Both the position numbers and the translations under genes were made by a program. From Thiohalophilus thiocyanatoxydans (lineage in GTDB: Bacteria; Pseudomonadota; Gammaproteobacteria; UBA6429; Thiohalophilaceae): 64,000 nucleotides of DNA. Positions 1-64,000 of this stretch are shown piece by piece (the stretch's first letter is position 1; each line of letters begins with the position of its first letter). The stretch lies in contig NZ_SOQX01000001.1 in NCBI RefSeq assembly GCF_004366735.1, positions 434,001 to 498,000 on the forward strand. Reading direction: 5' to 3'. The notes below the pieces were generated by a model, which saw only the letters and a list, made by a program, of their open reading frames with translations, ran no database searches and had not been told where the DNA came from.

Positions 1-1
1 G

Positions 2-727
2 ACGCCACTCGCGGTGCTGGCCTGGCTGCTGGTGGGCGGGGCGTTGCTGTGGTTTATCGCAATCGGGTTTTTTGCCGCGATCCGCGAGCAGCCCGGCGCC
101 ACCGAAGGCGGGGGCAATGCCCTGACGGTAGCGCTGCAGAGTTTCGGGCGCCTGAAAAGCGATCCGCTGTTCCGCGATTTTGTCATCGGCCGGGCGCTGC
201 TGCTGAGCGTGGCACTGGCGCCCCCGTTTTACGTCCTGCTGGCGCAGCAGAATACGGCCGAGGGGTTGGTCGGGCTGGGGGTGCTGATTATCGCCAGCGG
301 CATCGCCGGCAGCCTCAGCTCACCGTTCTGGGGACGACTGAGCGATTACTCCAGCCGCTGGGTGATGGTGATCGCCGCGCTGGCTACCGGGGCGCAAGGG
401 ATCCTGCTCTATGGTCTGGTTGAGGCCGGCTCACCCTGGATCAGCAGCCCCTGGCTGTATGCCGCCCTGTTTTTGACCCTCAGCGTCTTCCACGGCGGCG
501 TGCGCCTGGGGCGCAAGGTCTACCTGGTGGATATGGCCACCGCCGACACGCGGGCGATCTACGTGGCGCTGAGCAACACCCTGATCGGCATCGCCATGCT
601 GGCCGGGGGTCTGATCGGGGTGCTGGCCGATGTGCTCGACCTGCAGACGGTGATCCTGTTGCTGGCCTTTTTGAGCCTGCTGGCGGCAATCTGGGCGCTG
701 GGCCTGCCCGAGGTGACCCGGGAATGA
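2..727 (+). CDS. MFS permease, C-terminal part (5' end outside window)
   Basis: The reading frame is open from the first bases, so the gene begins before the window; the GTG at 14 is probably internal. About 240 residues are visible. They hold roughly six hydrophobic segments separated by short basic loops, including a cytoplasmic-type loop with GRLSDYSSRW, which resembles the conserved GxxxDrxgrr loop of the major facilitator superfamily. It is therefore likely to be an inner-membrane secondary transporter. The substrate cannot be told from this part. The stop at 725-727 is followed by a long gene-free, repeat-bearing spacer. Confidence 0.75.
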   Translation, partial: TPLAVLAWLLVGGALLWFIAIGFFAAIREQPGATEGGGNALTVALQSFGRLKSDPLFRDFVIGRALLLSVALAPPFYVLLAQQNTAEGLVGLGVLIIASGIAGSLSSPFWGRLSDYSSRWVMVIAALATGAQGILLYGLVEAGSPWISSPWLYAALFLTLSVFHGGVRLGRKVYLVDMATADTRAIYVALSNTLIGIAMLAGGLIGVLADVLDLQTVILLLAFLSLLAAIWALGLPEVTRE

Positions 728-1023
728 GAGAGCTGAGTGCTGAGTGCTGTGTCACTGCGTGCTAAAGCTGTGAGATCGCCCTACGGGCATGGGCTGGGCT
801 CGATAAGGTTGCTGTCGCGGTCGAAGTCTCTCTCGGCTCACTGTAGAACCCCTTCGGGTTTCATTCAGTATTTCCTCGCGTTGCTCAGGTCATCCTGTCT
901 TCCGTGACAGAGCCCACCCTGTGAGCAAAGCGAGTGCTTTGGGTGTTAGCACTTCCCTGTGCGTCGCCCGCTCCCACTCGTTAGTTTCTAAGGGCTAGTT
1001 TCTAGTTACTAGGAACTGAAAAT

Positions 1024-1048
1024 CGTGGGAGCGCCCCACGGGCGCGAA
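1024..1048 (+). repeat. REP-like element with GTGG head
   Basis: The sequence GTGGGAGCGCCCCACGGGCG has a GTGG tetranucleotide followed by a GCGCCC/GGGCGC stem. This head-plus-hairpin layout is that of REP sequences mobilised by RAYT (TnpA_REP) transposases in Pseudomonas and Xanthomonas relatives. No RAYT gene is seen in this window. One copy only was noticed. Confidence 0.5.
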
Positions 1049-1146
1049 CGGGTTAGCCCAGGTTTTCTCTAATTGAACGGTCTGCTGGCAATTGCCCTGC
1101 CTGAAAATATTGATATTTCAATGACTTGGTAAAATACAGGCCACTG

Positions 1147-1183
1147 ATAGGCGTTGACTATCAATGCGATATAAACAAACGAT
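1147..1183 (+). promoter_or_regulatory. OxyR-like operator before the DUF2061 / peroxiredoxin-glutaredoxin operon
   Basis: Four tetranucleotides are spaced exactly 7 bp apart: ATAG (1147), CTAT (1158), ATAT (1169) and CGAT (1180). The OxyR consensus is ATAG-N7-CTAT-N7-ATAG-N7-CTAT, so three quarters match well and the fourth partly. An AT-rich TTTATATATC at about 1185-1193 could be the -10 region just downstream. The placement before a peroxide-reducing enzyme supports the assignment. OxyR itself is not in the window. Confidence 0.5.
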
Positions 1184-1257
1184 TTTATATATCATCGTCC
1201 GGCCCCGATAATGATTCCCGTAGAGCGCAAACACCCTGTTCGAAGGAGGACACGGCG

Positions 1258-1467
1258 ATGAGCAAGACAATGAGTTTCGCAGCGGTGCATTTCACGGTGG
1301 CCTTCACCGTCGGTTATGCCATGACCGGCAGCGTGCTGGTGGGCGGGGCTCTGGCGCTGGTCGAGCCGACCATCAACACCGTCGCCTATCATATCCACGA
1401 ACAGGTGTGGGCGCGGTTCAAACAGGCAGAGCATGACGGTCCCCGTCACGCGCTGCCGCAAGGGTAA
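1258..1467 (+). CDS. DUF2061 family small membrane protein
   Basis: A 69-residue protein starting MSKTMSFAAVHFTVAFTVGY. It carries two hydrophobic stretches and the phrase VEPTINTVAYHIHEQVW, which is characteristic of DUF2061 (predicted two-helix membrane proteins of unknown function). The ATG at 1258 was chosen because AAGGAGG stands 8-9 bp upstream; the upstream in-frame ATG at 1126 has no such site and would overlap the operator. The gene lies 48 bp before the peroxiredoxin gene and probably shares its promoter, which hints at a link with oxidative stress. The function is unknown. Confidence 0.8.
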   Translation: MSKTMSFAAVHFTVAFTVGYAMTGSVLVGGALALVEPTINTVAYHIHEQVWARFKQAEHDGPRHALPQG

Positions 1468-1515
1468 CGACAAATTTTTAATCACGACATTCATTTATCA
1501 ACAGGAGCAACAAGC

Positions 1516-2259
1516 ATGTTAGAGAACAAAGAAGGACAGAACATTCCGCAGGTCACTTTCCGGACCCGTCGGGATCATGAATGGGTCGATGTCAGCAGTG
1601 ACGCGATCTTCAAGGGTAAGAGCGTGGTGGTTTTCGCACTGCCGGGCGCCTTTACCCCGACCTGTTCTTCCACCCATGTGCCGCGCTATAACCAGTTAAC
1701 CCCGGCACTGAAGGAAAACGGTGTCGATGAGGTGGTATGCGTATCAGTCAATGATGCCTTCGTGATGAATGAGTGGCAGAAGGAACAGAACGCGTTCAAC
1801 GTCACCTTTCTGCCCGATGGTAACGGCGATTTTACCCGCGGCATGGGTATGCTGGTGCCCAAGAACGATCTGGGTTTCGGTGATCGCTCCTGGCGTTATT
1901 CCATGCTGGTCAAGGACGGTGTGATCGAAAAGATGTTCATCGAGCCGGACGTGCCGGGTGATCCGTTTGAAGTCTCCGATGCCGACACCATGCTCGAATA
2001 CATCGCACCGCAGGCCAACAAGCCGTTGAACGTCACGGTATTCAGTCGCGAAGGCTGCCCCTACTGCGTGCGCGCCAAGGGTATGCTGAGTGATGCCGGG
2101 ATCGACTATGAAGAACTGGTCCTTAATCGCGACTACAGCGAAGGCACCATCCGCGCCGTCTCCGGTGAAGCGACCGTCCCGCAGGTGTTCATCAACGGCG
2201 AACGCATCGGTGGCTCGGAAGCGCTGGAAGCGTATCTGGCGGAAAAACGCGCAGCGTAA
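1516..2259 (+). CDS. peroxiredoxin-glutaredoxin fusion (glutathione-dependent peroxidase)
   Basis: A 247-residue hybrid enzyme. Residues 1 to about 160 are a Prx5-type peroxiredoxin with the active-site phrase [14 protein letters not shown] (peroxidatic Cys about 50). Residues about 170 to 245 are a glutaredoxin with GCPYCVRAK (CPYC about 181-184) and the [14 protein letters not shown] glutathione-binding segment. The fused glutaredoxin recycles the peroxidase with glutathione, so the protein reduces H2O2 and alkyl hydroperoxides in the cytoplasm, as in the Haemophilus-type hybrid enzyme. AGGAG lies upstream of the ATG. The OxyR-like box upstream of the preceding gene suggests peroxide induction. 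Confidence 0.93.
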
Positions 2260-2263
2260 CCTG

Positions 2264-2434
2264 CGCAGGATCTAGGCTCTAGTGGCTAGGCCGTAAAGAA
2301 TACCCCCTCCCCCTAACCCCCTCCCTGTGGGAGGGGGAACCAATCTGTGCTCTTAGCAATCGTCCCCTCCCCTTCAAGGGGAGGGTTAGGGAGGGGTGAT
2401 ATAAGGGGCTAGCACCTAGGATCTAGCCCCTGTT
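2264..2434. repeat. CTAG-rich repeat segments flanking foldback element
   Basis: Six CTAG tetranucleotides occur in two short blocks, about 2269-2291 (ATCTAGGCTCTAGTGGCTAG) and 2405-2432 (GGCTAGCACCTAGGATCTAG then CCCCTG). They flank the foldback element at 2301-2403. Similar blocks occur near 981-1010, 3772-3806, 19096-19130 and 19342-19375. CTAG is usually rare in proteobacterial DNA, so the clustering is notable. Confidence 0.5.
2301..2403 (+). repeat. foldback element A, copy 1
   Basis: A roughly 100-bp element made of two adjacent hairpins: CCCCCTCCC-TGT-GGGAGGGGG and CCCCTCCCCTT-CA-AGGGGAGGG. They are separated by an AT-richer spacer containing TTAGCAA. The outer ends, TACCCCCTCCCCCTAACC and GGTTAGGGAGGGGTGATA, are themselves nearly inverted. 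It recurs at 9997-10116 in the same orientation and at 27311-27412 in reverse. Each copy stands in a spacer just after a gene. It contains no coding frame. Confidence 0.8.
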
Positions 2435-2475
2435 TATAACGTAGGCACCAGGATATCTTCGTGGTAAATATTTAG

Positions 2476-3081
2476 TTATTCCCCGGCCACGGCCTTCTGG
2501 ATTAACGGCACCAGCGGTTCGGGCAGGGTAATATTACCGGCCAGGGCGAACTGCTGGGCGTCGGGGGACATCTTGTTCCAGGTCTTGCGGATGATGTCGA
2601 TCCACTTCTCTTCGGAGTACTCGGGATGCTTGTTGGCGAAGGCCAGCATGTAATGTTCGATAAACACCAGATCGGTGACATCTTCCAGTAACTGGGTATC
2701 GGGATTGGTTTTCAGTCCACGTTTGGCAACGGCGGTTTTGACCCGTTCGATAAACTCTTCATCGTAGCCGGCCTGCGCCAGCAGCTCGCCGGCGGTCTGG
2801 GCGTGAAACTTGTACAGATCGCTGCGCCACTTGAGGTAGCCTTTACGATCCATGGGATAGGCATCGCGGGGGGATTTCCAGCGCTGGATATGCTGGGCGC
2901 GCACGGCCAGCTTCATCGCATCGTCAGCATCGGGAGCATAGCGATCGATCATTTCGCCCATGCGATAAGAGTAAAGCAGTTCTTTCGGCCATTCCTTTTC
3001 GCCATCGAATTCCATGTTAGGATCTTCACGGTTGGCGGCGTCAAAGAGTTCGATGGCTTTTTCATACTTGGATTGCGACAT
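2476..3081 (-). CDS. DUF4202 domain protein
   Basis: A 201-residue soluble protein that matches the DUF4202 family over its whole length. It starts MSQSKYEKAIELFDAANRED and contains the conserved RAQHIQRWKSPRDAYPMDRKGYLKWR block and the LLEDVTDLVFIEHYMLAF segment. The conserved His and acidic residues suggest an HD-like all-helical fold, which is inference. No signal peptide or membrane segment is seen. It is monocistronic in this window, and its molecular role is unknown. Confidence 0.8.
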   Translation of the reverse strand: MSQSKYEKAIELFDAANREDPNMEFDGEKEWPKELLYSYRMGEMIDRYAPDADDAMKLAVRAQHIQRWKSPRDAYPMDRKGYLKWRSDLYKFHAQTAGELLAQAGYDEEFIERVKTAVAKRGLKTNPDTQLLEDVTDLVFIEHYMLAFANKHPEYSEEKWIDIIRKTWNKMSPDAQQFALAGNITLPEPLVPLIQKAVAGE

Positions 3082-3244
3082 GCGATGGCTCCATTGAATC
3101 GATCAATTTGTCGACGGTATTTTGGATATTGATTTGAGCATCATTGCCAGTGGCGTGACCGACAGATAGCTATTCCACGTTGAATGTGGCGTCCAGAGTA
3201 CTTCTTTAAAAGGATCTGGCAGGAATACTATACCAGTTTTCGGA

Positions 3245-3745
3245 TCACTCTTTCAGCCATTTGCCGATGTCTGGCAGATTATGGCCGTAAAAAAGCACCC
3301 GGTTATCAGGGCTGATTAATACCAGGGTGGGCGTACCGACGACATGATAGTCCTCGGCGACATCCAGGTTATCCAGGCGGTTGGCCAGCACCAGATAGTT
3401 GAGGCCATTGTCTGTGACGTATTCACGCACTTCCTGCTCATACTCACCGGCAATATTGATCGCCGCCACCGTCAGACCCTTATCGTGATATTGATCGTGC
3501 AACGCATTGAAGTCTTCGATGTGTGCATAGCAGTAAACACACTCGGTGGCCCAGAACACCAGCAGTACATGACCCTGCTGTGTCAGAGAATCCAGCGTGA
3601 CCCTGTCACCGGCAAGGCTGTTCAGGGCAAACCCCGGCGCCGTCTGCCCGACCTTATGCCCCGTCTCGGCATGGGTGATACCGGCAGCTATGAACAAAAG
3701 CCAGATACTCAAGAAAAGGTGGCGGAGTGTGTGCATAGGTACCAT
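3245..3745 (-). CDS. TlpA/ResA-like thioredoxin, exported
   Basis: A 166-residue protein with an N-terminal signal peptide (hydrophobic core LFLSIWLLFIAAGITHA, likely cleavage after THA). A thioredoxin-like domain follows, with FWATECVYC (Cys about 69 and 72) and the cis-proline phrase VVGTPTLVLI. It probably acts in the periplasm as a disulfide reductase, for example in cytochrome c or oxidase maturation. The partner is not shown by its neighbours. Starts at 3745 and at the second Met (3736) are both possible. It does not match DsbE closely enough to give a symbol. Confidence 0.85.
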   Translation of the reverse strand: MVPMHTLRHLFLSIWLLFIAAGITHAETGHKVGQTAPGFALNSLAGDRVTLDSLTQQGHVLLVFWATECVYCYAHIEDFNALHDQYHDKGLTVAAINIAGEYEQEVREYVTDNGLNYLVLANRLDNLDVAEDYHVVGTPTLVLISPDNRVLFYGHNLPDIGKWLKE

Positions 3746-3771
3746 GCATAAGTTAGGCAGTGGCCAGTTGT

Positions 3772-3806
3772 TTGCCTAGTCACTAGCGACTAGAAACCAG
3801 CCCCTG
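3772..3806. repeat. CTAG-rich repeat block next to tRNA
   Basis: CCTAGTCACTAGCGACTAG is followed by AAACCAGCCCCTG. It is nearly the same as the blocks at 19101-19130 and 19345-19375, which read CACTAGTCGCTAG, AAACTAGCCCCTG. This block lies between the TlpA-like gene and the 3' end of the tRNA gene. Confidence 0.5.
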
Positions 3807-3812
3807 AGTTGT

Positions 3813-3889
3813 TGGTGGGCCCGGTAGGACTTGAACCTACGACCAAGGGATTATGAGTCCCCTGCTCTGACCAACTGAGCTACAGGCCC
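3813..3889 (-). tRNA. tRNA with CAU anticodon, probably tRNA-Ile2 (TilS substrate)
   Basis: On the minus strand a complete cloverleaf can be read. The acceptor stem is GGGCCTG/CGGGCCC, the D arm GCTC...GAGC, the anticodon stem GGGGA/TCCCT with loop CTCATAA (anticodon CAU), and the T arm GTAGG-TTCAAGT-CCTAC, ending in discriminator A and an encoded CCA. The pairs C4-G69 and C5-G68 are the acceptor pairs used by TilS to recognise tRNA-Ile2, and the anticodon region resembles E. coli ileX more than tRNA-Met. Lysidine modification of C34 would make it read AUA. It lies downstream of the rpoD terminator in the same direction. Confidence 0.9.
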
Positions 3890-4026
3890 AAATTTTAAAA
3901 CATCTCACGAAACCTGCTATGAGGCTCAACCTCTCCCTAACCAACTTTTGTCCACGGATGTGCGTGAGCAGCGCTTGGTCAGGGATGACCTTATGCCCCG
4001 AAGCCCATGGACGGGCGAGAGTGGTG

Positions 4027-4039
4027 GAGCTACAGGCCC
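4027..4039 (-). other. 13-bp copy of the tRNA 5' end
   Basis: Read on the minus strand this is GGGCCTGTAGCTC, identical to bases 1-13 of the tRNA whose 5' end is at 3889. It lies about 150 bp upstream of that gene. The rest of the cloverleaf is missing. It may be the remnant of a second tRNA or of an integration site. Confidence 0.4.
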
Positions 4040-4059
4040 GTAAGTCAGGAAGTATAACG

Positions 4060-4095
4060 AAAAAAGGCCGCCCGGGGTATCGGGGCGGCCTTTTC
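4060..4095 (-). terminator. intrinsic terminator of the rpoD operon
   Basis: The GGCCGCCC/GGGCGGCC stem is extended by A/T pairs with a 9-nt loop. On the minus strand it is followed by TTTTTTCG. It begins about 20 bp after the rpoD stop codon and separates rpoD from the downstream tRNA. A shorter T run on the other side makes it possibly bidirectional. Confidence 0.85.
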
Positions 4096-4115
4096 GATTG
4101 CAGCTTTCGCCGGGT

Positions 4116-5960
4116 TTATTCGTAGTCGAGGAAGCTGCGCAGGTGATCCGAGCGGGTCGGATGACGCAGTTTGCGCAGTGCCTTGGCTTCGATCTGGCGA
4201 ATGCGTTCGCGGGTGACATCGAACTGTTTGCCGACCTCTTCCAGGGTATGGTCGGTGTTCATGTCGATGCCGAAGCGCATGCGCAGGACCTTGGCCTCGC
4301 GGGCGGTCAGCCCTTCCAGTACACCCTGCACGGTTTCCATCAGGCCACTGGAGGTGGCGTGGTCCATCGGCGACAGCACGTTCAGATCCTCGATAAAGTC
4401 GCCCAGGTGTGAATCCTCGTCGTCGCCGATCGGGGTTTCCATGGAGATCGGTTCCTTCGCGATCTTCAGGACCTTGCGCACCTTGTCTTCGGGCATTTCC
4501 ATGCGTTCGGCGAGCTCTTCCGGCGTGGGTTCGCGGCCCATCTCCTGCAGCATCTGCCGCGAGATCCGGTTGAGCTTGTTGATGGTTTCGATCATGTGCA
4601 CCGGAATACGGATGGTGCGGGCCTGATCCGCGATGGAGCGGGTGATAGCCTGGCGAATCCACCAGGTGGCGTAGGTCGAGAATTTGTAACCGCGACGGTA
4701 TTCGAACTTGTCGACCGCCTTCATCAGACCGATGTTGCCTTCCTGAATCAGATCCAGGAACTGCAGACCACGGTTGGTGTATTTCTTGGCAATGGAGATC
4801 ACCAGACGCAGGTTGGCCTCGACCATCTCTTTCTTGGCGCGGCGGGCCTTGGCTTCGCCGATGGACATCTTGCGGTTGATGTCCTTGACTTCGGAAATGG
4901 TCAGGCCGCAGATTTCCTCGATGGAGGCCAGCTTTTGCTGGGCACGCAGGATATCGTCCTTGTGTTCCAGCAGGATCGGCGAGTATTTGGTATCCGCCTC
5001 GATCTGCTGTTCCAGCCACTCGGGTTTGGCTTCATTCTCGGGGAACGAAGTAATGAATTCCTTGCGCGGCATGTGCGCGCGATCCACGCAGATGTCCATG
5101 ATCACTTTTTCATGGCTGCGAATACGATCGATCAGTTCGCGCATGGCCATGACCAGGCTGTCCACGACTTTCTGGGTCAGCTTGAGCTGCATGACCTGTT
5201 CGACCAGCTCGTCGCGATGCTTGGCGGTCTTCTTGTCGCGATGGCCGTATTTGCGGGTGGAGGTCACCAGCTTTTTGTGGATCTTGCGGATCTCTTCGAA
5301 ACGCCGGCGGGCCTCTTCCGGATCCGGGCCGGTGTCGACCTCCTCGGCATCGTCGTCGTCATCATCGCTCTCGGTCGCCGCCGCGCTGGCGTCGACCGGG
5401 GTATGGGTCGGAATTTCATCCGGCGCATTGGGATCGATAAAGTCGGTAATCAGGTCGGTCAGTTTCATTTCGCCGGCGTCGACCTGGTCCCACAGCAGCA
5501 GCAACTGGCTGACGGTTTCGGGATACATGGTCAGCGCGGAGAGCATCTGGTTGAGGCCGTCTTCGATGCGCTTGGCGATCTCGATTTCGCCGGCGCGGGT
5601 CAGCAGCTCCACGGCGCCCATTTCGCGCATGTACATGCGCACCGGGTCGGTGGTACGACCGAACTCGCTGTCGACCGAGGCCAGCGCGGCGGCGGCCTCT
5701 TCGGCGGCGTCCTCGTCCACCTCGGTGGTGGTCTCCAGAATGGTGTCGCCGTCGGGGGCCGCCTCGTAGACGACGATGCCCATATCGTTGATCATGGCGA
5801 CGATATCTTCGATCTGCTCGGGGTCGACAATCTCGTCGGGCAGGTGATCATTGACCTCGGCATAGGTCAGAAAACCCTGTTCTTTACCCTTTGCAATCAA
5901 CGACTTGAGTTGAGATTGCTGTTGAGTTATATCCATCGCTTCGGCTTTTGCAGGCTTCAT
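4116..5960 (-). CDS. rpoD: RNA polymerase primary sigma factor 70
   Basis: A 614-residue protein, near the E. coli length. Region 1.1 is at about 10-90 and region 1.2 has [15 protein letters not shown]. An acidic non-conserved region (DDDDDDAEE) follows. Region 2 has [18 protein letters not shown] and [19 protein letters not shown], and region 4.2 has [20 protein letters not shown]. It directs RNA polymerase to housekeeping promoters. It is the last gene of the rpsU - gatB/yqeY - dnaG - rpoD operon and ends in a strong terminator. The family usually starts close to the second Met (MDITQQQ, 5936), so that start is an alternative to 5960. Confidence 0.98.
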
Positions 5961-6111
5961 CTAATCAGATCCCAAAATAGCGGCGTAAAACCATCCAATT
6001 TTACACTAATTTGCCCGATTTTCTAGGTAATCGGGACAGGTTTACATTCGGCGGGTGCCCCTATATGACGGCACAGCCCCCCGATTTATTTAATTTTTTC
6101 TGAAAATGACA

Positions 6112-7911
6112 TCAGTGGAACAGCTGGCTGGACAGCTGCCGGATTTCGACCTTCTCCTCCGGCGTGAGGTTACCGTGGTTGGATTTGGCCATCAGCATGT
6201 CGTAGCGGGATTCCAGCCGATGCCGGTCCAGGGCCTCGATCGCGGCCGTAAACTCCTGTTTCAGGCTCGCGGGGTCGTCAATTTCCGGCTGCCAGGTGGC
6301 CAGCTTTTCCAGGTGCCGGATGTCTTCCGAATCGCGCCAGCGTTCCAGCAGGGCGCTGGTAGTTAGATTGGGGTGATGATGTAAAGTTTCAAGCAGGGCG
6401 ATCAATAAATCGATCCCCGGCATCTCCAGCTGGCTGAAACGCCGGGGATCCCCGGCCTCGGCAGCCAGGCCCGGATTGTGCAGCAGTCGGGTCAGCGCGC
6501 GGCGTACCGGCGAGAAGGTCTGCCGCGACTGGGCCCCGCCGCGGGCCGCGCGGCGGGGCGGCGCGGCCGGAGCGGGCTCACTGCCGCGGTTTCCCGGACT
6601 TTTTGTCTGGTTGAGGGCGGTTTCGATCCGGCTCTCCTCGATTCGGGCCAGCTGTGCCAGCTGGCTGATCATCATCTGTCGGTAGACCCCCGGCGGCAGT
6701 CTGGCCAGCAGCGGCCGCGCCTGCGCCACCAGGTTGGCCCGCCCGTCGATGGAGGCGGTGTCGTTCTGCCGACTCAGGGAGTTGAACAGGAAATCGGACA
6801 GCGGCGTGGCCTGACGGACCCGCTGCTCGAACTCGGCCTTGCTCTCCTTGCGCACCAGGCTGTCGGGATCCTCGCCGTCGGGCAGGAACAGGAAGCGGAT
6901 CTGGCGTCCCTCGCGCATCACCGGCAGGGCGTTCTCCAGCGCCCGCCAGGCGGCGTCGCGCCCGGCGCGATCCCCGTCGAAGCAGAACACCACCTCGGAG
7001 GTGACCTTGAACAGCTGTTGCAGGTGATCGGCGGTGGTGGCGGTGCCCAGGGTCGCCACCGCGTAGCGGATGTCGAACTGAGCGAGCGAGACCACGTCCA
7101 TATAGCCCTCCACCACCATCAGGCGGGGAATATCGCGCAGTGCCTGGCGCGCCTCGTAGAGACCGTAGAGTTCGCGACCCTTGTGAAACAGCGGGGTTTC
7201 CGGGGAGTTGAGGTACTTTGGATTGTCATCATCGGACAACACCCGGCCGCCGAAGGCGATGGTGCGTCCGCGCCGATCGCGGATGGGAAACATGATCCGG
7301 TGGCGAAACCGGTCGTAGCGCTTGCCGTCGTCTTTTTCGATCACCATCCCGGTGGTGACCAGCTGTTTCTGGCGTTCGGCGGCGGTGCCGAGCGTTTTCA
7401 GCAGGTTATCCCAGCCCGGCGGAGCGTAGCCGATGCCGAATTCGGCGGCGATCCGCCCGCTCAGGCCCCGGCCCTTGAGGTAGTCCACCGCCGCCTGGCG
7501 TTGCGGGTGGTCGCGCAGCTGTTTGCGGTAGTAGTCGTCGGCTTCCTGCATCAGGGTATAGAGATCCTCGCTCTCGCGGCTGGCCTGGCGGTCCTGGGGC
7601 GTGGGACGCCCCCCTTCATAGGGCACGTTCATACCGGCGCCGCGGGCCAGCTCCTCGATTGCCTCGGGGAAGGCCAGATGCTCGTATTCCATCAGAAAGC
7701 CGATGGCGGTGCCGTGGGCGCCGCAGCCGAAGCAGTGATAGAACTGCTTGTTCTGGCTGACGGTGAACGAGGGGGTCTTCTCGTTATGAAACGGGCAGCA
7801 GGCCTTGTACTCGTGGCCGGCCTTTTTCAGCGGCACGCGCGCGTCGATCACATCGACAATGTCGATGCGACTCATCAGCTCGTCGATGAAGGATTGTGGG
7901 ATTAGTGCCAT
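6112..7911 (-). CDS. dnaG: DNA primase
   Basis: About 599 residues. The order is an N-terminal CHC2 zinc-binding domain (ACCPFHNEKTPSF ... FYHCFGCGAHG), the catalytic core with a Toprim domain (LMVVEGYMDVVSLAQF; FCFDGDRAGRDAAWRA) and a C-terminal helicase-binding region. It makes the RNA primers for DnaB-driven replication. The MALIPQSF start at 7911 is preferred over an in-frame ATG at 7920 because it matches the family N-terminus. It lies between gatB/yqeY and rpoD on the same strand, the usual macromolecular-synthesis order. Confidence 0.97.
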   Translation of the reverse strand: MALIPQSFIDELMSRIDIVDVIDARVPLKKAGHEYKACCPFHNEKTPSFTVSQNKQFYHCFGCGAHGTAIGFLMEYEHLAFPEAIEELARGAGMNVPYEGGRPTPQDRQASRESEDLYTLMQEADDYYRKQLRDHPQRQAAVDYLKGRGLSGRIAAEFGIGYAPPGWDNLLKTLGTAAERQKQLVTTGMVIEKDDGKRYDRFRHRIMFPIRDRRGRTIAFGGRVLSDDDNPKYLNSPETPLFHKGRELYGLYEARQALRDIPRLMVVEGYMDVVSLAQFDIRYAVATLGTATTADHLQQLFKVTSEVVFCFDGDRAGRDAAWRALENALPVMREGRQIRFLFLPDGEDPDSLVRKESKAEFEQRVRQATPLSDFLFNSLSRQNDTASIDGRANLVAQARPLLARLPPGVYRQMMISQLAQLARIEESRIETALNQTKSPGNRGSEPAPAAPPRRAARGGAQSRQTFSPVRRALTRLLHNPGLAAEAGDPRRFSQLEMPGIDLLIALLETLHHHPNLTTSALLERWRDSEDIRHLEKLATWQPEIDDPASLKQEFTAAIEALDRHRLESRYDMLMAKSNHGNLTPEEKVEIRQLSSQLFH

Positions 7912-7942
7912 GCTGCGCATTGTAGCGCACAGACGCAGGACC

Positions 7943-7966
7943 GAGGGACGAGTTACGAGGGACGAG
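7943..7966. repeat. GGGACGAG short array (family F, copy 1)
   Basis: GAGGGACGAGTTACGAGG followed by GACGAG is a short run of the unit GGGACGAG. Related runs lie at 9965-9988 and 24345-24365, all in spacers at the edge of genes. The rest of this 184-bp spacer holds a half of the CCACGAAG-type repeat at about 8041-8067 (GTCTTGGCGTCCTGGTGG). Confidence 0.5.
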
Positions 7967-8095
7967 GTAAAGAAATGATGTGACCGACGGATATACCCCG
8001 ACCCATTTATTCAGGGACGCGATGCCCTCGGGTCAGTACCTGGTGTCTTGGCGTCCTGGTGGTGAAAGCGTATTTGGAGGCAGACGACAGAGGTG

Positions 8096-8551
8096 CTAGT
8101 TACTTAATCTGGCTTTAATCAGCGCGCTGACCTGGCCCATGTCGGCGCGGCCGGCCAGTTTGGGCTTGAGCAGGCCCATGACCTTGCCCATCTCTTTCAT
8201 TTCGCTGGCGCCGGTCTCGGCGATGGCCTCATCGATGAGGGCGGTAATTTCGGCCTCGGAGAACTGGGCGGGCATGTATTCCTGGATAAGGACCAGTTCG
8301 GCCTTCTCCTTGTCGGCCAGTTCGCTGCGACCGGCGTTTTCGTACTGCTCGATGGAGTCCTTGTGCTGCTTGATCATCTTCTCGAGCACGCCAAGGACCT
8401 GATCGTCATTGAGCTCGATGCGCTCGTCGACTTCCTTTTGCTTGATGGCGGCCGTGATCAGGCGCAAGGTCGCGAGGCGCTCCTTGTCCTTATTGCGCAT
8501 CGCCGCCTTGACGTCGTCGTTGATGCGCTGCTTGAGAGATGTGTCGCTCAT
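8096..8551 (-). CDS. GatB/YqeY domain protein
   Basis: A 151-residue helical protein that matches the YqeY family end to end. It starts MSDTSLKQRINDDVKAAMRN and includes KDKERLATLRLITAAIKQKEVDER and MKEMGKVMGLLKPKLAGRADM near the C-terminus. The domain resembles the tRNA-binding tail of the GatB amidotransferase subunit, but its role as a free protein is unclear. It sits between rpsU and dnaG, as it commonly does in Pseudomonas and related bacteria, and is probably co-transcribed with them. Confidence 0.9.
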   Translation of the reverse strand: MSDTSLKQRINDDVKAAMRNKDKERLATLRLITAAIKQKEVDERIELNDDQVLGVLEKMIKQHKDSIEQYENAGRSELADKEKAELVLIQEYMPAQFSEAEITALIDEAIAETGASEMKEMGKVMGLLKPKLAGRADMGQVSALIKARLSN

Positions 8552-8597
8552 ACCGGTTTGTCAGTGGCCGCCCGCGAAACGGACGGCAGGTGAGGCA

Positions 8598-8813
8598 TCA
8601 ATACAGGCGTTTCAGGCGGGAGCGTTCGCGAGACAGTTTCTTCTGGTGACGCTTGACCGCGGCGGCCAGCTTGCGCTTACGCACGGCAGTCGGCTTTTCG
8701 TAGTATTCGCGGCGGCGTACCTCGGACAGGACACCGGCTTTCTCGCAGGAACGCTTGAAACGGCGCAGTGCGACGTCAAAAGGTTCGTTTTCCTTCACAC
8801 GTACAGAAGGCAT
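8598..8813 (-). CDS. rpsU: 30S ribosomal protein S21
   Basis: A 71-residue, strongly basic protein starting [20 protein letters not shown] and containing [19 protein letters not shown], the signature of S21. It joins the 30S subunit near the anti-Shine-Dalgarno region. It is the first gene of the macromolecular-synthesis operon. A clear GAGGTGAT ribosome-binding site precedes the ATG. The promoter should lie in the 122-bp spacer shared with divergent tsaD; a TATTAC -10-like motif is seen there on the minus strand but no convincing -35. Confidence 0.97.
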
Positions 8814-8935
8814 TCAGCATCACCTCGATAAAATTGTTGAAAAAGTTAAGGCGCGCAAGTGTAATACCTGCCCCTGCCAATTGCAAAGTCTAAATGTAAG
8901 GCAAATCAGTGAATTTCAAGGGATAACAAGGCCAT

Positions 8936-9949
8936 ATGCGGGTACTGGGCATCGAAACCTCCTGTGACGAAACCGGGATCGCCATCTACGACAGCGAGGC
9001 CGGGCTGCTGGGCCACGCCCTGTACAGCCAGGTGGCGCTGCACGCCGAATTCGGCGGGGTGGTGCCGGAGCTGGCCTCGCGGGACCATATTCGCAAAACC
9101 CTGCCCCTCATCCGCGAAGTGATGACTCACTCCAACACGGGCGAGGGGGGTATCGACGGCATTGCCTACACCGCCGGGCCGGGCCTGCTCGGGGCGCTGC
9201 TGGTGGGGGCGGGCATCGCCCGCAGCCTGGCCTACGGCTGGGGCGTGCCGGCCATCGGGGTGCATCACATGGAGGGCCACCTGCTGGCGCCGATGCTGGA
9301 GCCCGATCCGCCCGAGTTTCCGTTCGTGGCGCTACTGGTCTCCGGGGGCCACACCATGCTGGTGCGGGTCGAGGGGATCGGCCGCTACGAGCTGCTGGGC
9401 GAGTCGCTGGACGACGCCGCCGGCGAGGCCTTCGACAAGACCGCCAAGCTGCTGGGGCTCGGCTACCCCGGCGGTCCGGCGGTGGCCAAACTGGCCGAAC
9501 AGGGGGATCCGGCACGTTTCCGTTTCCCGCGGCCGATGACCGACCGCCCCGGGCTCGATTTCAGCTTCAGCGGCCTCAAGACCTTCACCCTCAACACCTA
9601 TAAAAAGAATGAGGGGGATGAGCAGGCCAGGGCCGACATCGCCCGGGCCTTCGAGGAGGCGGTAGTCGACACCCTGGCGATCAAATGCCGCCGCGCCCTG
9701 CAGCAGACCGGCCTCACCCGTCTGGTGATCGCCGGCGGGGTCAGCGCCAACACCCAGCTGCGCGCCAAACTCGATCAGCTGGCCGAAAAAGAACGCGCCC
9801 GGGTCTACTACCCGCGCCTGGAGTTCTGCACCGACAACGGCGCCATGATCGCCTTCGCCGGCTGCCAGCGCCTGGCCGCCGGCCAGCACGAAAGCCTCGA
9901 ATTCACCGGCCGCGCCCGCTGGCCGCTGGCAGAACTTTCCGCCGTTTAA
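8936..9949 (+). CDS. tsaD: tRNA N6-adenosine threonylcarbamoyltransferase TsaD
   Basis: A 337-residue ASKHA-fold enzyme. The phosphate-1 loop region is [17 protein letters not shown], the metal-binding motif is [10 protein letters not shown] (about residue 110) and the C-terminal phosphate-2 region is [13 protein letters not shown]. With TsaB and TsaE it transfers threonylcarbamoyl to A37 of tRNAs that read ANN codons. It is divergent from rpsU, a very common gammaproteobacterial arrangement. The stop codon lies inside a perfect 10-bp hairpin. Confidence 0.97.
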
Positions 9950-9964
9950 CGAAAGTTAAACGGC
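9941..9964 (+). other. 10-bp hairpin spanning the tsaD stop codon
   Basis: GCCGTTTAAC-GAAA-GTTAAACGGC is a perfect 10-bp stem with a GAAA loop. The stop codon TAA is at 9947-9949. No T run follows (AGGGACGAGG comes next), so it is not a standard intrinsic terminator. It could protect the 3' end of the mRNA. Confidence 0.6.
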
Positions 9965-9988
9965 AGGGACGAGGGACGAGTAACGAGG
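9965..9988. repeat. GGGACGAG short array (family F, copy 2)
   Basis: AGGGACGAGGGACGAGTAAC followed by GAGG. It lies between the tsaD hairpin and foldback element A copy 2. The related phrase CTCGTCCCTCGG occurs on the far side of the foldback element at about 10141. Confidence 0.5.
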
Positions 9989-9996
9989 TTTTCTTT

Positions 9997-10116
9997 TATC
10001 CCCTCCCCCTGGCCCCCTCCCTGAGGGAGGGGGAACCGATCTTCGCTATTAGCAAGATCATTCCCTCCCCTTCTAGGGGAGCACCCTGGAGGGCATAAAG
10101 GTTAGGGAGGGGTGAA
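9997..10116 (+). repeat. foldback element A, copy 2
   Basis: Same layout and orientation as the element at 2301: first hairpin CCCCCTCCC-TGA-GGGAGGGGG, spacer with ATTAGCAAGATC, then a second hairpin starting CCCTCCCCTTCTAGGGGAG. This copy carries about 19 extra bases (CACCCTGGAGGGCATAAAG) after the second hairpin, before the conserved end GTTAGGGAGGGGTGA. The element lies between tsaD and trmB. Confidence 0.8.
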
Positions 10117-10171
10117 TTAAATCAGCCTATACAAAACCGCCTCGTCCCTCGGCACACGAACAAAGTGAGTA

Positions 10172-10867
10172 ATGATGCCTGAAGAAAAACCGTTTTACCG
10201 CCGCATCCGCAGTTTCGTGCGCCGCGAGGGCCGCCTGACAAAAGGCCAGCAGCGGGCGCTGGAGGAGTTGTGGCCCCGCTTCGGGGTCGACTTCACGCCG
10301 CAGTTACTGGATCTGGATGATCTGTTCGGCCGCCAGGCACCGCGCATCCTGGAGATCGGTTTCGGCAACGGCGGCGCGCTGGCGCAGCTGGCGCAACAGC
10401 ACCCGGAGAATGATTACTTCGGCATCGAGGTCCATCGCCCCGGCGTCGGCAATCTGTTGCTGCATGTCGAGCAGGATCAGCTGAGCAATGTCCGGGTCAG
10501 CCAGCACGACGCGGTGGAGGTGCTGGAGCAGCAGATCCCCGACAACAGCCTGGATGCGCTCTACCTGCTCTTTCCCGATCCCTGGCACAAGAAAAAACAC
10601 CACAAACGCCGCATCGTCCAGTCCGCGTTCGTTGAGATGGTGCGAGCCAGGCTGAAAAGCGGCGGTGTGTTTCACATGGCCACCGACTGGGAAGACTACG
10701 CCGAACACATGCAGGAAGTGATGCGTGAATTCCCGGGTTTTGACAATACCGCCGGCGAGGGCAAGTTCAGCCCCCGCCCTGACTACCGGCCGCAGACCAA
10801 GTTCGAACAGCGCGGCCAGAAGCTCGGCCACGGCGTGTGGGATCTGATCTATCGTAAGAAAGGTTAG
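10172..10867 (+). CDS. trmB: tRNA (guanine-N7)-methyltransferase TrmB
   Basis: A 231-residue SAM-dependent enzyme that makes m7G46 in tRNA. The SAM-binding motif is [17 protein letters not shown] (about residues 50-66), and the catalytic family signature is [19 protein letters not shown]. The N-terminal basic stretch [18 protein letters not shown] is typical. Two consecutive ATG codons (10172, 10175) are possible starts. It is not clearly linked in an operon; long repeat-bearing spacers flank it on both sides. Confidence 0.95.
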
Positions 10868-10887
10868 GGCTGGATTTTGATAAAAAG

Positions 10888-11352
10888 CTGAACCACGAAG
10901 ACACGAAGACACGAAGAAAAAATAAATTTATTACTTCGAGACTTCGTGGTAATAAGGCGTAGGTCACGCTGGCGATAGCCTGCGTGACATCCGGCACCCT
11001 ACACTGAGAGGTGGCGGTTGTTCGATAAATGCCCGATATCGCCTTACTTTATCGGGCCTACGAGAGAGGCGCGGATTTTTATAGAAATTTAACCACGAAG
11101 ACACCAAGACACGAAGAAAAACAAATCAATGAAACTTTGTGTCTTGGCGTCTTGGTGGTGAAATGGTTTCAAGGTGTAGGTCACGCTGGCGATAGCCTGC
11201 GTGACATCCGTCTACTAGAGCAATGCCCGATATCGCCTTGCTTTATCGGGCCTACGAGTGAGGCGCGGGTTTTTATAAAACTTCACCACGAAGGTACGAA
11301 GACACGAAGAAAAATAAATTCATTACTTCGAGACTTCGCGTCTTCGTGGTAA
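10888..11352. repeat. composite repeat array of B, D and E elements
   Basis: The 510-bp spacer after trmB (10868-11377) holds no gene. It is a partial tandem array with a period of about 195-200 bp. CCACGAAG inverted repeats (family B) lie at 10891-10951, 11091-11163 and 11285-11351. Family D, GTAG-headed hairpins in plus orientation (GTAGGTCACGC, then a loop, then GCGTGAC), lie at 10959-10993 and 11176-11210. Family E, the same kind of element in minus orientation (ATGCCCGATATCGCC ... CGGGCCTAC), lie at 11029-11063 and 11223-11257. The D and E elements face each other as in BIMEs. Confidence 0.75.
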
Positions 11353-11377
11353 AAATTCGGTTTGTGCAGGAGGCAAA

Positions 11378-12097
11378 ATGAGAGCGATGGGAAAATTACT
11401 GAGCATATTGCTATTCAGCGGCTTGCTGACTGCCTGTAGTGGCGATCTGTTCAAACAGGGCGAGGATATGCTGAATCAAAACCGGCCGTTGACCGAAGAC
11501 GAGATCGCCGCCGGCCTGAAAGAGGCGCTGAAGGTCGGAACTGAACGAGCAGTCGACCAGGTCGGGCAACAGGGCGGTTATTACCAGGACCAGGCGATTC
11601 ACATTCCCCTGCCAGCCAAACTGCAGCCGGTGCAGGACGCGCTGGTCAAGGTCGGTCTGGGTCATTACCTGGCGGAGCTGGAACAGGGCATGAACCGGGC
11701 CGCCGAAGTTGCGGCCCCGAAAGCCCGTGCATTGTTTGTCGAGGCGGTTCAGCAAATGAGCTGGCAGGACGTCAAACAGATCTACGACGGTCCGGACGAT
11801 GCGGCCACGCGCTATTTTCAGAAGACCATGACACCGGAACTCAAACGCATGATGCGCCCGGTGATCGACGACACCCTAGCGCAGGTGGGTGTGGTGCAAA
11901 CCTATGACAGGGTCATGGACCGCTACCGGGCCATTCCCTTCGCGCAGGAATTAAACTTCGATCTGAACGACTACGTCATCCAGCACGGGATCGACGGGAT
12001 GTTCTACTACCTGGCCAAAGAAGAAGCCACCATTCGCCAGGATCCGGCCAAACGCACCACCGAAATCCTGCAACGCGTTTTCGGTAGAAAGAATTGA
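11378..12097 (+). CDS. DUF4197 lipoprotein
   Basis: A 239-residue protein with a lipoprotein signal: LLSILLFSGLLTACSG, lipobox LTAC with the modified Cys at about residue 20. The mature part matches DUF4197, with the phrases DEIAAGLKEALKVGTERAV, YYQDQAIHIPLP and DGMFYYLAKEEATIRQDPA. It should be anchored in the outer or inner membrane, facing the periplasm. AGGAGG stands 6 bp before the ATG at 11378, which supports that start. It is monocistronic between two repeat-rich spacers. The function is unknown. Confidence 0.85.
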   Translation: MRAMGKLLSILLFSGLLTACSGDLFKQGEDMLNQNRPLTEDEIAAGLKEALKVGTERAVDQVGQQGGYYQDQAIHIPLPAKLQPVQDALVKVGLGHYLAELEQGMNRAAEVAAPKARALFVEAVQQMSWQDVKQIYDGPDDAATRYFQKTMTPELKRMMRPVIDDTLAQVGVVQTYDRVMDRYRAIPFAQELNFDLNDYVIQHGIDGMFYYLAKEEATIRQDPAKRTTEILQRVFGRKN

Positions 12098-12102
12098 AAT
12101 AT

Positions 12103-12276
12103 CACCACGAAGAAAAAGTTGGCAGTCCTCAGATGGCAGTTGACAGAGTTTTATAAAAGCTTGACCACAAAGGCACGAAGGAAAAATTGATTCACTTCGT
12201 GGCTTCGTGATTAAAACAGCAGCGGTTGTTCTATGAATGCCCGACTCGATACCGCTTCGCTATATCGGGTCTACGA
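12103..12276. repeat. family B and family E repeats after the lipoprotein gene
   Basis: A short ACCACGAAGAAAA half-repeat lies at 12103. A fuller CCACAAAGGCACGAAGG ... CTTCGTGGCTTCGTG inverted repeat lies at about 12163-12213. An E-type GTAG-headed hairpin on the minus strand follows at about 12237-12276 (ATGCCCGACTCGATACCG ... CGGGTCTAC). The phrase GACGACTGCCAACT follows at about 12318 and recurs at about 27430, and in reverse near 18880. Confidence 0.6.
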
Positions 12277-12345
12277 ATTTGCTCTGGGTCGAGGTTGTGT
12301 CAGGCAGTGCTGCCATCTGACGACTGCCAACTGCTTACTTTTTTA

Positions 12346-13242
12346 TCATTGGGGCCAAAGCCAGGCGGCGCCCCGCACCCCGCTGGAATCCCCATGCTTC
12401 GGCGGCACCAGTCTGGTGTCGACCCGATCGGAGAAGACGTAGGTGGTCCAGAGCTTGGGCACGTTGTCGTACAGGCGCCGGATGTTGGACATGCCACCGC
12501 CGAGGACGATGATCTCGGGATCCAGGATGTTGATTACCGAGGCGAGGCTCTTGGCCAGCCGTTGTTCGTAACGTTCCAGTGAGGCTTCGGCCAGGGTGTT
12601 GCCCTGTGCGGCCAGTTGCGCGATTTCGGGCGCCGGTAGATGGCCGCCGCCACTGAGCTGGTGATCGCGACTGAAGCCGGGGCCTGACAGCCAGGTTTCG
12701 ATGCAGCCTTTTTTGCCGCAGTAACAATCTCGCCCCGGATACTCATCGGGGGTGGGCCAGGGCAGGGGATTGTGGCCCCATTCGCCGGCGATGGCGTTGA
12801 GGCCGACGATTGAGTTGCCCCGCACATAAATACCGCCGCCGGTCCCGGTACCGATGATCACGCCAAAGACGACATCGGCGCCCTGTGCCGCGCCGTCGGT
12901 CGCTTCGGAGACGACAAAACAGTTGGCGTCGTTTTCTATTTTGATTTCGCGGCCGAGTTGCTGTTGCAGATCGTTCTGCAACGGCTGGCCGATCAACCAG
13001 GTGGAGTTGGCGTTTTTGACCCGGCCGCTGGCCGGCGAGATGGCGCCGGGAATACCGATACCTACCGTGGCCGGCTCATGTAGTTCGCTTTCCAGCTGTT
13101 TGATGAGATCGACGATCGCCTGCACGGTGGCGGGATAGTCGTTGCGCGGGGTATCGATGCGCTGGCGTTGTTGTTCACGGCCCTGCTCGTCGAGCAGGAT
13201 ACCTTCGATCTTGGTGCCGCCCATGTCGATGCCGATGCGCAT
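12346..13242 (-). CDS. mak: ROK-family sugar kinase, Mak (fructokinase)-like
   Basis: A 298-residue ROK kinase. The ATP-binding motif is IGIDMGGTKIEGILLDE. The phrase GIPGAISPASGRVKNANSTW and the ENDANC segment bind the sugar. The ROK zinc motif GEWGHNPLP ... CYCGKKGCIETWLSG is intact, and the C-terminus HGDSSGVRGAAWLWPQ is almost the same as E. coli Mak. It probably phosphorylates fructose or a related hexose in the cytoplasm. The substrate is inferred from this resemblance. It ends a minus-strand cluster, 2 bp after the cupin gene. Confidence 0.85.
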   Translation of the reverse strand: MRIGIDMGGTKIEGILLDEQGREQQRQRIDTPRNDYPATVQAIVDLIKQLESELHEPATVGIGIPGAISPASGRVKNANSTWLIGQPLQNDLQQQLGREIKIENDANCFVVSEATDGAAQGADVVFGVIIGTGTGGGIYVRGNSIVGLNAIAGEWGHNPLPWPTPDEYPGRDCYCGKKGCIETWLSGPGFSRDHQLSGGGHLPAPEIAQLAAQGNTLAEASLERYEQRLAKSLASVINILDPEIIVLGGGMSNIRRLYDNVPKLWTTYVFSDRVDTRLVPPKHGDSSGVRGAAWLWPQ

Positions 13243-13244
13243 GG

Positions 13245-13604
13245 TTACTCCAGCAGTTCGGTGTCGTCGTGGGCGTAGGGCGGGGAGCAGCTGCAGAGGA
13301 TGTGCAGGGGATCCTCGCCGATGTTTTTGATGCGATGTGCGGTGCCGGGCGCGATGGCGACGGTGTCGCCGACATTCACCTCGAACTCCTGTTCACCCAG
13401 GGTCATCCAGCCACGGCCGCGGGTGATGTGATAGAGCTCTTCGCTCTTGCCATGGCGATGCAGTTGAGTGATCTCGCCGGGCGAAACGATGGCTTCGGCC
13501 AGGCTCTGGTTGCGGTTGCCGTGCACGTCGGGGTGCATCAGTTCGCGGATTTGCGAGCCGTCCTTGGTGGTGTAGGTTTCAATATCACGATCTTGGGTAT
13601 GCAT
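13245..13604 (-). CDS. small cupin-domain protein
   Basis: A 119-residue single-cupin protein. Motif 1 is EITQLHRHGKSEELYHITRG, with metal-type His-His-Glu ligands. Motif 2 is VGDTVAIAPGTAHRIKN, with the last His ligand. Such proteins bind a metal and often act on sugars or small aromatics, but no reaction can be assigned. It lies 2 bp from the ROK kinase gene and its start codon meets the end of the Rof-like gene, so they form one operon. A role in sugar metabolism with the kinase is possible. Confidence 0.8.
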   Translation of the reverse strand: MHTQDRDIETYTTKDGSQIRELMHPDVHGNRNQSLAEAIVSPGEITQLHRHGKSEELYHITRGRGWMTLGEQEFEVNVGDTVAIAPGTAHRIKNIGEDPLHILCSCSPPYAHDDTELLE

Positions 13605-13864
13605 CAGGTCTCATCCGGGTTGCAGCGCAGGATCCGATCCAGGCGAATATGGAGGGTGTCACCGCCGCTGACTGGTCTGGCGATCAGAAACTCCTGCCCG
13701 CTGCGGGATTGTAAATCGAGGGGTTGCAGCAGACCGATGTATTCCTGGCCCCGGGCATCGCGCCAGGCGAGTTGCAGCCGTTGCCCGTGCAGGATCCACA
13801 TTTCATAGCGGCTGTAATCCGCACAGGAGATGGCCTGGTAGTGGTCGTCGTTATCGTCACTCAT
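13604..13864 (-). CDS. Rof-like Rho-binding antiterminator
   Basis: An 86-residue protein starting MSDDNDDHYQAISCADYSRY. It keeps the ROF/YaeO pattern: Y-x-x-I-x-C-x-x-Y near the N-terminus, a central LQPLDLQSRSGQEFLIAR strand region, and IRLDRILRC at the C-terminus. E. coli Rof binds Rho and inhibits termination; by homology this may do the same. The ATG at 13864 overlaps the CPXCG stop codon (ATGAGTGA), implying translational coupling, and is preferred over an upstream start inside that gene. The sequence is divergent, so the call is moderate. Confidence 0.65.
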   Translation of the reverse strand: MSDDNDDHYQAISCADYSRYEMWILHGQRLQLAWRDARGQEYIGLLQPLDLQSRSGQEFLIARPVSGGDTLHIRLDRILRCNPDET

Positions 13865-14045
13865 TGTCCTGTCGGGTGATGACCTCGGCCAGTTCACCGT
13901 TGATATCCACCATAACGCTAAAGCGGATCGGTCGGCAACAGACATAACAGTCTTCAATGTACTCCTGATCGCCGGCGGAATAGTCCACCACCGTGGTGAA
14001 TACTTCGCCACAGTAGGGACATGCGATGCTGACTTCATCCAGCAT
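13857..14045 (-). CDS. CPXCG motif cysteine-rich protein
   Basis: A 62-residue protein, MLDEVSIACPYCGEVFTTVV..., with a CPYCG knuckle near the N-terminus and a CYVCC cluster in the middle (DCYVCCRPI), the pattern of the CPXCG family. It probably binds one zinc ion. The ATG at 14045 fits the family N-terminus; an in-frame TTG at 14063 is less likely. The gene overlaps the end of hemW by 11 bp and the start of the Rof-like gene, so all three are co-translated. Its function is unknown. Confidence 0.8.
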   Translation of the reverse strand: MLDEVSIACPYCGEVFTTVVDYSAGDQEYIEDCYVCCRPIRFSVMVDINGELAEVITRQDNE

Positions 14046-15192
14046 CGGGTAAAAACCGGGCAATCAGATCGTTGAGATATTGCTGTCCACGCATACTGCT
14101 TTTTATATGGTCGCCTGCCTGTTCGATCAACCCATCGGCGACGGCCTGCTGCAACGGTGCCTGCAACACGTCGCGGGAGAGGCCGGTGTGGTGCTCGAAC
14201 AGGGCCAGCTCAAAACCGTCATTCAGGCGCAGGGCGTTGAGCATGAACTCGAACAGCACATCTGTTTCATCCGGGACCTGTTCGCTCTGAACAAAGTTCC
14301 CGTCCTGCAGATAATCCCGCGGATTGCGCTGTTTGCTGCGGCGTACGATCCGCCCGGCGGCGGCATCGCTCAGTTTGTCGTGGGCGCCGGCGCCAATGCC
14401 GAGGTAATCGCCGAATTCCCAGTAGTTGCGGTTATGCCGGCACTGGCGGTCGGGCCGGGCATAGGCCGAGACTTCGTACTGGGCGTAACCGTGCTCACCC
14501 AGCACGGCCTGGCAACGGGACTGCATCTCCCAGGCCAGATCGTCATCCGGTAACGGGGGCGGGTGGTGATAGAACCAGGTGTTGGGCTCGATCGTGAGCT
14601 GGTAATGGGACAGATGGGTTGGCTCCAGGGCAATGGCATTGTGCAGATCCGCCAGGGCCTGATCGAGGGTCTGGTCGGGCAGGGCAAACATCAGATCGAG
14701 GTTGAAGTTATCGAACCCCGCCGCGTGGGCGGCTTCGGCGGCGGCAAAGGCCTGCTGGCGATCGTGAATGCGGCCCAGTTTCTGCAACTGATCCGCGTCG
14801 AAGCTCTGGATGCCGATGGAGAGCCGGTTGATACCCGCGGCGCGAAACTCGGCGAACTTCGCCGCCTCGGACGAGTCGGGATTGGCTTCCAGGGTGATTT
14901 CGATATCCGCGGCCAGGGCCAGCCGGGCGCGCAGTTGGGATAACAGATACTCCAGTGATTCGGGTGAAAACAGACTGGGCGTGCCGCCGCCCATGAAAAT
15001 CGTGTTGACCTTGCGACCCCAGATCAGGGGCAGATCCTGTTCCAGATCCCGTAGCAGCGCGTCGATATAGGCCCGCTCCGGCAGCTCGTCGTTCAGGGCG
15101 TGAGAATTGAAATCACAATAAGGACATTTGCGCGTACACCAGGGGAAGTGGATGTAGAGCGAGAGTGGGGGCAGAGAGGTGAAGTGCAACAT
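14035..15192 (-). CDS. hemW: haem chaperone HemW (radical SAM)
   Basis: A 385-residue radical-SAM protein. The [4Fe-4S] motif is CTRKCPYCDF (Cys about 19, 23, 26). It is followed by FMGGGTPSLFS, by EANPDSSE, and by the C-terminal HemN-like domain. The cluster motif lacks the extra Cys of true coproporphyrinogen oxidase HemN (CxxxCxxCxC); here F follows CD, as in HemW, a haem-binding chaperone thought to deliver haem to respiratory proteins. In many relatives hemW follows rdgB directly; here about 4.2 kb intervenes. Confidence 0.93.
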   Translation of the reverse strand: MLHFTSLPPLSLYIHFPWCTRKCPYCDFNSHALNDELPERAYIDALLRDLEQDLPLIWGRKVNTIFMGGGTPSLFSPESLEYLLSQLRARLALAADIEITLEANPDSSEAAKFAEFRAAGINRLSIGIQSFDADQLQKLGRIHDRQQAFAAAEAAHAAGFDNFNLDLMFALPDQTLDQALADLHNAIALEPTHLSHYQLTIEPNTWFYHHPPPLPDDDLAWEMQSRCQAVLGEHGYAQYEVSAYARPDRQCRHNRNYWEFGDYLGIGAGAHDKLSDAAAGRIVRRSKQRNPRDYLQDGNFVQSEQVPDETDVLFEFMLNALRLNDGFELALFEHHTGLSRDVLQAPLQQAVADGLIEQAGDHIKSSMRGQQYLNDLIARFLPDAG

Positions 15193-15434
15193 AAAAACGG
15201 GGACCTGCGAATCAGAACCTTGTGGCTACCGGCAACGCTGCTAGAGTAGCAGAAGTGGCAGCAGAGGTGCTTGTGTTGACCTCATTGCGTTAGCGGGCCA
15301 GCAAGGATGGCGCAGTTCAGCCGGCGTCGGGAAAGTCGAGGTGCCGGTTATGTGGGGTAATAAAGTTAAGGTAATTCAGCGGCTTGACGATATAGTCAAT
15401 TATAGTAGGGAAAAAAGGTTTCAAAATCAGCAGT

Positions 15435-18116
15435 ATGGGACGATGCACACGCCAATTTCTTATCTGGCTGCTATTGGTTTTGACATGGCAAGCCGGGGCT
15501 AGCGACGAAGTTGCTGAGAACGGTTCCGCGGATGCCGGAGAGACGGTGGTGGCCGTTTTCCCCGAGCGTTTCCCGCCGATCTACAACATCACGGTCAATA
15601 ACCTGCCAACGGGTTTTGGCATCGAAATCATGGAAGAGGTGGCCTCGCGGGCGGGGGTGAGGGTTGAATATGTTCCCGTCTCCTCCTGGGAGGAGGCCTT
15701 CGCACAGCTGAAAAGCGGCCGCGCGGACATCATTCCGAATCTGGGAGTGACCGAGAAAAGAGAAGCCTTTGTTACCTTCACCCGCCCGATCAACAAGATC
15801 CCTGTCTCGCTACTGGTGCTGGAGGACAGGGGACTGTTCGAGGACTTAAGTGACTTGCGGGGTTCCCGTTATATTGTCGGTGTGGTGCGGAATAATGTTG
15901 GCGTCAGTATTTTGAATCGCGAGCCGGCAATCAGGCGTCATGAATATCCGCATCTGGCGGATGCTTTGCTGGATCTGGCGACCGACAAGATCGACGCGAT
16001 CATTTATCCGACACCTATCGCAAAACAACTTGCCAGGAGTCTGCGGTTAAAAGGCCACCTGCAGGCTCTGGGCAAGCCGATTCGCGAGATACCCCGGGCG
16101 ATCGCCGTGAACCGGCAACAGCCGGAACTGGCGAAAAAACTGGACAAGGCATTGCAGGAGGTCCTGGCATCGGAAGTCTACGGAACCATTCATTCTCACT
16201 GGTATCCGGAGCCGGTGTTCTGGGACCATCGGCGGGTTGCGTATCTGGTTCTGACGCTGTTGATCCTGGGCGGGCTGGCTTATGGCTACTTCCGATTCAG
16301 CATTTTACAACGCATGAACAAAAAGCTGGAGACAGCCAACGCTTTTGTTAACAGCGTACTGGATATCTCCGCGGAAGGGATTCTTACCCTGAATCGCAAT
16401 GGCATGGTGCTGACGGCCAACAAGGCAGCGGAGGAGATTTTTGGTCGAGATAAAGCCAGTCTGGTTGAATATGGCATTGCCAGTTTGATGCCGGAAGTGG
16501 AGGCGCATGAGTTCAGCAAGGTTCTCGAATCGTTTGATAGTGAAGAGCCGACAAATAAAAGCCATAGCATTGAGGATAAATTCAGAGAGTACCGGATCAA
16601 GTCCAGGGATGGCCGACTCCGTTCCGTCAGGATTGCTCTGGATATGACCCGGGTTGAAGGGGTTCGGTACTTTATCTGTACTGTCCAGGATATCAGCCAG
16701 CTGCGTGAGGCACAGCAACTCGCGGACTTTTATATTACGCATGATCCCTTGACCGGACTGATTAATCAGAACGGGTTTTCGGTAATCATGGAAAGCCTGT
16801 TGTCGCAATCAAAGCGCCATAAACGGCATTTGTCCTGTCTGCATATTGATATTGATCGAATGCACGCCATTAATAATGCCTATGGGCATTCGGGTGGTGA
16901 TGAGGTGCTTGTCCAGTTTTCGATGCGCCTGGAAGAAACAATACGTACCAGTGACCTGTTGGCTGCCTATGATAACAACATGCTTGTCAGGGCAGGGGGG
17001 AACCGGTTTGTAATTATATTACCGGAAACCGATCAGACGGGGGCGCATGGCGCCGCGAAAAGAATTATTTCCGCCATTGAGGAAGAACCTTTCGATGTTG
17101 ATCAGGATAAAGTCAATATCACATGCAAGGTCGGCGTGGCAACATACCCTGATCATGGTGCTACACCAGCCGAATTACTGGCGCGCTCGGAGGCGGCCTT
17201 GCGAAGTGCCAAAGTCAGTGGTCGGCAGACTATTCATTTTTATGCGAAAGAGGATGATGAAGGAGAGCGGAACAGGGAAGTCTGGGTCGACAGAATTATT
17301 ACCGGTATAAGAGAAGATCGGTTTTTCTTGCTGTTTCAACCGATTCTTGAAATACAGTCCGGGAAGGTGACGCACTACGAAGCCCTGATGCGATATCAAG
17401 GTCCGGATGACAAGGTTGTTTTGCCGGGTGAATTTATCCCCGTAGCAGAGAAATATGGTCTGATAAAGAAAATTGATCGACGGGTTATGGAGCTGGCCAT
17501 TTCACATCTGGCGGGCCATGATGGCACAGGTTCTGATATTTCCATTTCAATCAATTTAAGCGGGACAAATATCGGCGATCCCGAATTATTTGAGTGGCTG
17601 GAAGCACTGTTTGAGGAACAGCAACTGGACCCGGGACGCCTGGTGTTTGAGATTACCGAAACAGCATCGTTGCATAGTATCAGCGCAGCACGTTCATTTA
17701 TCGATTCCATTAAAGCACTGGGTTGTCGAATTGCGCTGGATGATTTTGGAACGGGCCTGTCCTCATTTTCCTATTTACGGAATTTCCCGGTGGATATTCT
17801 GAAAATCGATGGTTCGTTTATTCGCAATTTGCCCAACAGTGAGGAAGACCGGGTAATGGTCCGCTCGATGGTGGACGTGGCGCACAGTCTTGGCAAGCGA
17901 GTAGTGGCGGAATTTGTCTGTTCAGAAGAGATATTCAATATCGTGAAGACATTTGGCGTGGATTATGCGCAGGGCTATTTTATCAGCGAGCCCATAGAGT
18001 TAGGGGCGTTTGTTGAAAGTAACAGTCTGTCGTCTTCTCTTACCCGACCGGGACGTAATAAAAAGGGGGCCGTAAGGCCCCCGGTTTCCCAATCCAGGAA
18101 GAGAAACAGACATTAG
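15435..18116 (+). CDS. SBP3-PAS-GGDEF-EAL cyclic-di-GMP signalling protein
   Basis: An 893-residue protein. The order is signal peptide (about 1-22); periplasmic solute-binding family 3 domain (about 38-255: FPERFPPIYN, GRADIIPNLGVTEKRE); one transmembrane helix (about 265-285); PAS (about 300-425); GGDEF domain with the degenerate motif RAGGNRF at about 519; and EAL domain (about 610-850). The EAL domain keeps EAL, SINLSG, FEITET, DDFGTG, LKIDGSF and YAQGYF. It is therefore probably a c-di-GMP phosphodiesterase whose cyclase domain is inactive or regulatory. It would sense an amino acid or similar ligand outside. Its last 4 bp overlap the end of convergent ompW. Confidence 0.92.
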   Translation: MGRCTRQFLIWLLLVLTWQAGASDEVAENGSADAGETVVAVFPERFPPIYNITVNNLPTGFGIEIMEEVASRAGVRVEYVPVSSWEEAFAQLKSGRADIIPNLGVTEKREAFVTFTRPINKIPVSLLVLEDRGLFEDLSDLRGSRYIVGVVRNNVGVSILNREPAIRRHEYPHLADALLDLATDKIDAIIYPTPIAKQLARSLRLKGHLQALGKPIREIPRAIAVNRQQPELAKKLDKALQEVLASEVYGTIHSHWYPEPVFWDHRRVAYLVLTLLILGGLAYGYFRFSILQRMNKKLETANAFVNSVLDISAEGILTLNRNGMVLTANKAAEEIFGRDKASLVEYGIASLMPEVEAHEFSKVLESFDSEEPTNKSHSIEDKFREYRIKSRDGRLRSVRIALDMTRVEGVRYFICTVQDISQLREAQQLADFYITHDPLTGLINQNGFSVIMESLLSQSKRHKRHLSCLHIDIDRMHAINNAYGHSGGDEVLVQFSMRLEETIRTSDLLAAYDNNMLVRAGGNRFVIILPETDQTGAHGAAKRIISAIEEEPFDVDQDKVNITCKVGVATYPDHGATPAELLARSEAALRSAKVSGRQTIHFYAKEDDEGERNREVWVDRIITGIREDRFFLLFQPILEIQSGKVTHYEALMRYQGPDDKVVLPGEFIPVAEKYGLIKKIDRRVMELAISHLAGHDGTGSDISISINLSGTNIGDPELFEWLEALFEEQQLDPGRLVFEITETASLHSISAARSFIDSIKALGCRIALDDFGTGLSSFSYLRNFPVDILKIDGSFIRNLPNSEEDRVMVRSMVDVAHSLGKRVVAEFVCSEEIFNIVKTFGVDYAQGYFISEPIELGAFVESNSLSSSLTRPGRNKKGAVRPPVSQSRKRNRH
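18061..18087 (-). terminator. ompW terminator located inside the convergent EAL gene
   Basis: The perfect 7-bp stem GGGGGCC-GTAA-GGCCCCC (18065-18082) is followed on the minus strand by TTTTTATT. It ends the ompW transcript. It lies within the last 20 codons of the plus-strand gene, where it encodes the tail around KKGAVRPPVS. On the plus strand only a short TTT follows, so it works best for ompW. Confidence 0.8.
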
Positions 18117-18736
18117 AAAGTCATGCCTACGCCCAGGCTGATAACCCAGGGGTCGATATCTACATCAATATCCTCAGCGAGGTTGGTTTTGGCGGTGGTA
18201 TCGATCTGCATGTAACGCAGGTCGGCGTTGAAGAACCAGTCCCGGTTGATATCAACATCCACGCCGGCCTGGGCGGCCAGTCCCCAGGAGTCATCCAGGC
18301 TAATAGAATCGATAACCGCTGTGGCTTTTTCGTTGAAAAAAGTAGTGTAGTTGATACCGGCACCAACATAGGGACGCACATTGGACTGGGGAGTGAAATG
18401 ATATTGCAGGCCTACGGTTGGTGGTAACTGTTCGGTCTCGGCGATTTTACCGGAACCCTCCAGGGTGATGTCGTGGGTGAACGGGGTAGCGCCAAGTACA
18501 TCCAGCCCCAGATTGTCACTGAGCATCCAGGTCACGTTAATGAACGGCTGGGTGTCATCTTCAACCCCGACCGCGTCATTGTCGCCCGCGCCGCCACTGC
18601 TGCCATCATTGGGGCTGACGTTGGCCAGGCCGAAACGCAGCAGCAGATCGCCTTTTTCCAGTGCAGTGGCAGGCTGGCTGGCCAGGCCCAGTGCTATGGC
18701 GGCGGCCAGAGTAGAGAATAAAGTCGTGTGTTTCAT
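18113..18736 (-). CDS. ompW: outer-membrane protein OmpW
   Basis: A 207-residue outer-membrane beta-barrel. The signal peptide runs MKHTTLFSTLAAAIALGL to ATA. The mature part contains GDLLLRFGLANVSPNDG, the VGLQYHFTPQSNVRPYVGAGINYT segment and the terminal WVISLGVGMTF ending in Phe, as BAM substrates do. OmpW forms a narrow hydrophobic channel. The ATG at 18736 is chosen because the signal peptide begins there; the longer frame to 18925 runs through the promoter. Two FNR-type boxes upstream suggest induction at low oxygen, as known for E. coli ompW. Confidence 0.92.
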   Translation of the reverse strand: MKHTTLFSTLAAAIALGLASQPATALEKGDLLLRFGLANVSPNDGSSGGAGDNDAVGVEDDTQPFINVTWMLSDNLGLDVLGATPFTHDITLEGSGKIAETEQLPPTVGLQYHFTPQSNVRPYVGAGINYTTFFNEKATAVIDSISLDDSWGLAAQAGVDVDINRDWFFNADLRYMQIDTTAKTNLAEDIDVDIDPWVISLGVGMTF

Positions 18737-18803
18737 GGTGTGCCTCGTCTCGTCGTGAAATTTGTTGTTGACACCGACTGTGACAGAGGTAGGGAAAAGA
18801 ATG

Positions 18804-18817
18804 TTGATCTGGATCAG
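18804..18817 (-). promoter_or_regulatory. FNR/ANR box proximal to ompW
   Basis: TTGATCTGGATCAG matches the FNR consensus TTGAT-N4-ATCAA except at the last base. Its centre is about 75 bp upstream of the ompW ATG. If it stands at -41.5, transcription would start near 18769, leaving a leader of about 30 nt. Confidence 0.65.
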
Positions 18818-18853
18818 GTTGGGGCAGCGGAATGAAAGGTGAGAGGTAAAACA

Positions 18854-18867
18854 TTGATCTGGATCAA
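18854..18867 (-). promoter_or_regulatory. FNR/ANR box distal to ompW
   Basis: TTGATCTGGATCAA is a perfect match to TTGAT-N4-ATCAA. It is exactly 50 bp further upstream than the first box, about five helical turns, so both proteins would sit on the same face of the DNA. Confidence 0.7.
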
Positions 18868-18912
18868 ATTGAAAGTAAGCAGATGGCAGTTGGCAGAGGG
18901 CAGTAGCAGTCG

Positions 18913-19400
18913 GTAGGCCGTACATCGCACCCTTCGGGCATAAATTCCGCGGTGTCCGGCAATCGGGGATGCCCGATACCGCTTTGCTATATCGGGCCTA
19001 CAAATTAAAGTTGCGTAGGTCACGCTGGCGGTAGCCTGCGTGACATCCATCCGATAGAGAGAATGTCAGGTCGCGTCACGAAACCTGACCTGCGGGGCAC
19101 TAGCCACTAGTCGCTAGAAACTAGCCCCTGTTGCCGCGCGACAGCGCGGTAACAAGTCGGTAGGCCGGACATAGCAACGCGGTGTCCGGCAATCGGGGAT
19201 GCCCGATACCGCGTTGCTATATCGGGCCTACAAATTAAAGTGACCAGTCACTAGTTGCGTAGGTCACGCTGGCGGTAGCCTGCGTGACATCCATCCGATA
19301 GAGGGAATGTCAGGTCGCGTCACGCAATCTGACCTGCGGGGCACAAGCCACTAGTCGCTAGAAACTAGCCCCTGTTACGGCGCGATAGTGCCGTAACAAG
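18913..19400. repeat. two 244-bp tandem units with REP pairs and a copy of the rdgB 3' end
   Basis: The unit at about 18913-19156 is repeated at about 19157-19400. Each holds an inverted GTAG...CTAC hairpin pair (18913-19001; 19160-19231), a D-type hairpin GTAGGTCACGCTGGCGGTAG (19015; 19259), a GTCAGGTCGCGTCACG segment, a CTAG-rich block, and the sequence that in the second unit is the last 12 codons of rdgB. A few indels separate the copies, including 14 extra bases in the second. The 628-bp region between ompW and rdgB has no gene. Confidence 0.8.
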
Positions 19401-19967
19401 CTGGCGCAGCGCCTGGCCGCGGTGGCTGAGTTGGTTCTTGGTTTCGGCGGGCAGCTGGGCCGAGGTGCAGTGGTGGTCGGGGAGATAAAACACCGGGTCG
19501 TAACCGAAACCGTTGTCCCCGGCCGGCTCGAAAGTGATCATGCCTTCCCAGGTGCCCTGACAGATCAGGGGCGTGGGATCGCTGGCGTGGCGCAGGTAGA
19601 CCAGCAGGCACTGGAAGCGGGCGCTGCGCTCGGCGTCGGGGATCTCGGCCAAATCCGCCAGCAGTTTTTGCAGATTCTGCGCGTCACTGGCGCCGGGACC
19701 GGCGTAGCGGGCCGAATAGATACCGGGGGCGCCGTCAAGGGCGTCCACCTCCAGACCCGAGTCGTCGGCGATGGCCGGCAGGCCCGAATGGTGCGCGGCG
19801 TTACGAGCCTTGAGGATCGCATTTTCGACAAAGGTCAGGCCGGTCTCTTCCACATCGCCGGCGTTGAACTCGGACTGGGGCAGCACCTGCATGTCGATCC
19901 CGGCCAGCATCTGGTCGATCTCGCGCACCTTGCCCGGATTGTTACTGGCCAGCACGAGGCGCTGCAT
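19365..19967 (-). CDS. rdgB: XTP/dITP pyrophosphatase RdgB
   Basis: A 200-residue HAM1/RdgB protein. The substrate motif is LASNNPGKVREI at the N-terminus, and the family motifs ADDSGLEVDALDGAPGIYSARYAG and GDNGFGYDPVFY are intact, with a C-terminal SHRGQALRQL. It hydrolyses non-canonical purine triphosphates such as dITP and XTP to keep them out of DNA. It starts 2 bp after rph and is clearly co-transcribed with it. The last 12 codons are duplicated in the adjacent 244-bp tandem unit. Confidence 0.97.
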   Translation of the reverse strand: MQRLVLASNNPGKVREIDQMLAGIDMQVLPQSEFNAGDVEETGLTFVENAILKARNAAHHSGLPAIADDSGLEVDALDGAPGIYSARYAGPGASDAQNLQKLLADLAEIPDAERSARFQCLLVYLRHASDPTPLICQGTWEGMITFEPAGDNGFGYDPVFYLPDHHCTSAQLPAETKNQLSHRGQALRQLVTALSRRNRG

Positions 19968-19969
19968 GT

Positions 19970-20686
19970 TCAGGCCCCCAGGGCTTCGCGCTGTTTGTCG
20001 ATCAGCCGGTCGATGGCCTGTTTGCCGAGATCCAGCATGGCCTGCAATTCCTGCGGTGAGAAGGGCACGCCTTCGGCGGTACCCTGGATCTCGATGAACT
20101 TGCCTTCGTCGGTCATCACCAGGTTCATGTCGGTTTCACAATTGGCGTCTTCGGGGTAATCGAGATCCATGACCGGCGTGCCCTGGTAGACGCCAACGGA
20201 TATGGAGGCGACATGGTTGATCAGCGGATCCTTTGTAATCTTTTTGGTTTCCAGCATATGGTTGATCGCATCCGCCAGGGCGACATAGCCGCCGGTGATC
20301 GAGGCGGTGCGGGTGCCGCCGTCGGCCTGGATCACGTCGCAATCGACGGTGATGGAAAACTCGCCCAGCGCCTTGAGATCCACCGCCGCGCGCAGCGAGC
20401 GGCCGATCAAGCGCTGGATTTCGACCGTGCGTCCACCCTGTTTGCCGCGTGCCGCCTCGCGGCCCATGCGGCTGCCGGTGGAACGGGGCAGCATGCCGTA
20501 TTCGGCGGTAATCCAGCCCTGGCCCTGACCACGCAGAAAACCCGGCACCCGATCCTCGACACTGGCGGTGCAGATCACCTTGGTGTCGCCAAACTCGATC
20601 AATACCGATCCCTCGGCATGCTTGGTGTAGTGGCGGGTAATCTTGATATCGCGTAACTGATCGGGAGCTCGGCCGCTGGGTCGCAT
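19970..20686 (-). CDS. rph: ribonuclease PH
   Basis: A 238-residue phosphorolytic 3'-5' exoribonuclease that trims tRNA 3' ends. It starts [20 protein letters not shown] and holds [40 protein letters not shown] and the phosphate-binding region with [15 protein letters not shown]. The length equals that of the intact family (E. coli 238), so it is not the frameshifted K-12 form. It stands 2 bp upstream of rdgB on the minus strand. Confidence 0.97.
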
Positions 20687-20763
20687 AATCTGGAATCTCT
20701 TCGCTTGAATGAGGCGGCAGTATAGCGCGTCCGGCTCTGTCCGTTAACGCCCTTTAAACAATC

Positions 20764-20911
20764 CAACGCAGAGGCGCGGAGGCGCAAAGGGCGCAGAGGA
20801 CTTATCATTATGTGTCGAGAAACGGGTAAAAATTGAAACGCTGAAATATCAAAATTTCCAGGAAAGACAAATTTTTCTTTGCGTTCTCTGCGTCTCTGCG
20901 CCTCTGCGTTA
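20764..20911. repeat. CGCAGAGG long inverted repeat (family C, copy 1)
   Basis: The left arm is AACGCAGAGGCGCGGAGGCG with GCAAAGGGCGCAGAG following. The right arm ends CTCTGCGTCTCTGCGCCTCTGCGTT. The arms are built from the unit CGCAGAGG(C/A) and are separated by about 75 bp without a gene. The repeat lies between the PP2C gene and rph. Other copies are at 41559-41711 and 63198-63459, with a half at 39115-39143. Confidence 0.7.
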
Positions 20912-20927
20912 AGATCTTTTCCGAACC

Positions 20928-21785
20928 TTATTTCATTTCGTCTTCGTAGGTCTTGATGGCGCGTTCGATCTCTTCGATGGCGCCATCCAGGGTGTTCACG
21001 TTGCTTTGGCGCTGGCTGGTCTGGCGGGGCCTGGGTTGCGGTTGCTGCAGGGAGAGGATGCGCGCGGCCACCACGCTGGTGTTGTCGCTGTAGGGATAGC
21101 TGGCCCGTTCGGCGCGCTCGGCCAGTTTTTCGATGCTGTCGCGCAGGTCGCTCGAGGCCAGGCCGGAGCCGATCAGGGCGTCGTCCAGCGGTTCCCAGAA
21201 TCCGTCGGAGCATAACAGCAATACATCGCCTTCCTGCAGGGCGATACTGTTGCTGATGGTCACCTGGGGCTCGTCGGGATTGAGGCCGATGCACTGGGTG
21301 ACGAAGTTGCGCATGGGGTGGCCCTGACGCTTGGAGAGGGGGATCCGTCCGGCCTGGTAGAGCTGTTCCACGTAGGAGTGATCCCGGGTGCGGTAGATCG
21401 GCAGGCCGTCGCGAAACAGATAGACACGGCTGTCGCCGACATGGGCCCACCAGGCCTGGCCATTTTGTATCAGGCTGAGCACCGCCGTGGTGCCGGGCGC
21501 CAGAGGCGGCGCCTGTTCCTGGCCGCTGAGCAGGACCGCGCGGTGGGCGCGGCGCAGCAATTCACGTAAAAAGCGGGGCGGATCCTCGGCCGGCAGCGGA
21601 TGCAGTGCCAGTTCGGCTTCGATGGTGTCGACCAGGGCCTGGGCGGCGACGTCGCCGCCGGGGCGGCCGCCCAGGCCGTCGCCCAGGACCAGCAGCGCGC
21701 CCTGTTCACTGACAAAGGCGCCGAGGCGATCCTGGTTGATCTCCCGGTTGCCGAGGCGGCTGGTGCGTCCGATCTCCACCTGCAT
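20928..21785 (-). CDS. PP2C-type serine/threonine phosphatase
   Basis: A 285-residue PP2C (PPM) phosphatase with all metal-binding acidic motifs: NREINQDRLG, LGDGLGGRPGGDVA, GTTAVL, HVGDSRVYLFRDG, LCSDGFWEPL and DNTSVVAARIL. A Gln/Pro-rich linker and a helical acidic tail (DGAIEEIERAIKTYEDEMK) follow the domain. It is cytoplasmic. It starts 3 bp after the kinase gene and is surely co-translated with it, so it likely reverses phosphorylation by that kinase. The pair sits between yicC and rph. Confidence 0.92.
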   Translation of the reverse strand: MQVEIGRTSRLGNREINQDRLGAFVSEQGALLVLGDGLGGRPGGDVAAQALVDTIEAELALHPLPAEDPPRFLRELLRRAHRAVLLSGQEQAPPLAPGTTAVLSLIQNGQAWWAHVGDSRVYLFRDGLPIYRTRDHSYVEQLYQAGRIPLSKRQGHPMRNFVTQCIGLNPDEPQVTISNSIALQEGDVLLLCSDGFWEPLDDALIGSGLASSDLRDSIEKLAERAERASYPYSDNTSVVAARILSLQQPQPRPRQTSQRQSNVNTLDGAIEEIERAIKTYEDEMK

Positions 21786-21788
21786 GGA

Positions 21789-22688
21789 TCAGCCTTTTTC
21801 CAGCGTCGCGCCGGACGCCTCGCCGTTGTCCAACAGGGTCTGTAACTCATCCACCGACTGGGGCCGCAGCATCGGATCCACCTCCATGGCCCGGTCCACG
21901 GCGGCCAGCAGCCGCTGCGAGTAACTCTTTTTAAAGGCGTAGACTGCCGGGCGCAGGGTATCCTGTTCGCGGCGCTTGGTGGAGGAGGTCGGTGGCTGGC
22001 CGCTCATGCAGGTGCGCAGGGTGGCGCCGATGGCGTAGATGTCGGTCCAGGGGCCCACGTAGCCGCCGGGATCCAGCTGCTCGATGGGTGAATAGCCGGG
22101 GGTGACCACCTGGTTGGGCTGAAACTGGCGGGAGTGCATCATCTCGTGCACCGCGCCGAAATCGAGCAGCAGGGGCCGGCCGCCGGGACGCAGGTGAATA
22201 TTGCCCGGTTTGATGTCCAGGTGCAGCAAGCCCCGGCTGTGAATATGTTGCAGGCCGTCCAGCAGGCCGTGGAATACGGTCAGAATAAAGGCCTCGCTCA
22301 TGTTGCCCTTGTGTTTGAGGATATAGCCCTGCAGGTTCGCCCCGTCCTCGAACTCCATCACCATGTAGACCGTGCCGTGCTGACGGAAGAAGTTGATGAC
22401 GTTGACGATATTGGGGTGTTTGATCGAGGAGAGGGTGCCGGCCTCCTGAAAGAACAGCCGTCGGCCGTGGGCGAGACGCTCGACGAAGTGCTCCTGCGAG
22501 GCGACCACGTCCAGTTCCTCGTTGCGTACCGCCAGCTTGCTGGGCATGTACTCCTTGATCACCACTTTCTGCCCGGTGCCGTCGGAGGCCAGGTAGACGA
22601 TGCTGAAACCGCCGCCGCCGATGACGCGCTCGATGGTATAGCCGTCCAGGCGGGTGCCCCTGGGAAGTTCGTGAGTGATTCTGGCCAT
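21789..22688 (-). CDS. Hanks-type serine/threonine protein kinase
   Basis: A 299-residue kinase domain protein. The glycine loop is VIGGGGFSIVYLA, the ATP-anchoring Lys is in VVIKEYMP, the catalytic loop is HLDIKPGNIHL (HLD instead of HRD, so a non-RD kinase), the DFG motif is LLLDFGAVHE and the APE-like segment is YSPIEQLDPGGYVGPWTDIY. There is no transmembrane helix or sensor domain, unlike PknB types. It is cytoplasmic and paired with the PP2C gene 3 bp downstream. Its targets are unknown; the conserved neighbourhood of rph, yicC and gmk gives no direct hint. Confidence 0.92.
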   Translation of the reverse strand: MARITHELPRGTRLDGYTIERVIGGGGFSIVYLASDGTGQKVVIKEYMPSKLAVRNEELDVVASQEHFVERLAHGRRLFFQEAGTLSSIKHPNIVNVINFFRQHGTVYMVMEFEDGANLQGYILKHKGNMSEAFILTVFHGLLDGLQHIHSRGLLHLDIKPGNIHLRPGGRPLLLDFGAVHEMMHSRQFQPNQVVTPGYSPIEQLDPGGYVGPWTDIYAIGATLRTCMSGQPPTSSTKRREQDTLRPAVYAFKKSYSQRLLAAVDRAMEVDPMLRPQSVDELQTLLDNGEASGATLEKG

Positions 22689-22822
22689 GTTGAATATCTG
22701 CCCCTGTCAGCCCTGCCAAGATTACCACACTCGCCGGCGGAGTGGATGGTCAACCCCGGCTGCTTGCTGTACGCTATCCTTATCGGCATCGACACCCAAA
22801 TACATAAGTAAAGACATCGCTC

Positions 22823-23686
22823 ATGGTCCATAGTATGACCGCCTTCACCCGCCAGCAGCAGACGGGTGAGTCCGGCGAATTCAGTCTCGAAATTCGTTCC
22901 GTCAACCATCGCTATCTCGATCTGAATCTGCGCCTGCCCGACGAGTTACGCGGATTCGAACCGTTGATCCGTGAGCAGGTGGCGCAGCGGGTGGCGCGGG
23001 GCAAGCTGGATATCACGCTGCGCTTTGAACCCCCGATCGCCGGCGAGACGCTGGATGTGGATTATGATCTGGTGGAAAAGCTGGCCAGCACCAGCCATGC
23101 CATCGACAAATACATCTATAATCCGGCTCCGGTCAATGCCCTGGATCTCATGCGCTGGCCCGGGGTGATCCGCAGCCAGAATGTGGACAGCGATCAGTTG
23201 CAACAGCGTCTGGGCGGACTGCTCGATGCGGCGCTGGATGATCTGCAGGCCATGCGCGGGCGCGAGGGCGACAAGCTGCGCGAGGCGTTGCTGCAACGTT
23301 GTGACGCCATCGAAGCGATCGTGACCCCGCTGGAACAGGCGCTGCCGACGATTCGCCAGGCCTGGCAGGACAAACTGCGGGCGCGCCTGGCGGCGCTCTC
23401 CCGGGAGCTGGACGAGGAGCGGCTGGAGCAGGAACTGGTGCTGCTGGCGCAAAAGGCCGATGTGGATGAAGAGCTGGATCGTCTGCGCATGCATCTGGGC
23501 GAGATCCGCGAGGTGCTGGATGCCGACCAGCCCGTCGGCCGGCGGCTCGATTTTCTGATGCAGGAGCTGCACCGCGAGGCCAACACGCTGGGGTCCAAGT
23601 CGGTGGACAAACGCATGACCCGCGCCTCGGTGGATCTCAAGGTGCTGATCGAGCAGATGCGCGAGCAGGTACAGAATATTGAATAA
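22823..23686 (+). CDS. YicC-family endoribonuclease
   Basis: A 287-residue protein of the YicC family: MVHSMTAFTRQQ start, SLEIRSVNHRYLDLNLRLP, and the C-terminal DUF1732 block GRRLDFLMQELHREANTLGSKS. E. coli YicC is an endoribonuclease that affects the small RNA RyhB. It is divergent from the kinase gene, with 134 bp between them, and is followed 18 bp later by gmk, so the two form an operon as they do in many proteobacteria. Confidence 0.93.
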   Translation: MVHSMTAFTRQQQTGESGEFSLEIRSVNHRYLDLNLRLPDELRGFEPLIREQVAQRVARGKLDITLRFEPPIAGETLDVDYDLVEKLASTSHAIDKYIYNPAPVNALDLMRWPGVIRSQNVDSDQLQQRLGGLLDAALDDLQAMRGREGDKLREALLQRCDAIEAIVTPLEQALPTIRQAWQDKLRARLAALSRELDEERLEQELVLLAQKADVDEELDRLRMHLGEIREVLDADQPVGRRLDFLMQELHREANTLGSKSVDKRMTRASVDLKVLIEQMREQVQNIE

Positions 23687-24344
<658 letters not shown>

Positions 24345-24346
<2 letters not shown>

Positions 24347-24365
24347 CGAGGGACGAGGGACGAGG
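24345..24365. repeat. GGGACGAG short array (family F, copy 3)
   Basis: GACGAGGGACGAGGGACGAG lies immediately after the gmk stop codon. In the same spacer, about 24388-24436, a degenerate relative of the REP pairs is seen (CAGGCCGGATATCGTGACGC, GTGTCCGGAAATCGGGGA). Confidence 0.5.
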
Positions 24366-24494
24366 AGAGCCCCCCTTCTGCGCTCAGTGAGCAGGCCGGA
24401 TATCGTGACGCGTGTCCGGAAATCGGGGAGGGGTAGGAAAACAGCCCCGGCAAACCCCCCGTCCTCCTCGTCACTCGGCCCTGTTTTTTATGTC

Positions 24495-24570
24495 TGGCGC
24501 CACCCCCGCCGGATGACTATAATGGTCGGTCCCTGAAGCATTGCCCGGCCGCGCCGCAGGGGGCGCGGCC
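24495..24570 (+). promoter_or_regulatory. rpoZ promoter candidate and leader hairpin
   Basis: A perfect TATAAT stands at 24518-24523, preceded by TGAC. The -35 (around 24495, TGGCGC) is poor. After the expected start site a 9-bp hairpin GGCCGCGCC-GCAGGG-GGCGCGGCC (24547-24570) lies in the leader, about 20 bp before the rpoZ ATG and its GGAG site. The hairpin may affect translation or stability. Confidence 0.45.
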
Positions 24571-24590
24571 CGAATCCCCGGAGTAAAATA

Positions 24591-25058
24591 ATGGCACGTG
24601 TTACCGTAGAAGATTGTCTGGACAACCTCGAAAACCGCTTCGAGCTGGTACTGGTTTCCGCGCGTCGCGCCCGTCAGCTCGCCAATGGCCGGGATCCGCT
24701 GGTCGACCCGGAAAACGACAAGCCCACCGTCCTGGCGCTGCGCGAGATTTCCGAGGGGCTCATCGACAGCTCGATTCTGGATACGCCGGAGGTCATTGAG
24801 GACAATTTTGCCCCGCTGAGCGACGAACAGGCGGCCGCCGAGCTGGAAATGGCCGCTGAACTGGAATCCGGCAGTACCGGGATCGAAACCGGCACAGCCG
24901 AAACCGCTGAAGCGGAAAGTGACGAGGATGTCGATGTGGCCGCTGCCATCAAGGCCGCGCTGGGTGCCGAGCTGGGTAGCGACAGTGGTGAGGAGGAGGC
25001 CGAGAAACCGGCTTCCGGTGAAGCGTCATCAGAATCAGACGAAGAGGATCGCGGGTAA
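24591..25058 (+). CDS. rpoZ: RNA polymerase omega subunit with long acidic tail
   Basis: A 155-residue protein. The first 70-80 residues are canonical omega: [52 protein letters not shown]. The rest, from about residue 85, is an acidic, Glu/Ala/Ser-rich, probably disordered extension ending [10 protein letters not shown]. coli omega has about 91 residues. Omega helps assemble and stabilise the beta' subunit and forms part of a ppGpp site. It stands between gmk and spoT, 68 bp before spoT. Confidence 0.95.
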
Positions 25059-25126
25059 TCGCTCGTCCACTTTCAGAGGTCACCCCCCCGCCGAACGAGG
25101 CATTTCGCATCAGGCATCTGTGCGAG

Positions 25127-27220
25127 ATGCTCGATGAATACCTTGAGCCCGAACAGGTCGCCGAAGTCTACCAGGCCTACCTGTTCGGGGCCGAGGCCCA
25201 CGACGGCCAGCACCGTCTCAGTGGCGAACCCTATATCACCCATCCCATTGCCGTTGCCCGCATCCTGGCGGAGCTGCGGGTCGATCACCTCAGCATCATG
25301 GCGGCCATCCTGCATGATGTGATTGAGGACACCAAGGTCCCCAAGGAGATGGTGGAAAAACGTTTCGGCAAGCATATCGCCGAACTGGTCGACGGCGTCT
25401 CCAAGCTTACCCATATTCATTTTGAAAACAAGGCCGAGGCGCAGGCGGAAAACTTCCGCAAGATGATGCTGGCCATGACCCGTGATATCCGGGTGATTCT
25501 GATCAAGCTCGCCGACCGGCTGCACAACATGCGCACGCTGGGTGTGATGCGCCCGGACAAGCGCCGGCGCATCGCCCGCGAAACCCTCGACATCTATGCC
25601 CCGATCGCCAACCGCCTGGGCATGAATAACGTGCGTCTGGAGCTCGAGGATCTGGGATTCAGTGCCCTGTATCCGCTGCGCAGCAAGATACTCGAAGAGG
25701 GATTGAAAAAGGCGCGCGGCAATCGCAAGGAGATCGTGGGCAAGATGGAGGAGACCATCAAATCCCGCCTGAAACAGGAAGGTCTGGTTGGCCGGGTCAT
25801 CGGTCGCGAGAAGCATCTGTACAGTATTTACAAGAAAATGCGTGACAAGCATCTCTCCTTCAGTGAGGTAATGGATGTCTATGCGTTTCGCATCATCGTT
25901 GACAAAGTTGATGCCTGTTACCGGGTACTGGGGGCGATCCACAATCTGTATACGCCGGTACCGGGCCGCTTCAAGGATTACATCGCCATTCCCAAGGCCA
26001 ATGGCTATCAGTCCCTGCATACGGTACTGATGAGTCCCTATGGTGTGGCCATCGAAGTGCAGATCCGTACCGAGGATATGCACAAGGTCTCGGAAGCGGG
26101 AATCGCCGCGCACTGGATGTACAAAACCAACGAAGGCATCAGCAACAATGCTCAGATGCGCGCCCGCCAGTGGTTGCACGAATTGCTGGAGATGCAGCAG
26201 AACGCCGGCAATTCCATCGAGTTTCTCGAACACGTCAAAGTCGATCTGTTTCCCGATGAAGTTTATGTCCTTACCCCGCATGGCGAGATCAAGGTGTTGC
26301 CGCGCGGCGCCACCGCCGTCGACTTTGCCTATGCGGTGCACAGTGATGTGGGTAATCAATGCGTGGCGGCCAAGATCGATCGCCGCCTGATGCCGTTACG
26401 GACCGTCCTGCTTAATGGTCAGACCGTGGAGATCGTCACCTCCAGGGGGGCGCAACCCAATCCGGCCTGGCTGGACTTTGTTACCACGGCCAAGGCCCGT
26501 TCCAACATCCGTGCTTATTTAAAAAACCTGCATATGGAAGAGGCCGTTCTTCTGGGGATGAGGCTGTTACACAAGAGCCTGGCCGCCCACGGTTTGTCAC
26601 TGGATAATCTGGACGACGATCAGGTGAATGCGATGCTGACCGAGTTCGGTTTTGAGAGCATGGAGCAGATGTTCAGCGAGATCGGGTTTGGTAATCAGAT
26701 GGCCATGGTCGTCGCACGGGTCCTGCTGGCCACCGAACAGGATGAGGTACATGATGATCAGGAGAAGGCCCAGGGCACCCCGCTGGCTATCAAGGGGACC
26801 GAAGGGACCGTGGTTACCTATGCCAAATGTTGTCGACCGATCCCCGGTGATCCGATCCTGGGTTTTGTGACCTCGGGACGGGGGATTGTAATCCACACCG
26901 AGGATTGCAAGAACGTGGCCGAATACCGCAATCGGCCGGAGAAGTGGATCGACGTCAAATGGGAAAAGGAGATCGAAGGCGAATTTCCCATCGATATCCG
27001 CATGCTGGTGCAAAACCTGCGCGGTGTATTGGCCAGGGTGGCCGCGAGTCTCTCCGAGATGGAAGCCAACATCGAAAACGTCACCATCGAGGAACGCGAC
27101 GGTCTGCACTCCACGCTGAGTTTTACCGTCTCGGTTAAAAACCGCCAGCATCTGGCGCGCATCATGCGCCGCCTGCGCAAGCTTGAGATAGTGTCCCGCA
27201 TTCATCGCCTGAAGCGATGA
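25127..27220 (+). CDS. spoT: bifunctional (p)ppGpp synthetase/hydrolase SpoT
   Basis: A 697-residue RelA/SpoT homologue. The N-terminal HD hydrolase domain has HDVIEDTKV (about 63-71) and KLADRLHNMRT. The synthetase domain has REKHLYSIYKKM and GRFKDYIAIPKANGYQSLHT, whose RFKD is the RxKD motif of bifunctional enzymes rather than the ExDD of RelA. TGS (about 375-435), helical and C-terminal ACT domains follow. It controls the stringent response. The visible ATG lies close to the family start; no earlier in-frame ATG, GTG or TTG was found before the preceding gene. Confidence 0.96.
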   Translation: MLDEYLEPEQVAEVYQAYLFGAEAHDGQHRLSGEPYITHPIAVARILAELRVDHLSIMAAILHDVIEDTKVPKEMVEKRFGKHIAELVDGVSKLTHIHFENKAEAQAENFRKMMLAMTRDIRVILIKLADRLHNMRTLGVMRPDKRRRIARETLDIYAPIANRLGMNNVRLELEDLGFSALYPLRSKILEEGLKKARGNRKEIVGKMEETIKSRLKQEGLVGRVIGREKHLYSIYKKMRDKHLSFSEVMDVYAFRIIVDKVDACYRVLGAIHNLYTPVPGRFKDYIAIPKANGYQSLHTVLMSPYGVAIEVQIRTEDMHKVSEAGIAAHWMYKTNEGISNNAQMRARQWLHELLEMQQNAGNSIEFLEHVKVDLFPDEVYVLTPHGEIKVLPRGATAVDFAYAVHSDVGNQCVAAKIDRRLMPLRTVLLNGQTVEIVTSRGAQPNPAWLDFVTTAKARSNIRAYLKNLHMEEAVLLGMRLLHKSLAAHGLSLDNLDDDQVNAMLTEFGFESMEQMFSEIGFGNQMAMVVARVLLATEQDEVHDDQEKAQGTPLAIKGTEGTVVTYAKCCRPIPGDPILGFVTSGRGIVIHTEDCKNVAEYRNRPEKWIDVKWEKEIEGEFPIDIRMLVQNLRGVLARVAASLSEMEANIENVTIEERDGLHSTLSFTVSVKNRQHLARIMRRLRKLEIVSRIHRLKR

Positions 27221-27310
27221 AGGTAAAGTTGGCAGTACCGGGTGCCCTTCGAGGCAGGTTCTGGATACCAGGAGTTACAGATACCTGGGATTTCGCCGGG
27301 ACTGATTTTA

Positions 27311-27412
27311 TATCACCCCTCCCCGGCCCTCCCCTTCCAGGGGAGGGGGACCTTGCTATTAGCACGGTCAGTTCCCCCTCCCGCAGGGAGGGGGTTAGGG
27401 GGAGGGGATATA
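27311..27412 (-). repeat. foldback element A, copy 3 (reverse orientation)
   Basis: The reverse complement reads TATATCCCCTCCCCCTAACC, then the hairpin CCCCCTCCC-TGC-GGGAGGGGG, a spacer with AATAGCAAGGTC, and the hairpin CCCCTCCCCTGGAAGGGGAGGG split by its loop, ending GGGGAGGGGTGATA. It matches the copies at 2301 and 9997 but points the other way. It lies between spoT and ridA. Confidence 0.8.
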
Positions 27413-27496
27413 AAAACGATACTACAAACTGACGACTGCCAACTTGATTCTCAGTTATCGTAGTCTTGAAAAGAAAAACAGTATTGGAGCTTTATT

Positions 27497-27883
27497 ATGC
27501 CTCGCGAAATTGTTCATACCGACAACGCCCCGGCCGCCATTGGCCCCTATTCCCAGGCGGTGAAGGTCGACAACACCGTGTATTTGTCCGGCCAGATTCC
27601 GTTGATCCCCGAGAGCATGGAGCTGTTGGGTGGTGACATCAATGGCCAGATTCGCCGGGTGTTTGATAACCTCGCTGCCGTCTGCCAGGCCGCCGGAGGC
27701 AGTCTCAATGACATCGCCAAGCTGAATATCTTTTTGACCGATCTGAGTCACTTTCCGACGGTGAACGAGATCATGAGCGAGTACTTCGCCGAACCCTATC
27801 CCGCGCGCGCGGCTATCGGTGTCGCCTCGCTGCCCAAGGGGGCGGAGGTGGAGATGGATGCCATTATGGTTCTGGCAGAGTAA
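27497..27883 (+). CDS. ridA: RidA family enamine/imine deaminase
   Basis: A 128-residue protein of the YjgF/YER057c/UK114 family. It starts [20 protein letters not shown] and has [16 protein letters not shown], the [17 protein letters not shown] segment and the catalytic Arg region [20 protein letters not shown]. It hydrolyses reactive enamines made by PLP enzymes such as IlvA. GGAG stands upstream of the ATG. It follows spoT, as in many gammaproteobacteria, but the foldback element separates them here. Confidence 0.95.
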
Positions 27884-28013
27884 CGATTTGTGATCGGCCC
27901 TGTTTGGGCCGCCGTGGCGAAACAATAAAACAGGGACGTTTGACTTAACCCAGGGCCTGCTTCATGGATGAACCGTTCAGCGCGTGCTCAGCCCCATGGT
28001 ATAGTCATCTGCC

Positions 28014-30107
28014 ATGATCATGCCCATTGCTTCCGCGACTGAATTGACCCGCCTCAAGGGCGTCGGTCCGAAAATGGCCGAGCGATTTGCCCGTCTTGGG
28101 ATCGATTCAGTGGAGCAGTTGCTGTTTCATCTTCCCCTGCGCTATGAAGATCGCACCCGGGTAACGCCACTGGGCGCCTTGCGTGCGGGTATGCACGCGG
28201 TGATTCAGGGCGAGGTGCAGCTGAGTGAAATCAAGTTCGCCCGCCGCCGGATGTTGCTGGTACGCCTCAGCGATCGCACCGGCTTTATCACTTTGCGCTT
28301 TTTTCATTTCAACGCCCGACAGCAGGAAAACCTGGCGCGGGGCAACCGGGTGCGCGCCTATGGCGAGGTGCGCCGGGGCAGCGGCGGTCTGGAGATGGTG
28401 CATCCCGAGTTCAGCGTGATCGAGACGGATGCCGCGCCGGTGGCGGAAACGGGGCTGACGCCGGTGTATCCGACCACCGAAGGGTTGCATCAGCTGACCC
28501 TGCGCAATGCCCTGCAACAGGCCCTGGCCCTGTTACGTACCGATCGGTTGTCGTTGCCGGAGCTGTTGCCGGCCGGGTTGCTGGCGGCCGATGAGCTGCC
28601 AGATCTCAAGCAGGCGCTGCTGTTCGTGCATCAGCCGCCGCCCGAAACCGATCTGGATGAGCTACTCGAGGCGCGCCATCCGGTGATGCAACGGTTGATC
28701 CTTGAGGATCTGCTCGCGCATGTGTTGAGTCTGCGCCAGTTACGCCAGCGCAGCCGGACCCATCAGGCGCGCCCCCTGTCGATTCGCAGCGAGCTGGGGG
28801 ATCGCTTTCTTCGGGCCTTGCCGTTTGCACTGACCGCGGCCCAGCAGCGGGTGGTGGCGGAGATCGAAACGGATCTGGGGCAGGCGGTCCCCATGCAGCG
28901 TCTGGTGCAGGGCGACGTGGGCTCGGGCAAGACGGTGGTCGCGGCGCTGGCGGCACTGGCGGCCGTGGCCTCGGGCTGTCAGGCGGCGATCATGGCGCCG
29001 ACCGAAATCCTCGCCGAACAGCATTATCACAACTTCGCCGCCTGGCTGGCGCCGCTGGGTATCGAGGTGGCCTGGCTGTCGGGCAAGGCGAAGCAGGGCG
29101 AACGGCGGGCGGCGGGCGAGGCGCTGGCCTCGGGGCAGGCGGCCGTCGCGGTGGGGACCCACGCCCTGTTTCAGGAGGCGATACAGTTTCGGGATCTGGC
29201 GCTGGTGATCATCGATGAGCAGCACCGTTTCGGGGTCCATCAACGGCTGGCCCTGCGCGAGAAGGGGCGCCGGGACGATGATGTGTTGCCCCACCAGCTG
29301 ATCATGACCGCCACGCCCATCCCGCGCACCCTGAGCATGGCGGTCTATGCCGATCTGGACTGCTCGGTTATCGACGAGTTGCCGCCGGGGCGTCAGCCGG
29401 TGGAGACGGTGGTGTTGCCCGACAGCCGCCGGGATGACGTGGTGGAACGGGTGCACCGGGCCTGTCAGCAGGGCAACCAGGTCTACTGGGTCTGCACCCT
29501 GATCGAGGAGTCGGAGGCGCTGCAGTGCCAGGCGGCGGAAGAGACCGCGCGGTTGTTGCAGGCGGCGTTGCCGGATGTGCGGGTCGGTCTGGTGCACGGG
29601 CGGCTCAAGGCGCCGGACAAAGAGGCGATCATGGCCCGCTTCAAGGCCGGCGAGCTGGATCTGCTGGTGGCCACTACGGTGATCGAGGTGGGGGTGGATG
29701 TGCCCAACGCCGGGTTGATGATCATCGAAAACGCCGAGCGTCTGGGCCTGGCCCAGTTGCATCAGTTGCGCGGCCGGGTGGGCCGCGGTGGCCAGGCAAG
29801 CGTCTGTGTCCTGATGTATCATGGGGCGCTTTCCGCCAATGCCCGGGAACGGCTGGCGGTGATGCGCAACAGCAACGACGGTTTTGAGATTGCGCGCAAG
29901 GACATGGAATTGCGCGGTCCCGGTGAAGTGCTGGGGACGCGGCAGACCGGGTTGTTGCAACTGAAGATCGCCGATCTGCAACGTGATGAAGCGCTGATGC
30001 CGAAGGTCGTGAGTTTGAGTGATCAATTACTGAAGCAATACCCCGGGGCCGTTCAGCCGCTGATTCAGCGCTGGGTGGGGCAGGCCGTGCGTTATGGCAG
30101 TGTGTGA
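28014..30107 (+). CDS. recG: ATP-dependent DNA helicase RecG
   Basis: A 697-residue superfamily 2 helicase. The N-terminal wedge/OB domain begins with LTRLKGVGPKMAERFARLG. Walker A is VQGDVGSGKTVVAALA (about residue 299), the DExH box is IIDEQHRFGVHQR (about 400), TATPIPRTL is motif III and QLRGRVGRGGQAS is motif VI. It remodels stalled replication forks and Holliday junctions. It follows ridA and precedes ubiC by 15 bp. ATG codons at 28014 and 28020 are alternative starts. Confidence 0.97.
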   Translation: MIMPIASATELTRLKGVGPKMAERFARLGIDSVEQLLFHLPLRYEDRTRVTPLGALRAGMHAVIQGEVQLSEIKFARRRMLLVRLSDRTGFITLRFFHFNARQQENLARGNRVRAYGEVRRGSGGLEMVHPEFSVIETDAAPVAETGLTPVYPTTEGLHQLTLRNALQQALALLRTDRLSLPELLPAGLLAADELPDLKQALLFVHQPPPETDLDELLEARHPVMQRLILEDLLAHVLSLRQLRQRSRTHQARPLSIRSELGDRFLRALPFALTAAQQRVVAEIETDLGQAVPMQRLVQGDVGSGKTVVAALAALAAVASGCQAAIMAPTEILAEQHYHNFAAWLAPLGIEVAWLSGKAKQGERRAAGEALASGQAAVAVGTHALFQEAIQFRDLALVIIDEQHRFGVHQRLALREKGRRDDDVLPHQLIMTATPIPRTLSMAVYADLDCSVIDELPPGRQPVETVVLPDSRRDDVVERVHRACQQGNQVYWVCTLIEESEALQCQAAEETARLLQAALPDVRVGLVHGRLKAPDKEAIMARFKAGELDLLVATTVIEVGVDVPNAGLMIIENAERLGLAQLHQLRGRVGRGGQASVCVLMYHGALSANARERLAVMRNSNDGFEIARKDMELRGPGEVLGTRQTGLLQLKIADLQRDEALMPKVVSLSDQLLKQYPGAVQPLIQRWVGQAVRYGSV

Positions 30108-30122
30108 TCCGCGGACGCTGGT

Positions 30123-30680
30123 ATGAGACGTTGCCCGCACACCTTTTGCGAACCGGTCTGGCGTTATCGGCAGCAGCTGCTCTCACCCCTGCCGGCGATC
30201 CGGGCGTGGTTGTTTGATAACGGCTCCCTGACCCGGCGGCTGCAACACGCCTGTGACGGCGAATTTCGGGTCGAGGTGGTGGCGCAGGAGTGGCAACGGC
30301 CGCTACTCAACGAGCGTCGCCGACTGGCGCTGCCGGCCCGGCGGCTGGCGCTGGTGCGGCAGGTCTATCTCTATTGTGACGACGTGCCCTGTGTGTTTGC
30401 CCGCACCATTATGCCCCGGCAGACCCTGAGCGGGGCCGAGCGCCATCTGGCGGTACTGGGGAATCGGCCGCTGGGCGCACTGCTGTTCGCCGATCCGCGC
30501 ATGCACCGCGAGCCGTTGGAGTTTACCCGCCTGCAAAGCGGCGAACGGCTGTTTGCCGAGGCCGTGCAACGCCTGGCGAGTCCGCCGCCGGCGATCTGGG
30601 GACGTCGCTCGGTCTTCTACCTGGCCGCCAAGCCCCTGCTGGTAAACGAGATATTCCTGCCGGGAATTGAAAAACTGTGA
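30123..30680 (+). CDS. ubiC: chorismate lyase
   Basis: A 185-residue UbiC-type enzyme that turns chorismate into 4-hydroxybenzoate and pyruvate, the first step of ubiquinone synthesis. Family features are the DNGSLTRRLQ motif, the RQVYLYCDDVPCVFARTIMP central strands with conserved Arg, the LGNRPLGALLF loop and the final WGRRSVFYLAAKPLLVNEIFLP. It is 15 bp downstream of recG and is followed by ubiA after 93 bp. Confidence 0.93.
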   Translation: MRRCPHTFCEPVWRYRQQLLSPLPAIRAWLFDNGSLTRRLQHACDGEFRVEVVAQEWQRPLLNERRRLALPARRLALVRQVYLYCDDVPCVFARTIMPRQTLSGAERHLAVLGNRPLGALLFADPRMHREPLEFTRLQSGERLFAEAVQRLASPPPAIWGRRSVFYLAAKPLLVNEIFLPGIEKL

Positions 30681-30773
30681 ACTTCATCTTTGACATAATC
30701 TGATATCTCTTCCCATAGCAGTATTGTTACAATCCCGTATCAGGCCAGACACAACACCCGCGACCGAGGTTGA

Positions 30774-31661
30774 ATGAGACCGTTATTGCCGGCGATCAAG
30801 CGCGAGATGATTCGCGAGCGTTTGTATCAATACTCTCTGCTGATGCGCCTGCATCGCCCGATCGGCATTTTTCTGCTGTTGTGGCCGACCCTGTGGGCGT
30901 TGTGGATCGCCGCCGGGGGCTTTCCCCGCCCGGGGGTCTTTGTGGTGTTTGTGCTCGGGGTGCTCCTGATGCGCTCCGCCGGTTGTGTGATCAACGATTA
31001 TGCGGATCGTCACTTTGATCCTCACGTGGCGCGGACCCGGGAGCGGCCCATCGCCAGCGGCCGGGTGACGCCCCGCGAGGCACTGGGCCTGTTCGCGGCG
31101 CTTTGCGTGCTGGCGTTTTTGCTGGTGCTGAGCATGAACCGGCTGACAATTTATCTCGCGTTTGTCGGGGTGGCGCTGGCCGCGATCTATCCATTCACGA
31201 AGCGTTACACCCATCTGCCGCAGGTGGTGCTGGGTATGGCCTTCGGCTGGGCGATCCCCATGGCCTTTGCCGCCCAGGCGGGCGAAGTGCCGAAGGTGGC
31301 CTGGCTGCTGTTTGTGATCAATGTGGTCTGGTCAGTGGCTTATGACAGTATGTATGCCATGGCCGATCGTGACGAAGATCTCAAGATCGGGGTCAAGTCC
31401 GCCGCTATTCTCTTTGGCGATGCGGACCGTTTCATCATCGGCCTGCTGCAGGGGCTGATGTTGCTGGGACTGGTCTTGCTGGGGCGGGAGCTGGCGCTGG
31501 GCACACCTTACTACCTGGGGCTGGCGGTGGCGCTGGGGCTGGCGGTGTATCAGCAATATCTGATCCGGGATCGGCGCCCCGCCGAGTGTTTCCGGGCCTT
31601 TCTCAATAACCACTGGCTGGGCGCTGCCGTCTTCGCCGGTCTGTTTATGGCATATATATAG
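30774..31661 (+). CDS. ubiA: 4-hydroxybenzoate polyprenyltransferase
   Basis: A 295-residue integral membrane prenyltransferase with about eight helices. The two aspartate-rich Mg-diphosphate motifs are [19 protein letters not shown] (about residues 73-91) and [16 protein letters not shown] (about 190-205). It attaches the polyprenyl tail to 4-hydroxybenzoate in the inner membrane. It directly follows ubiC, which makes its substrate. A TTGACA at 30690-30695 could be the -35 of a private promoter, but the matching -10 (CATAGC) is weak. Confidence 0.95.
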
Positions 31662-31748
31662 TAGGTAAATCGGGACGACGGCAGGTATACACTGTAATTT
31701 CGCCTGTTATATCTATAAACTACAATAAGTTAGATTGTGTATTTTGAG

Positions 31749-31754
31749 TATAAT
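31749..31754 (+). promoter_or_regulatory. -10 box candidate for the MSHA operon
   Basis: A perfect TATAAT lies in a very AT-rich stretch, about 90 bp before mshI and after ubiA. No good -35 was found 16-18 bp upstream (AAGTTA), so the promoter may need an activator. The spacer 31662-31839 holds no gene. Confidence 0.4.
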
Positions 31755-31851
31755 ATTAAAAATTATTGCTAACAGGCCGATTCATTGAAGATTCGGATTC
31801 GTCGGCATGGATGCCAGATTCTGAAATAGGGGGTGTACCCTGTTCGGGTGG

Positions 31852-32820
31852 TTGAAAAAATCCAGCGCAACGCCGGGTCTGGCCGGGGTGCATTTCTCTG
31901 ATCGCGGAATTGCCGTGGCGGTGGTCCGTTATCACGCACAGCAGCCGGTGCTCAGCTATTGCGAATTCGCGTCGGCCAGTAATGCCGAGCGCCCGCAGGT
32001 GCTGGCGCGGTTGCTGGCGCAGGAGGGCCTGGCGGGGATGCGGGTCAGTACGCTGCTGGATGTCGGCGAGTTTGATCTGCAACTGATCGAGGCACCGGAC
32101 GTGACCGCCGAAGAGCTGCGGGCGGCGGTGCGCTGGCGCATCAAGGACCGGCTGGATTATGCCCTCGATGAGGCGGTGCTGGATGTGTTCCCCATCCCCG
32201 GCCAGCAGGAACGGGGACGTCCGCCCATGGTGTATGTGGTGGCGGCGCGTCAGGCACAGGTGAAGCGCTATATTGATTTGCTGGAGAACGCCGGCGCGGA
32301 TCTCTGTTGCGTGGATATTCCCGAGCTGGCGCAGCGCAACCTGGCTGTCCGACTGAACGAGGACGCCCGCGGCGTGGCGATGTTGTCGCTGGGCCCGGAT
32401 GCCGGGCTGCTGACTCTCACCTGTGACGGGGTGTTGTATCTGGCCCGGGAGATTGATGTGGGGTACCGCGCCCTGGAGAGTGCCGCGCCGCCCCCGGAGG
32501 GGAAAGCCGGCGGTCTGCAACTGGCCGAGAATCTGTTACCGGATCAGCGCCGCGCGCTGGAAACCCTGGTACTCGAGGTCCAACGCTCGCTGGATTATTT
32601 TGAAAGCCATTTCGGCCTGGCACCGATCGGGCATCTGGTGATCGCGCCGACCCCGATGCCCGTTCCCGCCATGCTCGATTACATGGGTGAAAACCTTGGC
32701 GTGGCGGTCAGGCAACTGGAGCTGGCCGATATTGTGGACGTCGAGCAGACCACGGATCGGAGCCTGCAGGCCGAATGCCTGCTGGCTATTGGTGCGGCCT
32801 TGCGGGGGGTCGAAGCATGA
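31852..32820 (+). CDS. mshI: MSHA biogenesis protein MshI (PilM-like)
   Basis: A 322-residue actin-like (PilM-fold) protein: GLAGVHFSDRGIAVAVVRY at the N-terminus, LRAAVRWRIKDRLDYALDEAV in the middle and GLAPIGHLVIAPTPMPVPAM near the end. It should form the cytoplasmic ring of the type IVa MSHA pilus machine. The TTG at 31852 has no ribosome site near it. An AGGGGG stands 6-7 bp before an in-frame CTG at 31840, which would add LFGW and give a start resembling other PilM/MshI proteins. It is the first gene of mshI-I2-J-K-L-M-N. Confidence 0.85.
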   Translation: MKKSSATPGLAGVHFSDRGIAVAVVRYHAQQPVLSYCEFASASNAERPQVLARLLAQEGLAGMRVSTLLDVGEFDLQLIEAPDVTAEELRAAVRWRIKDRLDYALDEAVLDVFPIPGQQERGRPPMVYVVAARQAQVKRYIDLLENAGADLCCVDIPELAQRNLAVRLNEDARGVAMLSLGPDAGLLTLTCDGVLYLAREIDVGYRALESAAPPPEGKAGGLQLAENLLPDQRRALETLVLEVQRSLDYFESHFGLAPIGHLVIAPTPMPVPAMLDYMGENLGVAVRQLELADIVDVEQTTDRSLQAECLLAIGAALRGVEA

Positions 32821-33434
32821 GCGTGCATCAGCAGATCAATCTTTATCAGGATATCTTCCGGGAGCAGACGGTACAGGTCTCGGCCCGCCAGGTCTCGTTG
32901 CTCGTGCTGTTATTGATCGGGGTGTTGGCGCTGGTATCCGCGGGAATGTACTGGCAGCAACAGGGCTTGCAGGAACAGCTGGTAGCGCGAGAGCAACAAA
33001 AGGCGGATCTGGAGGAGCAGCTGGCGGTATTTCGTCAGCAGCTGCAAGCCGAAAAGGGCGATCAGGCGTTGCAGGAATCGGTGGATGCCCTGAACAGGGA
33101 GCTGTCGACCAAGCAGCGAGTTTTGCAGGCTCTCTCCGGTCAGCGTTTTGGCAATAGCGAGGGTTTTGTCGAGCAGTTGAGCGGCCTGGCGCGCCAGCGT
33201 ATCGAGGGGCTATGGCTGACGGAACTGGTGATTCGTCGTGGCGGGACCCGGCTGGACATGCAAGGCCGGAGTCTGAAGCCCGAATATGTGCCGAACTATT
33301 TACAGAAGCTTTCCGCCGAGCCGATCTTTGCCGGGACCGATTTCGAGAATCTGGTTATCCGGCGCAACGAGGATCATCCCGGACAGCTGGACTTTCAGCT
33401 GCAGAGCAAAACGGGGCGGGGTGACGGCAAATGA
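32817..33434 (+). CDS. PilN-like MSHA biogenesis protein (MshI2)
   Basis: A 205-residue protein starting MSVHQQINLYQDIFREQ. A short cytoplasmic segment with the NLY motif typical of PilN is followed by one transmembrane helix (about 27-48, LLVLLLIGVLALVSAGMYW), a Gln/Glu-rich coiled coil (about 50-110) and a small ferredoxin-like domain. In PilN, the NLY motif binds PilM, here MshI. The ATG overlaps the mshI stop codon (ATGA), so the genes are translationally coupled. Confidence 0.85.
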   Translation: MSVHQQINLYQDIFREQTVQVSARQVSLLVLLLIGVLALVSAGMYWQQQGLQEQLVAREQQKADLEEQLAVFRQQLQAEKGDQALQESVDALNRELSTKQRVLQALSGQRFGNSEGFVEQLSGLARQRIEGLWLTELVIRRGGTRLDMQGRSLKPEYVPNYLQKLSAEPIFAGTDFENLVIRRNEDHPGQLDFQLQSKTGRGDGK

Positions 33435-34093
33435 CCCGGCTTCTGCAACAGTGGGCCAAACGGTTCAATGCCCTGAGCCAGCGCGAGCGAATCATTCTGG
33501 CGATCGCCGCGGTGGTCGTGGTGGGCATTTTATGGCTGGAATTCATTTATCTGGCACAGGCCGGGGCCGGCAAGGCGATCAGAACCCGGATTGAGGCGGC
33601 GGATTCGGAGATCATCGCGCTGAATCAGCAGATTACCGCGTTCAGTGAGGAGGCCGAACAGGATCCCGATCGGGCCAACCGGCGGCGCGAAAAGAAACTG
33701 CGCGAGCAACTGGCCCGGGTGGACGAACAGCTGGAGGCACAAATGGGCGGATTGATCAGTCCGACCCAGATGGCGCAGGCACTGGAGGCGGTATTGACGC
33801 AAAAAACCGATCTCGAGTTGATCGGGGTGCGCAATCTGCCTATCCAGCCGTTGCTGGAACTGCCGTCCGACGCGGAGCGCCAATCTGCCGAGTCGGGCGT
33901 CTATCGCCATGCCATGCAGATTGAATTCAGCGGCACATATCTCAGTACCCTGGATTACCTCAAGGCATTGCAGGAGCTGGATTGGGATTTTTACTGGGAC
34001 AGCCTGCAATTACAGACCGAGTCGTACCCGGTTTCGAAAGTCACCCTCACGGTGCATACACTGAGTCTGAAAGAGGGCTGGATCGGTGTTTAA
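33431..34093 (+). CDS. mshJ: MSHA biogenesis protein MshJ (PilO-like)
   Basis: A 220-residue protein with one N-terminal transmembrane helix (about 20-42, ERIILAIAAVVVVGILWLEF), a charged coiled coil (about 45-115) and a C-terminal domain with LVTHTLS-like strands (FSGTYLSTLDYLKALQELDW). It fits the PilO-type alignment protein of the inner-membrane pilus complex. ATGA overlap with the preceding gene. Confidence 0.85.
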   Translation: MTRLLQQWAKRFNALSQRERIILAIAAVVVVGILWLEFIYLAQAGAGKAIRTRIEAADSEIIALNQQITAFSEEAEQDPDRANRRREKKLREQLARVDEQLEAQMGGLISPTQMAQALEAVLTQKTDLELIGVRNLPIQPLLELPSDAERQSAESGVYRHAMQIEFSGTYLSTLDYLKALQELDWDFYWDSLQLQTESYPVSKVTLTVHTLSLKEGWIGV

Positions 34094-34415
34094 CAAGACG
34101 GGCCGAATCGTGTTGTTGTGGATCATGGCCGGGGTGATGGTTCCCGCCGCCGCGCAGCTGGATGATCCGACCCGGCCGCCGGGTTACCGTCTGCCGGGTG
34201 GCACGCAGACGGGACCGAGCTGGCATGTGAATACGATCAAGATCGGTGAGCGTGAGCGCATCGCCATCATCAACGGCAAACGCGTCCGGGTTGGTGACAG
34301 CGTCGATGGTGCCAGGGTAATGGATATTCAGCCGGGTCATGTGCGCCTGCGTTACAAACAGGAAGTGATCGCCATCCGTCTGGTGCCGGAGACCATTCAT
34401 AAACAGTTTCGCTAA
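34086..34415 (+). CDS. mshK: MSHA biogenesis protein MshK (PilP-like)
   Basis: A 109-residue exported protein. A signal peptide (IVLLWIMAGVMVPAAAQ) is followed by the phrase LDDPTRPPGY typical of MshK and a small beta domain (RERIAIINGKRVRVGDSVDG, VRLRYKQEVIAIRL). It likely links the inner-membrane complex to the secretin. The start is GTG at 34086, overlapping mshJ by 8 bp. Confidence 0.8.
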   Translation: MFNKTGRIVLLWIMAGVMVPAAAQLDDPTRPPGYRLPGGTQTGPSWHVNTIKIGERERIAIINGKRVRVGDSVDGARVMDIQPGHVRLRYKQEVIAIRLVPETIHKQFR

Positions 34416-34442
34416 AACAGAGCAACCGTATTGAGTCGAGTC

Positions 34443-36188
34443 ATGATAAAAGAATTGAAAATCATCATCCTAACCGGGCTGGTAATGAGCCTGTCCGCCT
34501 GCGCGGGCAATCAGCAGCGCCCGCCGGCGACACTCGAATCCATCGATGCGGCGCTCGACGAGGCGGGGGCGGGCCCCGACGAACGACGCGAAAAGGCGCC
34601 GGCCAGTATCAGTGACGCCCTGTTGCCGGAGTTCAATCTGTCGTTGCCGGACAGCACCGGGATCGACACCGAGCCGCGTTTTGATATCAAGGTAAACCGC
34701 GCGGATGCGCGCCGCTTTTTTATGGAGCTGGTCTCCGGTACGCCACATAACATGGTAATGCATCCCGATGTGGAAGGTCGCATTACCCTGGATCTGAAAA
34801 ATGTCACTGTCGCCGAGACGATGGAAGTGGTGCGCGATGTTTACGGGTATGATTATCAAGAGACCCGCAGCGGCTTCAAGGTGTATCCCAACACCATGAC
34901 CTCGCGCATTTTCAAGCTGGACTATCTGGATATCAAGCGCAAAGGGGTTTCCAACCTGCGAGTCAGTTCCGGCCAGGTGACTGAACAGGCCCCCAGTACC
35001 GGGACCGGGCGAACCGGCGGGTTGTCCGGTTCCGGGGTCGGTAACACCGGTGGCAACATCAATCAGCCGGGGGGGCAGCGCAGTAACCTCTCGGGCAGTT
35101 CCATCAATACCGAATCCGAATCCGATTTCTGGAAGGATATGAAAAGCGCGATTCAGACCATTGTCGGGAATAAAGACGGCCGTAATGTGGTGGTGAATGC
35201 CCAGTCGGGTATCGTGGTCGTCAATGCCATGCCCACGGAACTGCGGGCGGTGGAGCGCTTTATCAATTCCACCCAGGAGGTGGTGCAACGCCAGGTGATT
35301 CTGGAAGCCAAGATCATCGAGGTGGAGCTCAACGACAGTTTCCAGACCGGCATCAACTGGTCGGCCCTGCATGATACCGCCAGTAACAGGTTTCAGGCCA
35401 ACCAGACCGGCGGCGGCAGTATCTTTGGCGGTTCGAACGTCGCCAATACGTCCGGTAGTTCCGGTGACCTGGACCCCGGCAACCTCGATCAGATCGAAGG
35501 CTCAGCCGCCTCGGCCTTTGGCGGGGTTTTCTCCATGGCCTTGAATATCGGTAATGATTTTGCCGCGTTTATCGAGCTGCTAAAGACCCAGGGTGATGTG
35601 CAGGTGCTCTCCAGTCCCAAGGTGTCGACTATTAATAATCAAAAAGCGGTTATCAAAGTCGGCGAAGACGAATTCTTTATTACCGATGTGGCTTCCAATA
35701 CGGACATCACGACGGGGACCTCGACGACCAGCAACAACGTGGAATTGACACCGTTCTTTACCGGCGTGGCGCTGGATGTGATCCCGCAGATCAGTGATGA
35801 AGGCAATATTATTTTGCACATCCATCCCTCGGTCAGCACGGTCACCGAAAAAACCAAAAACATCGGTATCTCCTCGTCGCAAAGTTTCAGCGTGCCGCTG
35901 GCAATCAGCACCATCCGGGAGTCGGATAGTATCATTCGCGCACGCAGTGGCCAGGTAGTGGTGATCGGCGGGCTGATGCAGGATTCGGTCAGCGATGAGG
36001 ACGCTTCCGTTCCCGTGCTGGGTGATTTGCCCCTGATCGGGGGGCTGTTCCGCCATACCCGTGAAGTCACCCGCAAGAGTGAACTGGTGATCCTGCTCAA
36101 GCCCGTTCTGGTAGAAGGCGACCAGACCTGGTCGGATGCGGTGCGTTCCTCGCAGGATCGGATCAAGAATATACGTAACCGACGCTAA
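34443..36188 (+). CDS. mshL: MSHA secretin MshL
   Basis: About 581 residues. A lipoprotein signal (LTGLVMSLSACAGN) is followed by an N-terminal STN/secretin N domain (RFDIKVNRADARRFFMELV), an N-domain linker rich in Gly, Ser and Asn, and the secretin core (VQVLSSPKVSTINNQKAVIK, GQVVVIGGLMQDSVSDED, PVLGDLPLIGGLFRH). It forms the outer-membrane pore for the pilus. The ATG at 34443 places the signal peptide correctly; a TTG at 34431 is an alternative. Confidence 0.92.
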   Translation: MIKELKIIILTGLVMSLSACAGNQQRPPATLESIDAALDEAGAGPDERREKAPASISDALLPEFNLSLPDSTGIDTEPRFDIKVNRADARRFFMELVSGTPHNMVMHPDVEGRITLDLKNVTVAETMEVVRDVYGYDYQETRSGFKVYPNTMTSRIFKLDYLDIKRKGVSNLRVSSGQVTEQAPSTGTGRTGGLSGSGVGNTGGNINQPGGQRSNLSGSSINTESESDFWKDMKSAIQTIVGNKDGRNVVVNAQSGIVVVNAMPTELRAVERFINSTQEVVQRQVILEAKIIEVELNDSFQTGINWSALHDTASNRFQANQTGGGSIFGGSNVANTSGSSGDLDPGNLDQIEGSAASAFGGVFSMALNIGNDFAAFIELLKTQGDVQVLSSPKVSTINNQKAVIKVGEDEFFITDVASNTDITTGTSTTSNNVELTPFFTGVALDVIPQISDEGNIILHIHPSVSTVTEKTKNIGISSSQSFSVPLAISTIRESDSIIRARSGQVVVIGGLMQDSVSDEDASVPVLGDLPLIGGLFRHTREVTRKSELVILLKPVLVEGDQTWSDAVRSSQDRIKNIRNRR

Positions 36189-36212
36189 GCCGGATCGTAT
36201 GAGTACGATATT

Positions 36213-37136
36213 ATGATGTATCTGCAACATTTCGGCCTTCGCGAAGCACCCTTTTCGCTTACCCCGGATACGTCGTACTTCTTCGCTTATGGTCATTACG
36301 CGGATGCGTTGAATACCCTGCTGGTAGCGCTGCGCGGTGGCGAGGGGTTTATCAAGGTGGTCGGTGAAGTCGGTACCGGCAAAACCCTGCTGTGTCGCAA
36401 GCTGCTCAATACCGTGGACAAGGATTTTGTCACGGCCTACATTCCCAATCCGATGGTAACGCCCTCCGGTCTGCTGGCCGGTCTGGCTTCGGAACTGGGC
36501 GTCACCCTGTCCAACCGGCCTTATGGGCAGTATCAGTTGCAGAAGCTGATCAGCGATCGCCTGATTGAGTTGACCGGTGAAGGCAGTAAAGTGGTGCTGT
36601 GTCTGGATGAGGCTCAGGCCATGCCAACCGATACCCTGGAGACCCTGCGCCTGTTGACCAACCTGGAGACGGAAAAATACAAGCTGATGCAGGTGGTACT
36701 GTTTGGTCAGCCGGAACTGGATGAACGGCTGAATACCCGGCAGGTTCGTCAGCTTAAACAACGCATTACCTTCTCCTACCGACTCGAACCGATTGATCGT
36801 GACGGTCTGGATTCGTATGTATCGCACCGACTGGTTGTCGCCGGCTATCAGGGCGGTGCCCTGTTTGAACATCGGGCGATGCAGACATTATATAAATGCA
36901 GTCGAGGGATTCCGCGCTTGATCAATATTCTCTCCCACAAGGCAATGATGGCCGCTTACGGACGGGGCGACACGACGATCGGAGAACGGCATATGCGGAT
37001 GGCCGTCAAGGATACCGAGGATACCCAGTTGTCGCGGCCGCCAAGGCGCTGGCCCTGGTGGCTGGCGGCCGGCGTCGTGGCCGCGGCGGTGCTGTTTTAC
37101 TGGCAGGGTGACAAGATGCCGGGAGTCAGTTTATGA
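36213..37136 (+). CDS. mshM: MSHA ATPase MshM (ExeA-like)
   Basis: A 307-residue AAA protein of the ExeA/GspA type. It starts [20 protein letters not shown]. Walker A is [16 protein letters not shown] (about 50-65) and Walker B is [12 protein letters not shown] (about 130). A single transmembrane helix lies near the C-terminus ([18 protein letters not shown]). ExeA-type proteins help secretin assembly through the cell wall. ATG codons at 36213 and 36216 are alternative starts. It overlaps mshN by 4 bp. Confidence 0.9.
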
Positions 37137-38332
37137 GTCTGATCAATCAGATGCTCAAGGATCTGGAGAATCGTCGCGCCGAAGCGGTGGAGTCACCGGA
37201 CAGCCCGTTAAAAGGGGTGAATCGTTACAACGTCGCGCGCCGGGGCTCGCCCTATCTGTTGTATGCGCTGGGGGGGCTGTTGCTGGTTCTGGTGGCGCTG
37301 GTTGGGTTTTTAGGCTGGGCCTATCTCAATCCGCCGCAGCCCGGGGCTTCCACGCCGCCGGTGGCCGCCGCAATGCCCGCCCCGGCGGAAGCACCACAAA
37401 CACCGCCCGGCAGTGATACGCCACCGGTCAAGACGCCGCTGGTAAAGGCAGAGCCCGAACCCCGGTCCGAACCCGAGCCCGAATCCAGGTCTGAACCCGA
37501 GCCCAGATCCGAGCCCAAACCCGAGCCCGAGCCCGAGCCCAAATCCGAGCCCGAGCCCGAGCCCAAATCCGAGCCCGAGCCCGAGCCCAAATCCGAGCCC
37601 AAATCCGAGCCCGAGCCCGAGTCCGGGGTTACCGCCAGGGCGCCGGCGTCGCCCGGGCCGGCGAAGCAGAAGACGGAAGAGCCCGCTGTTTCCGCGACAC
37701 AGGCCGGGCAGGATGACGGGCCGGTTAACAAACGTGACCGGCCGATGAGTGACGAACAGCGTGCCGAGCTGGCCTATAAGAAAGGCTATCAACGGGTTAG
37801 CCGGGACCAGCGCGAGGCCGGTGAGCGTTATCTGCGTGAAGCTTTGGCGCACTATCGGCGTCATCACGGGGCGCGGGAGCTGTTGGCCAGTCTGTATATC
37901 AAGAGTGGACGATATGTGGAAGCCGGGACGCTGTTAAAAGAGGGACTCGCGCTGGCACCGGGACACGCGTTGTTTGCCAAGCTGTATGCGCGGGTTATGC
38001 TCCAGCAGGAGAAGCCGAACCAGGCGATCGCCATACTGGAACAGCAGCCGCCGATGCCGGGGGTAGACAGTGAGTATCACGCGCTGCTGGCGGCGCTCTA
38101 TCAACGGACGGATCAGCATCTCAAGGCGGCAGCCACTTACCGGGATATACTTCGGGTGAATCCCCGTCAGGGTAGCTGGTGGATTGGATTGGGGATCTCC
38201 CTGGAACAGCTGGAGAAATATAACGAGGCGCGTGCCGCGTATCAGCGCGCAAAAGATCGCACCCAGCTGACAGAAAACCTTAAAGAGTATGTCGACAAAC
38301 GGCTGGCCGTCCTGGCCAATGCCGGAGGGTAA
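37133..38332 (+). CDS. mshN: MSHA biogenesis TPR protein MshN
   Basis: A 399-residue protein: short cytoplasmic N-terminus ([17 protein letters not shown]), one transmembrane helix (about 40-64), a Pro/Ala-rich linker, an EPEPKS repeat tract (about 105-165), then TPR helices (about 205-395; [40 protein letters not shown]). The order and start match MshN of the MSHA locus. It follows mshM with an ATGA overlap. The next gene is not mshE, so the usual motor and pilin genes do not follow here. Confidence 0.85.
37447..37622 (+). repeat. in-frame EPEPKS repeat tract in mshN
   Basis: The 24-bp unit GAGCCCGAGCCCGAGCCCAA (plus ATCC) recurs three or more times with variants, encoding [12 protein letters not shown]. 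It gives a stiff, charged linker that could span the periplasm. Such arrays change length by slippage or recombination. Confidence 0.85.
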
Positions 38333-38417
38333 AATTTCAGACTTCCTGTGATTGCTGTGTAGCTCCGGCTGCGGGGCTGTTCTATAATTGCGGGCAAGCC
38401 CCTTGCCCTTGCTTGCC

Positions 38418-39077
38418 ATGTTGAAAATCAGAACTTTCATCGCCGGATTGCTGGCCTTCATCGTGTTTCCGTCACTGGTGACGGGGCCCGTGCTGGCCGG
38501 CGAACAGGGCAACGGGTATCTGCCCCAGTTTCGCCTGCACATGGATCAAAACGCCCGGGACTCATTGCCGGGCGTAACCGACTTCGAACAGGAACCGATT
38601 CTGGTGCCCCGTCTGAACAGTTTCGATCCGGCCGATCCGGTGACGGAGTCGCGCCGCCCGGCGCAGTCAGTGCAGCAGTATGATGCACGACTGTTTTATC
38701 CGGTCAGTGGCATTCACGGAATGTCGCTGGATCTTGGCGTCAATATCAAGTATCTCAATGGCGTGGGCCGTTCTTCCCGGGATGGCGGGGCGATGGCGAT
38801 TCATAATTTCAATCAGGCTATCCCGATGTTCCATGCCACGGCGCTGTTCGATTTGCCCTTCGATGGGCTCTCCGCCTCCCTGGAAGGGAGCCATCGGGAC
38901 ACGGAACAGACCCATGCTTTCGATTACAAGGCCAAGCTGGAATACAAATGGAATCGGGGGCTGGGCCTGGAAGGGGGCTGGCGGCATCAGCAATACTCCC
39001 TGGAGGCCGAGCAGACCGCAACCCGCCTGGACTATGAATCCCGGGGACTCTTCCTCGATCTGTTCATGGACTTCTGA
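38418..39077 (+). CDS. outer-membrane beta-barrel protein, TIGR04219-like
   Basis: A 219-residue exported protein. The signal peptide is KIRTFIAGLLAFIVFPSLV to VLA. The later half alternates as barrel strands (YDARLFYPVSGIHGMSLDLG, FDLPFDGLSASLEGSH, YKAKLEYKWNRGLGLEGGWR) and ends in Phe (LFLDLFMDF), the signature of a BAM substrate. The strands recall the TIGR04219 family. The ATG at 38418 is preferred over a TTG at 38388. It follows mshN after about 85 bp and may or may not belong to the pilus operon. Confidence 0.65.
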   Translation: MLKIRTFIAGLLAFIVFPSLVTGPVLAGEQGNGYLPQFRLHMDQNARDSLPGVTDFEQEPILVPRLNSFDPADPVTESRRPAQSVQQYDARLFYPVSGIHGMSLDLGVNIKYLNGVGRSSRDGGAMAIHNFNQAIPMFHATALFDLPFDGLSASLEGSHRDTEQTHAFDYKAKLEYKWNRGLGLEGGWRHQQYSLEAEQTATRLDYESRGLFLDLFMDF

Positions 39078-39114
39078 ACCAGCCCTTCTTTCTCTGAATA
39101 CCCTGGAAGTCTTT

Positions 39115-39143
39115 CACCGCAGAGGCGCGGAGGGCGCAAAGCT
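39115..39143. repeat. half of a CGCAGAGG repeat (family C)
   Basis: CACCGCAGAGGCGCGGAGGG followed by CGCAAAG. Only one arm is present. The rest of the 257-bp spacer to comF holds nothing else that I recognise. Confidence 0.5.
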
Positions 39144-39334
39144 TGATTGTGCGGCGGCCTTCGCCATCGAACAGGCCGTGTGACTTCATTAGCCGCACTG
39201 GCAAAGTTCCCATTACCCGATCACCCCGCGCAGGGTGGAGCAAGCGCGGCGGTTCCATCTGAACCGGCAAATCGGGAAGCGTTGCGTCTTGATCCAGACT
39301 ACCGAGTCAATGGACGGGTATTCAAAACATTTGT

Positions 39335-40039
39335 TTAGCGTGGAGAGTCTGCCCGGGCGACGGCGATGACGGTGATCGATTCGGCTCCCGCCCGGCGCAG
39401 GCAACGGGCCAGCTCGTTGACGGTGTGACCGCTGGTGACCACATCATCGATGATCCCGATGGCGCGGCCACGCAAATCGGCGTCGGTGTAGAAGGCCTGG
39501 CGCAGATTGCGCCGTCGCTGTTCCAGCGCTAGCCGGCTCTGGGCTTCGGTGTGCCGCCGGCGATGGGTGTGTCGGGTCAACAGCGGCAGACCGCACTGGC
39601 GGGCGATAAAACGGCCGATCTCCAGTGACTGATTGTAGCCGCGTTCCCGCAGGCGCCGCGGGTGCAGGGGAACCGGCAGCAGTGCGTCGAGCGACTGCAG
39701 CCGGGCCGCCGGCAGGCTCTGGCCCAGCAGCACGCCGAGCAGGCGGGCATACGGCAGCCGCTGCTGGAACTTGAGACGGGTGATGAGCTGATCGAGCGGC
39801 GGGGCGTAGATAAAGGGAATCAGGCTGTGCTGGTAAACCGGCGGGTGGCTCAGACAGTGTCCGCACAGGATCTGGCCCGGTGCGGTCGGCAGGGCGCAAC
39901 GCCGGCAGGCGTGCTGATTGCGGGGCAAGAGGGTGAAACAGGCCGGACAGAGGGGGGAGTCCCCGGTCAGGGGGGTGTGACAGAGCCAGCAGCCCGGCCG
40001 AAAAAGATCGAAATTTAACCAGTTGTTCACTTTGCGCAT
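39335..40039 (-). CDS. comF: ComF family phosphoribosyltransferase-like protein
   Basis: A 234-residue protein. The N-terminal Cys4 zinc site (CWLCHTPLTGDSPLCPAC and CRRCALP, CGHC) is followed by a phosphoribosyltransferase domain with the PRPP-loop phrase AIGIIDDVVTSGHTVNEL. ComF-type proteins are needed for DNA uptake in competent bacteria, though their reaction is not settled. It is divergent from the next gene, and its promoter must lie in the 75-bp gap. In many gammaproteobacteria comF also lies next to bioB, as here. Confidence 0.88.
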   Translation of the reverse strand: MRKVNNWLNFDLFRPGCWLCHTPLTGDSPLCPACFTLLPRNQHACRRCALPTAPGQILCGHCLSHPPVYQHSLIPFIYAPPLDQLITRLKFQQRLPYARLLGVLLGQSLPAARLQSLDALLPVPLHPRRLRERGYNQSLEIGRFIARQCGLPLLTRHTHRRRHTEAQSRLALEQRRRNLRQAFYTDADLRGRAIGIIDDVVTSGHTVNELARCLRRAGAESITVIAVARADSPR

Positions 40040-40048
40040 CCTTGCGAG

Positions 40049-40076
40049 TTGACACCGACAGCAGGGTGTCTATCAT
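40049..40076 (+). promoter_or_regulatory. sigma-70 promoter with palindromic operator before the bio operon
   Basis: TTGACA (40049-40054), a 16-bp spacer, then TATCAT (40071-40076). The spacer holds an inverted repeat GACACC-N8-GGTGTC (40051-40070) that runs from the -35 to the -10, where a bound repressor would block transcription. The half-sites differ from the BirA consensus TTGTAAACC and the gap is shorter, so the regulator is unknown. It would drive the unknown membrane gene and bioB. Confidence 0.55.
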
Positions 40077-40114
40077 GCCATTCCCTGTTCCAGTCTAGCC
40101 GAGCATTCACCCGC

Positions 40115-40579
40115 ATGGAATCCGAGCCTACCCGTTCCAGCCATTTTTTCAGCGCCGGCAGTTGCCAGCGCATGGCGCGGCTATTCAATCTGGGCAATGT
40201 GATCGCCGTGGCCCCCGGGCTGGTCATGGCGCCCTGGATCCTGCTCGGGGATCCGCCCCATATGACCCTGATTTTCATGTTTATCCTGATGGTGGTTCCA
40301 CCGATCCTGTGGTTCGGTGTCTCCATTGCCATCTATACCATCGCCCGCCATCATCCCAATGAGCGAGTCGGCCATTACACCCAGCAGGCCGCGTACCGCT
40401 TTTACGGGGCCTTCGGCATTGTGATACCCGTGGGCACTTTTTATGGCACCCAGTGGCAGCTGTGGATCATGACCGGCGGGATTGTCGCGCTGATTCTGAT
40501 CCCCTGGTCACTCTGGGATCTGCACCGCATTCAACAAGAACCCTGGCAAGACACGTACGGGGAAGGGGAGACGCAATGA
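40115..40579 (+). CDS. unknown inner-membrane protein coupled to bioB
   Basis: A 154-residue protein starting [12 protein letters not shown] with about four hydrophobic helices (for example [58 protein letters not shown]) and short charged loops. I do not recognise the family. The ATG at 40115 follows the promoter at 40049-40076; an in-frame start at 40049 would lie on the -35. Its stop codon overlaps the bioB start (ATGA), so it is translated with bioB. A role in biotin uptake is possible but unsupported. Confidence 0.7.
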
Positions 40580-41544
40580 CACAAACCGCTACCGCCATCG
40601 ACAATAACCTGCGTCACGACTGGCAGGTCGGGGAGATCGACAGCCTGTTCAACCTGCCGTTCAATGATCTGCTGTTTCACGCCCAGCAGCTGCATCGCCA
40701 CTATTTCGATCCCAACCAGGTACAGGTCAGCACCCTGCTGAGTATCAAGACCGGCAAGTGTCCGGAGGATTGCGGCTATTGCCCGCAGAGCATTCGTTAC
40801 GACACCGGGCTGGAAGTCGAGCCGCTGATGCCCCTGGACGAGGTGATCGAATCGGCCAAGGCCGCCAAAGCCAATGGCTCCAGCCGCTTCTGCATGGGCG
40901 CGGCCTGGCGCAGTCCCAAGGATCGGGATCTGGAACCGGTGATCGACATGGTCAGGGCGGTCAAGGATCTGGGCCTGGAGACCTGTCTGACGCTGGGCAT
41001 GTTGACCGAGAGCCAGACCCGACGCCTCAAGGAAGCCGGCCTCGATTATTACAATCACAATCTGGATACCTCGCCGGAATACTACGGTGAGGTGATCACC
41101 ACCCGCACCTACCAGGATCGCCTCGATACGCTGGAGCACGTGCGCAATGCCGGCATGCATGTCTGTTGCGGCGGCATTCTGGGTATGGGTGAGAGCCGTT
41201 ATGACCGCGTTCGCCTGATGCAGCAACTGGCCAACCAGCCGCAGCATCCCGAAAGCGTGCCGATCAACATGCTGGTGCGCGTGGAGGGGACGCCGCTGCA
41301 GGAAGCCGAGGATTTCGATCATCTCGAGTTTATCCGCAGCATCGCCGTGGCACGGATCCTGATGCCACAATCCTACGTGCGTCTATCAGCCGGGCGTGAA
41401 GAGATGTCCAATGAAATGCAGGCGCTCTGTTTTCTGGCCGGGGCCAACTCGGTCTTCTACGGTGAAAAACTGCTGACTACTCCCAACCCCGGCGCCGACC
41501 ACGACCAGCAACTGTTCGACAAACTCGGCATCCAGGCCATCTAG
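40576..41544 (+). CDS. bioB: biotin synthase
   Basis: A 322-residue radical-SAM enzyme that inserts sulfur into dethiobiotin. The SAM cluster motif is [13 protein letters not shown], and the [2Fe-2S] ligands lie in [10 protein letters not shown] and TCLTLGML and near [25 protein letters not shown] contains the conserved Arg ligand. The ATG at 40576 overlaps the stop of the membrane gene. It is the first of bioB-F-H-C-D. Confidence 0.97.
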
Positions 41545-41558
41545 AGAGGATGGATGAT

Positions 41559-41711
41559 CAACGCGGAGGTCGCAGAGGCGCAGAGACGCGGAGTAATAAA
41601 TTTTGAAAAGGCTGATAAAGTTTCGAATGAAGTCACCAGGCCTGAAATCGAATCCAAATAGTAAGTAACTATTTTTCTCTGCGCCTCCGCGTCTCCGCGA
41701 ACTCTGCGTTA
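41559..41711. repeat. CGCAGAGG long inverted repeat (family C, copy 2)
   Basis: The left arm is AACGCGGAGGTCGCAGAGGC with GCAGAGACGCGGAG following. The right arm is CTCTGCGCCTCCGCGTCTCC followed by GCGAACTCTGCGTT. About 80 bp without a gene separate them. The repeat fills the bioB-bioF gap and would form a long hairpin in the bio mRNA. Confidence 0.7.
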
Positions 41712-41731
41712 CTTTCCAGGGAATCTAAAAA

Positions 41732-42889
41732 ATGATAGATACTGTGAAATTACAACAGTCTCTGGAAGCGCGCCGGGCGCGGCATTTGTATCGCTCGCGG
41801 CAGGTGCTGGAGGGGCCGCAGGGGCCGCGGGTGGTGATCGACGGACGGGAGTATCTGAACTTCTGCAGTAATGATTACCTGGGTCTGGCCAACCATCCTG
41901 AAGTCGTACAGGCATTCAAACGCGGGGTCGACGAATTTGGCGTCGGCAGCGGTGCGGCGCATCTGGTAACCGGCCATGCCCGGTCCCATCATCAACTGGA
42001 AGAAGAGCTGGCCGGGTTTGTTGGCCGGCCGCGGGCGCTGCTGTTTTCCACCGGTTACATGGCCAACCTCGGGGTGGCCAGTGCCCTGCTCGGGCGCAAG
42101 GATGCCATATTCGAGGATCGGATTAATCACGCCTCGCTGCTCGATGCGGCGCAGCTGTCCGGCGCCCGGCTGCAACGTTACCGGCATGCCGGGATCGAAC
42201 ATCTGCAGCAGCTGGTTGAAAATAACCCCTCGCCTGACAAGCTGATCGCTACCGATGGCGTGTTCAGCATGGACGGCGATCTGGCGCCGTTGCCGGCGCT
42301 GGCCCAGGTAGCGCGGCAGCACGGCGCGTGGCTGATGGTGGATGATGCCCACGGACTGGGGGTGATCGGGGCAACCGGCCGGGGTTCCCTGGAGCAGTTC
42401 GGCCTGGGCATGGCGGAGGTGCCGATCCTGGTCGGGACGCTGGGCAAGGGCTTCGGGACCTTCGGTGCGTTTGTCGCCGGTGAGGCAGCGTTGATCGAAA
42501 CCCTGATTCAGGAGGCACGCAGTTATATCTATACCACGGCGTTGCCACCGGCGGTGGCCGAGGCCACCCGGACCAGTCTGCAGCTGGTGCAGCGCGAGAG
42601 CTGGCGACGGGAAAAACTGCAGGCGTTGATCGCGCAGTTTCGTAGTGGTGCCGCGCAGCTGGGGTTGCAGCTGGGTGAATCATCCACGCCGATCCAGCCG
42701 TGGATCGTCGGCGACACCGAACAGGCCGTGCAGCTCAGCGAGAAGCTGAAACAACAGGGGATTCTGATCAGTGCCATTCGCCCGCCCACGGTCCCGCAAG
42801 GGACGGCGCGTCTGCGGATCACCTTCTCGGCCGCCCACGAGGCGGCGGATGTGGATCACCTGCTGGGTGTGATCGCCGGGGTGCGCTAG
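41732..42889 (+). CDS. bioF: 8-amino-7-oxononanoate synthase
   Basis: A 385-residue PLP enzyme that joins pimeloyl-ACP and alanine. It has [37 protein letters not shown], the [10 protein letters not shown] motif and the PLP-lysine phrase [14 protein letters not shown]. It follows the inverted repeat after bioB and is 3 bp from bioH. Confidence 0.97.
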
Positions 42890-42892
42890 ATT

Positions 42893-43693
42893 ATGGACAG
42901 CGTCGCGCCGTTGCATGTGAGCCGAACCGGCGAGGGACCGGATCTGGTGTTGTTGCACGGCTGGGGAATGCATAGCGGTATCTGGCACGATCTGATCGGC
43001 CCGTTGCAGTCGCATTTTCGGCTGCATCTTGTGGATCTGCCGGGTCATGGGCAAAGCCAACAGGTCGATGGGACGTTTGATCTCGACCGGCTGGCCGGGA
43101 TGATCTGGCAAAGCGTCGCGCCGCAATTGCAGGGGCCGGCCGTCTGGCTGGGCTGGTCCCTGGGCGGGATGGCGGCGTTGCAGATCGCGTTAGACCATCC
43201 CGAACAGACGCGCGCGCTGGTGCTGGTGGCCAGTACCCCGCGTTTCAGTCAGGCCGCTGACTGGCCGCATGCGATGTCCATGTCGTTGCTTGATACCTTT
43301 GCCGAACAACTGGCCGAGGATTATCAGCCAACCCTGCAGCGTTTTCTGGCCTTGCAGGTCAAAGGCAGTGATGATGCCAGAGCGACGCTGCGCACACTGC
43401 GCCAGCGGGTCCTGGACAATGCCGGGGTGAATGTTTCGGCCCTGCAAAGCGGACTGGCCATATTGAAGCAGGCCGATTTGCGTCATCGGTTACACGAGAT
43501 CCGGCATCTGCCGCTGCTGATGATATTCGGCGAATACGACATGCTGGTGCCGCCGTCGACAGCAAAGGCGCTGGCGGAATATTTTGATGACAGTCTGCAG
43601 GTGGTGATCGACGGCGCGGGCCATGCGCCGTTTGTGTCACAGCCGCAGCAATTTATTCAACACGTGATGACCTGTTTACATGCAACGAAATGA
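42893..43693 (+). CDS. bioH: pimeloyl-ACP methyl ester esterase
   Basis: A 266-residue alpha/beta hydrolase. It has the oxyanion phrase LVLLHGWGMHSGIWHDL, the nucleophile elbow LGWSLGGMAAL (Ser about 82), the Asp in IFGEYDMLVPP and the catalytic His in DGAGHAPFVSQP. It removes the methyl group that BioC adds, releasing pimeloyl-ACP for BioF. It starts 3 bp after bioF and overlaps bioC by 14 bp. Confidence 0.95.
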   Translation: MDSVAPLHVSRTGEGPDLVLLHGWGMHSGIWHDLIGPLQSHFRLHLVDLPGHGQSQQVDGTFDLDRLAGMIWQSVAPQLQGPAVWLGWSLGGMAALQIALDHPEQTRALVLVASTPRFSQAADWPHAMSMSLLDTFAEQLAEDYQPTLQRFLALQVKGSDDARATLRTLRQRVLDNAGVNVSALQSGLAILKQADLRHRLHEIRHLPLLMIFGEYDMLVPPSTAKALAEYFDDSLQVVIDGAGHAPFVSQPQQFIQHVMTCLHATK

Positions 43694-44564
43694 TGCACAG
43701 ATAATCGACAAACGTCTGGCCCGGGGCGCGTTTGATCGCGCCGCCGGCAGTTATGATCAGGCGGCCGTATTACAGCGCGAGGTGGCCGACCGGATTCTGG
43801 AACGACTGGACTATATTAAACATGTGCCGCAGCGGCTGCTGGATGTCGGCTGCGGAACCGGGTATACCCTGCAACCCCTTGCCCGGCGCTATCCCGGCAG
43901 TGAGATCTGGGCGCTGGATGTCTCGCTCAATATGCTCGATCAGGCGCGGCGCAAACCGACGTTATGGCAAAAGTTTCGCGGGCGATTTCGCTATGTGGCC
44001 GGCGATGCCGAGCAATTACCCCTGGCGGATGCCAGTGTGGATATGATCTTCTCCAGTCTGGCGGTGCAGTGGTGCGTGGACCTGGATCGCACGTTTGCCG
44101 AGATGCGCCGGGTGCTCAAGCCGGACGGTTTGCTGATGTTCAGTACATTCGGCCCGGATACGCTCAGGGAACTGCGGCACTGTTTTGAATCAGTCGATGA
44201 CTATTCACATACCAACCAGTTTATCGATATGCATGACATCGGCGATGCCCTGTTACGTAACGGGTTCGGCGATCCGGTCATGGATATGGAAATGCTGACA
44301 GTGACCTATGATGATGTCCTGTCTATCATGCGCGATCTCAAACAGATCGGGGCACATAACGTCACTCAGGGGCGTGCCCGGGGCCTCACGGGCAAGCGGC
44401 GTATGCAGGCGGTGAGCGAGGCGTATGAACAGTTTCGTCAGGAACAGCGCCTGCCGGTCTCCTATGAAGTGCTGTATGGCCACGCCTGGGCAATGGAGAG
44501 TGCCGGAGAGGGTTGCGCGGTGCCTCAATCGGTTAATGTCTCCTTTGATGCCGGCCGTTCATGA
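43680..44564 (+). CDS. bioC: malonyl-ACP O-methyltransferase
   Basis: A 294-residue SAM-dependent methyltransferase. The early motif is RAAGSYDQAAVLQREVADRI, the SAM motif LLDVGCGTGYTLQPLARRYP, then DLDRTFAEMRRVLKPDGLLM and FGPDTLRELRHCF. It methylates malonyl-ACP so that it can be elongated to pimeloyl-ACP methyl ester. The gene overlaps bioH at its start and bioD at its end. Confidence 0.95.
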   Translation: MQRNDAQIIDKRLARGAFDRAAGSYDQAAVLQREVADRILERLDYIKHVPQRLLDVGCGTGYTLQPLARRYPGSEIWALDVSLNMLDQARRKPTLWQKFRGRFRYVAGDAEQLPLADASVDMIFSSLAVQWCVDLDRTFAEMRRVLKPDGLLMFSTFGPDTLRELRHCFESVDDYSHTNQFIDMHDIGDALLRNGFGDPVMDMEMLTVTYDDVLSIMRDLKQIGAHNVTQGRARGLTGKRRMQAVSEAYEQFRQEQRLPVSYEVLYGHAWAMESAGEGCAVPQSVNVSFDAGRS

Positions 44565-45259
44565 CTGACGCAGCATACCCGGGTATCTTTGTGACCGGCA
44601 CCGATACGGAGATCGGTAAGACCGTTTGCAGTTGCCTGCTGATCGACGCCTTGCAGCAACGGGGGCTGCGCGTGGCCGCTATGAAGCCGGTCGCCAGCGG
44701 CGGTCAATACCGACAAGGACAGCTGGTCAATGACGATGCCCTGCAGTTGCAGCAACAGTCCGGCCTTAACCAGGCTTACGAGCTGGTTAATCCGTATGTG
44801 TTCGAGCCCCCTGTCGCACCCCATCTGGCCGCCCGTCAGGCCGGGGAGGTCATCCGGCCCGAACCGATTCAGCAGGCGTTTTCCCAATTGAAAGCCGAGG
44901 CCGATCAGATTGTGGTCGAGGGTGTGGGTGGCTGGCGAGTGCCGTTGGCGGAGGATTTCGCGGTATCCGATTTGCCGCGTTTATTAAATCTGCCGGTGGT
45001 CCTGGTGATCGGGATGCGACTGGGTTGTCTCAATCATGCACTGTTGACGATAGAAAGTATCGAGCAGACCGGTAGCCACGTGGTGGGCTGGATGGCCAAC
45101 TACCTCGATCCCGCTTTCGATGCACAACAGGCGAATCTCCAAACCCTTGAATACCGCCTTGAAGCGCCTTGTCTGGCGCAGATCCCCTACCATGGTGAAC
45201 CCTTTACCCCATTACGACAGCAAGAAGTGGCCGCAGGCATAAATATAAGCTGGTTGTAA
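44561..45259 (+). CDS. bioD: dethiobiotin synthetase
   Basis: A 232-residue ATP-dependent carboxylase. The P-loop is FVTGTDTEIGKTVCSCLL (about 10-27), substrate residues lie in MKPVASGG, and VEGVGGWRVPLAEDF is the second nucleotide-binding segment. It closes the ureido ring before BioB acts. ATGA overlap with bioC. It is the last gene of the operon; only a weak hairpin (ATTCTGAAAGAAT, about 45260) follows, with no clear T run. Confidence 0.96.
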   Translation: MTDAAYPGIFVTGTDTEIGKTVCSCLLIDALQQRGLRVAAMKPVASGGQYRQGQLVNDDALQLQQQSGLNQAYELVNPYVFEPPVAPHLAARQAGEVIRPEPIQQAFSQLKAEADQIVVEGVGGWRVPLAEDFAVSDLPRLLNLPVVLVIGMRLGCLNHALLTIESIEQTGSHVVGWMANYLDPAFDAQQANLQTLEYRLEAPCLAQIPYHGEPFTPLRQQEVAAGINISWL

Positions 45260-45719
45260 TATTCTGAAAGAATGAAAGTGCTTGGAAAAATGTCAGCTGA
45301 TCGATAAGGTTATTAGCCGAATGAGGCTGGCTGACAAAATCAATCACTCGATGACCTGTATAAATAGCAGTAAATACTAATTAGTAAATAAATATATAAC
45401 CATCTACTGTTATTTCTGTTTGTTATAGACCTATTCTATCTTTTTTATTGCGCAGCCAGTCCCGCCTGATTACCATGCACGACAGCCTGAACACGAGATC
45501 ACCCTCGTGGGGGAAGAATAATAAAAATATATAGTGCCCGCGAGCGCATTGACTTACATACCGCGGCGGAAAAATCGGGCTGAGAAAAGTAATAAGAATT
45601 ATATAAACATTTAAGAATTATCCGCGCACGTCAGCATTTACTTCCAACAGGTTTGTAGGGCGACGGGTGTTTAAAATCATAACCAGAATTTAGTAATCCC
45701 AACCGGAAGAGGTAGAGGT
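45260..45719. other. 460-bp AT-rich region before the aa3 oxidase operon
   Basis: No gene is seen. The stretch is much richer in A+T than its neighbours, especially 45355-45445 and 45575-45620. A small hairpin CACGAG...CTCGTG lies at about 45491-45508, and a TTGACT at 45549-45554 could be a -35 without a convincing -10. This is the expected place for the coxB promoter and regulatory sites. A ribosome site AGAGG stands just before the coxB ATG. Confidence 0.5.
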
Positions 45720-46859
45720 ATGTCGGCAAATACGATAACGAGAAAGCTCCGAAGCTTCCTATATGCTGTTTTGCTGTTGGGGCCCGGCAGTGCACTTGCG
45801 GAATACAAACTGAATATGCCCGAGAGTGTCACCGTCGTCGGCAAGGAGATATTCGGACTGCATATGCTGGTGCTCTGGATTGTTACCATCGTCGGGATCG
45901 GCGTTTTCGGAGTCATCATCTATTCATTGTTTAAACACCGCAAGTCAAAAGGTGCGGTGGCGTCACAGTTTCACGAAAGCACAGCCGTGGAGGTTATCTG
46001 GACAGTTATCCCGCTGGTGATTCTGGTCCTGATCGCGATTCCGGCTACCAAGACGCTGCTGAAGATCGAAGACAGCAGTAATGCCGACGTGACTGTCAAG
46101 GCAACCGGTTGGCAATGGAAGTGGCAATATGAATATCTGGATGAGGATATAAGCTTTTTCAGCAATCTGGACTCCGACAGTAACGAAGCGCGTGAAAAAG
46201 GTTCGGGCGTCAATGTGCGGACTGTTGATAACTATCTGCTGGATGTCGACAAGCCGATCGTGGTGCCGGTTAACAAGAAAGTCCGGATTCTGACCACTTC
46301 CAACGATGTTATTCATGCCTGGTGGGTCCCGGATCTCGGCATCAAGCGTGACGCCATTCCCGGTTATATCAATGAAAGCTGGTTCAAGGCGACCGAAACG
46401 GGCACCTACCGTGGTCAGTGCGCCGAACTCTGCGGCAAGGATCACGGCTTTATGCCTATCGTGGTCAAGGTAGTTGCAGAAAATGACTATCAGAACTGGG
46501 TTGCGGAACAAAAAGAAGCGTCAGCCGCTGCCAGTGCAGGCAGTGATCGTGAATGGTCCGAGGACGAATTGATGACTCGTGGTGAAGAGGTTTACAAAGC
46601 CAATTGTGCGGCTTGTCACCAGGCTAACGGCGAAGGCGTTCCGGGTACCTTCCCGGCATTGGCCGGCGGTGAACTGACCACTGGTTCGGCAGAAGGCCAC
46701 ATTGATATCGTGCTGAACGGCAAGAGCGGCACGTCTATGCAGGCCTTTGGCCCGCAATTGAACGATGCCGATCTGGCCGCGGTTATCACTTATGAACGTA
46801 AAAGCTGGGGCAACGACGCCAGCGTTGTGCAACCGTCAGACGTTAAGGCAGCACGCTAA
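45720..46859 (+). CDS. coxB: cytochrome c oxidase subunit II with fused cytochrome c domain
   Basis: A 379-residue aa3-type subunit II: signal peptide (ending SALA), two transmembrane helices, a CuA domain with the ligands in HAWWVPDLGIK and QCAELCGKDHGFM, then a C-terminal cytochrome c domain with haem motif CAACHQANGEGVPGTFPAL and a late Met region (SGTSMQAFG). It takes electrons from cytochrome c at the periplasmic face; the fused haem domain makes this a caa3-type enzyme. First gene of coxB-coxA-small ORF-ctaG-coxC. Confidence 0.97.
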   Translation: MSANTITRKLRSFLYAVLLLGPGSALAEYKLNMPESVTVVGKEIFGLHMLVLWIVTIVGIGVFGVIIYSLFKHRKSKGAVASQFHESTAVEVIWTVIPLVILVLIAIPATKTLLKIEDSSNADVTVKATGWQWKWQYEYLDEDISFFSNLDSDSNEAREKGSGVNVRTVDNYLLDVDKPIVVPVNKKVRILTTSNDVIHAWWVPDLGIKRDAIPGYINESWFKATETGTYRGQCAELCGKDHGFMPIVVKVVAENDYQNWVAEQKEASAAASAGSDREWSEDELMTRGEEVYKANCAACHQANGEGVPGTFPALAGGELTTGSAEGHIDIVLNGKSGTSMQAFGPQLNDADLAAVITYERKSWGNDASVVQPSDVKAAR

Positions 46860-46880
46860 GGCGTAGTGGAGGATATAAGA

Positions 46881-48452
46881 ATGAGTACAGTAGCTGCGAC
46901 ACACGAGCATCACCACCCGACGGGTATTACGCGTTGGCTGTTTACGACCAACCATAAAGATATTGGTACCCTGTATCTGTGGTTTGCGTTCATCATGTTC
47001 CTGCTGGGCGGGGCCATGGCGATGGTCATACGTGCCGAGCTTTTCCAGCCGGGCATGCAGATCGTCGATCCGCATTTCTTTAACCAGATGACCACGATGC
47101 ACGGGCTGATCATGGTCTTCGGGGCGGTCATGCCGGCTTTCGTCGGTCTGGCCAACTGGCAGATTCCGTTGATGATCGGCGCGCCGGATATGGCCCTGCC
47201 GCGCATGAATAACTGGTCATTCTGGATCCTGCCGTTTGCCGGCACCATGCTGGTCAGTACCCTGTTCATGGAAGGCGGCGGCCCGGCCTTCGGCTGGACC
47301 TTCTACGCGCCGTTGTCCACGACCTTCGCGCCGGCCAGTACCGACTTCTTCATCTTTGCGGTTCATTTGCTCGGCTTTTCGTCCATCATGGGGGCCATCA
47401 ATATCATCGCCACCATTTTGAACATGCGGGCGCCGGGTATGACCCTGATGAAGATGCCGCTGTTTGTCTGGACCTGGCTGATTACCGCCTTCCTGCTGAT
47501 TGCGGTTATGCCGGTGCTGGCCGGTGCGGTCACCATGATGCTGACCGACCGCAATTTCGGCACCAGCTTCTTTGACGCCGCCGGTGGTGGTGATCCGGTT
47601 CTGTTCCAGCATGTGTTCTGGTTCTTCGGTCATCCCGAGGTGTACATCATGATCCTGCCGGCCTTTGGCGTGGTTTCACAGATCATCCCGACCTTCGCGC
47701 GCAAACCGCTGTTCGGGTATGCCTCGATGGTCTATGCGACCGCGGCGATTGCGTTCCTGTCGTTCATCGTCTGGGCACATCACATGTTTACTGTCGGCAT
47801 GCCGGTCGCCGGTGAGCTGTACTTTATGTACGCTACGGTCATGATTGCCGTGCCCACTGCGGTCAAGGTCTTCAACTGGACCGCAACCATGTGGAAGGGC
47901 TCCATGACCTTTGAAGCCCCGATGTTATGGGCGATTGCCTTTGTGTTCCTGTTTACCATCGGCGGCTTTACCGGACTGATGCTGGGTGTGGCACCGGCCG
48001 ACTTCCAGTACCACGATACTTATTTCGTGGTGGCGCACTTCCACTATGTACTGGTCACCGGGGCAGTCTTCGCGATTATCGCCGGTGTCTACTACTGGTT
48101 GCCAAAATGGACCGGGAACATGTATCACGAAGGGCTGGCCAAATGGCATTTCTGGCTTTCAGCCATTTCGGTCAACGTGCTGTTTTTCCCGATGCACTTT
48201 GTCGGCCTGGCCGGTATGCCGCGGCGTATTCCGGACTACTCACCGATGTTTGCCGAATTTAACATGATGGCTTCTCTCGGTGGGTTCGTGTTCGGTGCCA
48301 GTCAGTTGCTGTTCCTGTACATCATTATCAAGACCATTCGTGGTGGCGAAAAGGCTACTGACGAAGTATGGGAAGGTGCGGAAGGTCTGGAATGGACTGT
48401 CGCTTCACCGGCGCCATACCACACTTTCGAAACGCCGCCGCAGGTCAAATAA
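46881..48452 (+). CDS. coxA: cytochrome c oxidase subunit I
   Basis: A 523-residue haem-copper oxidase core with about 12 helices. The N-terminal phrase is [19 protein letters not shown], the haem a ligand is in [29 protein letters not shown] holds the CuB His and the D-channel Glu of the A family, AHHMFTVGM the CuB His pair, and [14 protein letters not shown] the haem a and a3 ligands. GGAGG stands 10 bp before the ATG at 46881, which is preferred over 46866. Confidence 0.98.
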
Positions 48453-48518
48453 GATCATTGACGCGGGAGAACTTCCTTTACAGGCGTTCTCCCGGTCAAT
48501 TAATACAAGGCTGTATAG

Positions 48519-48623
48519 ATGAGTAGTAATGTGGCGAGAGTGAAAGCTAAAAAATCAACCATCGCGATTCTGGTATTGATCGCAGTGGGGTTTTATATCG
48601 CGATTTTTGCCAAATACTGGTGA
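48519..48623 (+). CDS. 34-residue single-helix protein between coxA and ctaG
   Basis: The short frame encodes MSSNVARVKAKKSTIAILVL, followed by a hydrophobic stretch and ending IFAKYW. It has a basic N-terminus and one transmembrane helix (about 14-30). It stands 7 bp before ctaG in the same operon. Tiny proteins in this position in other bacteria are annotated as cytochrome oxidase small assembly proteins, and this may be one. The short length limits certainty. Confidence 0.65.
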   Translation: MSSNVARVKAKKSTIAILVLIAVGFYIAIFAKYW

Positions 48624-48629
48624 TGGGTT

Positions 48630-49271
48630 ATGGCCGAGGATAAAAAATCTGCCATATCACACGGCAAACTGGTCGGGAAGCTGACCGTAGTAGTGTTTGC
48701 CATGTTCGGCTTCGGATTTGCGCTGGTGCCGATGTATGACATGATTTGCGATGCGTTTGGTCTTAACGGCCGGTTTGTTGAAATCGAGCAGGGTACATTT
48801 GGCGCCGAGCAAGGGCAGATCAAGGGGCAGCAACTGGCGACCCGACGAGATATCAATCGTACCATTACAGTGCAATTTACTGCGACGTTGAACCAGAGTA
48901 TGGCCTGGGAATTCGAGCCATTAACACGCAGCATGGAATTGCACCCGGGTGAGATCAAGCAGGTGAAATACCTGGCTCATAACAAGACCGGTAAGAAAGT
49001 TGTCGCCCAGGCGGTGCCGAGTGTCGCGCCGGGCCAGGCCACAAAATATTTTACCAAAATGGAATGCTTCTGCTTTGATCAGCAGACATTCGAACCGGGT
49101 GAAACCAAGGAGATGCAACTGGTATTTGTTGTTGATCCGGATTTACCCAGAAATGTTAATACGATAACCCTGGGTTATACATTTTTTGATACGGACAGAA
49201 AAGCCGGGCTGGAAAGTGACGAGAAAATCATCATGGCGGCAGCTGAAAGCAGCAAGGCGTATCTGAACTAA
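48630..49271 (+). CDS. ctaG: cytochrome c oxidase assembly protein CtaG (Cox11)
   Basis: A 213-residue protein with one N-terminal transmembrane helix (LTVVVFAMFGFGFALVPMYD) and a periplasmic copper-binding domain with the Cys pair in KMECFCFDQQTFEPGE. It delivers copper to the CuB site of subunit I. It is placed between coxA and coxC, the usual position. Confidence 0.97.
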   Translation: MAEDKKSAISHGKLVGKLTVVVFAMFGFGFALVPMYDMICDAFGLNGRFVEIEQGTFGAEQGQIKGQQLATRRDINRTITVQFTATLNQSMAWEFEPLTRSMELHPGEIKQVKYLAHNKTGKKVVAQAVPSVAPGQATKYFTKMECFCFDQQTFEPGETKEMQLVFVVDPDLPRNVNTITLGYTFFDTDRKAGLESDEKIIMAAAESSKAYLN

Positions 49272-49311
49272 TAACAATTACCACGACATATAAGCATAAA
49301 GAGGGGTAGCC

Positions 49312-50181
49312 ATGTCACAAGCACAAGGTAGCTATTATTTGCCCGAACCGAGCCACTGGCCGATTGTGGGCTCGATCGGCCTGTTCACCCTGCTGGCCGG
49401 TTTCGCCGGATGGCTGCACGGCGGCAGTAGCCTGTGGATAATCGTTGGCGCAATTATTGTCATCGTGATGATGTTTGGCTGGTTCGGCAAGGTCATTTCT
49501 GAAAGTGAATCCGGGCAGTATAACGCGCAAGTTGATGTTTCATTTCGGATGGGCATGGCCTGGTTCATTTTCTCGGAAGTCATGTTCTTTGCCGCCTTCT
49601 TCGGTGCTCTGTTCTATGTGCGGCAATGGGCATTGCCCTGGCTGGATGGCGCTGGAAACAATGCGATGACCGGCGAGTTGTTGTGGCCGAATTTTCAGGC
49701 AGCCTGGCCGTTGATGGATGTCCCGAACCCGGAAGGTTTTGACCGACCGAAGGAAGTTGTCGGTGCATGGGGTGTCCCGTTCTATAACACGATTATCCTG
49801 CTGACCTCCGGGCTGACCGTTACCTGGGCACACTGGGGGCTGAAGAAAAACAACCGTACACAACTGATCACGGGTTTGTTCCTGACGGTTGCCCTGGGCG
49901 CGTTATTCGTTGCCTTACAGGCCTGGGAATACGGTCATGCGTATACCGATCTGAACCTGAAGCTGTCATCCGGTATCTACGGTTCGACATTCTTTATGTT
50001 AACCGGGTTCCACGGATTGCACGTTACCATCGGTGCTATCATGTTGCTGGTGATGCTGTTGCGAGCCATCAAGGGTCACTTCACTGCCAAACATCACTTT
50101 GCCTTTGAAGCGGCTGCCTGGTACTGGCACTTTGTGGATGTGGTCTGGCTCGGCCTGTTTATTTTCGTATACTGGCTGTAA
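49312..50181 (+). CDS. coxC: cytochrome c oxidase subunit III
   Basis: A 289-residue membrane protein with about seven helices. Family phrases are [60 protein letters not shown] and [19 protein letters not shown]. It stabilises the catalytic core. GAGGGG precedes the ATG, and a strong terminator follows. Confidence 0.97.
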
Positions 50182-50204
50182 GCGGATATATAAGGGCTAT
50201 GGAA

Positions 50205-50232
50205 GGCGCCGCGATCGCGGCGCCTTTTTTTT
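50205..50232 (+). terminator. intrinsic terminator after coxC
   Basis: GGCGCCGCGATCGCGGCGCC is a perfectly self-complementary 20-mer followed by eight T residues. It ends the coxB-coxC transcript, so the SURF1 and haem A genes have their own promoter or rely on read-through. Confidence 0.9.
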
Positions 50233-50301
50233 GCTTAAGAGTCTGGCCGGGTAGTGGTGTAATAGAATGCAGTTAGAGACGGTGAAAAAATCGCAATAGC
50301 G

Positions 50302-50508
50302 TTATATCAGCGCGTGTGGTGAAATAAGCCCGAGTGAATAGCCGATCATGATGAAAATCAACAGGCCGATGGACAGGGCGATCCGTACGGTCAATGCCTT
50401 GACGGTGCGGGTAGAGTCCTGATTGCCTCTGAGCATGGAAAACAGGGCTGTAGCCAGGCTGAGCAAGATCAGCACCAGGACAGTGACGATGATGGCTTTG
50501 AAAAGCAT
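50302..50508 (-). CDS. DUF2909 twin-helix membrane protein
   Basis: A 68-residue protein, MLFKAIIVTVLVLILLSLAT..., with two hydrophobic helices joined by a loop with MLRGNQDSTRTVKALTVR. It matches the DUF2909 family, which is often found among cytochrome oxidase genes. The ATG at 50508 has GGAGGT just upstream; the longer frame to 50640 lies antisense to the SURF1 gene. It is the only minus-strand gene inside the oxidase region and is divergent from SURF1. Confidence 0.8.
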   Translation of the reverse strand: MLFKAIIVTVLVLILLSLATALFSMLRGNQDSTRTVKALTVRIALSIGLLIFIMIGYSLGLISPHALI

Positions 50509-50581
50509 GGTTACCTCCGCAAGCTGATGAGCAAAGTATACCCAAATTGCCGCGACGGGCATATGGACGATTGGTGAGAAA

Positions 50582-51322
50582 ATGCAATTCGGCAATCGCG
50601 AATTCCGGCCGCGCCTGTGGCCGACTGTAGCAACACTCATTCTGTTGCCGGTATTGCTCTGGCTGGGCTTCTGGCAGCTGGATCGGGCGCAGGAAAAACG
50701 TGAGATTGAACAACGTTATACCGAACAGCAGTCCCGTCCGGCGGTCGGGTTAAACCGGCTCGACCCGGCAGACAAGATAGAATATCGGCGGGTTACGGTT
50801 CGTGGACACTTTGCTGACGAGCGACAGATCCTGCTGGATAACCAGATCCATCAGGGACAGGCTGGCTATCATATACTGACGCCGTTACAGATTGAAGACA
50901 GCCACCGGTATATCCTGGTTAATCGCGGCTGGGTGAATGGCAGCATGCAACGTAGCAAATTACCGGAAGTTAACACTCCGGATGACGCAGTTGCACTGAC
51001 CGGCCGGCTGAAAATGCCGGCTGGGATCGGCATTAAACTTGGCGATCAGAGCTATACCGACACCGACTGGCCACGGGTGGTGCAGTGGCTTGATATTCAG
51101 GAGTTGGAAAAAGAGACCGGCTACGAGCTGTATCCTTATATATTGCAACTGGATGAAGACCAGCCGCACGGGTTTGTCAGAGAGTGGAAAATTGTCAGCA
51201 GTTCGCCTGAGCAGAGTACCAGTTATGCCGTACAGTGGTTCACGCTTGCGCTGGTCCTGGTTTTAATATTCATATTCGTTAACAGTAGAAAAATTGACCA
51301 TGCAGAACATGAACGTAAGTAA
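50582..51322 (+). CDS. SURF1 family oxidase assembly protein
   Basis: A 246-residue protein with a helix at each end (about 15-35 and 220-240). The family motifs are LLWLGFWQLDRAQEK, VTVRGHFADERQILLDNQ, GYHILTPLQI and ILVNRGWVNGS. SURF1 proteins help insert haem a into subunit I. It is followed by the SCO-like gene, which overlaps its end by about 20 bp. Confidence 0.94.
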   Translation: MQFGNREFRPRLWPTVATLILLPVLLWLGFWQLDRAQEKREIEQRYTEQQSRPAVGLNRLDPADKIEYRRVTVRGHFADERQILLDNQIHQGQAGYHILTPLQIEDSHRYILVNRGWVNGSMQRSKLPEVNTPDDAVALTGRLKMPAGIGIKLGDQSYTDTDWPRVVQWLDIQELEKETGYELYPYILQLDEDQPHGFVREWKIVSSSPEQSTSYAVQWFTLALVLVLIFIFVNSRKIDHAEHERK

Positions 51323-51926
51323 AGCACAGCGCAACAAGGGCCGGCGGGATTTTTTGCTGCTGGTGGCCGTATTCTTTCTACCGATTATTATTGTCCTGAT
51401 TCTGTATTTCAATCTGGATAAATGGGAAATAGGCGGGGAGCGTAATCATGGGGAACTGATTCAGCCGCCACGTGAATTAAGAGATATTGTTATGACCGAC
51501 GTGCAGGGCGAAGAGTTTCGCTTTTCCGATGTGCGTGACAGGTGGCTCATGATCAAATTCGGCGGTGCGCAATGTAACGAGAAGTGCAGGGATGAGCTAT
51601 ACCTTATGCGGCAGATACGTCTGGCTCAGGGTGGAAACCGGCAGCGTATTGTACGGATATATATATCGACAGACGGTGCCCCGAAAGAAAGCCTGCGTAA
51701 TGTGCTGGGCGATCATCCCGAGTTGAAGTTGGTGTATGGGGAGCAGTCCGAAATAAAGAAAATTGTCGAACTGTTTAAACATGATGTCGGCAGTGGGCCG
51801 GATGTGCAGTCAATGTACCTGGCTGATCCCCGGGGATATCTGATGATGAGTTACCCTGATGATTATGAACCGAAGGGTGCTATCCGGGATCTGGAACGCT
51901 TGTTGAAGTTTGCCCGTTCAGGATAA
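51300..51926 (+). CDS. SCO-like oxidase assembly protein with thioredoxin fold
   Basis: About 208 residues: a basic N-terminus, one transmembrane helix (about 20-40, FLLLVAVFFLPIIIVLILYF) and a periplasmic thioredoxin-like domain with FGGAQCNEKCRDELYLMRQI, which carries the CxxxC copper or redox motif at the place used by SCO1. It likely helps assemble CuA or keep it reduced. The start is uncertain: ATG at 51300 or 51309, or TTG at 51294. It lies between SURF1 and ctaA, a position typical for this family. Confidence 0.8.
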   Translation: MQNMNVSKAQRNKGRRDFLLLVAVFFLPIIIVLILYFNLDKWEIGGERNHGELIQPPRELRDIVMTDVQGEEFRFSDVRDRWLMIKFGGAQCNEKCRDELYLMRQIRLAQGGNRQRIVRIYISTDGAPKESLRNVLGDHPELKLVYGEQSEIKKIVELFKHDVGSGPDVQSMYLADPRGYLMMSYPDDYEPKGAIRDLERLLKFARSG

Positions 51927-51932
51927 TAAAAA

Positions 51933-52946
51933 ATGAACAAAGAAACGCTGTTTGCCAGACTGGGATTCATTGCCACCGCACTGGCGTTGTGTGTGGTAAT
52001 ACTGGGCGCCTATGTGCGTCTGTCTGACGCGGGGCTGGGCTGTCCCGACTGGCCCGGCTGCTACGGGTACCTGGGTGTGCCGAAAACCGAGCAGGAGGTT
52101 ATGACAGCCAATTCACTGTACCCGGAACGGCCGGTCGAGGCGCACAAGGCCTGGAAGGAGATGATTCATCGCTATTTCGCCGGGATTCTCGGGCTGCTGG
52201 TATTCAGCCTGGCCTTTATTGCCTGGCGTAATCGCCGGCATCCCGGGCAGGCACTCAAGTTGCCGTTGTTCCTGAGCGTACTGATCATATTTCAGGCTTT
52301 GCTGGGGATGTGGACCGTCACCATCAAGCTCAAGCCGCTGATCGTAATGTTGCACCTGATGGGGGGGATGGCAACCCTCTCGTTGTTGTGGTGGCTGACC
52401 CTGCGACACCTGAATCTGTTTGCCCGCCTGCGCGGGGCTATACAGGAGAGTCGACTGAAAAAACTGGCCCTGGTCGGGTTGCTGGTGGTGGTCGGCCAGA
52501 TCATGCTGGGGGGCTGGACCAGTGCCAACTATGCGGCCCTGCACTGCACCGATTTTCCCACTTGTCAGGGTGAATGGTGGCCGCAAACCGATTTTGGCGA
52601 GGCTTTTACGATGTGGCACGGTATCGGTCCCGACTATGAAGGCGGCGTGATGAGCAATACCGCACGGGTCACGGTACACGTCACACATCGAGTCGGTGCC
52701 CTGGTGGTCTTCTTGTATCTCGGCGCACTCGGGCTAATGCTGTTGCTGGGGCGTTTTGGAGGGAGCCTGCGACCGATGGGTTTGACCTTGTTACTCATAA
52801 TGTTACTGCAGGTCAGCCTGGGGATCGCCAATGTGTTGTTGTCCCTGCCGCTGGGTGTGGCGGTGGCGCATAACGGCGTGGGTGCGTTATTGTTATTGAC
52901 CCTGGTGAGTCTGAATCACCTGGCATTCAAGCCGCGGAGAACGTGA
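51933..52946 (+). CDS. ctaA: haem A synthase
   Basis: A 337-residue membrane protein with about eight helices. Haem-ligand histidines lie in [41 protein letters not shown] and [31 protein letters not shown] is the family N-terminal motif. It oxidises haem O to haem A for the aa3 oxidase. The stop TGA overlaps the ctaB start (TGATG). Confidence 0.95.
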
Positions 52947-53869
52947 TGGGTGAGTCCGTCAAACAGTCTGAAGCTCGCCCGGCGATTTTCCGGTTGTGGT
53001 GTGATTACTATACCCTGTGCAAGCCCAAGGTCGTGGCACTGATCGTGTTTACGGCGGTCGTCGGCATGTTTTTGTCCGTGCCGGGAATGGTGCCATGGCA
53101 GCCGTTGATCTTCGGCACGCTGGGGATCGGTCTGGCCGCAGCCTCGGCGGCGGCGATTAACCAGATTGTGGATCAGAAGATCGATGCCCAGATGCAGCGG
53201 ACCTCGAAACGTCCGCTGCCTTCCGGGACCATTACCAACAAACAGGCCTTGTTGTTTTCCGCCCTGCTGGGTATCGTCTCGATGCTGATCCTGGTTTATC
53301 TGGTCAATCCGCTAACCGCCGTGCTCACGCTCTTCTCCCTGATCGGTTACGCCTTTATCTATACCATGTATCTGAAGCGGGCCACCCCGCAGAATATCGT
53401 CATCGGCGGGGCCGCCGGTGCCGCGCCGCCGGTACTGGGCTGGACCGCCGTGACCGGGCAGATCCATCCCGATAGCCTGTTGTTGTTTTTGATTATTTAC
53501 ACCTGGACGCCGCCCCATTTCTGGGCGCTGGCCATCCACAAGCGCGAGGAGTACGCCAAGGTGGATGTGCCGATGTTGCCGGTGACCCACGGCGTGCAGT
53601 TCACCCGCCTGCATGTCCTGCTGTATACCATTATTATGTTCGGCATCACCCTGTTGCCGTTCGCCACCCGGATGAGCGGCTGGCTCTACTTTATTGGCGC
53701 GATTATCCTGGGCGGCATTTTCCTCTACTATGCGATCCGCATGCAGTCTGGCAAGGATCCGAAAATCGCCATCAAAACATTCGGTTATTCCATCGTCTAT
53801 CTGATGGGACTGTTTGCCCTGCTGCTGATCGATCACTATGTCCCGTTGTTACTGACGCTACGGCCATAA
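52946..53869 (+). CDS. ctaB: protohaem IX farnesyltransferase
   Basis: A 307-residue UbiA-type prenyltransferase, also called CyoE. The first aspartate-rich motif is [20 protein letters not shown], with [20 protein letters not shown] later. It makes haem O from haem B. The ATG at 52946 shares its first base with the ctaA stop, so translation is coupled. It ends the aa3 region. Confidence 0.95.
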
Positions 53870-53963
53870 TCCACTTTTATTGTAAGTCTTAAAGGCCGGT
53901 GTAAATTTTCCCGTATCCAGCCCCGGATGACTCAGCTGTCTATACTTGCGGGGCTATCCGGAG

Positions 53964-53993
53964 TTGCCTGTCTGTTAACAGATACTTTACAAT
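53964..53993 (+). promoter_or_regulatory. ccoN promoter candidate with palindrome in spacer
   Basis: TTGCCT (53964-53969) and TACAAT (53988-53993) are 18 bp apart. Between them TCTGTTAACAGA (53971-53982) is a perfect 12-bp palindrome that could bind a repressor. No TTGAT-N4-ATCAA box was seen between ctaB and ccoN, although cbb3 operons are often FNR/ANR-controlled. The leader to the ATG at 54113 would be about 110 nt. Confidence 0.45.
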
Positions 53994-54112
53994 ATTAGGA
54001 TATCTTCATATACCAGAGGGGTTTTCTCGGGTTTCCTGTGCTGGCGCGGGACGCGGGACTGCCCCTTTTAAATCTATATTACCTGATTCAACCTAGAACC
54101 AAGAGGCGTTAT

Positions 54113-55567
54113 ATGGCCCACTCAACTGCGCAGGCTACGGAGCAGTATAACTACGATATTGTCCGCAAGTTCACCATTATGACGATTGTCTGGGGTGTGC
54201 TGGGGATGTTCGCAGGCTTGTACATAGCATCCGAACTTGCCTGGCCCTTTTTGAACTTCGATATTCCGGAAATCACCTTTGGTCGTTTGCGTCCGGTGCA
54301 TACCACGTTGGTGATCTTCGGTTTTGGCGGTAGCGCCCTGTTTGCCACCTCCTATTATGTCGTGCAGCGGACCTGTCAGGTGCGGTTATACAATGATGGA
54401 CTGGCCAATCTGACTTTCTGGGGCTGGCAGGCGTCGATTGTTCTGGCGGCCATCTCCTATGTCATGGGTTACACCCAGGCACGCGAATACGCCGAAATGG
54501 TCTGGCCGATCGATATCCTGATCGCGGTGACATGGGTGGCCTATTTTTGGATTTATGTCCAGACCCTGCGCCGTCGAAGCCAGCCGCATATCTATGTCGC
54601 CAACTGGTTCTTTATCGCCTTTATTCTTGCCACAGCCCTGTTACATATTTTTAACAACATGGCTGTGCCGGTCAGTATGTTCAGTCTGGAGTCCTACAGT
54701 CTGCATGCCGGTGTCCAGGATGCCATGACTCAGTGGTGGTACGGCCATAACGCAGTGGGCTTTTTCCTGACTGCCGCCTTCCTCGGGATGATGTATTACT
54801 TTGTGCCCAAGCAGGCCGGACGTCCGGTTTACTCCTATCGTTTGTCGATCATCCATTTCTGGGCACTGATATTCCTGTATATGTGGGTCGGTACTCACCA
54901 CCTGCACTGGACAGCGATTCCGGACTGGACCTCGACACTGGCGGCCACCTTCTCCATTTTGCTGCTGATGCCCTCCTGGGGCGGGATGATCAACGGCATC
55001 ATGACGTTGTCAGGCGCCTGGGATAAGCTGCGTACCGATCCGATTATTCGCTTTTTGATCGTGGCGTTATCCTTCTACGGCATGTCGACGTTTGAAGGAC
55101 CGCTGATGTCACTCAAGAGTGTAAACGCGCTGTCGCATTACACCGACTGGACCATTGGCCACGTGCATTCCGGTGCGTTGGGGTGGGTGGCCATGATTAC
55201 CTTCGGCTCGCTGTATCACCTGATTCCGCGCCTGTGGGAAACCAAAATGTACAGTGAGAAGCTGATCTATCTGCACTTCTGGCTGGCGACTATCGGCATC
55301 GTGCTGTATATCACTGCCATGTGGGTAGCAGGTATTGGTCAGGGCTTGTTACTGCGCGCGTTTGATGAGTACGGTAACCTGGCTTACACATTTGTGGAAT
55401 CCGTTGCCTTCTTGCATCAGCCGTATGTCTTCCGTGCGTTGGGCGGAGCATTCTTCGTCGTCGGGATTGTCCTGATGGCGTTCAATACCTACATGACTAT
55501 CCGCAAAGGAAATCGTGAACGGGCTGAACTGGATGCCAAACTGGCCGCGAAAATGGCCAAGGCCTAA
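54113..55567 (+). CDS. ccoN: cbb3-type cytochrome c oxidase subunit I
   Basis: A 484-residue haem-copper oxidase of the C family with about 12 helices. The phrases [20 protein letters not shown] (haem b ligand), [34 protein letters not shown] (CuB His pair) and [20 protein letters not shown] are typical. It reduces O2 at high affinity. The ATG at 54113 fits the family start; the frame is open further back to 54038 but lacks a good site. First gene of ccoNOQP. Confidence 0.97.
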
Positions 55568-55591
55568 AGAAAACAGGATTAGAGAAGCGCA

Positions 55592-56341
55592 ATGAAACAT
55601 GAAACTATTGAAACCAATGCCGGCTGGCTCATCGTCCTGACGCTGATCGTTATCAGTATCGGTGGGTTGGTCGAAATCGTCCCGTTGTATCTGATCGATG
55701 ATACGGTGGAAGAGGTGAAGGTCGCCGGCAAGGAAACTGTTCGGCCCTATACGCCTCTCGAACTGCGAGGGCGGGATCTGTATCTGCGTGAAGGTTGCTA
55801 TACCTGTCACTCGCAGATGGTACGTCCATTCCGTGATGAAGCCTTGCGTTACGGGCACTATTCCCTGGCGGCGGAATCCAAGTTTGATCACCCGTTCCAA
55901 TGGGGTTCCAAGCGCACCGGACCGGATCTGGCCCGGGTAGGCGACAAGTATTCCAACGAATGGCATGTACAGCATCTGATTGCACCGCGTTCGGTTGTGC
56001 CCGAGTCCATCATGCCGAACTATCCGTGGTTGCTGGAAAACAAGCTTGACTACAAGGATGTCGGGGATCGAATGCGCGCGCTGAAGATCGTCGGTGTGCC
56101 GTACACGGAAACCGAGGCGGAGTATCAGGCCAACGTCGAGCGTTTTGGTGAAGAAGTTGCCAAAAAGCTGGATATCAACTCGGCTGCGGACAACCTGGTT
56201 GCCCAGGCCAACCAGGGGAATTACGACGGTAATCCGAGGGTCGTCAGTGAAATGGACGCCATGGTGGCCTATTTACAGGTTCTTGGAACCATGGTTGATT
56301 TCAACCAGTTCGAAGATGGCCACTTTGTGAAATTCCGTTGA
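55592..56341 (+). CDS. ccoO: cbb3-type cytochrome c oxidase subunit II
   Basis: A 249-residue protein with one N-terminal transmembrane helix and a single haem c site, [20 protein letters not shown], followed by the [20 protein letters not shown] region and the Met-ligand region [11 protein letters not shown]. It passes electrons from CcoP to CcoN. Confidence 0.96.
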
Positions 56342-56353
56342 GTGTGACCTTCA

Positions 56354-56551
56354 ATGTATGACTGGATAAAATCGATTGTTTACTCCGGAGACGCGAAAAC
56401 CTTCCTGCTTTTCCTGTTCTTCTTTACATTTGTGGGCGTCATTTTATATGTGTTTACAAATCGAAAACGCAGCAGCCGTCTCGAGTCATACAAGAATATT
56501 CCGTTTGAAGATGATGATGTAGTCCATCGCAAGGATACAGACAATGAGTAA
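56354..56551 (+). CDS. ccoQ: cbb3-type oxidase subunit CcoQ
   Basis: A 65-residue single-helix protein (helix about 17-36, FLLFLFFFTFVGVILYVF) with a charged tail YKNIPFEDDDVVHRKDTDNE. CcoQ is a small stabilising subunit. Its stop codon lies 8 bp inside ccoP, implying coupled translation. Confidence 0.9.
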   Translation: MYDWIKSIVYSGDAKTFLLFLFFFTFVGVILYVFTNRKRSSRLESYKNIPFEDDDVVHRKDTDNE

Positions 56552-57452
56552 AGACAAAACCCAGAAAACAGTTCAGACAACCGGTCACGCCTGGGACGGT
56601 GATCTGCAGGAATTTAATAACCCCCTGCCGACATGGTGGCTCTGGGCATTTTATGCCACGGTCGTATTTGCCATTATTTACTGGATACTTTATCCGACGC
56701 TGCCGATTGGTGATACGTATACCAAGGGTGCATTTAACGATATCACCTATACGACCGAAGACGGCAAGACCGAGACCACACACTGGAATACCCGCGCCCT
56801 GTTTGAAAAAGAGATGCAGGAGGCGAGGGAAATGCAGGCCAAATATGTGGAACGGTTGAGCGATGCCTCCTACCAGGAGATCCAGTCGGATCCGGAGCAG
56901 AGTGGATTCGCCTTTTCCATGGCCAAGGTACTGTTTGCGGATAACTGTGCCGCCTGCCACCAGACCGGCGGTAATGGTGTTATTGGCATGTATCCGAACT
57001 TGATTGATGATGCCTGGCTGTGGGGCGGCTCCTTCGAACAAATCGAGCAAAGTATCCGTGAAGGTCGTCAGGGGAATATGCCCGGCTTCAAGGGGCAATT
57101 GTCATCACAGCAGATAGGCGATGTTTCTGCCTATGTTCTGAGCCTGTCCGGTCACGAGATGCCGGAAGATGAAATTTCCCGGGGTGAAGAGGTTTTTGCT
57201 GCCAATTGCGCCGTTTGTCATGGTAACGATGCCCAGGGCAAGACCGCGATGGGGTCGGCGAATCTGACCGACAGTATCTGGACTATCGTGGATGTGCCCG
57301 CCGCCGACAGTATGGAGGAGAAAAAATCCGCTGTTATGGAACTGGTAAGGGAGGGTAAATCCCGGGAAATGCCGGCCTGGAAGGAACGTTTGTCGGACAC
57401 TGAAATCAAGATTCTGACTTACTATGTGCACGAGATGGGCGGTGGCAAATAA
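56544..57452 (+). CDS. ccoP: cbb3-type cytochrome c oxidase subunit III
   Basis: A 302-residue dihaem subunit. The N-terminal DUF4405-like segment HAWDGDLQEFNNPLPTWWLW is followed by one helix, then two cytochrome c domains with CAACH (about residue 134) and CAVCH (about residue 221). NMPGFKGQLS and EMPAWKERLS carry the axial Met residues. It receives electrons from soluble cytochrome c. Confidence 0.97.
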   Translation: MSKDKTQKTVQTTGHAWDGDLQEFNNPLPTWWLWAFYATVVFAIIYWILYPTLPIGDTYTKGAFNDITYTTEDGKTETTHWNTRALFEKEMQEAREMQAKYVERLSDASYQEIQSDPEQSGFAFSMAKVLFADNCAACHQTGGNGVIGMYPNLIDDAWLWGGSFEQIEQSIREGRQGNMPGFKGQLSSQQIGDVSAYVLSLSGHEMPEDEISRGEEVFAANCAVCHGNDAQGKTAMGSANLTDSIWTIVDVPAADSMEEKKSAVMELVREGKSREMPAWKERLSDTEIKILTYYVHEMGGGK

Positions 57453-57484
57453 GCCAGCCAGACTCGAAGAATAACAGCCAGGGG

Positions 57485-57526
57485 GGGAGGGTACGTTTGC
57501 AGAACGCGGACGGCCCTCCCTTTGTT
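57485..57526 (+). terminator. probable terminator after ccoP
   Basis: GGGAGGG and CCCTCCC form a stem around a 22-nt loop that has a smaller CGT/ACG pairing, followed by TTTGTTAT. It separates ccoNOQP from ccoG. Moderately strong. Confidence 0.55.
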
Positions 57527-57620
57527 ATCTGTGGTCGTCGTGCGTAACAGGGCCTGAGCCGCTTGTCGTAACAGGTATCGTGTTACCGTATTGGTTATCT
57601 GAGATTAAAATGAAGCAGGA

Positions 57621-59018
57621 ATGACACAAACCGCCTATCAGTCCCGTATTCCGATTTATCCGCGTTCCGTCAAAGGTCGTTTTCGGACGATCAAGTACGC
57701 GGTGCTGGCACTCGCTTACGGGGTCTATTTCCTGCTGCCATGGTTGCGCTGGGAGCGGGAGAGCGGACCGACCCAGGCGGTATTGTTTGATCTGGCCGGG
57801 CGGCATTTCTATCTGTTCGATCTGGTGGTATACGCGCAGGATATTTTCTGGCTCGCCGGCGTACTGGTGATCTTTGCGTTGTTAATGTTTTTCGTGACCG
57901 GGCTGGCGGGCCGGGTCTTTTGCGGTTATTTCTGTTTTCAGACCCTGTGGACCGATGTCTATATTTTGATCGAACGGTTGGTACAGGGTGAACGTAATGC
58001 CCGAATCAAACTGGCCGAAGCCCCCTGGAGCAAGATCAAGTTCTTCAAGCTGGGGATGACGCACCTGCTGTGGCTGGTGATGGCGTTTGTGACCGGGCTG
58101 ACCTTTGTCCTTTATTGGGGTAATGCGCCAGAGCTGGTGCTCAGCTTCTTCCGTGGCGAGGCACCCTTTGCTGCCTATGCCACCACCTTGTTCCTGACGG
58201 CGACGACGTATGTGATGGCCGGACTGGCTCGCGAGCAGGTCTGTACCTATATGTGTCCCTATGCCCGTTTCCAGGCGGTGATGTTCGATCGCGATACCCT
58301 GATCGTCGCCTATGACGAGCAGCGCGGTGAGCGCGAGCAGGGACGGCACAAGCCTTCCAGGGACTACATGGAACGCGAGGCCCGGATCGCCGACAAGGTA
58401 GGCGACTGCATCGATTGCGGGTACTGTGTACAGGTCTGTCCGGTGGGCATCGATATCCGTAATGGACTGCAATACCAGTGCATCTCCTGTGCCCTGTGTA
58501 TCGATGCCTGCGATACCATTATGGACAGCATCGGTTATCCGCGCGGTCTGATTCGTTATACCTCGCAGAAGGCGCTTGAAGGAGAGAAGAGTAATCTCTT
58601 TAACCTGAAAAATACCGGCTATGCACTGGTGTTGCTGGCGGCGATTGGCATGTTGGTCTGGGCGATAACTCACCGCGATATGGTGGAACTCAGTGTTGCC
58701 CAGTTCCGTCAGCCGCTGTCGGTCACTCTCTCCGATGGCCGGATCCAGAACCGTTACGAGATCAAGATCAATAACAAAACAAGCCAGTCGGTCCGCTACC
58801 GGATCAGTATCGAGGGTCTGCCACGTGCCGAGCTGGATCTGAGTGACGACTCGAAGGTGACTATTGGTCCTGAAAACAGTCTCAAGTTAATTGCCAAGGT
58901 GAACCGGCGACCCGAGTCCGCGAAGGAGGGGCGTGAGACGTTCGATTTTGTGATCCATCAGCTGGATAGTGAACAGCCCCTGGAATCCCGCCGTACAACC
59001 TTTTTCTATACACCATGA
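57621..59018 (+). CDS. ccoG: cytochrome c oxidase accessory protein CcoG
   Basis: A 465-residue membrane iron-sulfur protein (RdxA/FixG). About five helices are seen, with a polyferredoxin region CIDCGYCVQVCPVGIDIRNG and CISCALCIDACD for two [4Fe-4S] clusters. FCGYFCFQTLWTDVYILIE is the NapH-like motif. A C-terminal Ig-like domain (about 365-460) follows. It reduces copper for cbb3 assembly. First of ccoG-fixH-ccoI-ccoS. Confidence 0.95.
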   Translation: MTQTAYQSRIPIYPRSVKGRFRTIKYAVLALAYGVYFLLPWLRWERESGPTQAVLFDLAGRHFYLFDLVVYAQDIFWLAGVLVIFALLMFFVTGLAGRVFCGYFCFQTLWTDVYILIERLVQGERNARIKLAEAPWSKIKFFKLGMTHLLWLVMAFVTGLTFVLYWGNAPELVLSFFRGEAPFAAYATTLFLTATTYVMAGLAREQVCTYMCPYARFQAVMFDRDTLIVAYDEQRGEREQGRHKPSRDYMEREARIADKVGDCIDCGYCVQVCPVGIDIRNGLQYQCISCALCIDACDTIMDSIGYPRGLIRYTSQKALEGEKSNLFNLKNTGYALVLLAAIGMLVWAITHRDMVELSVAQFRQPLSVTLSDGRIQNRYEIKINNKTSQSVRYRISIEGLPRAELDLSDDSKVTIGPENSLKLIAKVNRRPESAKEGRETFDFVIHQLDSEQPLESRRTTFFYTP

Positions 59019-59037
59019 ACACACCAGGGCCTTTGCC

Positions 59038-59862
59038 ATGACGGACATACTTTATTCACTACTTGGCGGTATGGTTGCTGTCTCGGTTGTATTCATGCTG
59101 TTGTATCGCTTCAGCCGGCTGGACGGCAAGATGGTCGCCGTGGTTGTCGCCTTGCTGGTAGTGGGTATCTACATGCCGCTGGTGATTATCAAATGGCCGG
59201 GTGCCGATGTGTTCGCGATCCATATTGCACTCTATCTGGTCACAGTCTATGTGCTGGGGATTATCAGCAGCCAGCGCGATGCGCGGCGCGAAGATGGCGA
59301 GACAGGGCGCTGGTTTCACTGGGGACCGGCGACAATTGTGATCTTTTTCATGGTGGTCATCGCCGTGAACTCCGTCTATATCCTGATGGCGCAAAAGGGC
59401 CTGGACAGCAAGGCAACCAACTGGCTGCTACCCGAACCGCGCGGCGGCGGGCAGGTCAGCTCCCACTTCCCCGGTACCGTGGCGCGCGATTTTCGCAAGG
59501 AAGAGGGGGAGTTCAACCAGTTTCAGCAGCAGATGAAGGAACAGGCGGCCCGTGGCTGGCAGATTCAGAAGGGCTGGGTGGGCGAGGCCCTGGCCCGGCA
59601 ACCGTCCCGCTTCAAACTGCGGGTGCTCGATCGAAACAGCACGCCGATCGGCGATGCCGAGGTCAGTGGCGTGTTCCTGCGCCCGGGCGACAGCCGGCTG
59701 GATCAGCCGTTTGAGATGCAGTCGCAGCCCGGGGAGCCCGGCAGTTATCGGGTCGAGCTGGTCCTGCCCGACGCCGGCCGCTGGGAGCTGTTGCTGCAGG
59801 TGCGTCGGGGTGAACAAACCCACGAGATCAAGGCCACCACGCGGATCGAGGCCGCTCGCTGA
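59038..59862 (+). CDS. FixH-domain protein with extra membrane helices
   Basis: About 274 residues. Four predicted helices (about 5-27, 33-54, 60-80, 100-123) are followed by a periplasmic FixH domain (RFKLRVLDRNSTPIGDAEVS, PGSYRVELVLPDAGRWELLL). Classical FixH has about 150-170 residues and one helix, which corresponds to the fourth helix here. FixH helps assemble cbb3 oxidase. The ATG at 59038 is chosen because the earlier frame runs inside ccoG. It lies 11 bp before ccoI. Confidence 0.8.
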   Translation: MTDILYSLLGGMVAVSVVFMLLYRFSRLDGKMVAVVVALLVVGIYMPLVIIKWPGADVFAIHIALYLVTVYVLGIISSQRDARREDGETGRWFHWGPATIVIFFMVVIAVNSVYILMAQKGLDSKATNWLLPEPRGGGQVSSHFPGTVARDFRKEEGEFNQFQQQMKEQAARGWQIQKGWVGEALARQPSRFKLRVLDRNSTPIGDAEVSGVFLRPGDSRLDQPFEMQSQPGEPGSYRVELVLPDAGRWELLLQVRRGEQTHEIKATTRIEAAR

Positions 59863-59873
59863 GGCGCCCGCCC

Positions 59874-62372
59874 ATGGTTGAGGAGCAACACAGCTGTTTT
59901 CACTGCGGGCAGCCGGTTCCTCCAGGCAGTCACTACCAGGTCGTCATTGACGGGCAGGCGCGGCCCATGTGTTGCCCCGGTTGCGAGGCGGTGGCCAACG
60001 CCATTGTCGAGGCGGGTCTGGACGACTTCTACCGTTATCGCACAGATAACGCCCCCAATCCCTCTCAACTGGTCCCGGATGTTCTGGAGACGCTGGATCT
60101 GTATGACCGGCCCGAGGTGCAACAGCGTTTTGTCAGTGGCGAACCCGAGGAGCGCGAAGCGGCACTGATCCTCGAGGGGATCACCTGCGCCGCCTGTGTC
60201 TGGTTGAGTGAGCGCCATGTCGGCCGCTTGCCGGGGGTGCTGGAGTTTTCCGTCAATTACAGTACCCAGCGCGCGCGGGTGCGCTGGGATGAGCGCCAGA
60301 TCCAGCTCAGTGACATCCTCAAGGCGATCAGCGCCATTGGCTATCTGGCCCACCCCTATGATCCCCGGCATCAGGCGAAGGTGCACCAGCGTGAGCGGGG
60401 GCGCGCCCTGCGCCGGCTCGCCGTGGCCGGGCTGGGCATGATGCAGGTGATGATGCTGGCCGTGGCGCTTTACGCCGGCGAGGACCAGGGCATGAGCCCC
60501 GAGATGATGCATTTTTTGCGCTGGGTCAGCCTGGTGATTGCCACGCCGGTGGTCTGGTATGCGGGGTGGCCGTTTTTCAGCGGCGCCTGGCGCGATCTGC
60601 GCCAGCGCCGGCTGGGCATGGATGTGCCGGTGGCGCTGGCCGTGGGCGGCACCTATCTGGCGAGCCTGATTGCCACCGTCAGCCGCGGTGGCGAGGTCTA
60701 TTTCGAGTCGGCCACCATGTTCGTCTTCTTTTTGCTCATGGGGCGCTATCTGGAGATGGGGGCACGCCAGCGCGCCAGCGCGGCGGTGGAGTCCCTGGCC
60801 ACCCTGCTGCCGGCACTGGCCACCCGCCTGGAGGCGGATGGCAGTGAATCCCGGGTCGGGGTGGCCGAGCTGGCTCCCGGGGACCGGGTGCGTATCCGCC
60901 CGGGCGAGACGGTGCCGGCCGATGGCGAGATCCTGCACGGCACCTCGAGCGTGGACGAGTCGCTGCTGACCGGTGAAAGTCTGCCCCGCGCCCGGCGTCC
61001 CGGCGAGGCGCTGATCGGCGGCGCAGTCAATGTGGAGAGTCCGCTGGACATGCGGGTGACGCGGGTCGGGCAGGACACGGTCCTCTCGGGGATCCAGCGC
61101 CTGCTGGACCGGGCCCAGAGCGAGAAGCCGCGGATTGCCCGGCTGGCCGAGCGGGGCACCGGCTGGTTCGTGCTGGGGGTGTTGGTGCTGGCGGCGGGGG
61201 CGGCGCTGGTCTGGTGGCAGATCGAGCCCGTGCGGGCCTTCTGGGTGGCGGTGGCGGTGCTGGTGGTCAGCTGCCCCTGCGCCCTGGCGCTGGCCACCCC
61301 GGTGGCGATGACCGCCAGTACCGGCCAGCTGACCCGACGGGGGGTGATTACCACCCGCGGCCATGCCCTGGAGACGCTGGCGCGAATCGATACCCTGGTG
61401 TTCGACAAGACCGGGACCCTCACCGAGGGCGAACTGCGTCTGGAGCAGGTGACGCCGCTGGGCGCGTTGCCGGCGGCGCGCTGCCATGCCCTGGCCGCGG
61501 CGCTGGAGCAGGGCTCGGAGCACCCGCTGGCACGGGCGATCGTCGCCGAGGCGCCCGAAACCGTGCCGGTCGAGCAGTTGCAGGCCACGCCCGGGCGCGG
61601 CGTCGCCGGCGAGATCGACGGCGTCGCCTATCGGGTCGGTAATCTGGCGTTTGTGCAGGAGCTCAGCGGCGCGGGGTCCGTACCGCAACCGGTCCCGGGT
61701 CAGAGTCCCGTCTATCTGGGCGCGTCGGACGGATTACTGGCGGTGCTGACGCTGAGCGATCAATTGCGCCCCGACGCCGCGCAGACCGTGGCGGCGCTGA
61801 TGGCACAGGGGATCGCGGTGCGGCTGTTTTCCGGGGATGAGCCGGCCACGGTGCAGCGGGTGGCCGAGCAGCTCGGGATTGCGCACGCGCGGGGCGGCCT
61901 GTTGCCGGCCGACAAGCTGGCCGGATTGCGCGAGTTACAGGCGCAGGGGCGCACCGTGGCCATGGTCGGTGACGGCGTGAATGACGCGCCGGTGCTCTCC
62001 CGGGCCCATGTCTCCATTGCCATGGCCAGCGGGGTTGAGCTGGCACGCAACAGTGCCGATATGATCCTCCAGTCCAACCGGCTGAGCCATTTGCCGGCTG
62101 CCGTGGATCAGGCGCGATCGACCCTGCGTATTATTCACCAGAATATCGGCTGGGCACTGGGGTATAATCTGGTAGCGTTGCCAGTCGCGGCCGCCGGTCT
62201 GCTTACCCCGTGGCTGGCCGCGCTGGGCATGTCCCTCAGCTCGCTGCTGGTGGTACTCAACGCCCTGCGCCTGTTGCGGCGGGAGGACGAGGCGTCGCCC
62301 GCGCCGGCGGCCCGCCGCACCGGGGTTCAGCCGCCGGACAAGATGGCGGATAATAAGGCCAAAACCGGCTGA
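59874..62372 (+). CDS. ccoI: copper-exporting P1B-type ATPase CcoI (FixI)
   Basis: An 832-residue ATPase. The N-terminal Cys-rich domain is CFHCGQPVPP ... MCCPGCEAVANAI. An HMA domain follows with GITCAACVWL (about 101), then eight helices with the CPC site SCPCALALATPVAM (about 467), the phosphorylation motif DKTGTLTEG (about 510), SEHPLARAI and GDGVNDAPVLSRA. It moves Cu+ to the periplasm for cbb3 oxidase assembly. A 647-residue antisense frame across it is a shadow. Confidence 0.96.
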   Translation: MVEEQHSCFHCGQPVPPGSHYQVVIDGQARPMCCPGCEAVANAIVEAGLDDFYRYRTDNAPNPSQLVPDVLETLDLYDRPEVQQRFVSGEPEEREAALILEGITCAACVWLSERHVGRLPGVLEFSVNYSTQRARVRWDERQIQLSDILKAISAIGYLAHPYDPRHQAKVHQRERGRALRRLAVAGLGMMQVMMLAVALYAGEDQGMSPEMMHFLRWVSLVIATPVVWYAGWPFFSGAWRDLRQRRLGMDVPVALAVGGTYLASLIATVSRGGEVYFESATMFVFFLLMGRYLEMGARQRASAAVESLATLLPALATRLEADGSESRVGVAELAPGDRVRIRPGETVPADGEILHGTSSVDESLLTGESLPRARRPGEALIGGAVNVESPLDMRVTRVGQDTVLSGIQRLLDRAQSEKPRIARLAERGTGWFVLGVLVLAAGAALVWWQIEPVRAFWVAVAVLVVSCPCALALATPVAMTASTGQLTRRGVITTRGHALETLARIDTLVFDKTGTLTEGELRLEQVTPLGALPAARCHALAAALEQGSEHPLARAIVAEAPETVPVEQLQATPGRGVAGEIDGVAYRVGNLAFVQELSGAGSVPQPVPGQSPVYLGASDGLLAVLTLSDQLRPDAAQTVAALMAQGIAVRLFSGDEPATVQRVAEQLGIAHARGGLLPADKLAGLRELQAQGRTVAMVGDGVNDAPVLSRAHVSIAMASGVELARNSADMILQSNRLSHLPAAVDQARSTLRIIHQNIGWALGYNLVALPVAAAGLLTPWLAALGMSLSSLLVVLNALRLLRREDEASPAPAARRTGVQPPDKMADNKAKTG

Positions 62373-62405
62373 GCCGGCCCGGCGCCGGACAGAGGAGTCC
62401 TCAGC

Positions 62406-62621
62406 ATGGAAATTCTTTATCTGCTCATCCCCATCGCCGTGGTGGTCATGGCCGTGGCCATTGGCGCGCTGGTGTGGGCGGTGCGCAGCGGGCAGTTTGA
62501 TGATCTGGAGGGACCGGCCCACCGGATATTGATGGATGATGACGATCCCCGCATTCCCCGCCGACGGGAGGAGGCCGAATCCTCCCGGAAGCCGGAACAG
62601 GATAAGGACAAGCCGACTTGA
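62406..62621 (+). CDS. ccoS: cbb3 oxidase maturation protein CcoS
   Basis: A 71-residue single-helix protein: MEILYLLIPIAVVVMAVAIG, then WAVRSGQFDDLEGPAHRIL, the CcoS signature, and a charged tail. It is needed for cofactor insertion into cbb3 oxidase. GAGGAG lies upstream of the ATG. It ends the known maturation genes of this cluster. Confidence 0.93.
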   Translation: MEILYLLIPIAVVVMAVAIGALVWAVRSGQFDDLEGPAHRILMDDDDPRIPRRREEAESSRKPEQDKDKPT

Positions 62622-62682
62622 TGCGCGGCCCCGGCTTTATTAGAATTTACTTATTAACGATGATGCCTTTTTGGAGAACCCG

Positions 62683-62784
62683 ATGAAAGAGATGTTCACT
62701 TTCCAGAATTTGCCCATGGTAATCGTGGTTGTGCTGATTGCCATTTCCTGGTTCAGCTTACTGACAGTCCTGATTGCCGGCTGA
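62683..62784 (+). CDS. 33-residue membrane peptide after ccoS
   Basis: The frame encodes MKEMFTFQNLPMVIVVVLIA, then ISWFSLLTVLIAG and stop. One hydrophobic helix fills most of it. TTGGAG stands 7 bp before the ATG, and the gene follows ccoS by 61 bp in the same direction. I do not recognise it. It could be a small oxidase-associated subunit, which is inference from position only. Confidence 0.5.
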   Translation: MKEMFTFQNLPMVIVVVLIAISWFSLLTVLIAG

Positions 62785-62999
62785 ATCCCGCCCCGGCCCC
62801 TTTACCGGGGAGGCGGTTCCGCCTCGTCTGGTAAGGGTGCGTTCCACCTACCTTACCGTTCTTTTCCTGCGCGTGGTTCCTGCGCAGCAGCCCCCGCTGT
62901 GGGCGAGTGCAATAACAAGGTTGTCGAAAATCCGCCCAAAGAGGTCTACGTTGTTGGCAGGGGACGCTGAACACGTGTTGGCAATCGCGGAGGTGTTTT
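62785..62999. other. spacer with several hairpins
   Basis: Three inverted repeats stand in a row: CCCCGGCCCCTTTACCGGGG (about 62794-62813), GAGGCG-GTTC-CGCCTC (about 62811-62826) and GGTAAGG ... CCTTACC (about 62832-62860), the last followed by GTTCTTTTCC. They may end the cco transcript or form a structured leader. No gene is seen. Confidence 0.4.
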
Positions 63000-63200
63000 A
63001 TGGCCGACAAGAAAGCGCAATCCCGTTCGTCCATCAGCATGCATGAAGGAATCGCGGTCTGGTGTGATTGCTGTTCCTGCGAGATCGAACCCTACTGGCA
63101 GGCGGTGGCAGACGAGCTGGGTATCGATCTGGGCAGTGACTATGAATCTAACAACGTGCCTGATAAGCCGGAGTCAATTCCCGGAGACTCTGGAAGTTAA
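63000..63200 (+). CDS. small Cys-containing protein of unknown function
   Basis: A 66-residue acidic protein starting MADKKAQSRSSISMHEG, with a CDCCSC cluster (about residues 22-27) followed by EIEPYWQAVADELGIDL. The Cys cluster could bind a metal. GGAGGT stands 6 bp upstream of the ATG, a strong reason to believe it is translated. Its stop codon TAA is the first three bases of the 36-bp inverted repeat arm. No family recognised. Confidence 0.6.
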   Translation: MADKKAQSRSSISMHEGIAVWCDCCSCEIEPYWQAVADELGIDLGSDYESNNVPDKPESIPGDSGS

Positions 63201-63459
63201 CGCGGAGGACGCGGAGTCGCAGAGGCGCGGAGAAATGAATTGTTATGTCGGTGTAGTCATTCTATTCGTGCGAGTTGACGCTGCGTAGTACGCAACCCGT
63301 ACTCATTCCGCAGGGCTGATAATTAACGCGGAGGACGCAGAGAAGATATTTTGTGGCCTCAGGCATAAGGCGGTGAGTTATTATTTTGTGCCATAACTCT
63401 TTTTCGCATTGGCAGCATTTTATTCTCCGCGCCTCTGCGACTCCGCGTCCTCCGCGTTA
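63198..63459. repeat. CGCAGAGG long inverted repeat with 36-bp perfect arms (family C, copy 3)
   Basis: The left arm (63198-63233) begins TAACGCGGAGGACGCGGAGT and ends CGCGGAGA; the right arm (63424-63459) is its exact reverse complement. A third, partial left-type arm TAACGCGGAGGACGCAGAGA lies between them at about 63322-63342. The 360-bp spacer between the small gene and rpoH holds no coding frame. Confidence 0.85.
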
Positions 63460-63511
63460 TTCCCAGAGCGTATGCCAGAGCGTATGAGAGAAACCTACCG
63501 GGTACTGAAAC

Positions 63512-63540
63512 AAAAAAGGCCTCACAGTGGAGGCCTTTTT
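63512..63540 (-). terminator. bidirectional terminator between the small gene and rpoH
   Basis: AAAAAAGGCCTC-ACAGTG-GAGGCCTTTTT forms a 6-bp GC stem extended by A-T pairs, with T runs on both strands. On the minus strand it follows the rpoH stop codon by about 20 bp. Confidence 0.85.
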
Positions 63541-63560
63541 ATTGATGCATGTAGTCCAGT

Positions 63561-64000
63561 TTAAGCGGCCAATGCACCGCGCAGTTTCTTCATGGCGTTG
63601 GATTCGAGCTGGCGAACCCGTTCGGCCGAGATGTCGTAGGTATCGGCCAGATCATGCAGCGTGGATTTTTTGTCGCTCAACCAGCGCCGGGTGATGATGT
63701 CGCGACTGCGATCGTCCAGATTCTGCAGGGCGCCCAGCAACTGCTGTTTGTTATGCGCTTCCCACTGCTGATCTTCCACCTCCTGCGAAGGCTCGTGGCT
63801 CATATCTTCGAGGAAGCCCACCGGTGACAGATTGGGGCGATCATCATCGTCATCGTCGGGCTGATCAAAGCCGACATCCTGCCCGCTCATGCGCGATTCC
63901 ATCTCGCGCACGTCCTTGGTGGTGACACCCAGATCCTCGGCGACCGATTCGACTTCGTCCTGGTTGAACCAGCCCAGACGCTGTTTGGCGCTGCGCAGGT
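63561..64000 (-). CDS. rpoH: heat-shock sigma factor 32, C-terminal part (5' end outside window)
   Basis: The minus-strand frame is open to the end of the window. The visible C-terminal part reads SAKQRLGWFNQDEVESVAED, then the RpoH-box region followed by DVREMESRMSGQDVGFD, and region 4.2 with ISAERVRQLESNAMKKLRGA. This follows E. coli RpoH closely. It directs transcription of heat-shock genes. The gene is convergent with the cco cluster. Confidence 0.96.
   Translation of the reverse strand, partial: LRSAKQRLGWFNQDEVESVAEDLGVTTKDVREMESRMSGQDVGFDQPDDDDDDRPNLSPVGFLEDMSHEPSQEVEDQQWEAHNKQQLLGALQNLDDRSRDIITRRWLSDKKSTLHDLADTYDISAERVRQLESNAMKKLRGALAA

Follow-up and report, generated by a model that had tools for sequence, protein, structure and literature searches.

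The locus under study lies near the start of a 64,000-nucleotide stretch of Thiohalophilus thiocyanatoxydans DNA, referred to here as the window. Between the convergent 3' ends of a forward-strand gene at positions 1516-2259, which we take from its translation to encode a protein of the peroxiredoxin-glutaredoxin type, and a reverse-strand gene at positions 2476-3081, a foldback element was found at positions 2301-2403 (forward strand; copy 1 of the repeat designated family A). It is composed of a type 1 unit (2302-2336, reverse strand; purine strand GGGAGGGGG, tail GGGGGAGGG), an AT-richer spacer between the hairpins (2337-2363, with the motif TAGCAA at 2354-2359) and a type 2 unit (2364-2400, forward strand; purine strand AGGGGAGGG, linker TTA, tail GGGAGGGGT). 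On both sides of the element, CTAG-type heptamers were recognized by eye (left, 2269-2290; right, 2405-2430), with an inverted-flank score not above that of shuffled flanks (6 vs. 6.0).

All three copies reported in the initial annotation were confirmed in the window sequence. Copy 2 (about 9997-10117, forward strand) is located between a gene ending at position 9949 and a gene starting at position 10172, and copy 3 (about 27311-27410, reversed) between a gene ending at 27220 and a gene starting at 27497. In copy 2, the type 1 unit (9998-10032, reverse strand) is followed by a type 2 unit (10062-10117, forward strand) that is split by an 18-nt insert, CACCCTGGAGGGCATAAA, at positions 10082-10099. 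This copy is bordered by an ACGAG heptamer array on the left (9966-9988) and by a CTCGT array, i.e., the inverted form, on the right (10138-10155), with an inverted-flank score of 11 compared with 5.5 for shuffled flanks. Copy 3 starts with the type 2 unit (27312-27348, reverse strand; linker CCG, tail GGGAGGGGT) and ends with the type 1 unit (27375-27409, forward strand), and its inverted-flank score is 6. Two hairpins and the TAGCAA motif in the spacer are present in all three copies, as described before. The left end is ATACCCC in copy 1 and TATCCCC in copies 2 and 3; the right end is GGGGTGATATAA in copies 1 and 3 and GGGGTGAATTAA in copy 2. Scanning the window against Rfam returned no match at gathering score except one tRNA, and only sub-threshold matches were obtained for positions 2260-2450.

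An alignment of 16 doublets from the T. thiocyanatoxydans genome, all with tails outward (alignment A1), largely bore out the statement that loop bases vary while stems stay perfect, since 99.0% of the hairpin cells are paired. The statement fails at copy 2, where the 18-nt insert splits the second hairpin. Inserts of this kind, with small length differences, are present in five of the other 15 doublets. In three copies elsewhere in the genome (L018, L020 and L027), hairpin 1 is broken up by an additional short palindrome, GGCTCGGGCATCCTGC...GGACTCGT or a close variant of it.

The basic unit of the repeat comprises about 37 nt: a C-rich hairpin, whose loop mostly measures 3 nt, is joined by a 3-nt linker to a G-rich tail, as exemplified by CCCTCCCCT TCA AGGGGAGGG TTA GGGAGGGGT GAT. 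Among 50 units of the T. thiocyanatoxydans genome, the linker is TTA in 24, CCA in eight, TCA in five, CTA and GTA in four each and another triplet in five. Each family A element represents two such units in inverted arrangement, in which type 1 is combined with type 2, the latter joining AGGGGAGGG to a tail of the form GGG[A/T]GGGGT. The hairpins point inward over the spacer and the tails outward, so that each DNA strand carries exactly one unit with a G-rich tail. Applying a parser that requires both arms to be intact, eight pairs were obtained from the T. thiocyanatoxydans genome, all of them tails-outward with spacers of 24-28 nt, and two pairs, likewise tails-outward, from a genome of the same genus (G001). 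Other relatives yielded 32 tails-inward pairs (26 of them 12-18 nt apart) and four tails-outward pairs, counts that are biased because some of the stretches had been chosen for BLAST hits of tails-inward appearance. Furthermore, single units form tandem arrays with a spacing of roughly 110-118 nt and other palindromes in between.

The repeat extends well beyond the window, with matches far exceeding chance. Copy 1 with its flanks gave 52 BLAST matches within its own genome (best non-self E-value 1.7e-33), and a covariance model built from 40 units of this genome identified at least 66 matches at E ≤ 0.001 among the best 150 of 1467 candidates scored, one of them (C2:157848) being the reverse reading of another. 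The window copies thus belong to a genomic family of some 65 short units, and the further copies to be expected of a repeat family were recovered. Matches to the unit model were also found in 32 of 40 genomes of the taxonomic family, T. thiocyanatoxydans included, with numbers ranging from one to at least 150, the latter in G011. Among assembled genome contigs, the exact unit pattern occurred in 40 stretches from eight record sets, whose titles refer to metagenome-assembled genomes of Gammaproteobacteria, Chromatiales or Ectothiorhodospiraceae; the sole exact match outside gammaproteobacterial titles originates from Marinicauda salina (L139). The exact tails-outward doublet pattern was found in none of the contig stretches in a search from which the own genome was possibly excluded. 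Comparison of copy 1 with plasmids, phages and E. coli genomes gave no BLAST match at an E-value of 1e-5, which is weak evidence because the low-complexity filter was on.

The G-rich tail mirrors the purine strand of the hairpin that precedes it, which is the layout of a purine-motif intrastrand triplex. In particular, the class II arrangement known from TM/PIT repeats, namely a C-rich stem, a short loop, a G-rich stem, a second loop of about 3 nt and an antiparallel third strand, is present. Triplets of the types G.GC, A.AT and T.AT were regarded as triplex-compatible. In order to evaluate the linker, perfect C-rich hairpins were selected with no condition on the following sequence and were read on both strands, so that about half of the readings can carry a tail. 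At a linker of exactly 3 nt, 50 of 106 hairpin-strands of the T. thiocyanatoxydans genome showed at least seven of eight compatible triplets, compared with zero to two at each other linker length between 0 and 7 nt. For the relatives, the corresponding values were 108 of 241 at 3 nt and at most four at other lengths. The linker-length counts, the linker triplets listed above and all counts given below for tail types, triplets, quadruplex motifs and the 23 genomes refer to perfect stems with a complete, N-free tail. Except for the linker-length counts, at least five G in the eight bases after the 3-nt linker were additionally required, and stems shorter than nine were dropped from the triplet, quadruplex and 23-genome counts. 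Units with a split tail, such as that of window copy 2, fall outside the filtered triplet counts.

The composition of the tail follows the hairpin type. The purine strand AGGGGAGGG mostly occurs with the GGG[A/T]GGGGT tail, GGGAGGGGG with GGGGGAGGG, GGGGGAGGG with GGG[T/A]GGGG, AGGAGGGGG with GGGGG[T/A]GGT, GGGAGAGGG with GGG[T/A]GAGGG and GGGGGAAGG, represented by one unit, with GGATGGGGG. Over 161 units, 1404 of 1449 triplets were compatible, whereas shuffling of the tails gave 1202.6 on average and 1253 at most, and reading the tail as a direct repeat instead of a mirror yielded 931. When each of 28 unique types was counted once, 209 of 252 triplets were compatible, compared with 185.2 (mean) and 202 (maximum) after shuffling. 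Across 23 genomes, G-C pairs of the hairpin are faced by G in the tail, and A-T pairs by A or T; all nine triplets are compatible in 150 of 172 units, but not in the remaining 22. Moreover, 48 of 69 genome-by-type representatives, for which named contigs were assigned to genomes by inference, were fully compatible, compared with a mean of 11.7 and a maximum of 22 in 5000 permutations, the remaining 21 deviating in at least one triplet.

Covariation cells do not represent independent events because the purine-strand types are related by descent, and the triplet tests accordingly demonstrate association, not a number of independent events. Compensatory change, by which the initial annotation proposed to judge the repeat, is almost absent within the T. 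thiocyanatoxydans genome, where both sides of a hairpin changed in one of 287 cells (16 doublets), but it is present between species. The tail of the one copy featuring the two-sided stem change (L025) carries the T required by a T.AT triplet. The unit, its pairing, its copy number and the triplet-keeping change are all legible in the DNA sequences compared, and the pattern of substitutions suggests that the triple-helix layout itself is conserved.

Regarding the genomic setting, the description of the element as lying always just after a gene applies to all three window copies but not to the genome as a whole, as one copy resides inside the pheT gene. Inverted flank-match scores of 11 or more were obtained for eight of the 16 doublets, with shuffled flanks scoring about 6. 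The doublet flanks mostly consist of ACGAG-type heptamers. A lax array scan of the window returned eight arrays of period 7 and five of period 8 (shuffled: 0.2 and 1.0), and a strict heptamer-array scan returned none of either period. A special status of period-7 arrays in the window was rejected, periods 6, 9 and 12 being in excess as well (7, 7 and 11 arrays). Degenerate 7- or 8-nt arrays were noted at 7932-7970, 995-1022, 19096-19125, 24335-24372, 10886-11348 and 20765-20913, some of them with an inverted partner nearby; at the orthologous sites in G001, the core can differ while the short-unit foldback persists. The window also contains an octamer-type inverted repeat (GCGGAG...) whose two 37-bp arms match perfectly (63198-63234 and 63423-63459, 188 nt apart) and a possibly coding 12-nt tandem array with 11 registered copies (37422-37637).

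Ten of the 16 doublet sites were compared with the same-genus genome G001. Nine of them lack the element in G001 and one (L015:1149) is shared. The unit model had no match in the eight G001 stretches covering the nine sites, and control copies in G001 were detected. Instead, the nine sites hold, as judged by eye, heptamer arrays of the ACGAG, CTAG, GGCAGTT or TTGAAT type, octamer foldbacks resembling CACCAAGA or GCAGAGGC, or other palindromes. At the site of copy 3, GGCAGTT-type foldback ends are common to both species and family A is present inside them only in T. thiocyanatoxydans.

The copy at C2:361576 is located inside an open reading frame of 873 amino acids with domains of the phenylalanyl-tRNA synthetase beta chain (pheT, L015:5135-7756), which is the sole match to this synthetase domain in the genome. 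Compared with G001, this pheT stretch is 213 nt (71 codons) longer, the extra codons being contributed, within the B5 region, by an in-frame family A doublet together with heptamer arrays; of the B5 domain, only the second half was matched, after the insert. The pheT gene of G001 has a short in-frame ACGAG array at the same place.

The initial annotation regarded the repeat as a non-autonomous mobile or processed element. This is supported insofar as a multi-copy foldback family is involved whose presence differs between two congeners at nine of ten sites, as would be expected of an element that moves or turns over quickly; transposition events, target duplications and a mobilizing enzyme were not found, the transposase search being directed at Y1_Tnp. 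If the element were a REPIN, i.e., an inverted REP pair that a RAYT (Y1 tyrosine transposase) mobilizes in trans, the fixed-spacing inverted pairs of short palindromic units and the many singlets would be accounted for. The T. thiocyanatoxydans genome also contains six Y1_Tnp loci, two of which resemble classic RAYTs and are surrounded by GTAG repeats belonging to other families, and a RAYT could conceivably act in trans on repeats by which it is not flanked. However, the 3-nt linker is variable and GTAG occurs in only four of 50 own units, as only the GTA linker creates it. Furthermore, in a Y1_Tnp search of this genome and 21 others, the unit model had no match within up to about 1.5 kb of any of 56 loci examined out of 68 Y1 matches, some of these loci overlapping or being cut by contig ends, and thus no RAYT bounded by the same repeat was encountered. 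G024 and G029 have 22 and seven BLAST matches to the doublet consensus but no Y1_Tnp. Y1_Tnp is likewise missing from G023 and G033, in which the unit model matched 24 and 15 times, although these genomes are only 77 and 66% complete. In G015, which has seven Y1 matches, BLAST found no copy but the unit model matched 15 times. Mobilization as a REPIN is therefore considered unlikely.

Other repeats do accompany Y1 transposase genes in this genome. A GTAG REP family, GTAGGTCACGCTGGC..GCCTGCGTGAC, occurs in the window at 10947, 11164, 19003 and 19247 and in L013, and also flanks the Y1 transposase gene C1:618061. A second one, GTAGGCCCGATA.../GCCGGACA..., is found at 11028, 11222, 18948 and 19178 and in L014 and forms dense arrays around the Y1 transposase gene C1:238508. 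Further Y1_Tnp genes (L009/L012 and L010) possess short flanking repeats of their own, and next to the gene in L009, the beginning of the coding sequence is partially duplicated.

No better supported is an origin as a MITE with terminal inverted repeats that is moved by a DDE transposase and carries the C-rich core as cargo. In G011, with its at least 150 unit-model matches, a unit lies inside a 94-bp element with perfect 22-nt terminal inverted repeats (complete at L183:1936-2029, at a contig end; a second copy, in L184 from position 1812, is cut by the contig end), and the inverted flank match of half of the own doublets would fit such a structure. Yet these doublets have no constant terminal inverted repeat beyond the tails (86.4% of the tail cells paired), their flanking arrays differ in core from site to site, and plasmid or phage matches were absent from the search with the low-complexity filter on. 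Target duplications were not recognizable at the own doublets, where the junctions are unreadable in this respect owing to the other repeats that occupy the orthologous sites. While a MITE origin is improbable for the family as such, the G011 element, the only one seen with 22-nt terminal inverted repeats, indicates that units can also be carried along by MITE-like elements.

It was also suggested that the G runs could form quadruplexes, in which case four G runs should be the conserved feature. Quadruplex formation is possible: four runs of at least three G are present in 128 of 141 triplex-perfect units and in ten of 20 other units. The sequence changes, however, follow the triplex rules. 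Thirteen units from five genomes (one own and 12 from relatives) lost the quadruplex motif and nevertheless keep nine of nine compatible triplets, units of the AGGAGGGGG type being without the motif, and the A/T substitutions of the tail go along with the hairpin pair, a dependence that quadruplex formation would not call for. In addition, NMR analysis of the E. coli motif favored the triplex over the quadruplex (PMC4666352). Quadruplex formation is thus a very unlikely explanation for the conservation.

Ordinary base pairing was considered as well. Watson-Crick/wobble folding of copies 1 and 3 predicts that the tails pair with each other to form an outer stem around the two hairpins and a small hairpin in the center; the predicted fold of copy 2 differs because of its insert. 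In alignment A1, the outer stem is paired to the extent given above for the tail cells, with weak covariation in the linkers. Since the tails pair in a folding that is blind to triplexes, their conservation could partly reflect ordinary pairing, and triplex and outer stem may compete. Singlet units keep the mirror tail, for which an outer stem cannot account there.

A role as a transcription terminator or mRNA 3'-end stabilizer selected at gene ends would agree with the position of the three window copies after genes, copy 1 even between convergent ones, and with their strong RNA folding (z -3.4 to -6.2), but it is highly improbable in view of the in-frame copy in pheT and the nine of ten sites not shared with G001. 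In copy 1, the only copy scanned, no intrinsic terminator (hairpin and U tract) was called.

The repeat had been described as new-looking, which does not apply to its kind, as triplex-motif repeats including inverted pairs were already described for E. coli. The available text of Holder et al. 2015 (PMC4666352) reports TM_ECO/PIT intrastrand triplex repeats, cites earlier PIT work by Hoyne and Maher, and associates TM_ECO with instability. A related E. coli motif formed a triplex in vitro as determined by NMR, whereas DMS footprinting in E. coli in vivo revealed no stable triplex. According to the same text, TM_ECO shares with family A the class II purine-motif layout, a 3-nt second loop of the TTA or CCG types, a mostly intergenic location, a patchy distribution between close relatives and inverted pairs that combine two unlike units. 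In contrast, the stem of family A (CCCTCCCC/CCCCTCCC) differs from that of TM_ECO (CCCTCNCCC), and family A is often placed beside heptamer arrays, with one copy inside a gene. The inverted pairing is also opposite in orientation: the T. thiocyanatoxydans pairs are tails-outward with a 24-28 nt spacer, while four E. coli pairs, read from the Table 1 coordinates, are tails-inward. The TM_ECO pattern CCCTCNCCCN3-6GGGNGAGGGN3GGGNGAGGG is absent from all three window copies and has a single match (L041:916) in 33 stretches of the own genome and the window.

As far as the accessible parts of the respective publications allow comparison, family A resembles REPIN/BIME elements (PMC3116915, PMC3733652) in being built from short hairpin units that occur as singlets, in tandem clusters and as inverted dimers of two orientations, and differs from them by the lack of a conserved GTAG tag, the G-rich third strand and the absence of a nearby Y1 gene in the examined loci. 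Rickettsia palindromic elements (PMC10969869) are likewise palindromic repeats in frame within genes, a likeness that refers to their description and not to sequence, and that concerns a single intragenic case in family A. Intergenic heptamer arrays such as those beside many family A copies are described, as far as the text goes, for the GGGNATC quadruplex heptamers of Xanthomonas and Nostoc (PMC4692102) and the TAACTGA heptamers of Beggiatoaceae (PMC4679880), which have other cores and are not reported there to flank a triplex repeat in inverted orientation. Covariation, compensation or co-evolution is not mentioned in the accessible text of PMC4666352, and among the records listed in searches of the open-access literature no title or abstract opening dealt with this triplex family, which is weak evidence of absence. 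What would go beyond the known triplex repeats is the comparative evidence for triplet conservation, their kind itself being already known.

Based on these results, family A is interpreted, with a probability of roughly two in three, as a G/C-rich purine-motif intrastrand-triplex repeat arranged in inverted hetero-pairs, which spreads in a structure-driven manner as a mostly passenger repeat without a dedicated RAYT. We infer that the triplex may form in the cell when a unit becomes single-stranded, with the lagging-strand template and paused forks as the most likely places: the hairpin would fold and the antiparallel tail would fill its major groove by G.GC, A.AT and T.AT triplets. Such a structure could cause fork stalling, template switching or repair copying, by which units would spread and turn over. 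The units would then mostly be passengers inside repeat-rich islands, without a RAYT of their own, and would occasionally ride in other repeats. A more far-reaching version, in which the units constitute a replicator class selected for the DNA triple helix itself and the triplex palindrome spreads without a RAYT, is proposed only tentatively and appears doubtful at present.

While intrastrand DNA triplexes are clear in vitro, footprinting of E. coli in vivo did not reveal them (PMC4666352). The triplet-keeping natural variation described here makes the cellular relevance of the triplex a testable genetic question, and it also distinguishes between triplex and quadruplex as the feature that is conserved. 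If the more far-reaching version is correct, the triple covariation would represent comparative evidence that intrastrand triplexes form and persist in living bacteria, and a triplex palindrome would be able to nest by inverted heptamer arrays, in elements with terminal inverted repeats and in frame in an essential gene. The repeats are also markers of islands that change rapidly between T. thiocyanatoxydans and its congener; in one case, a repeat has entered a single-copy essential gene in frame.
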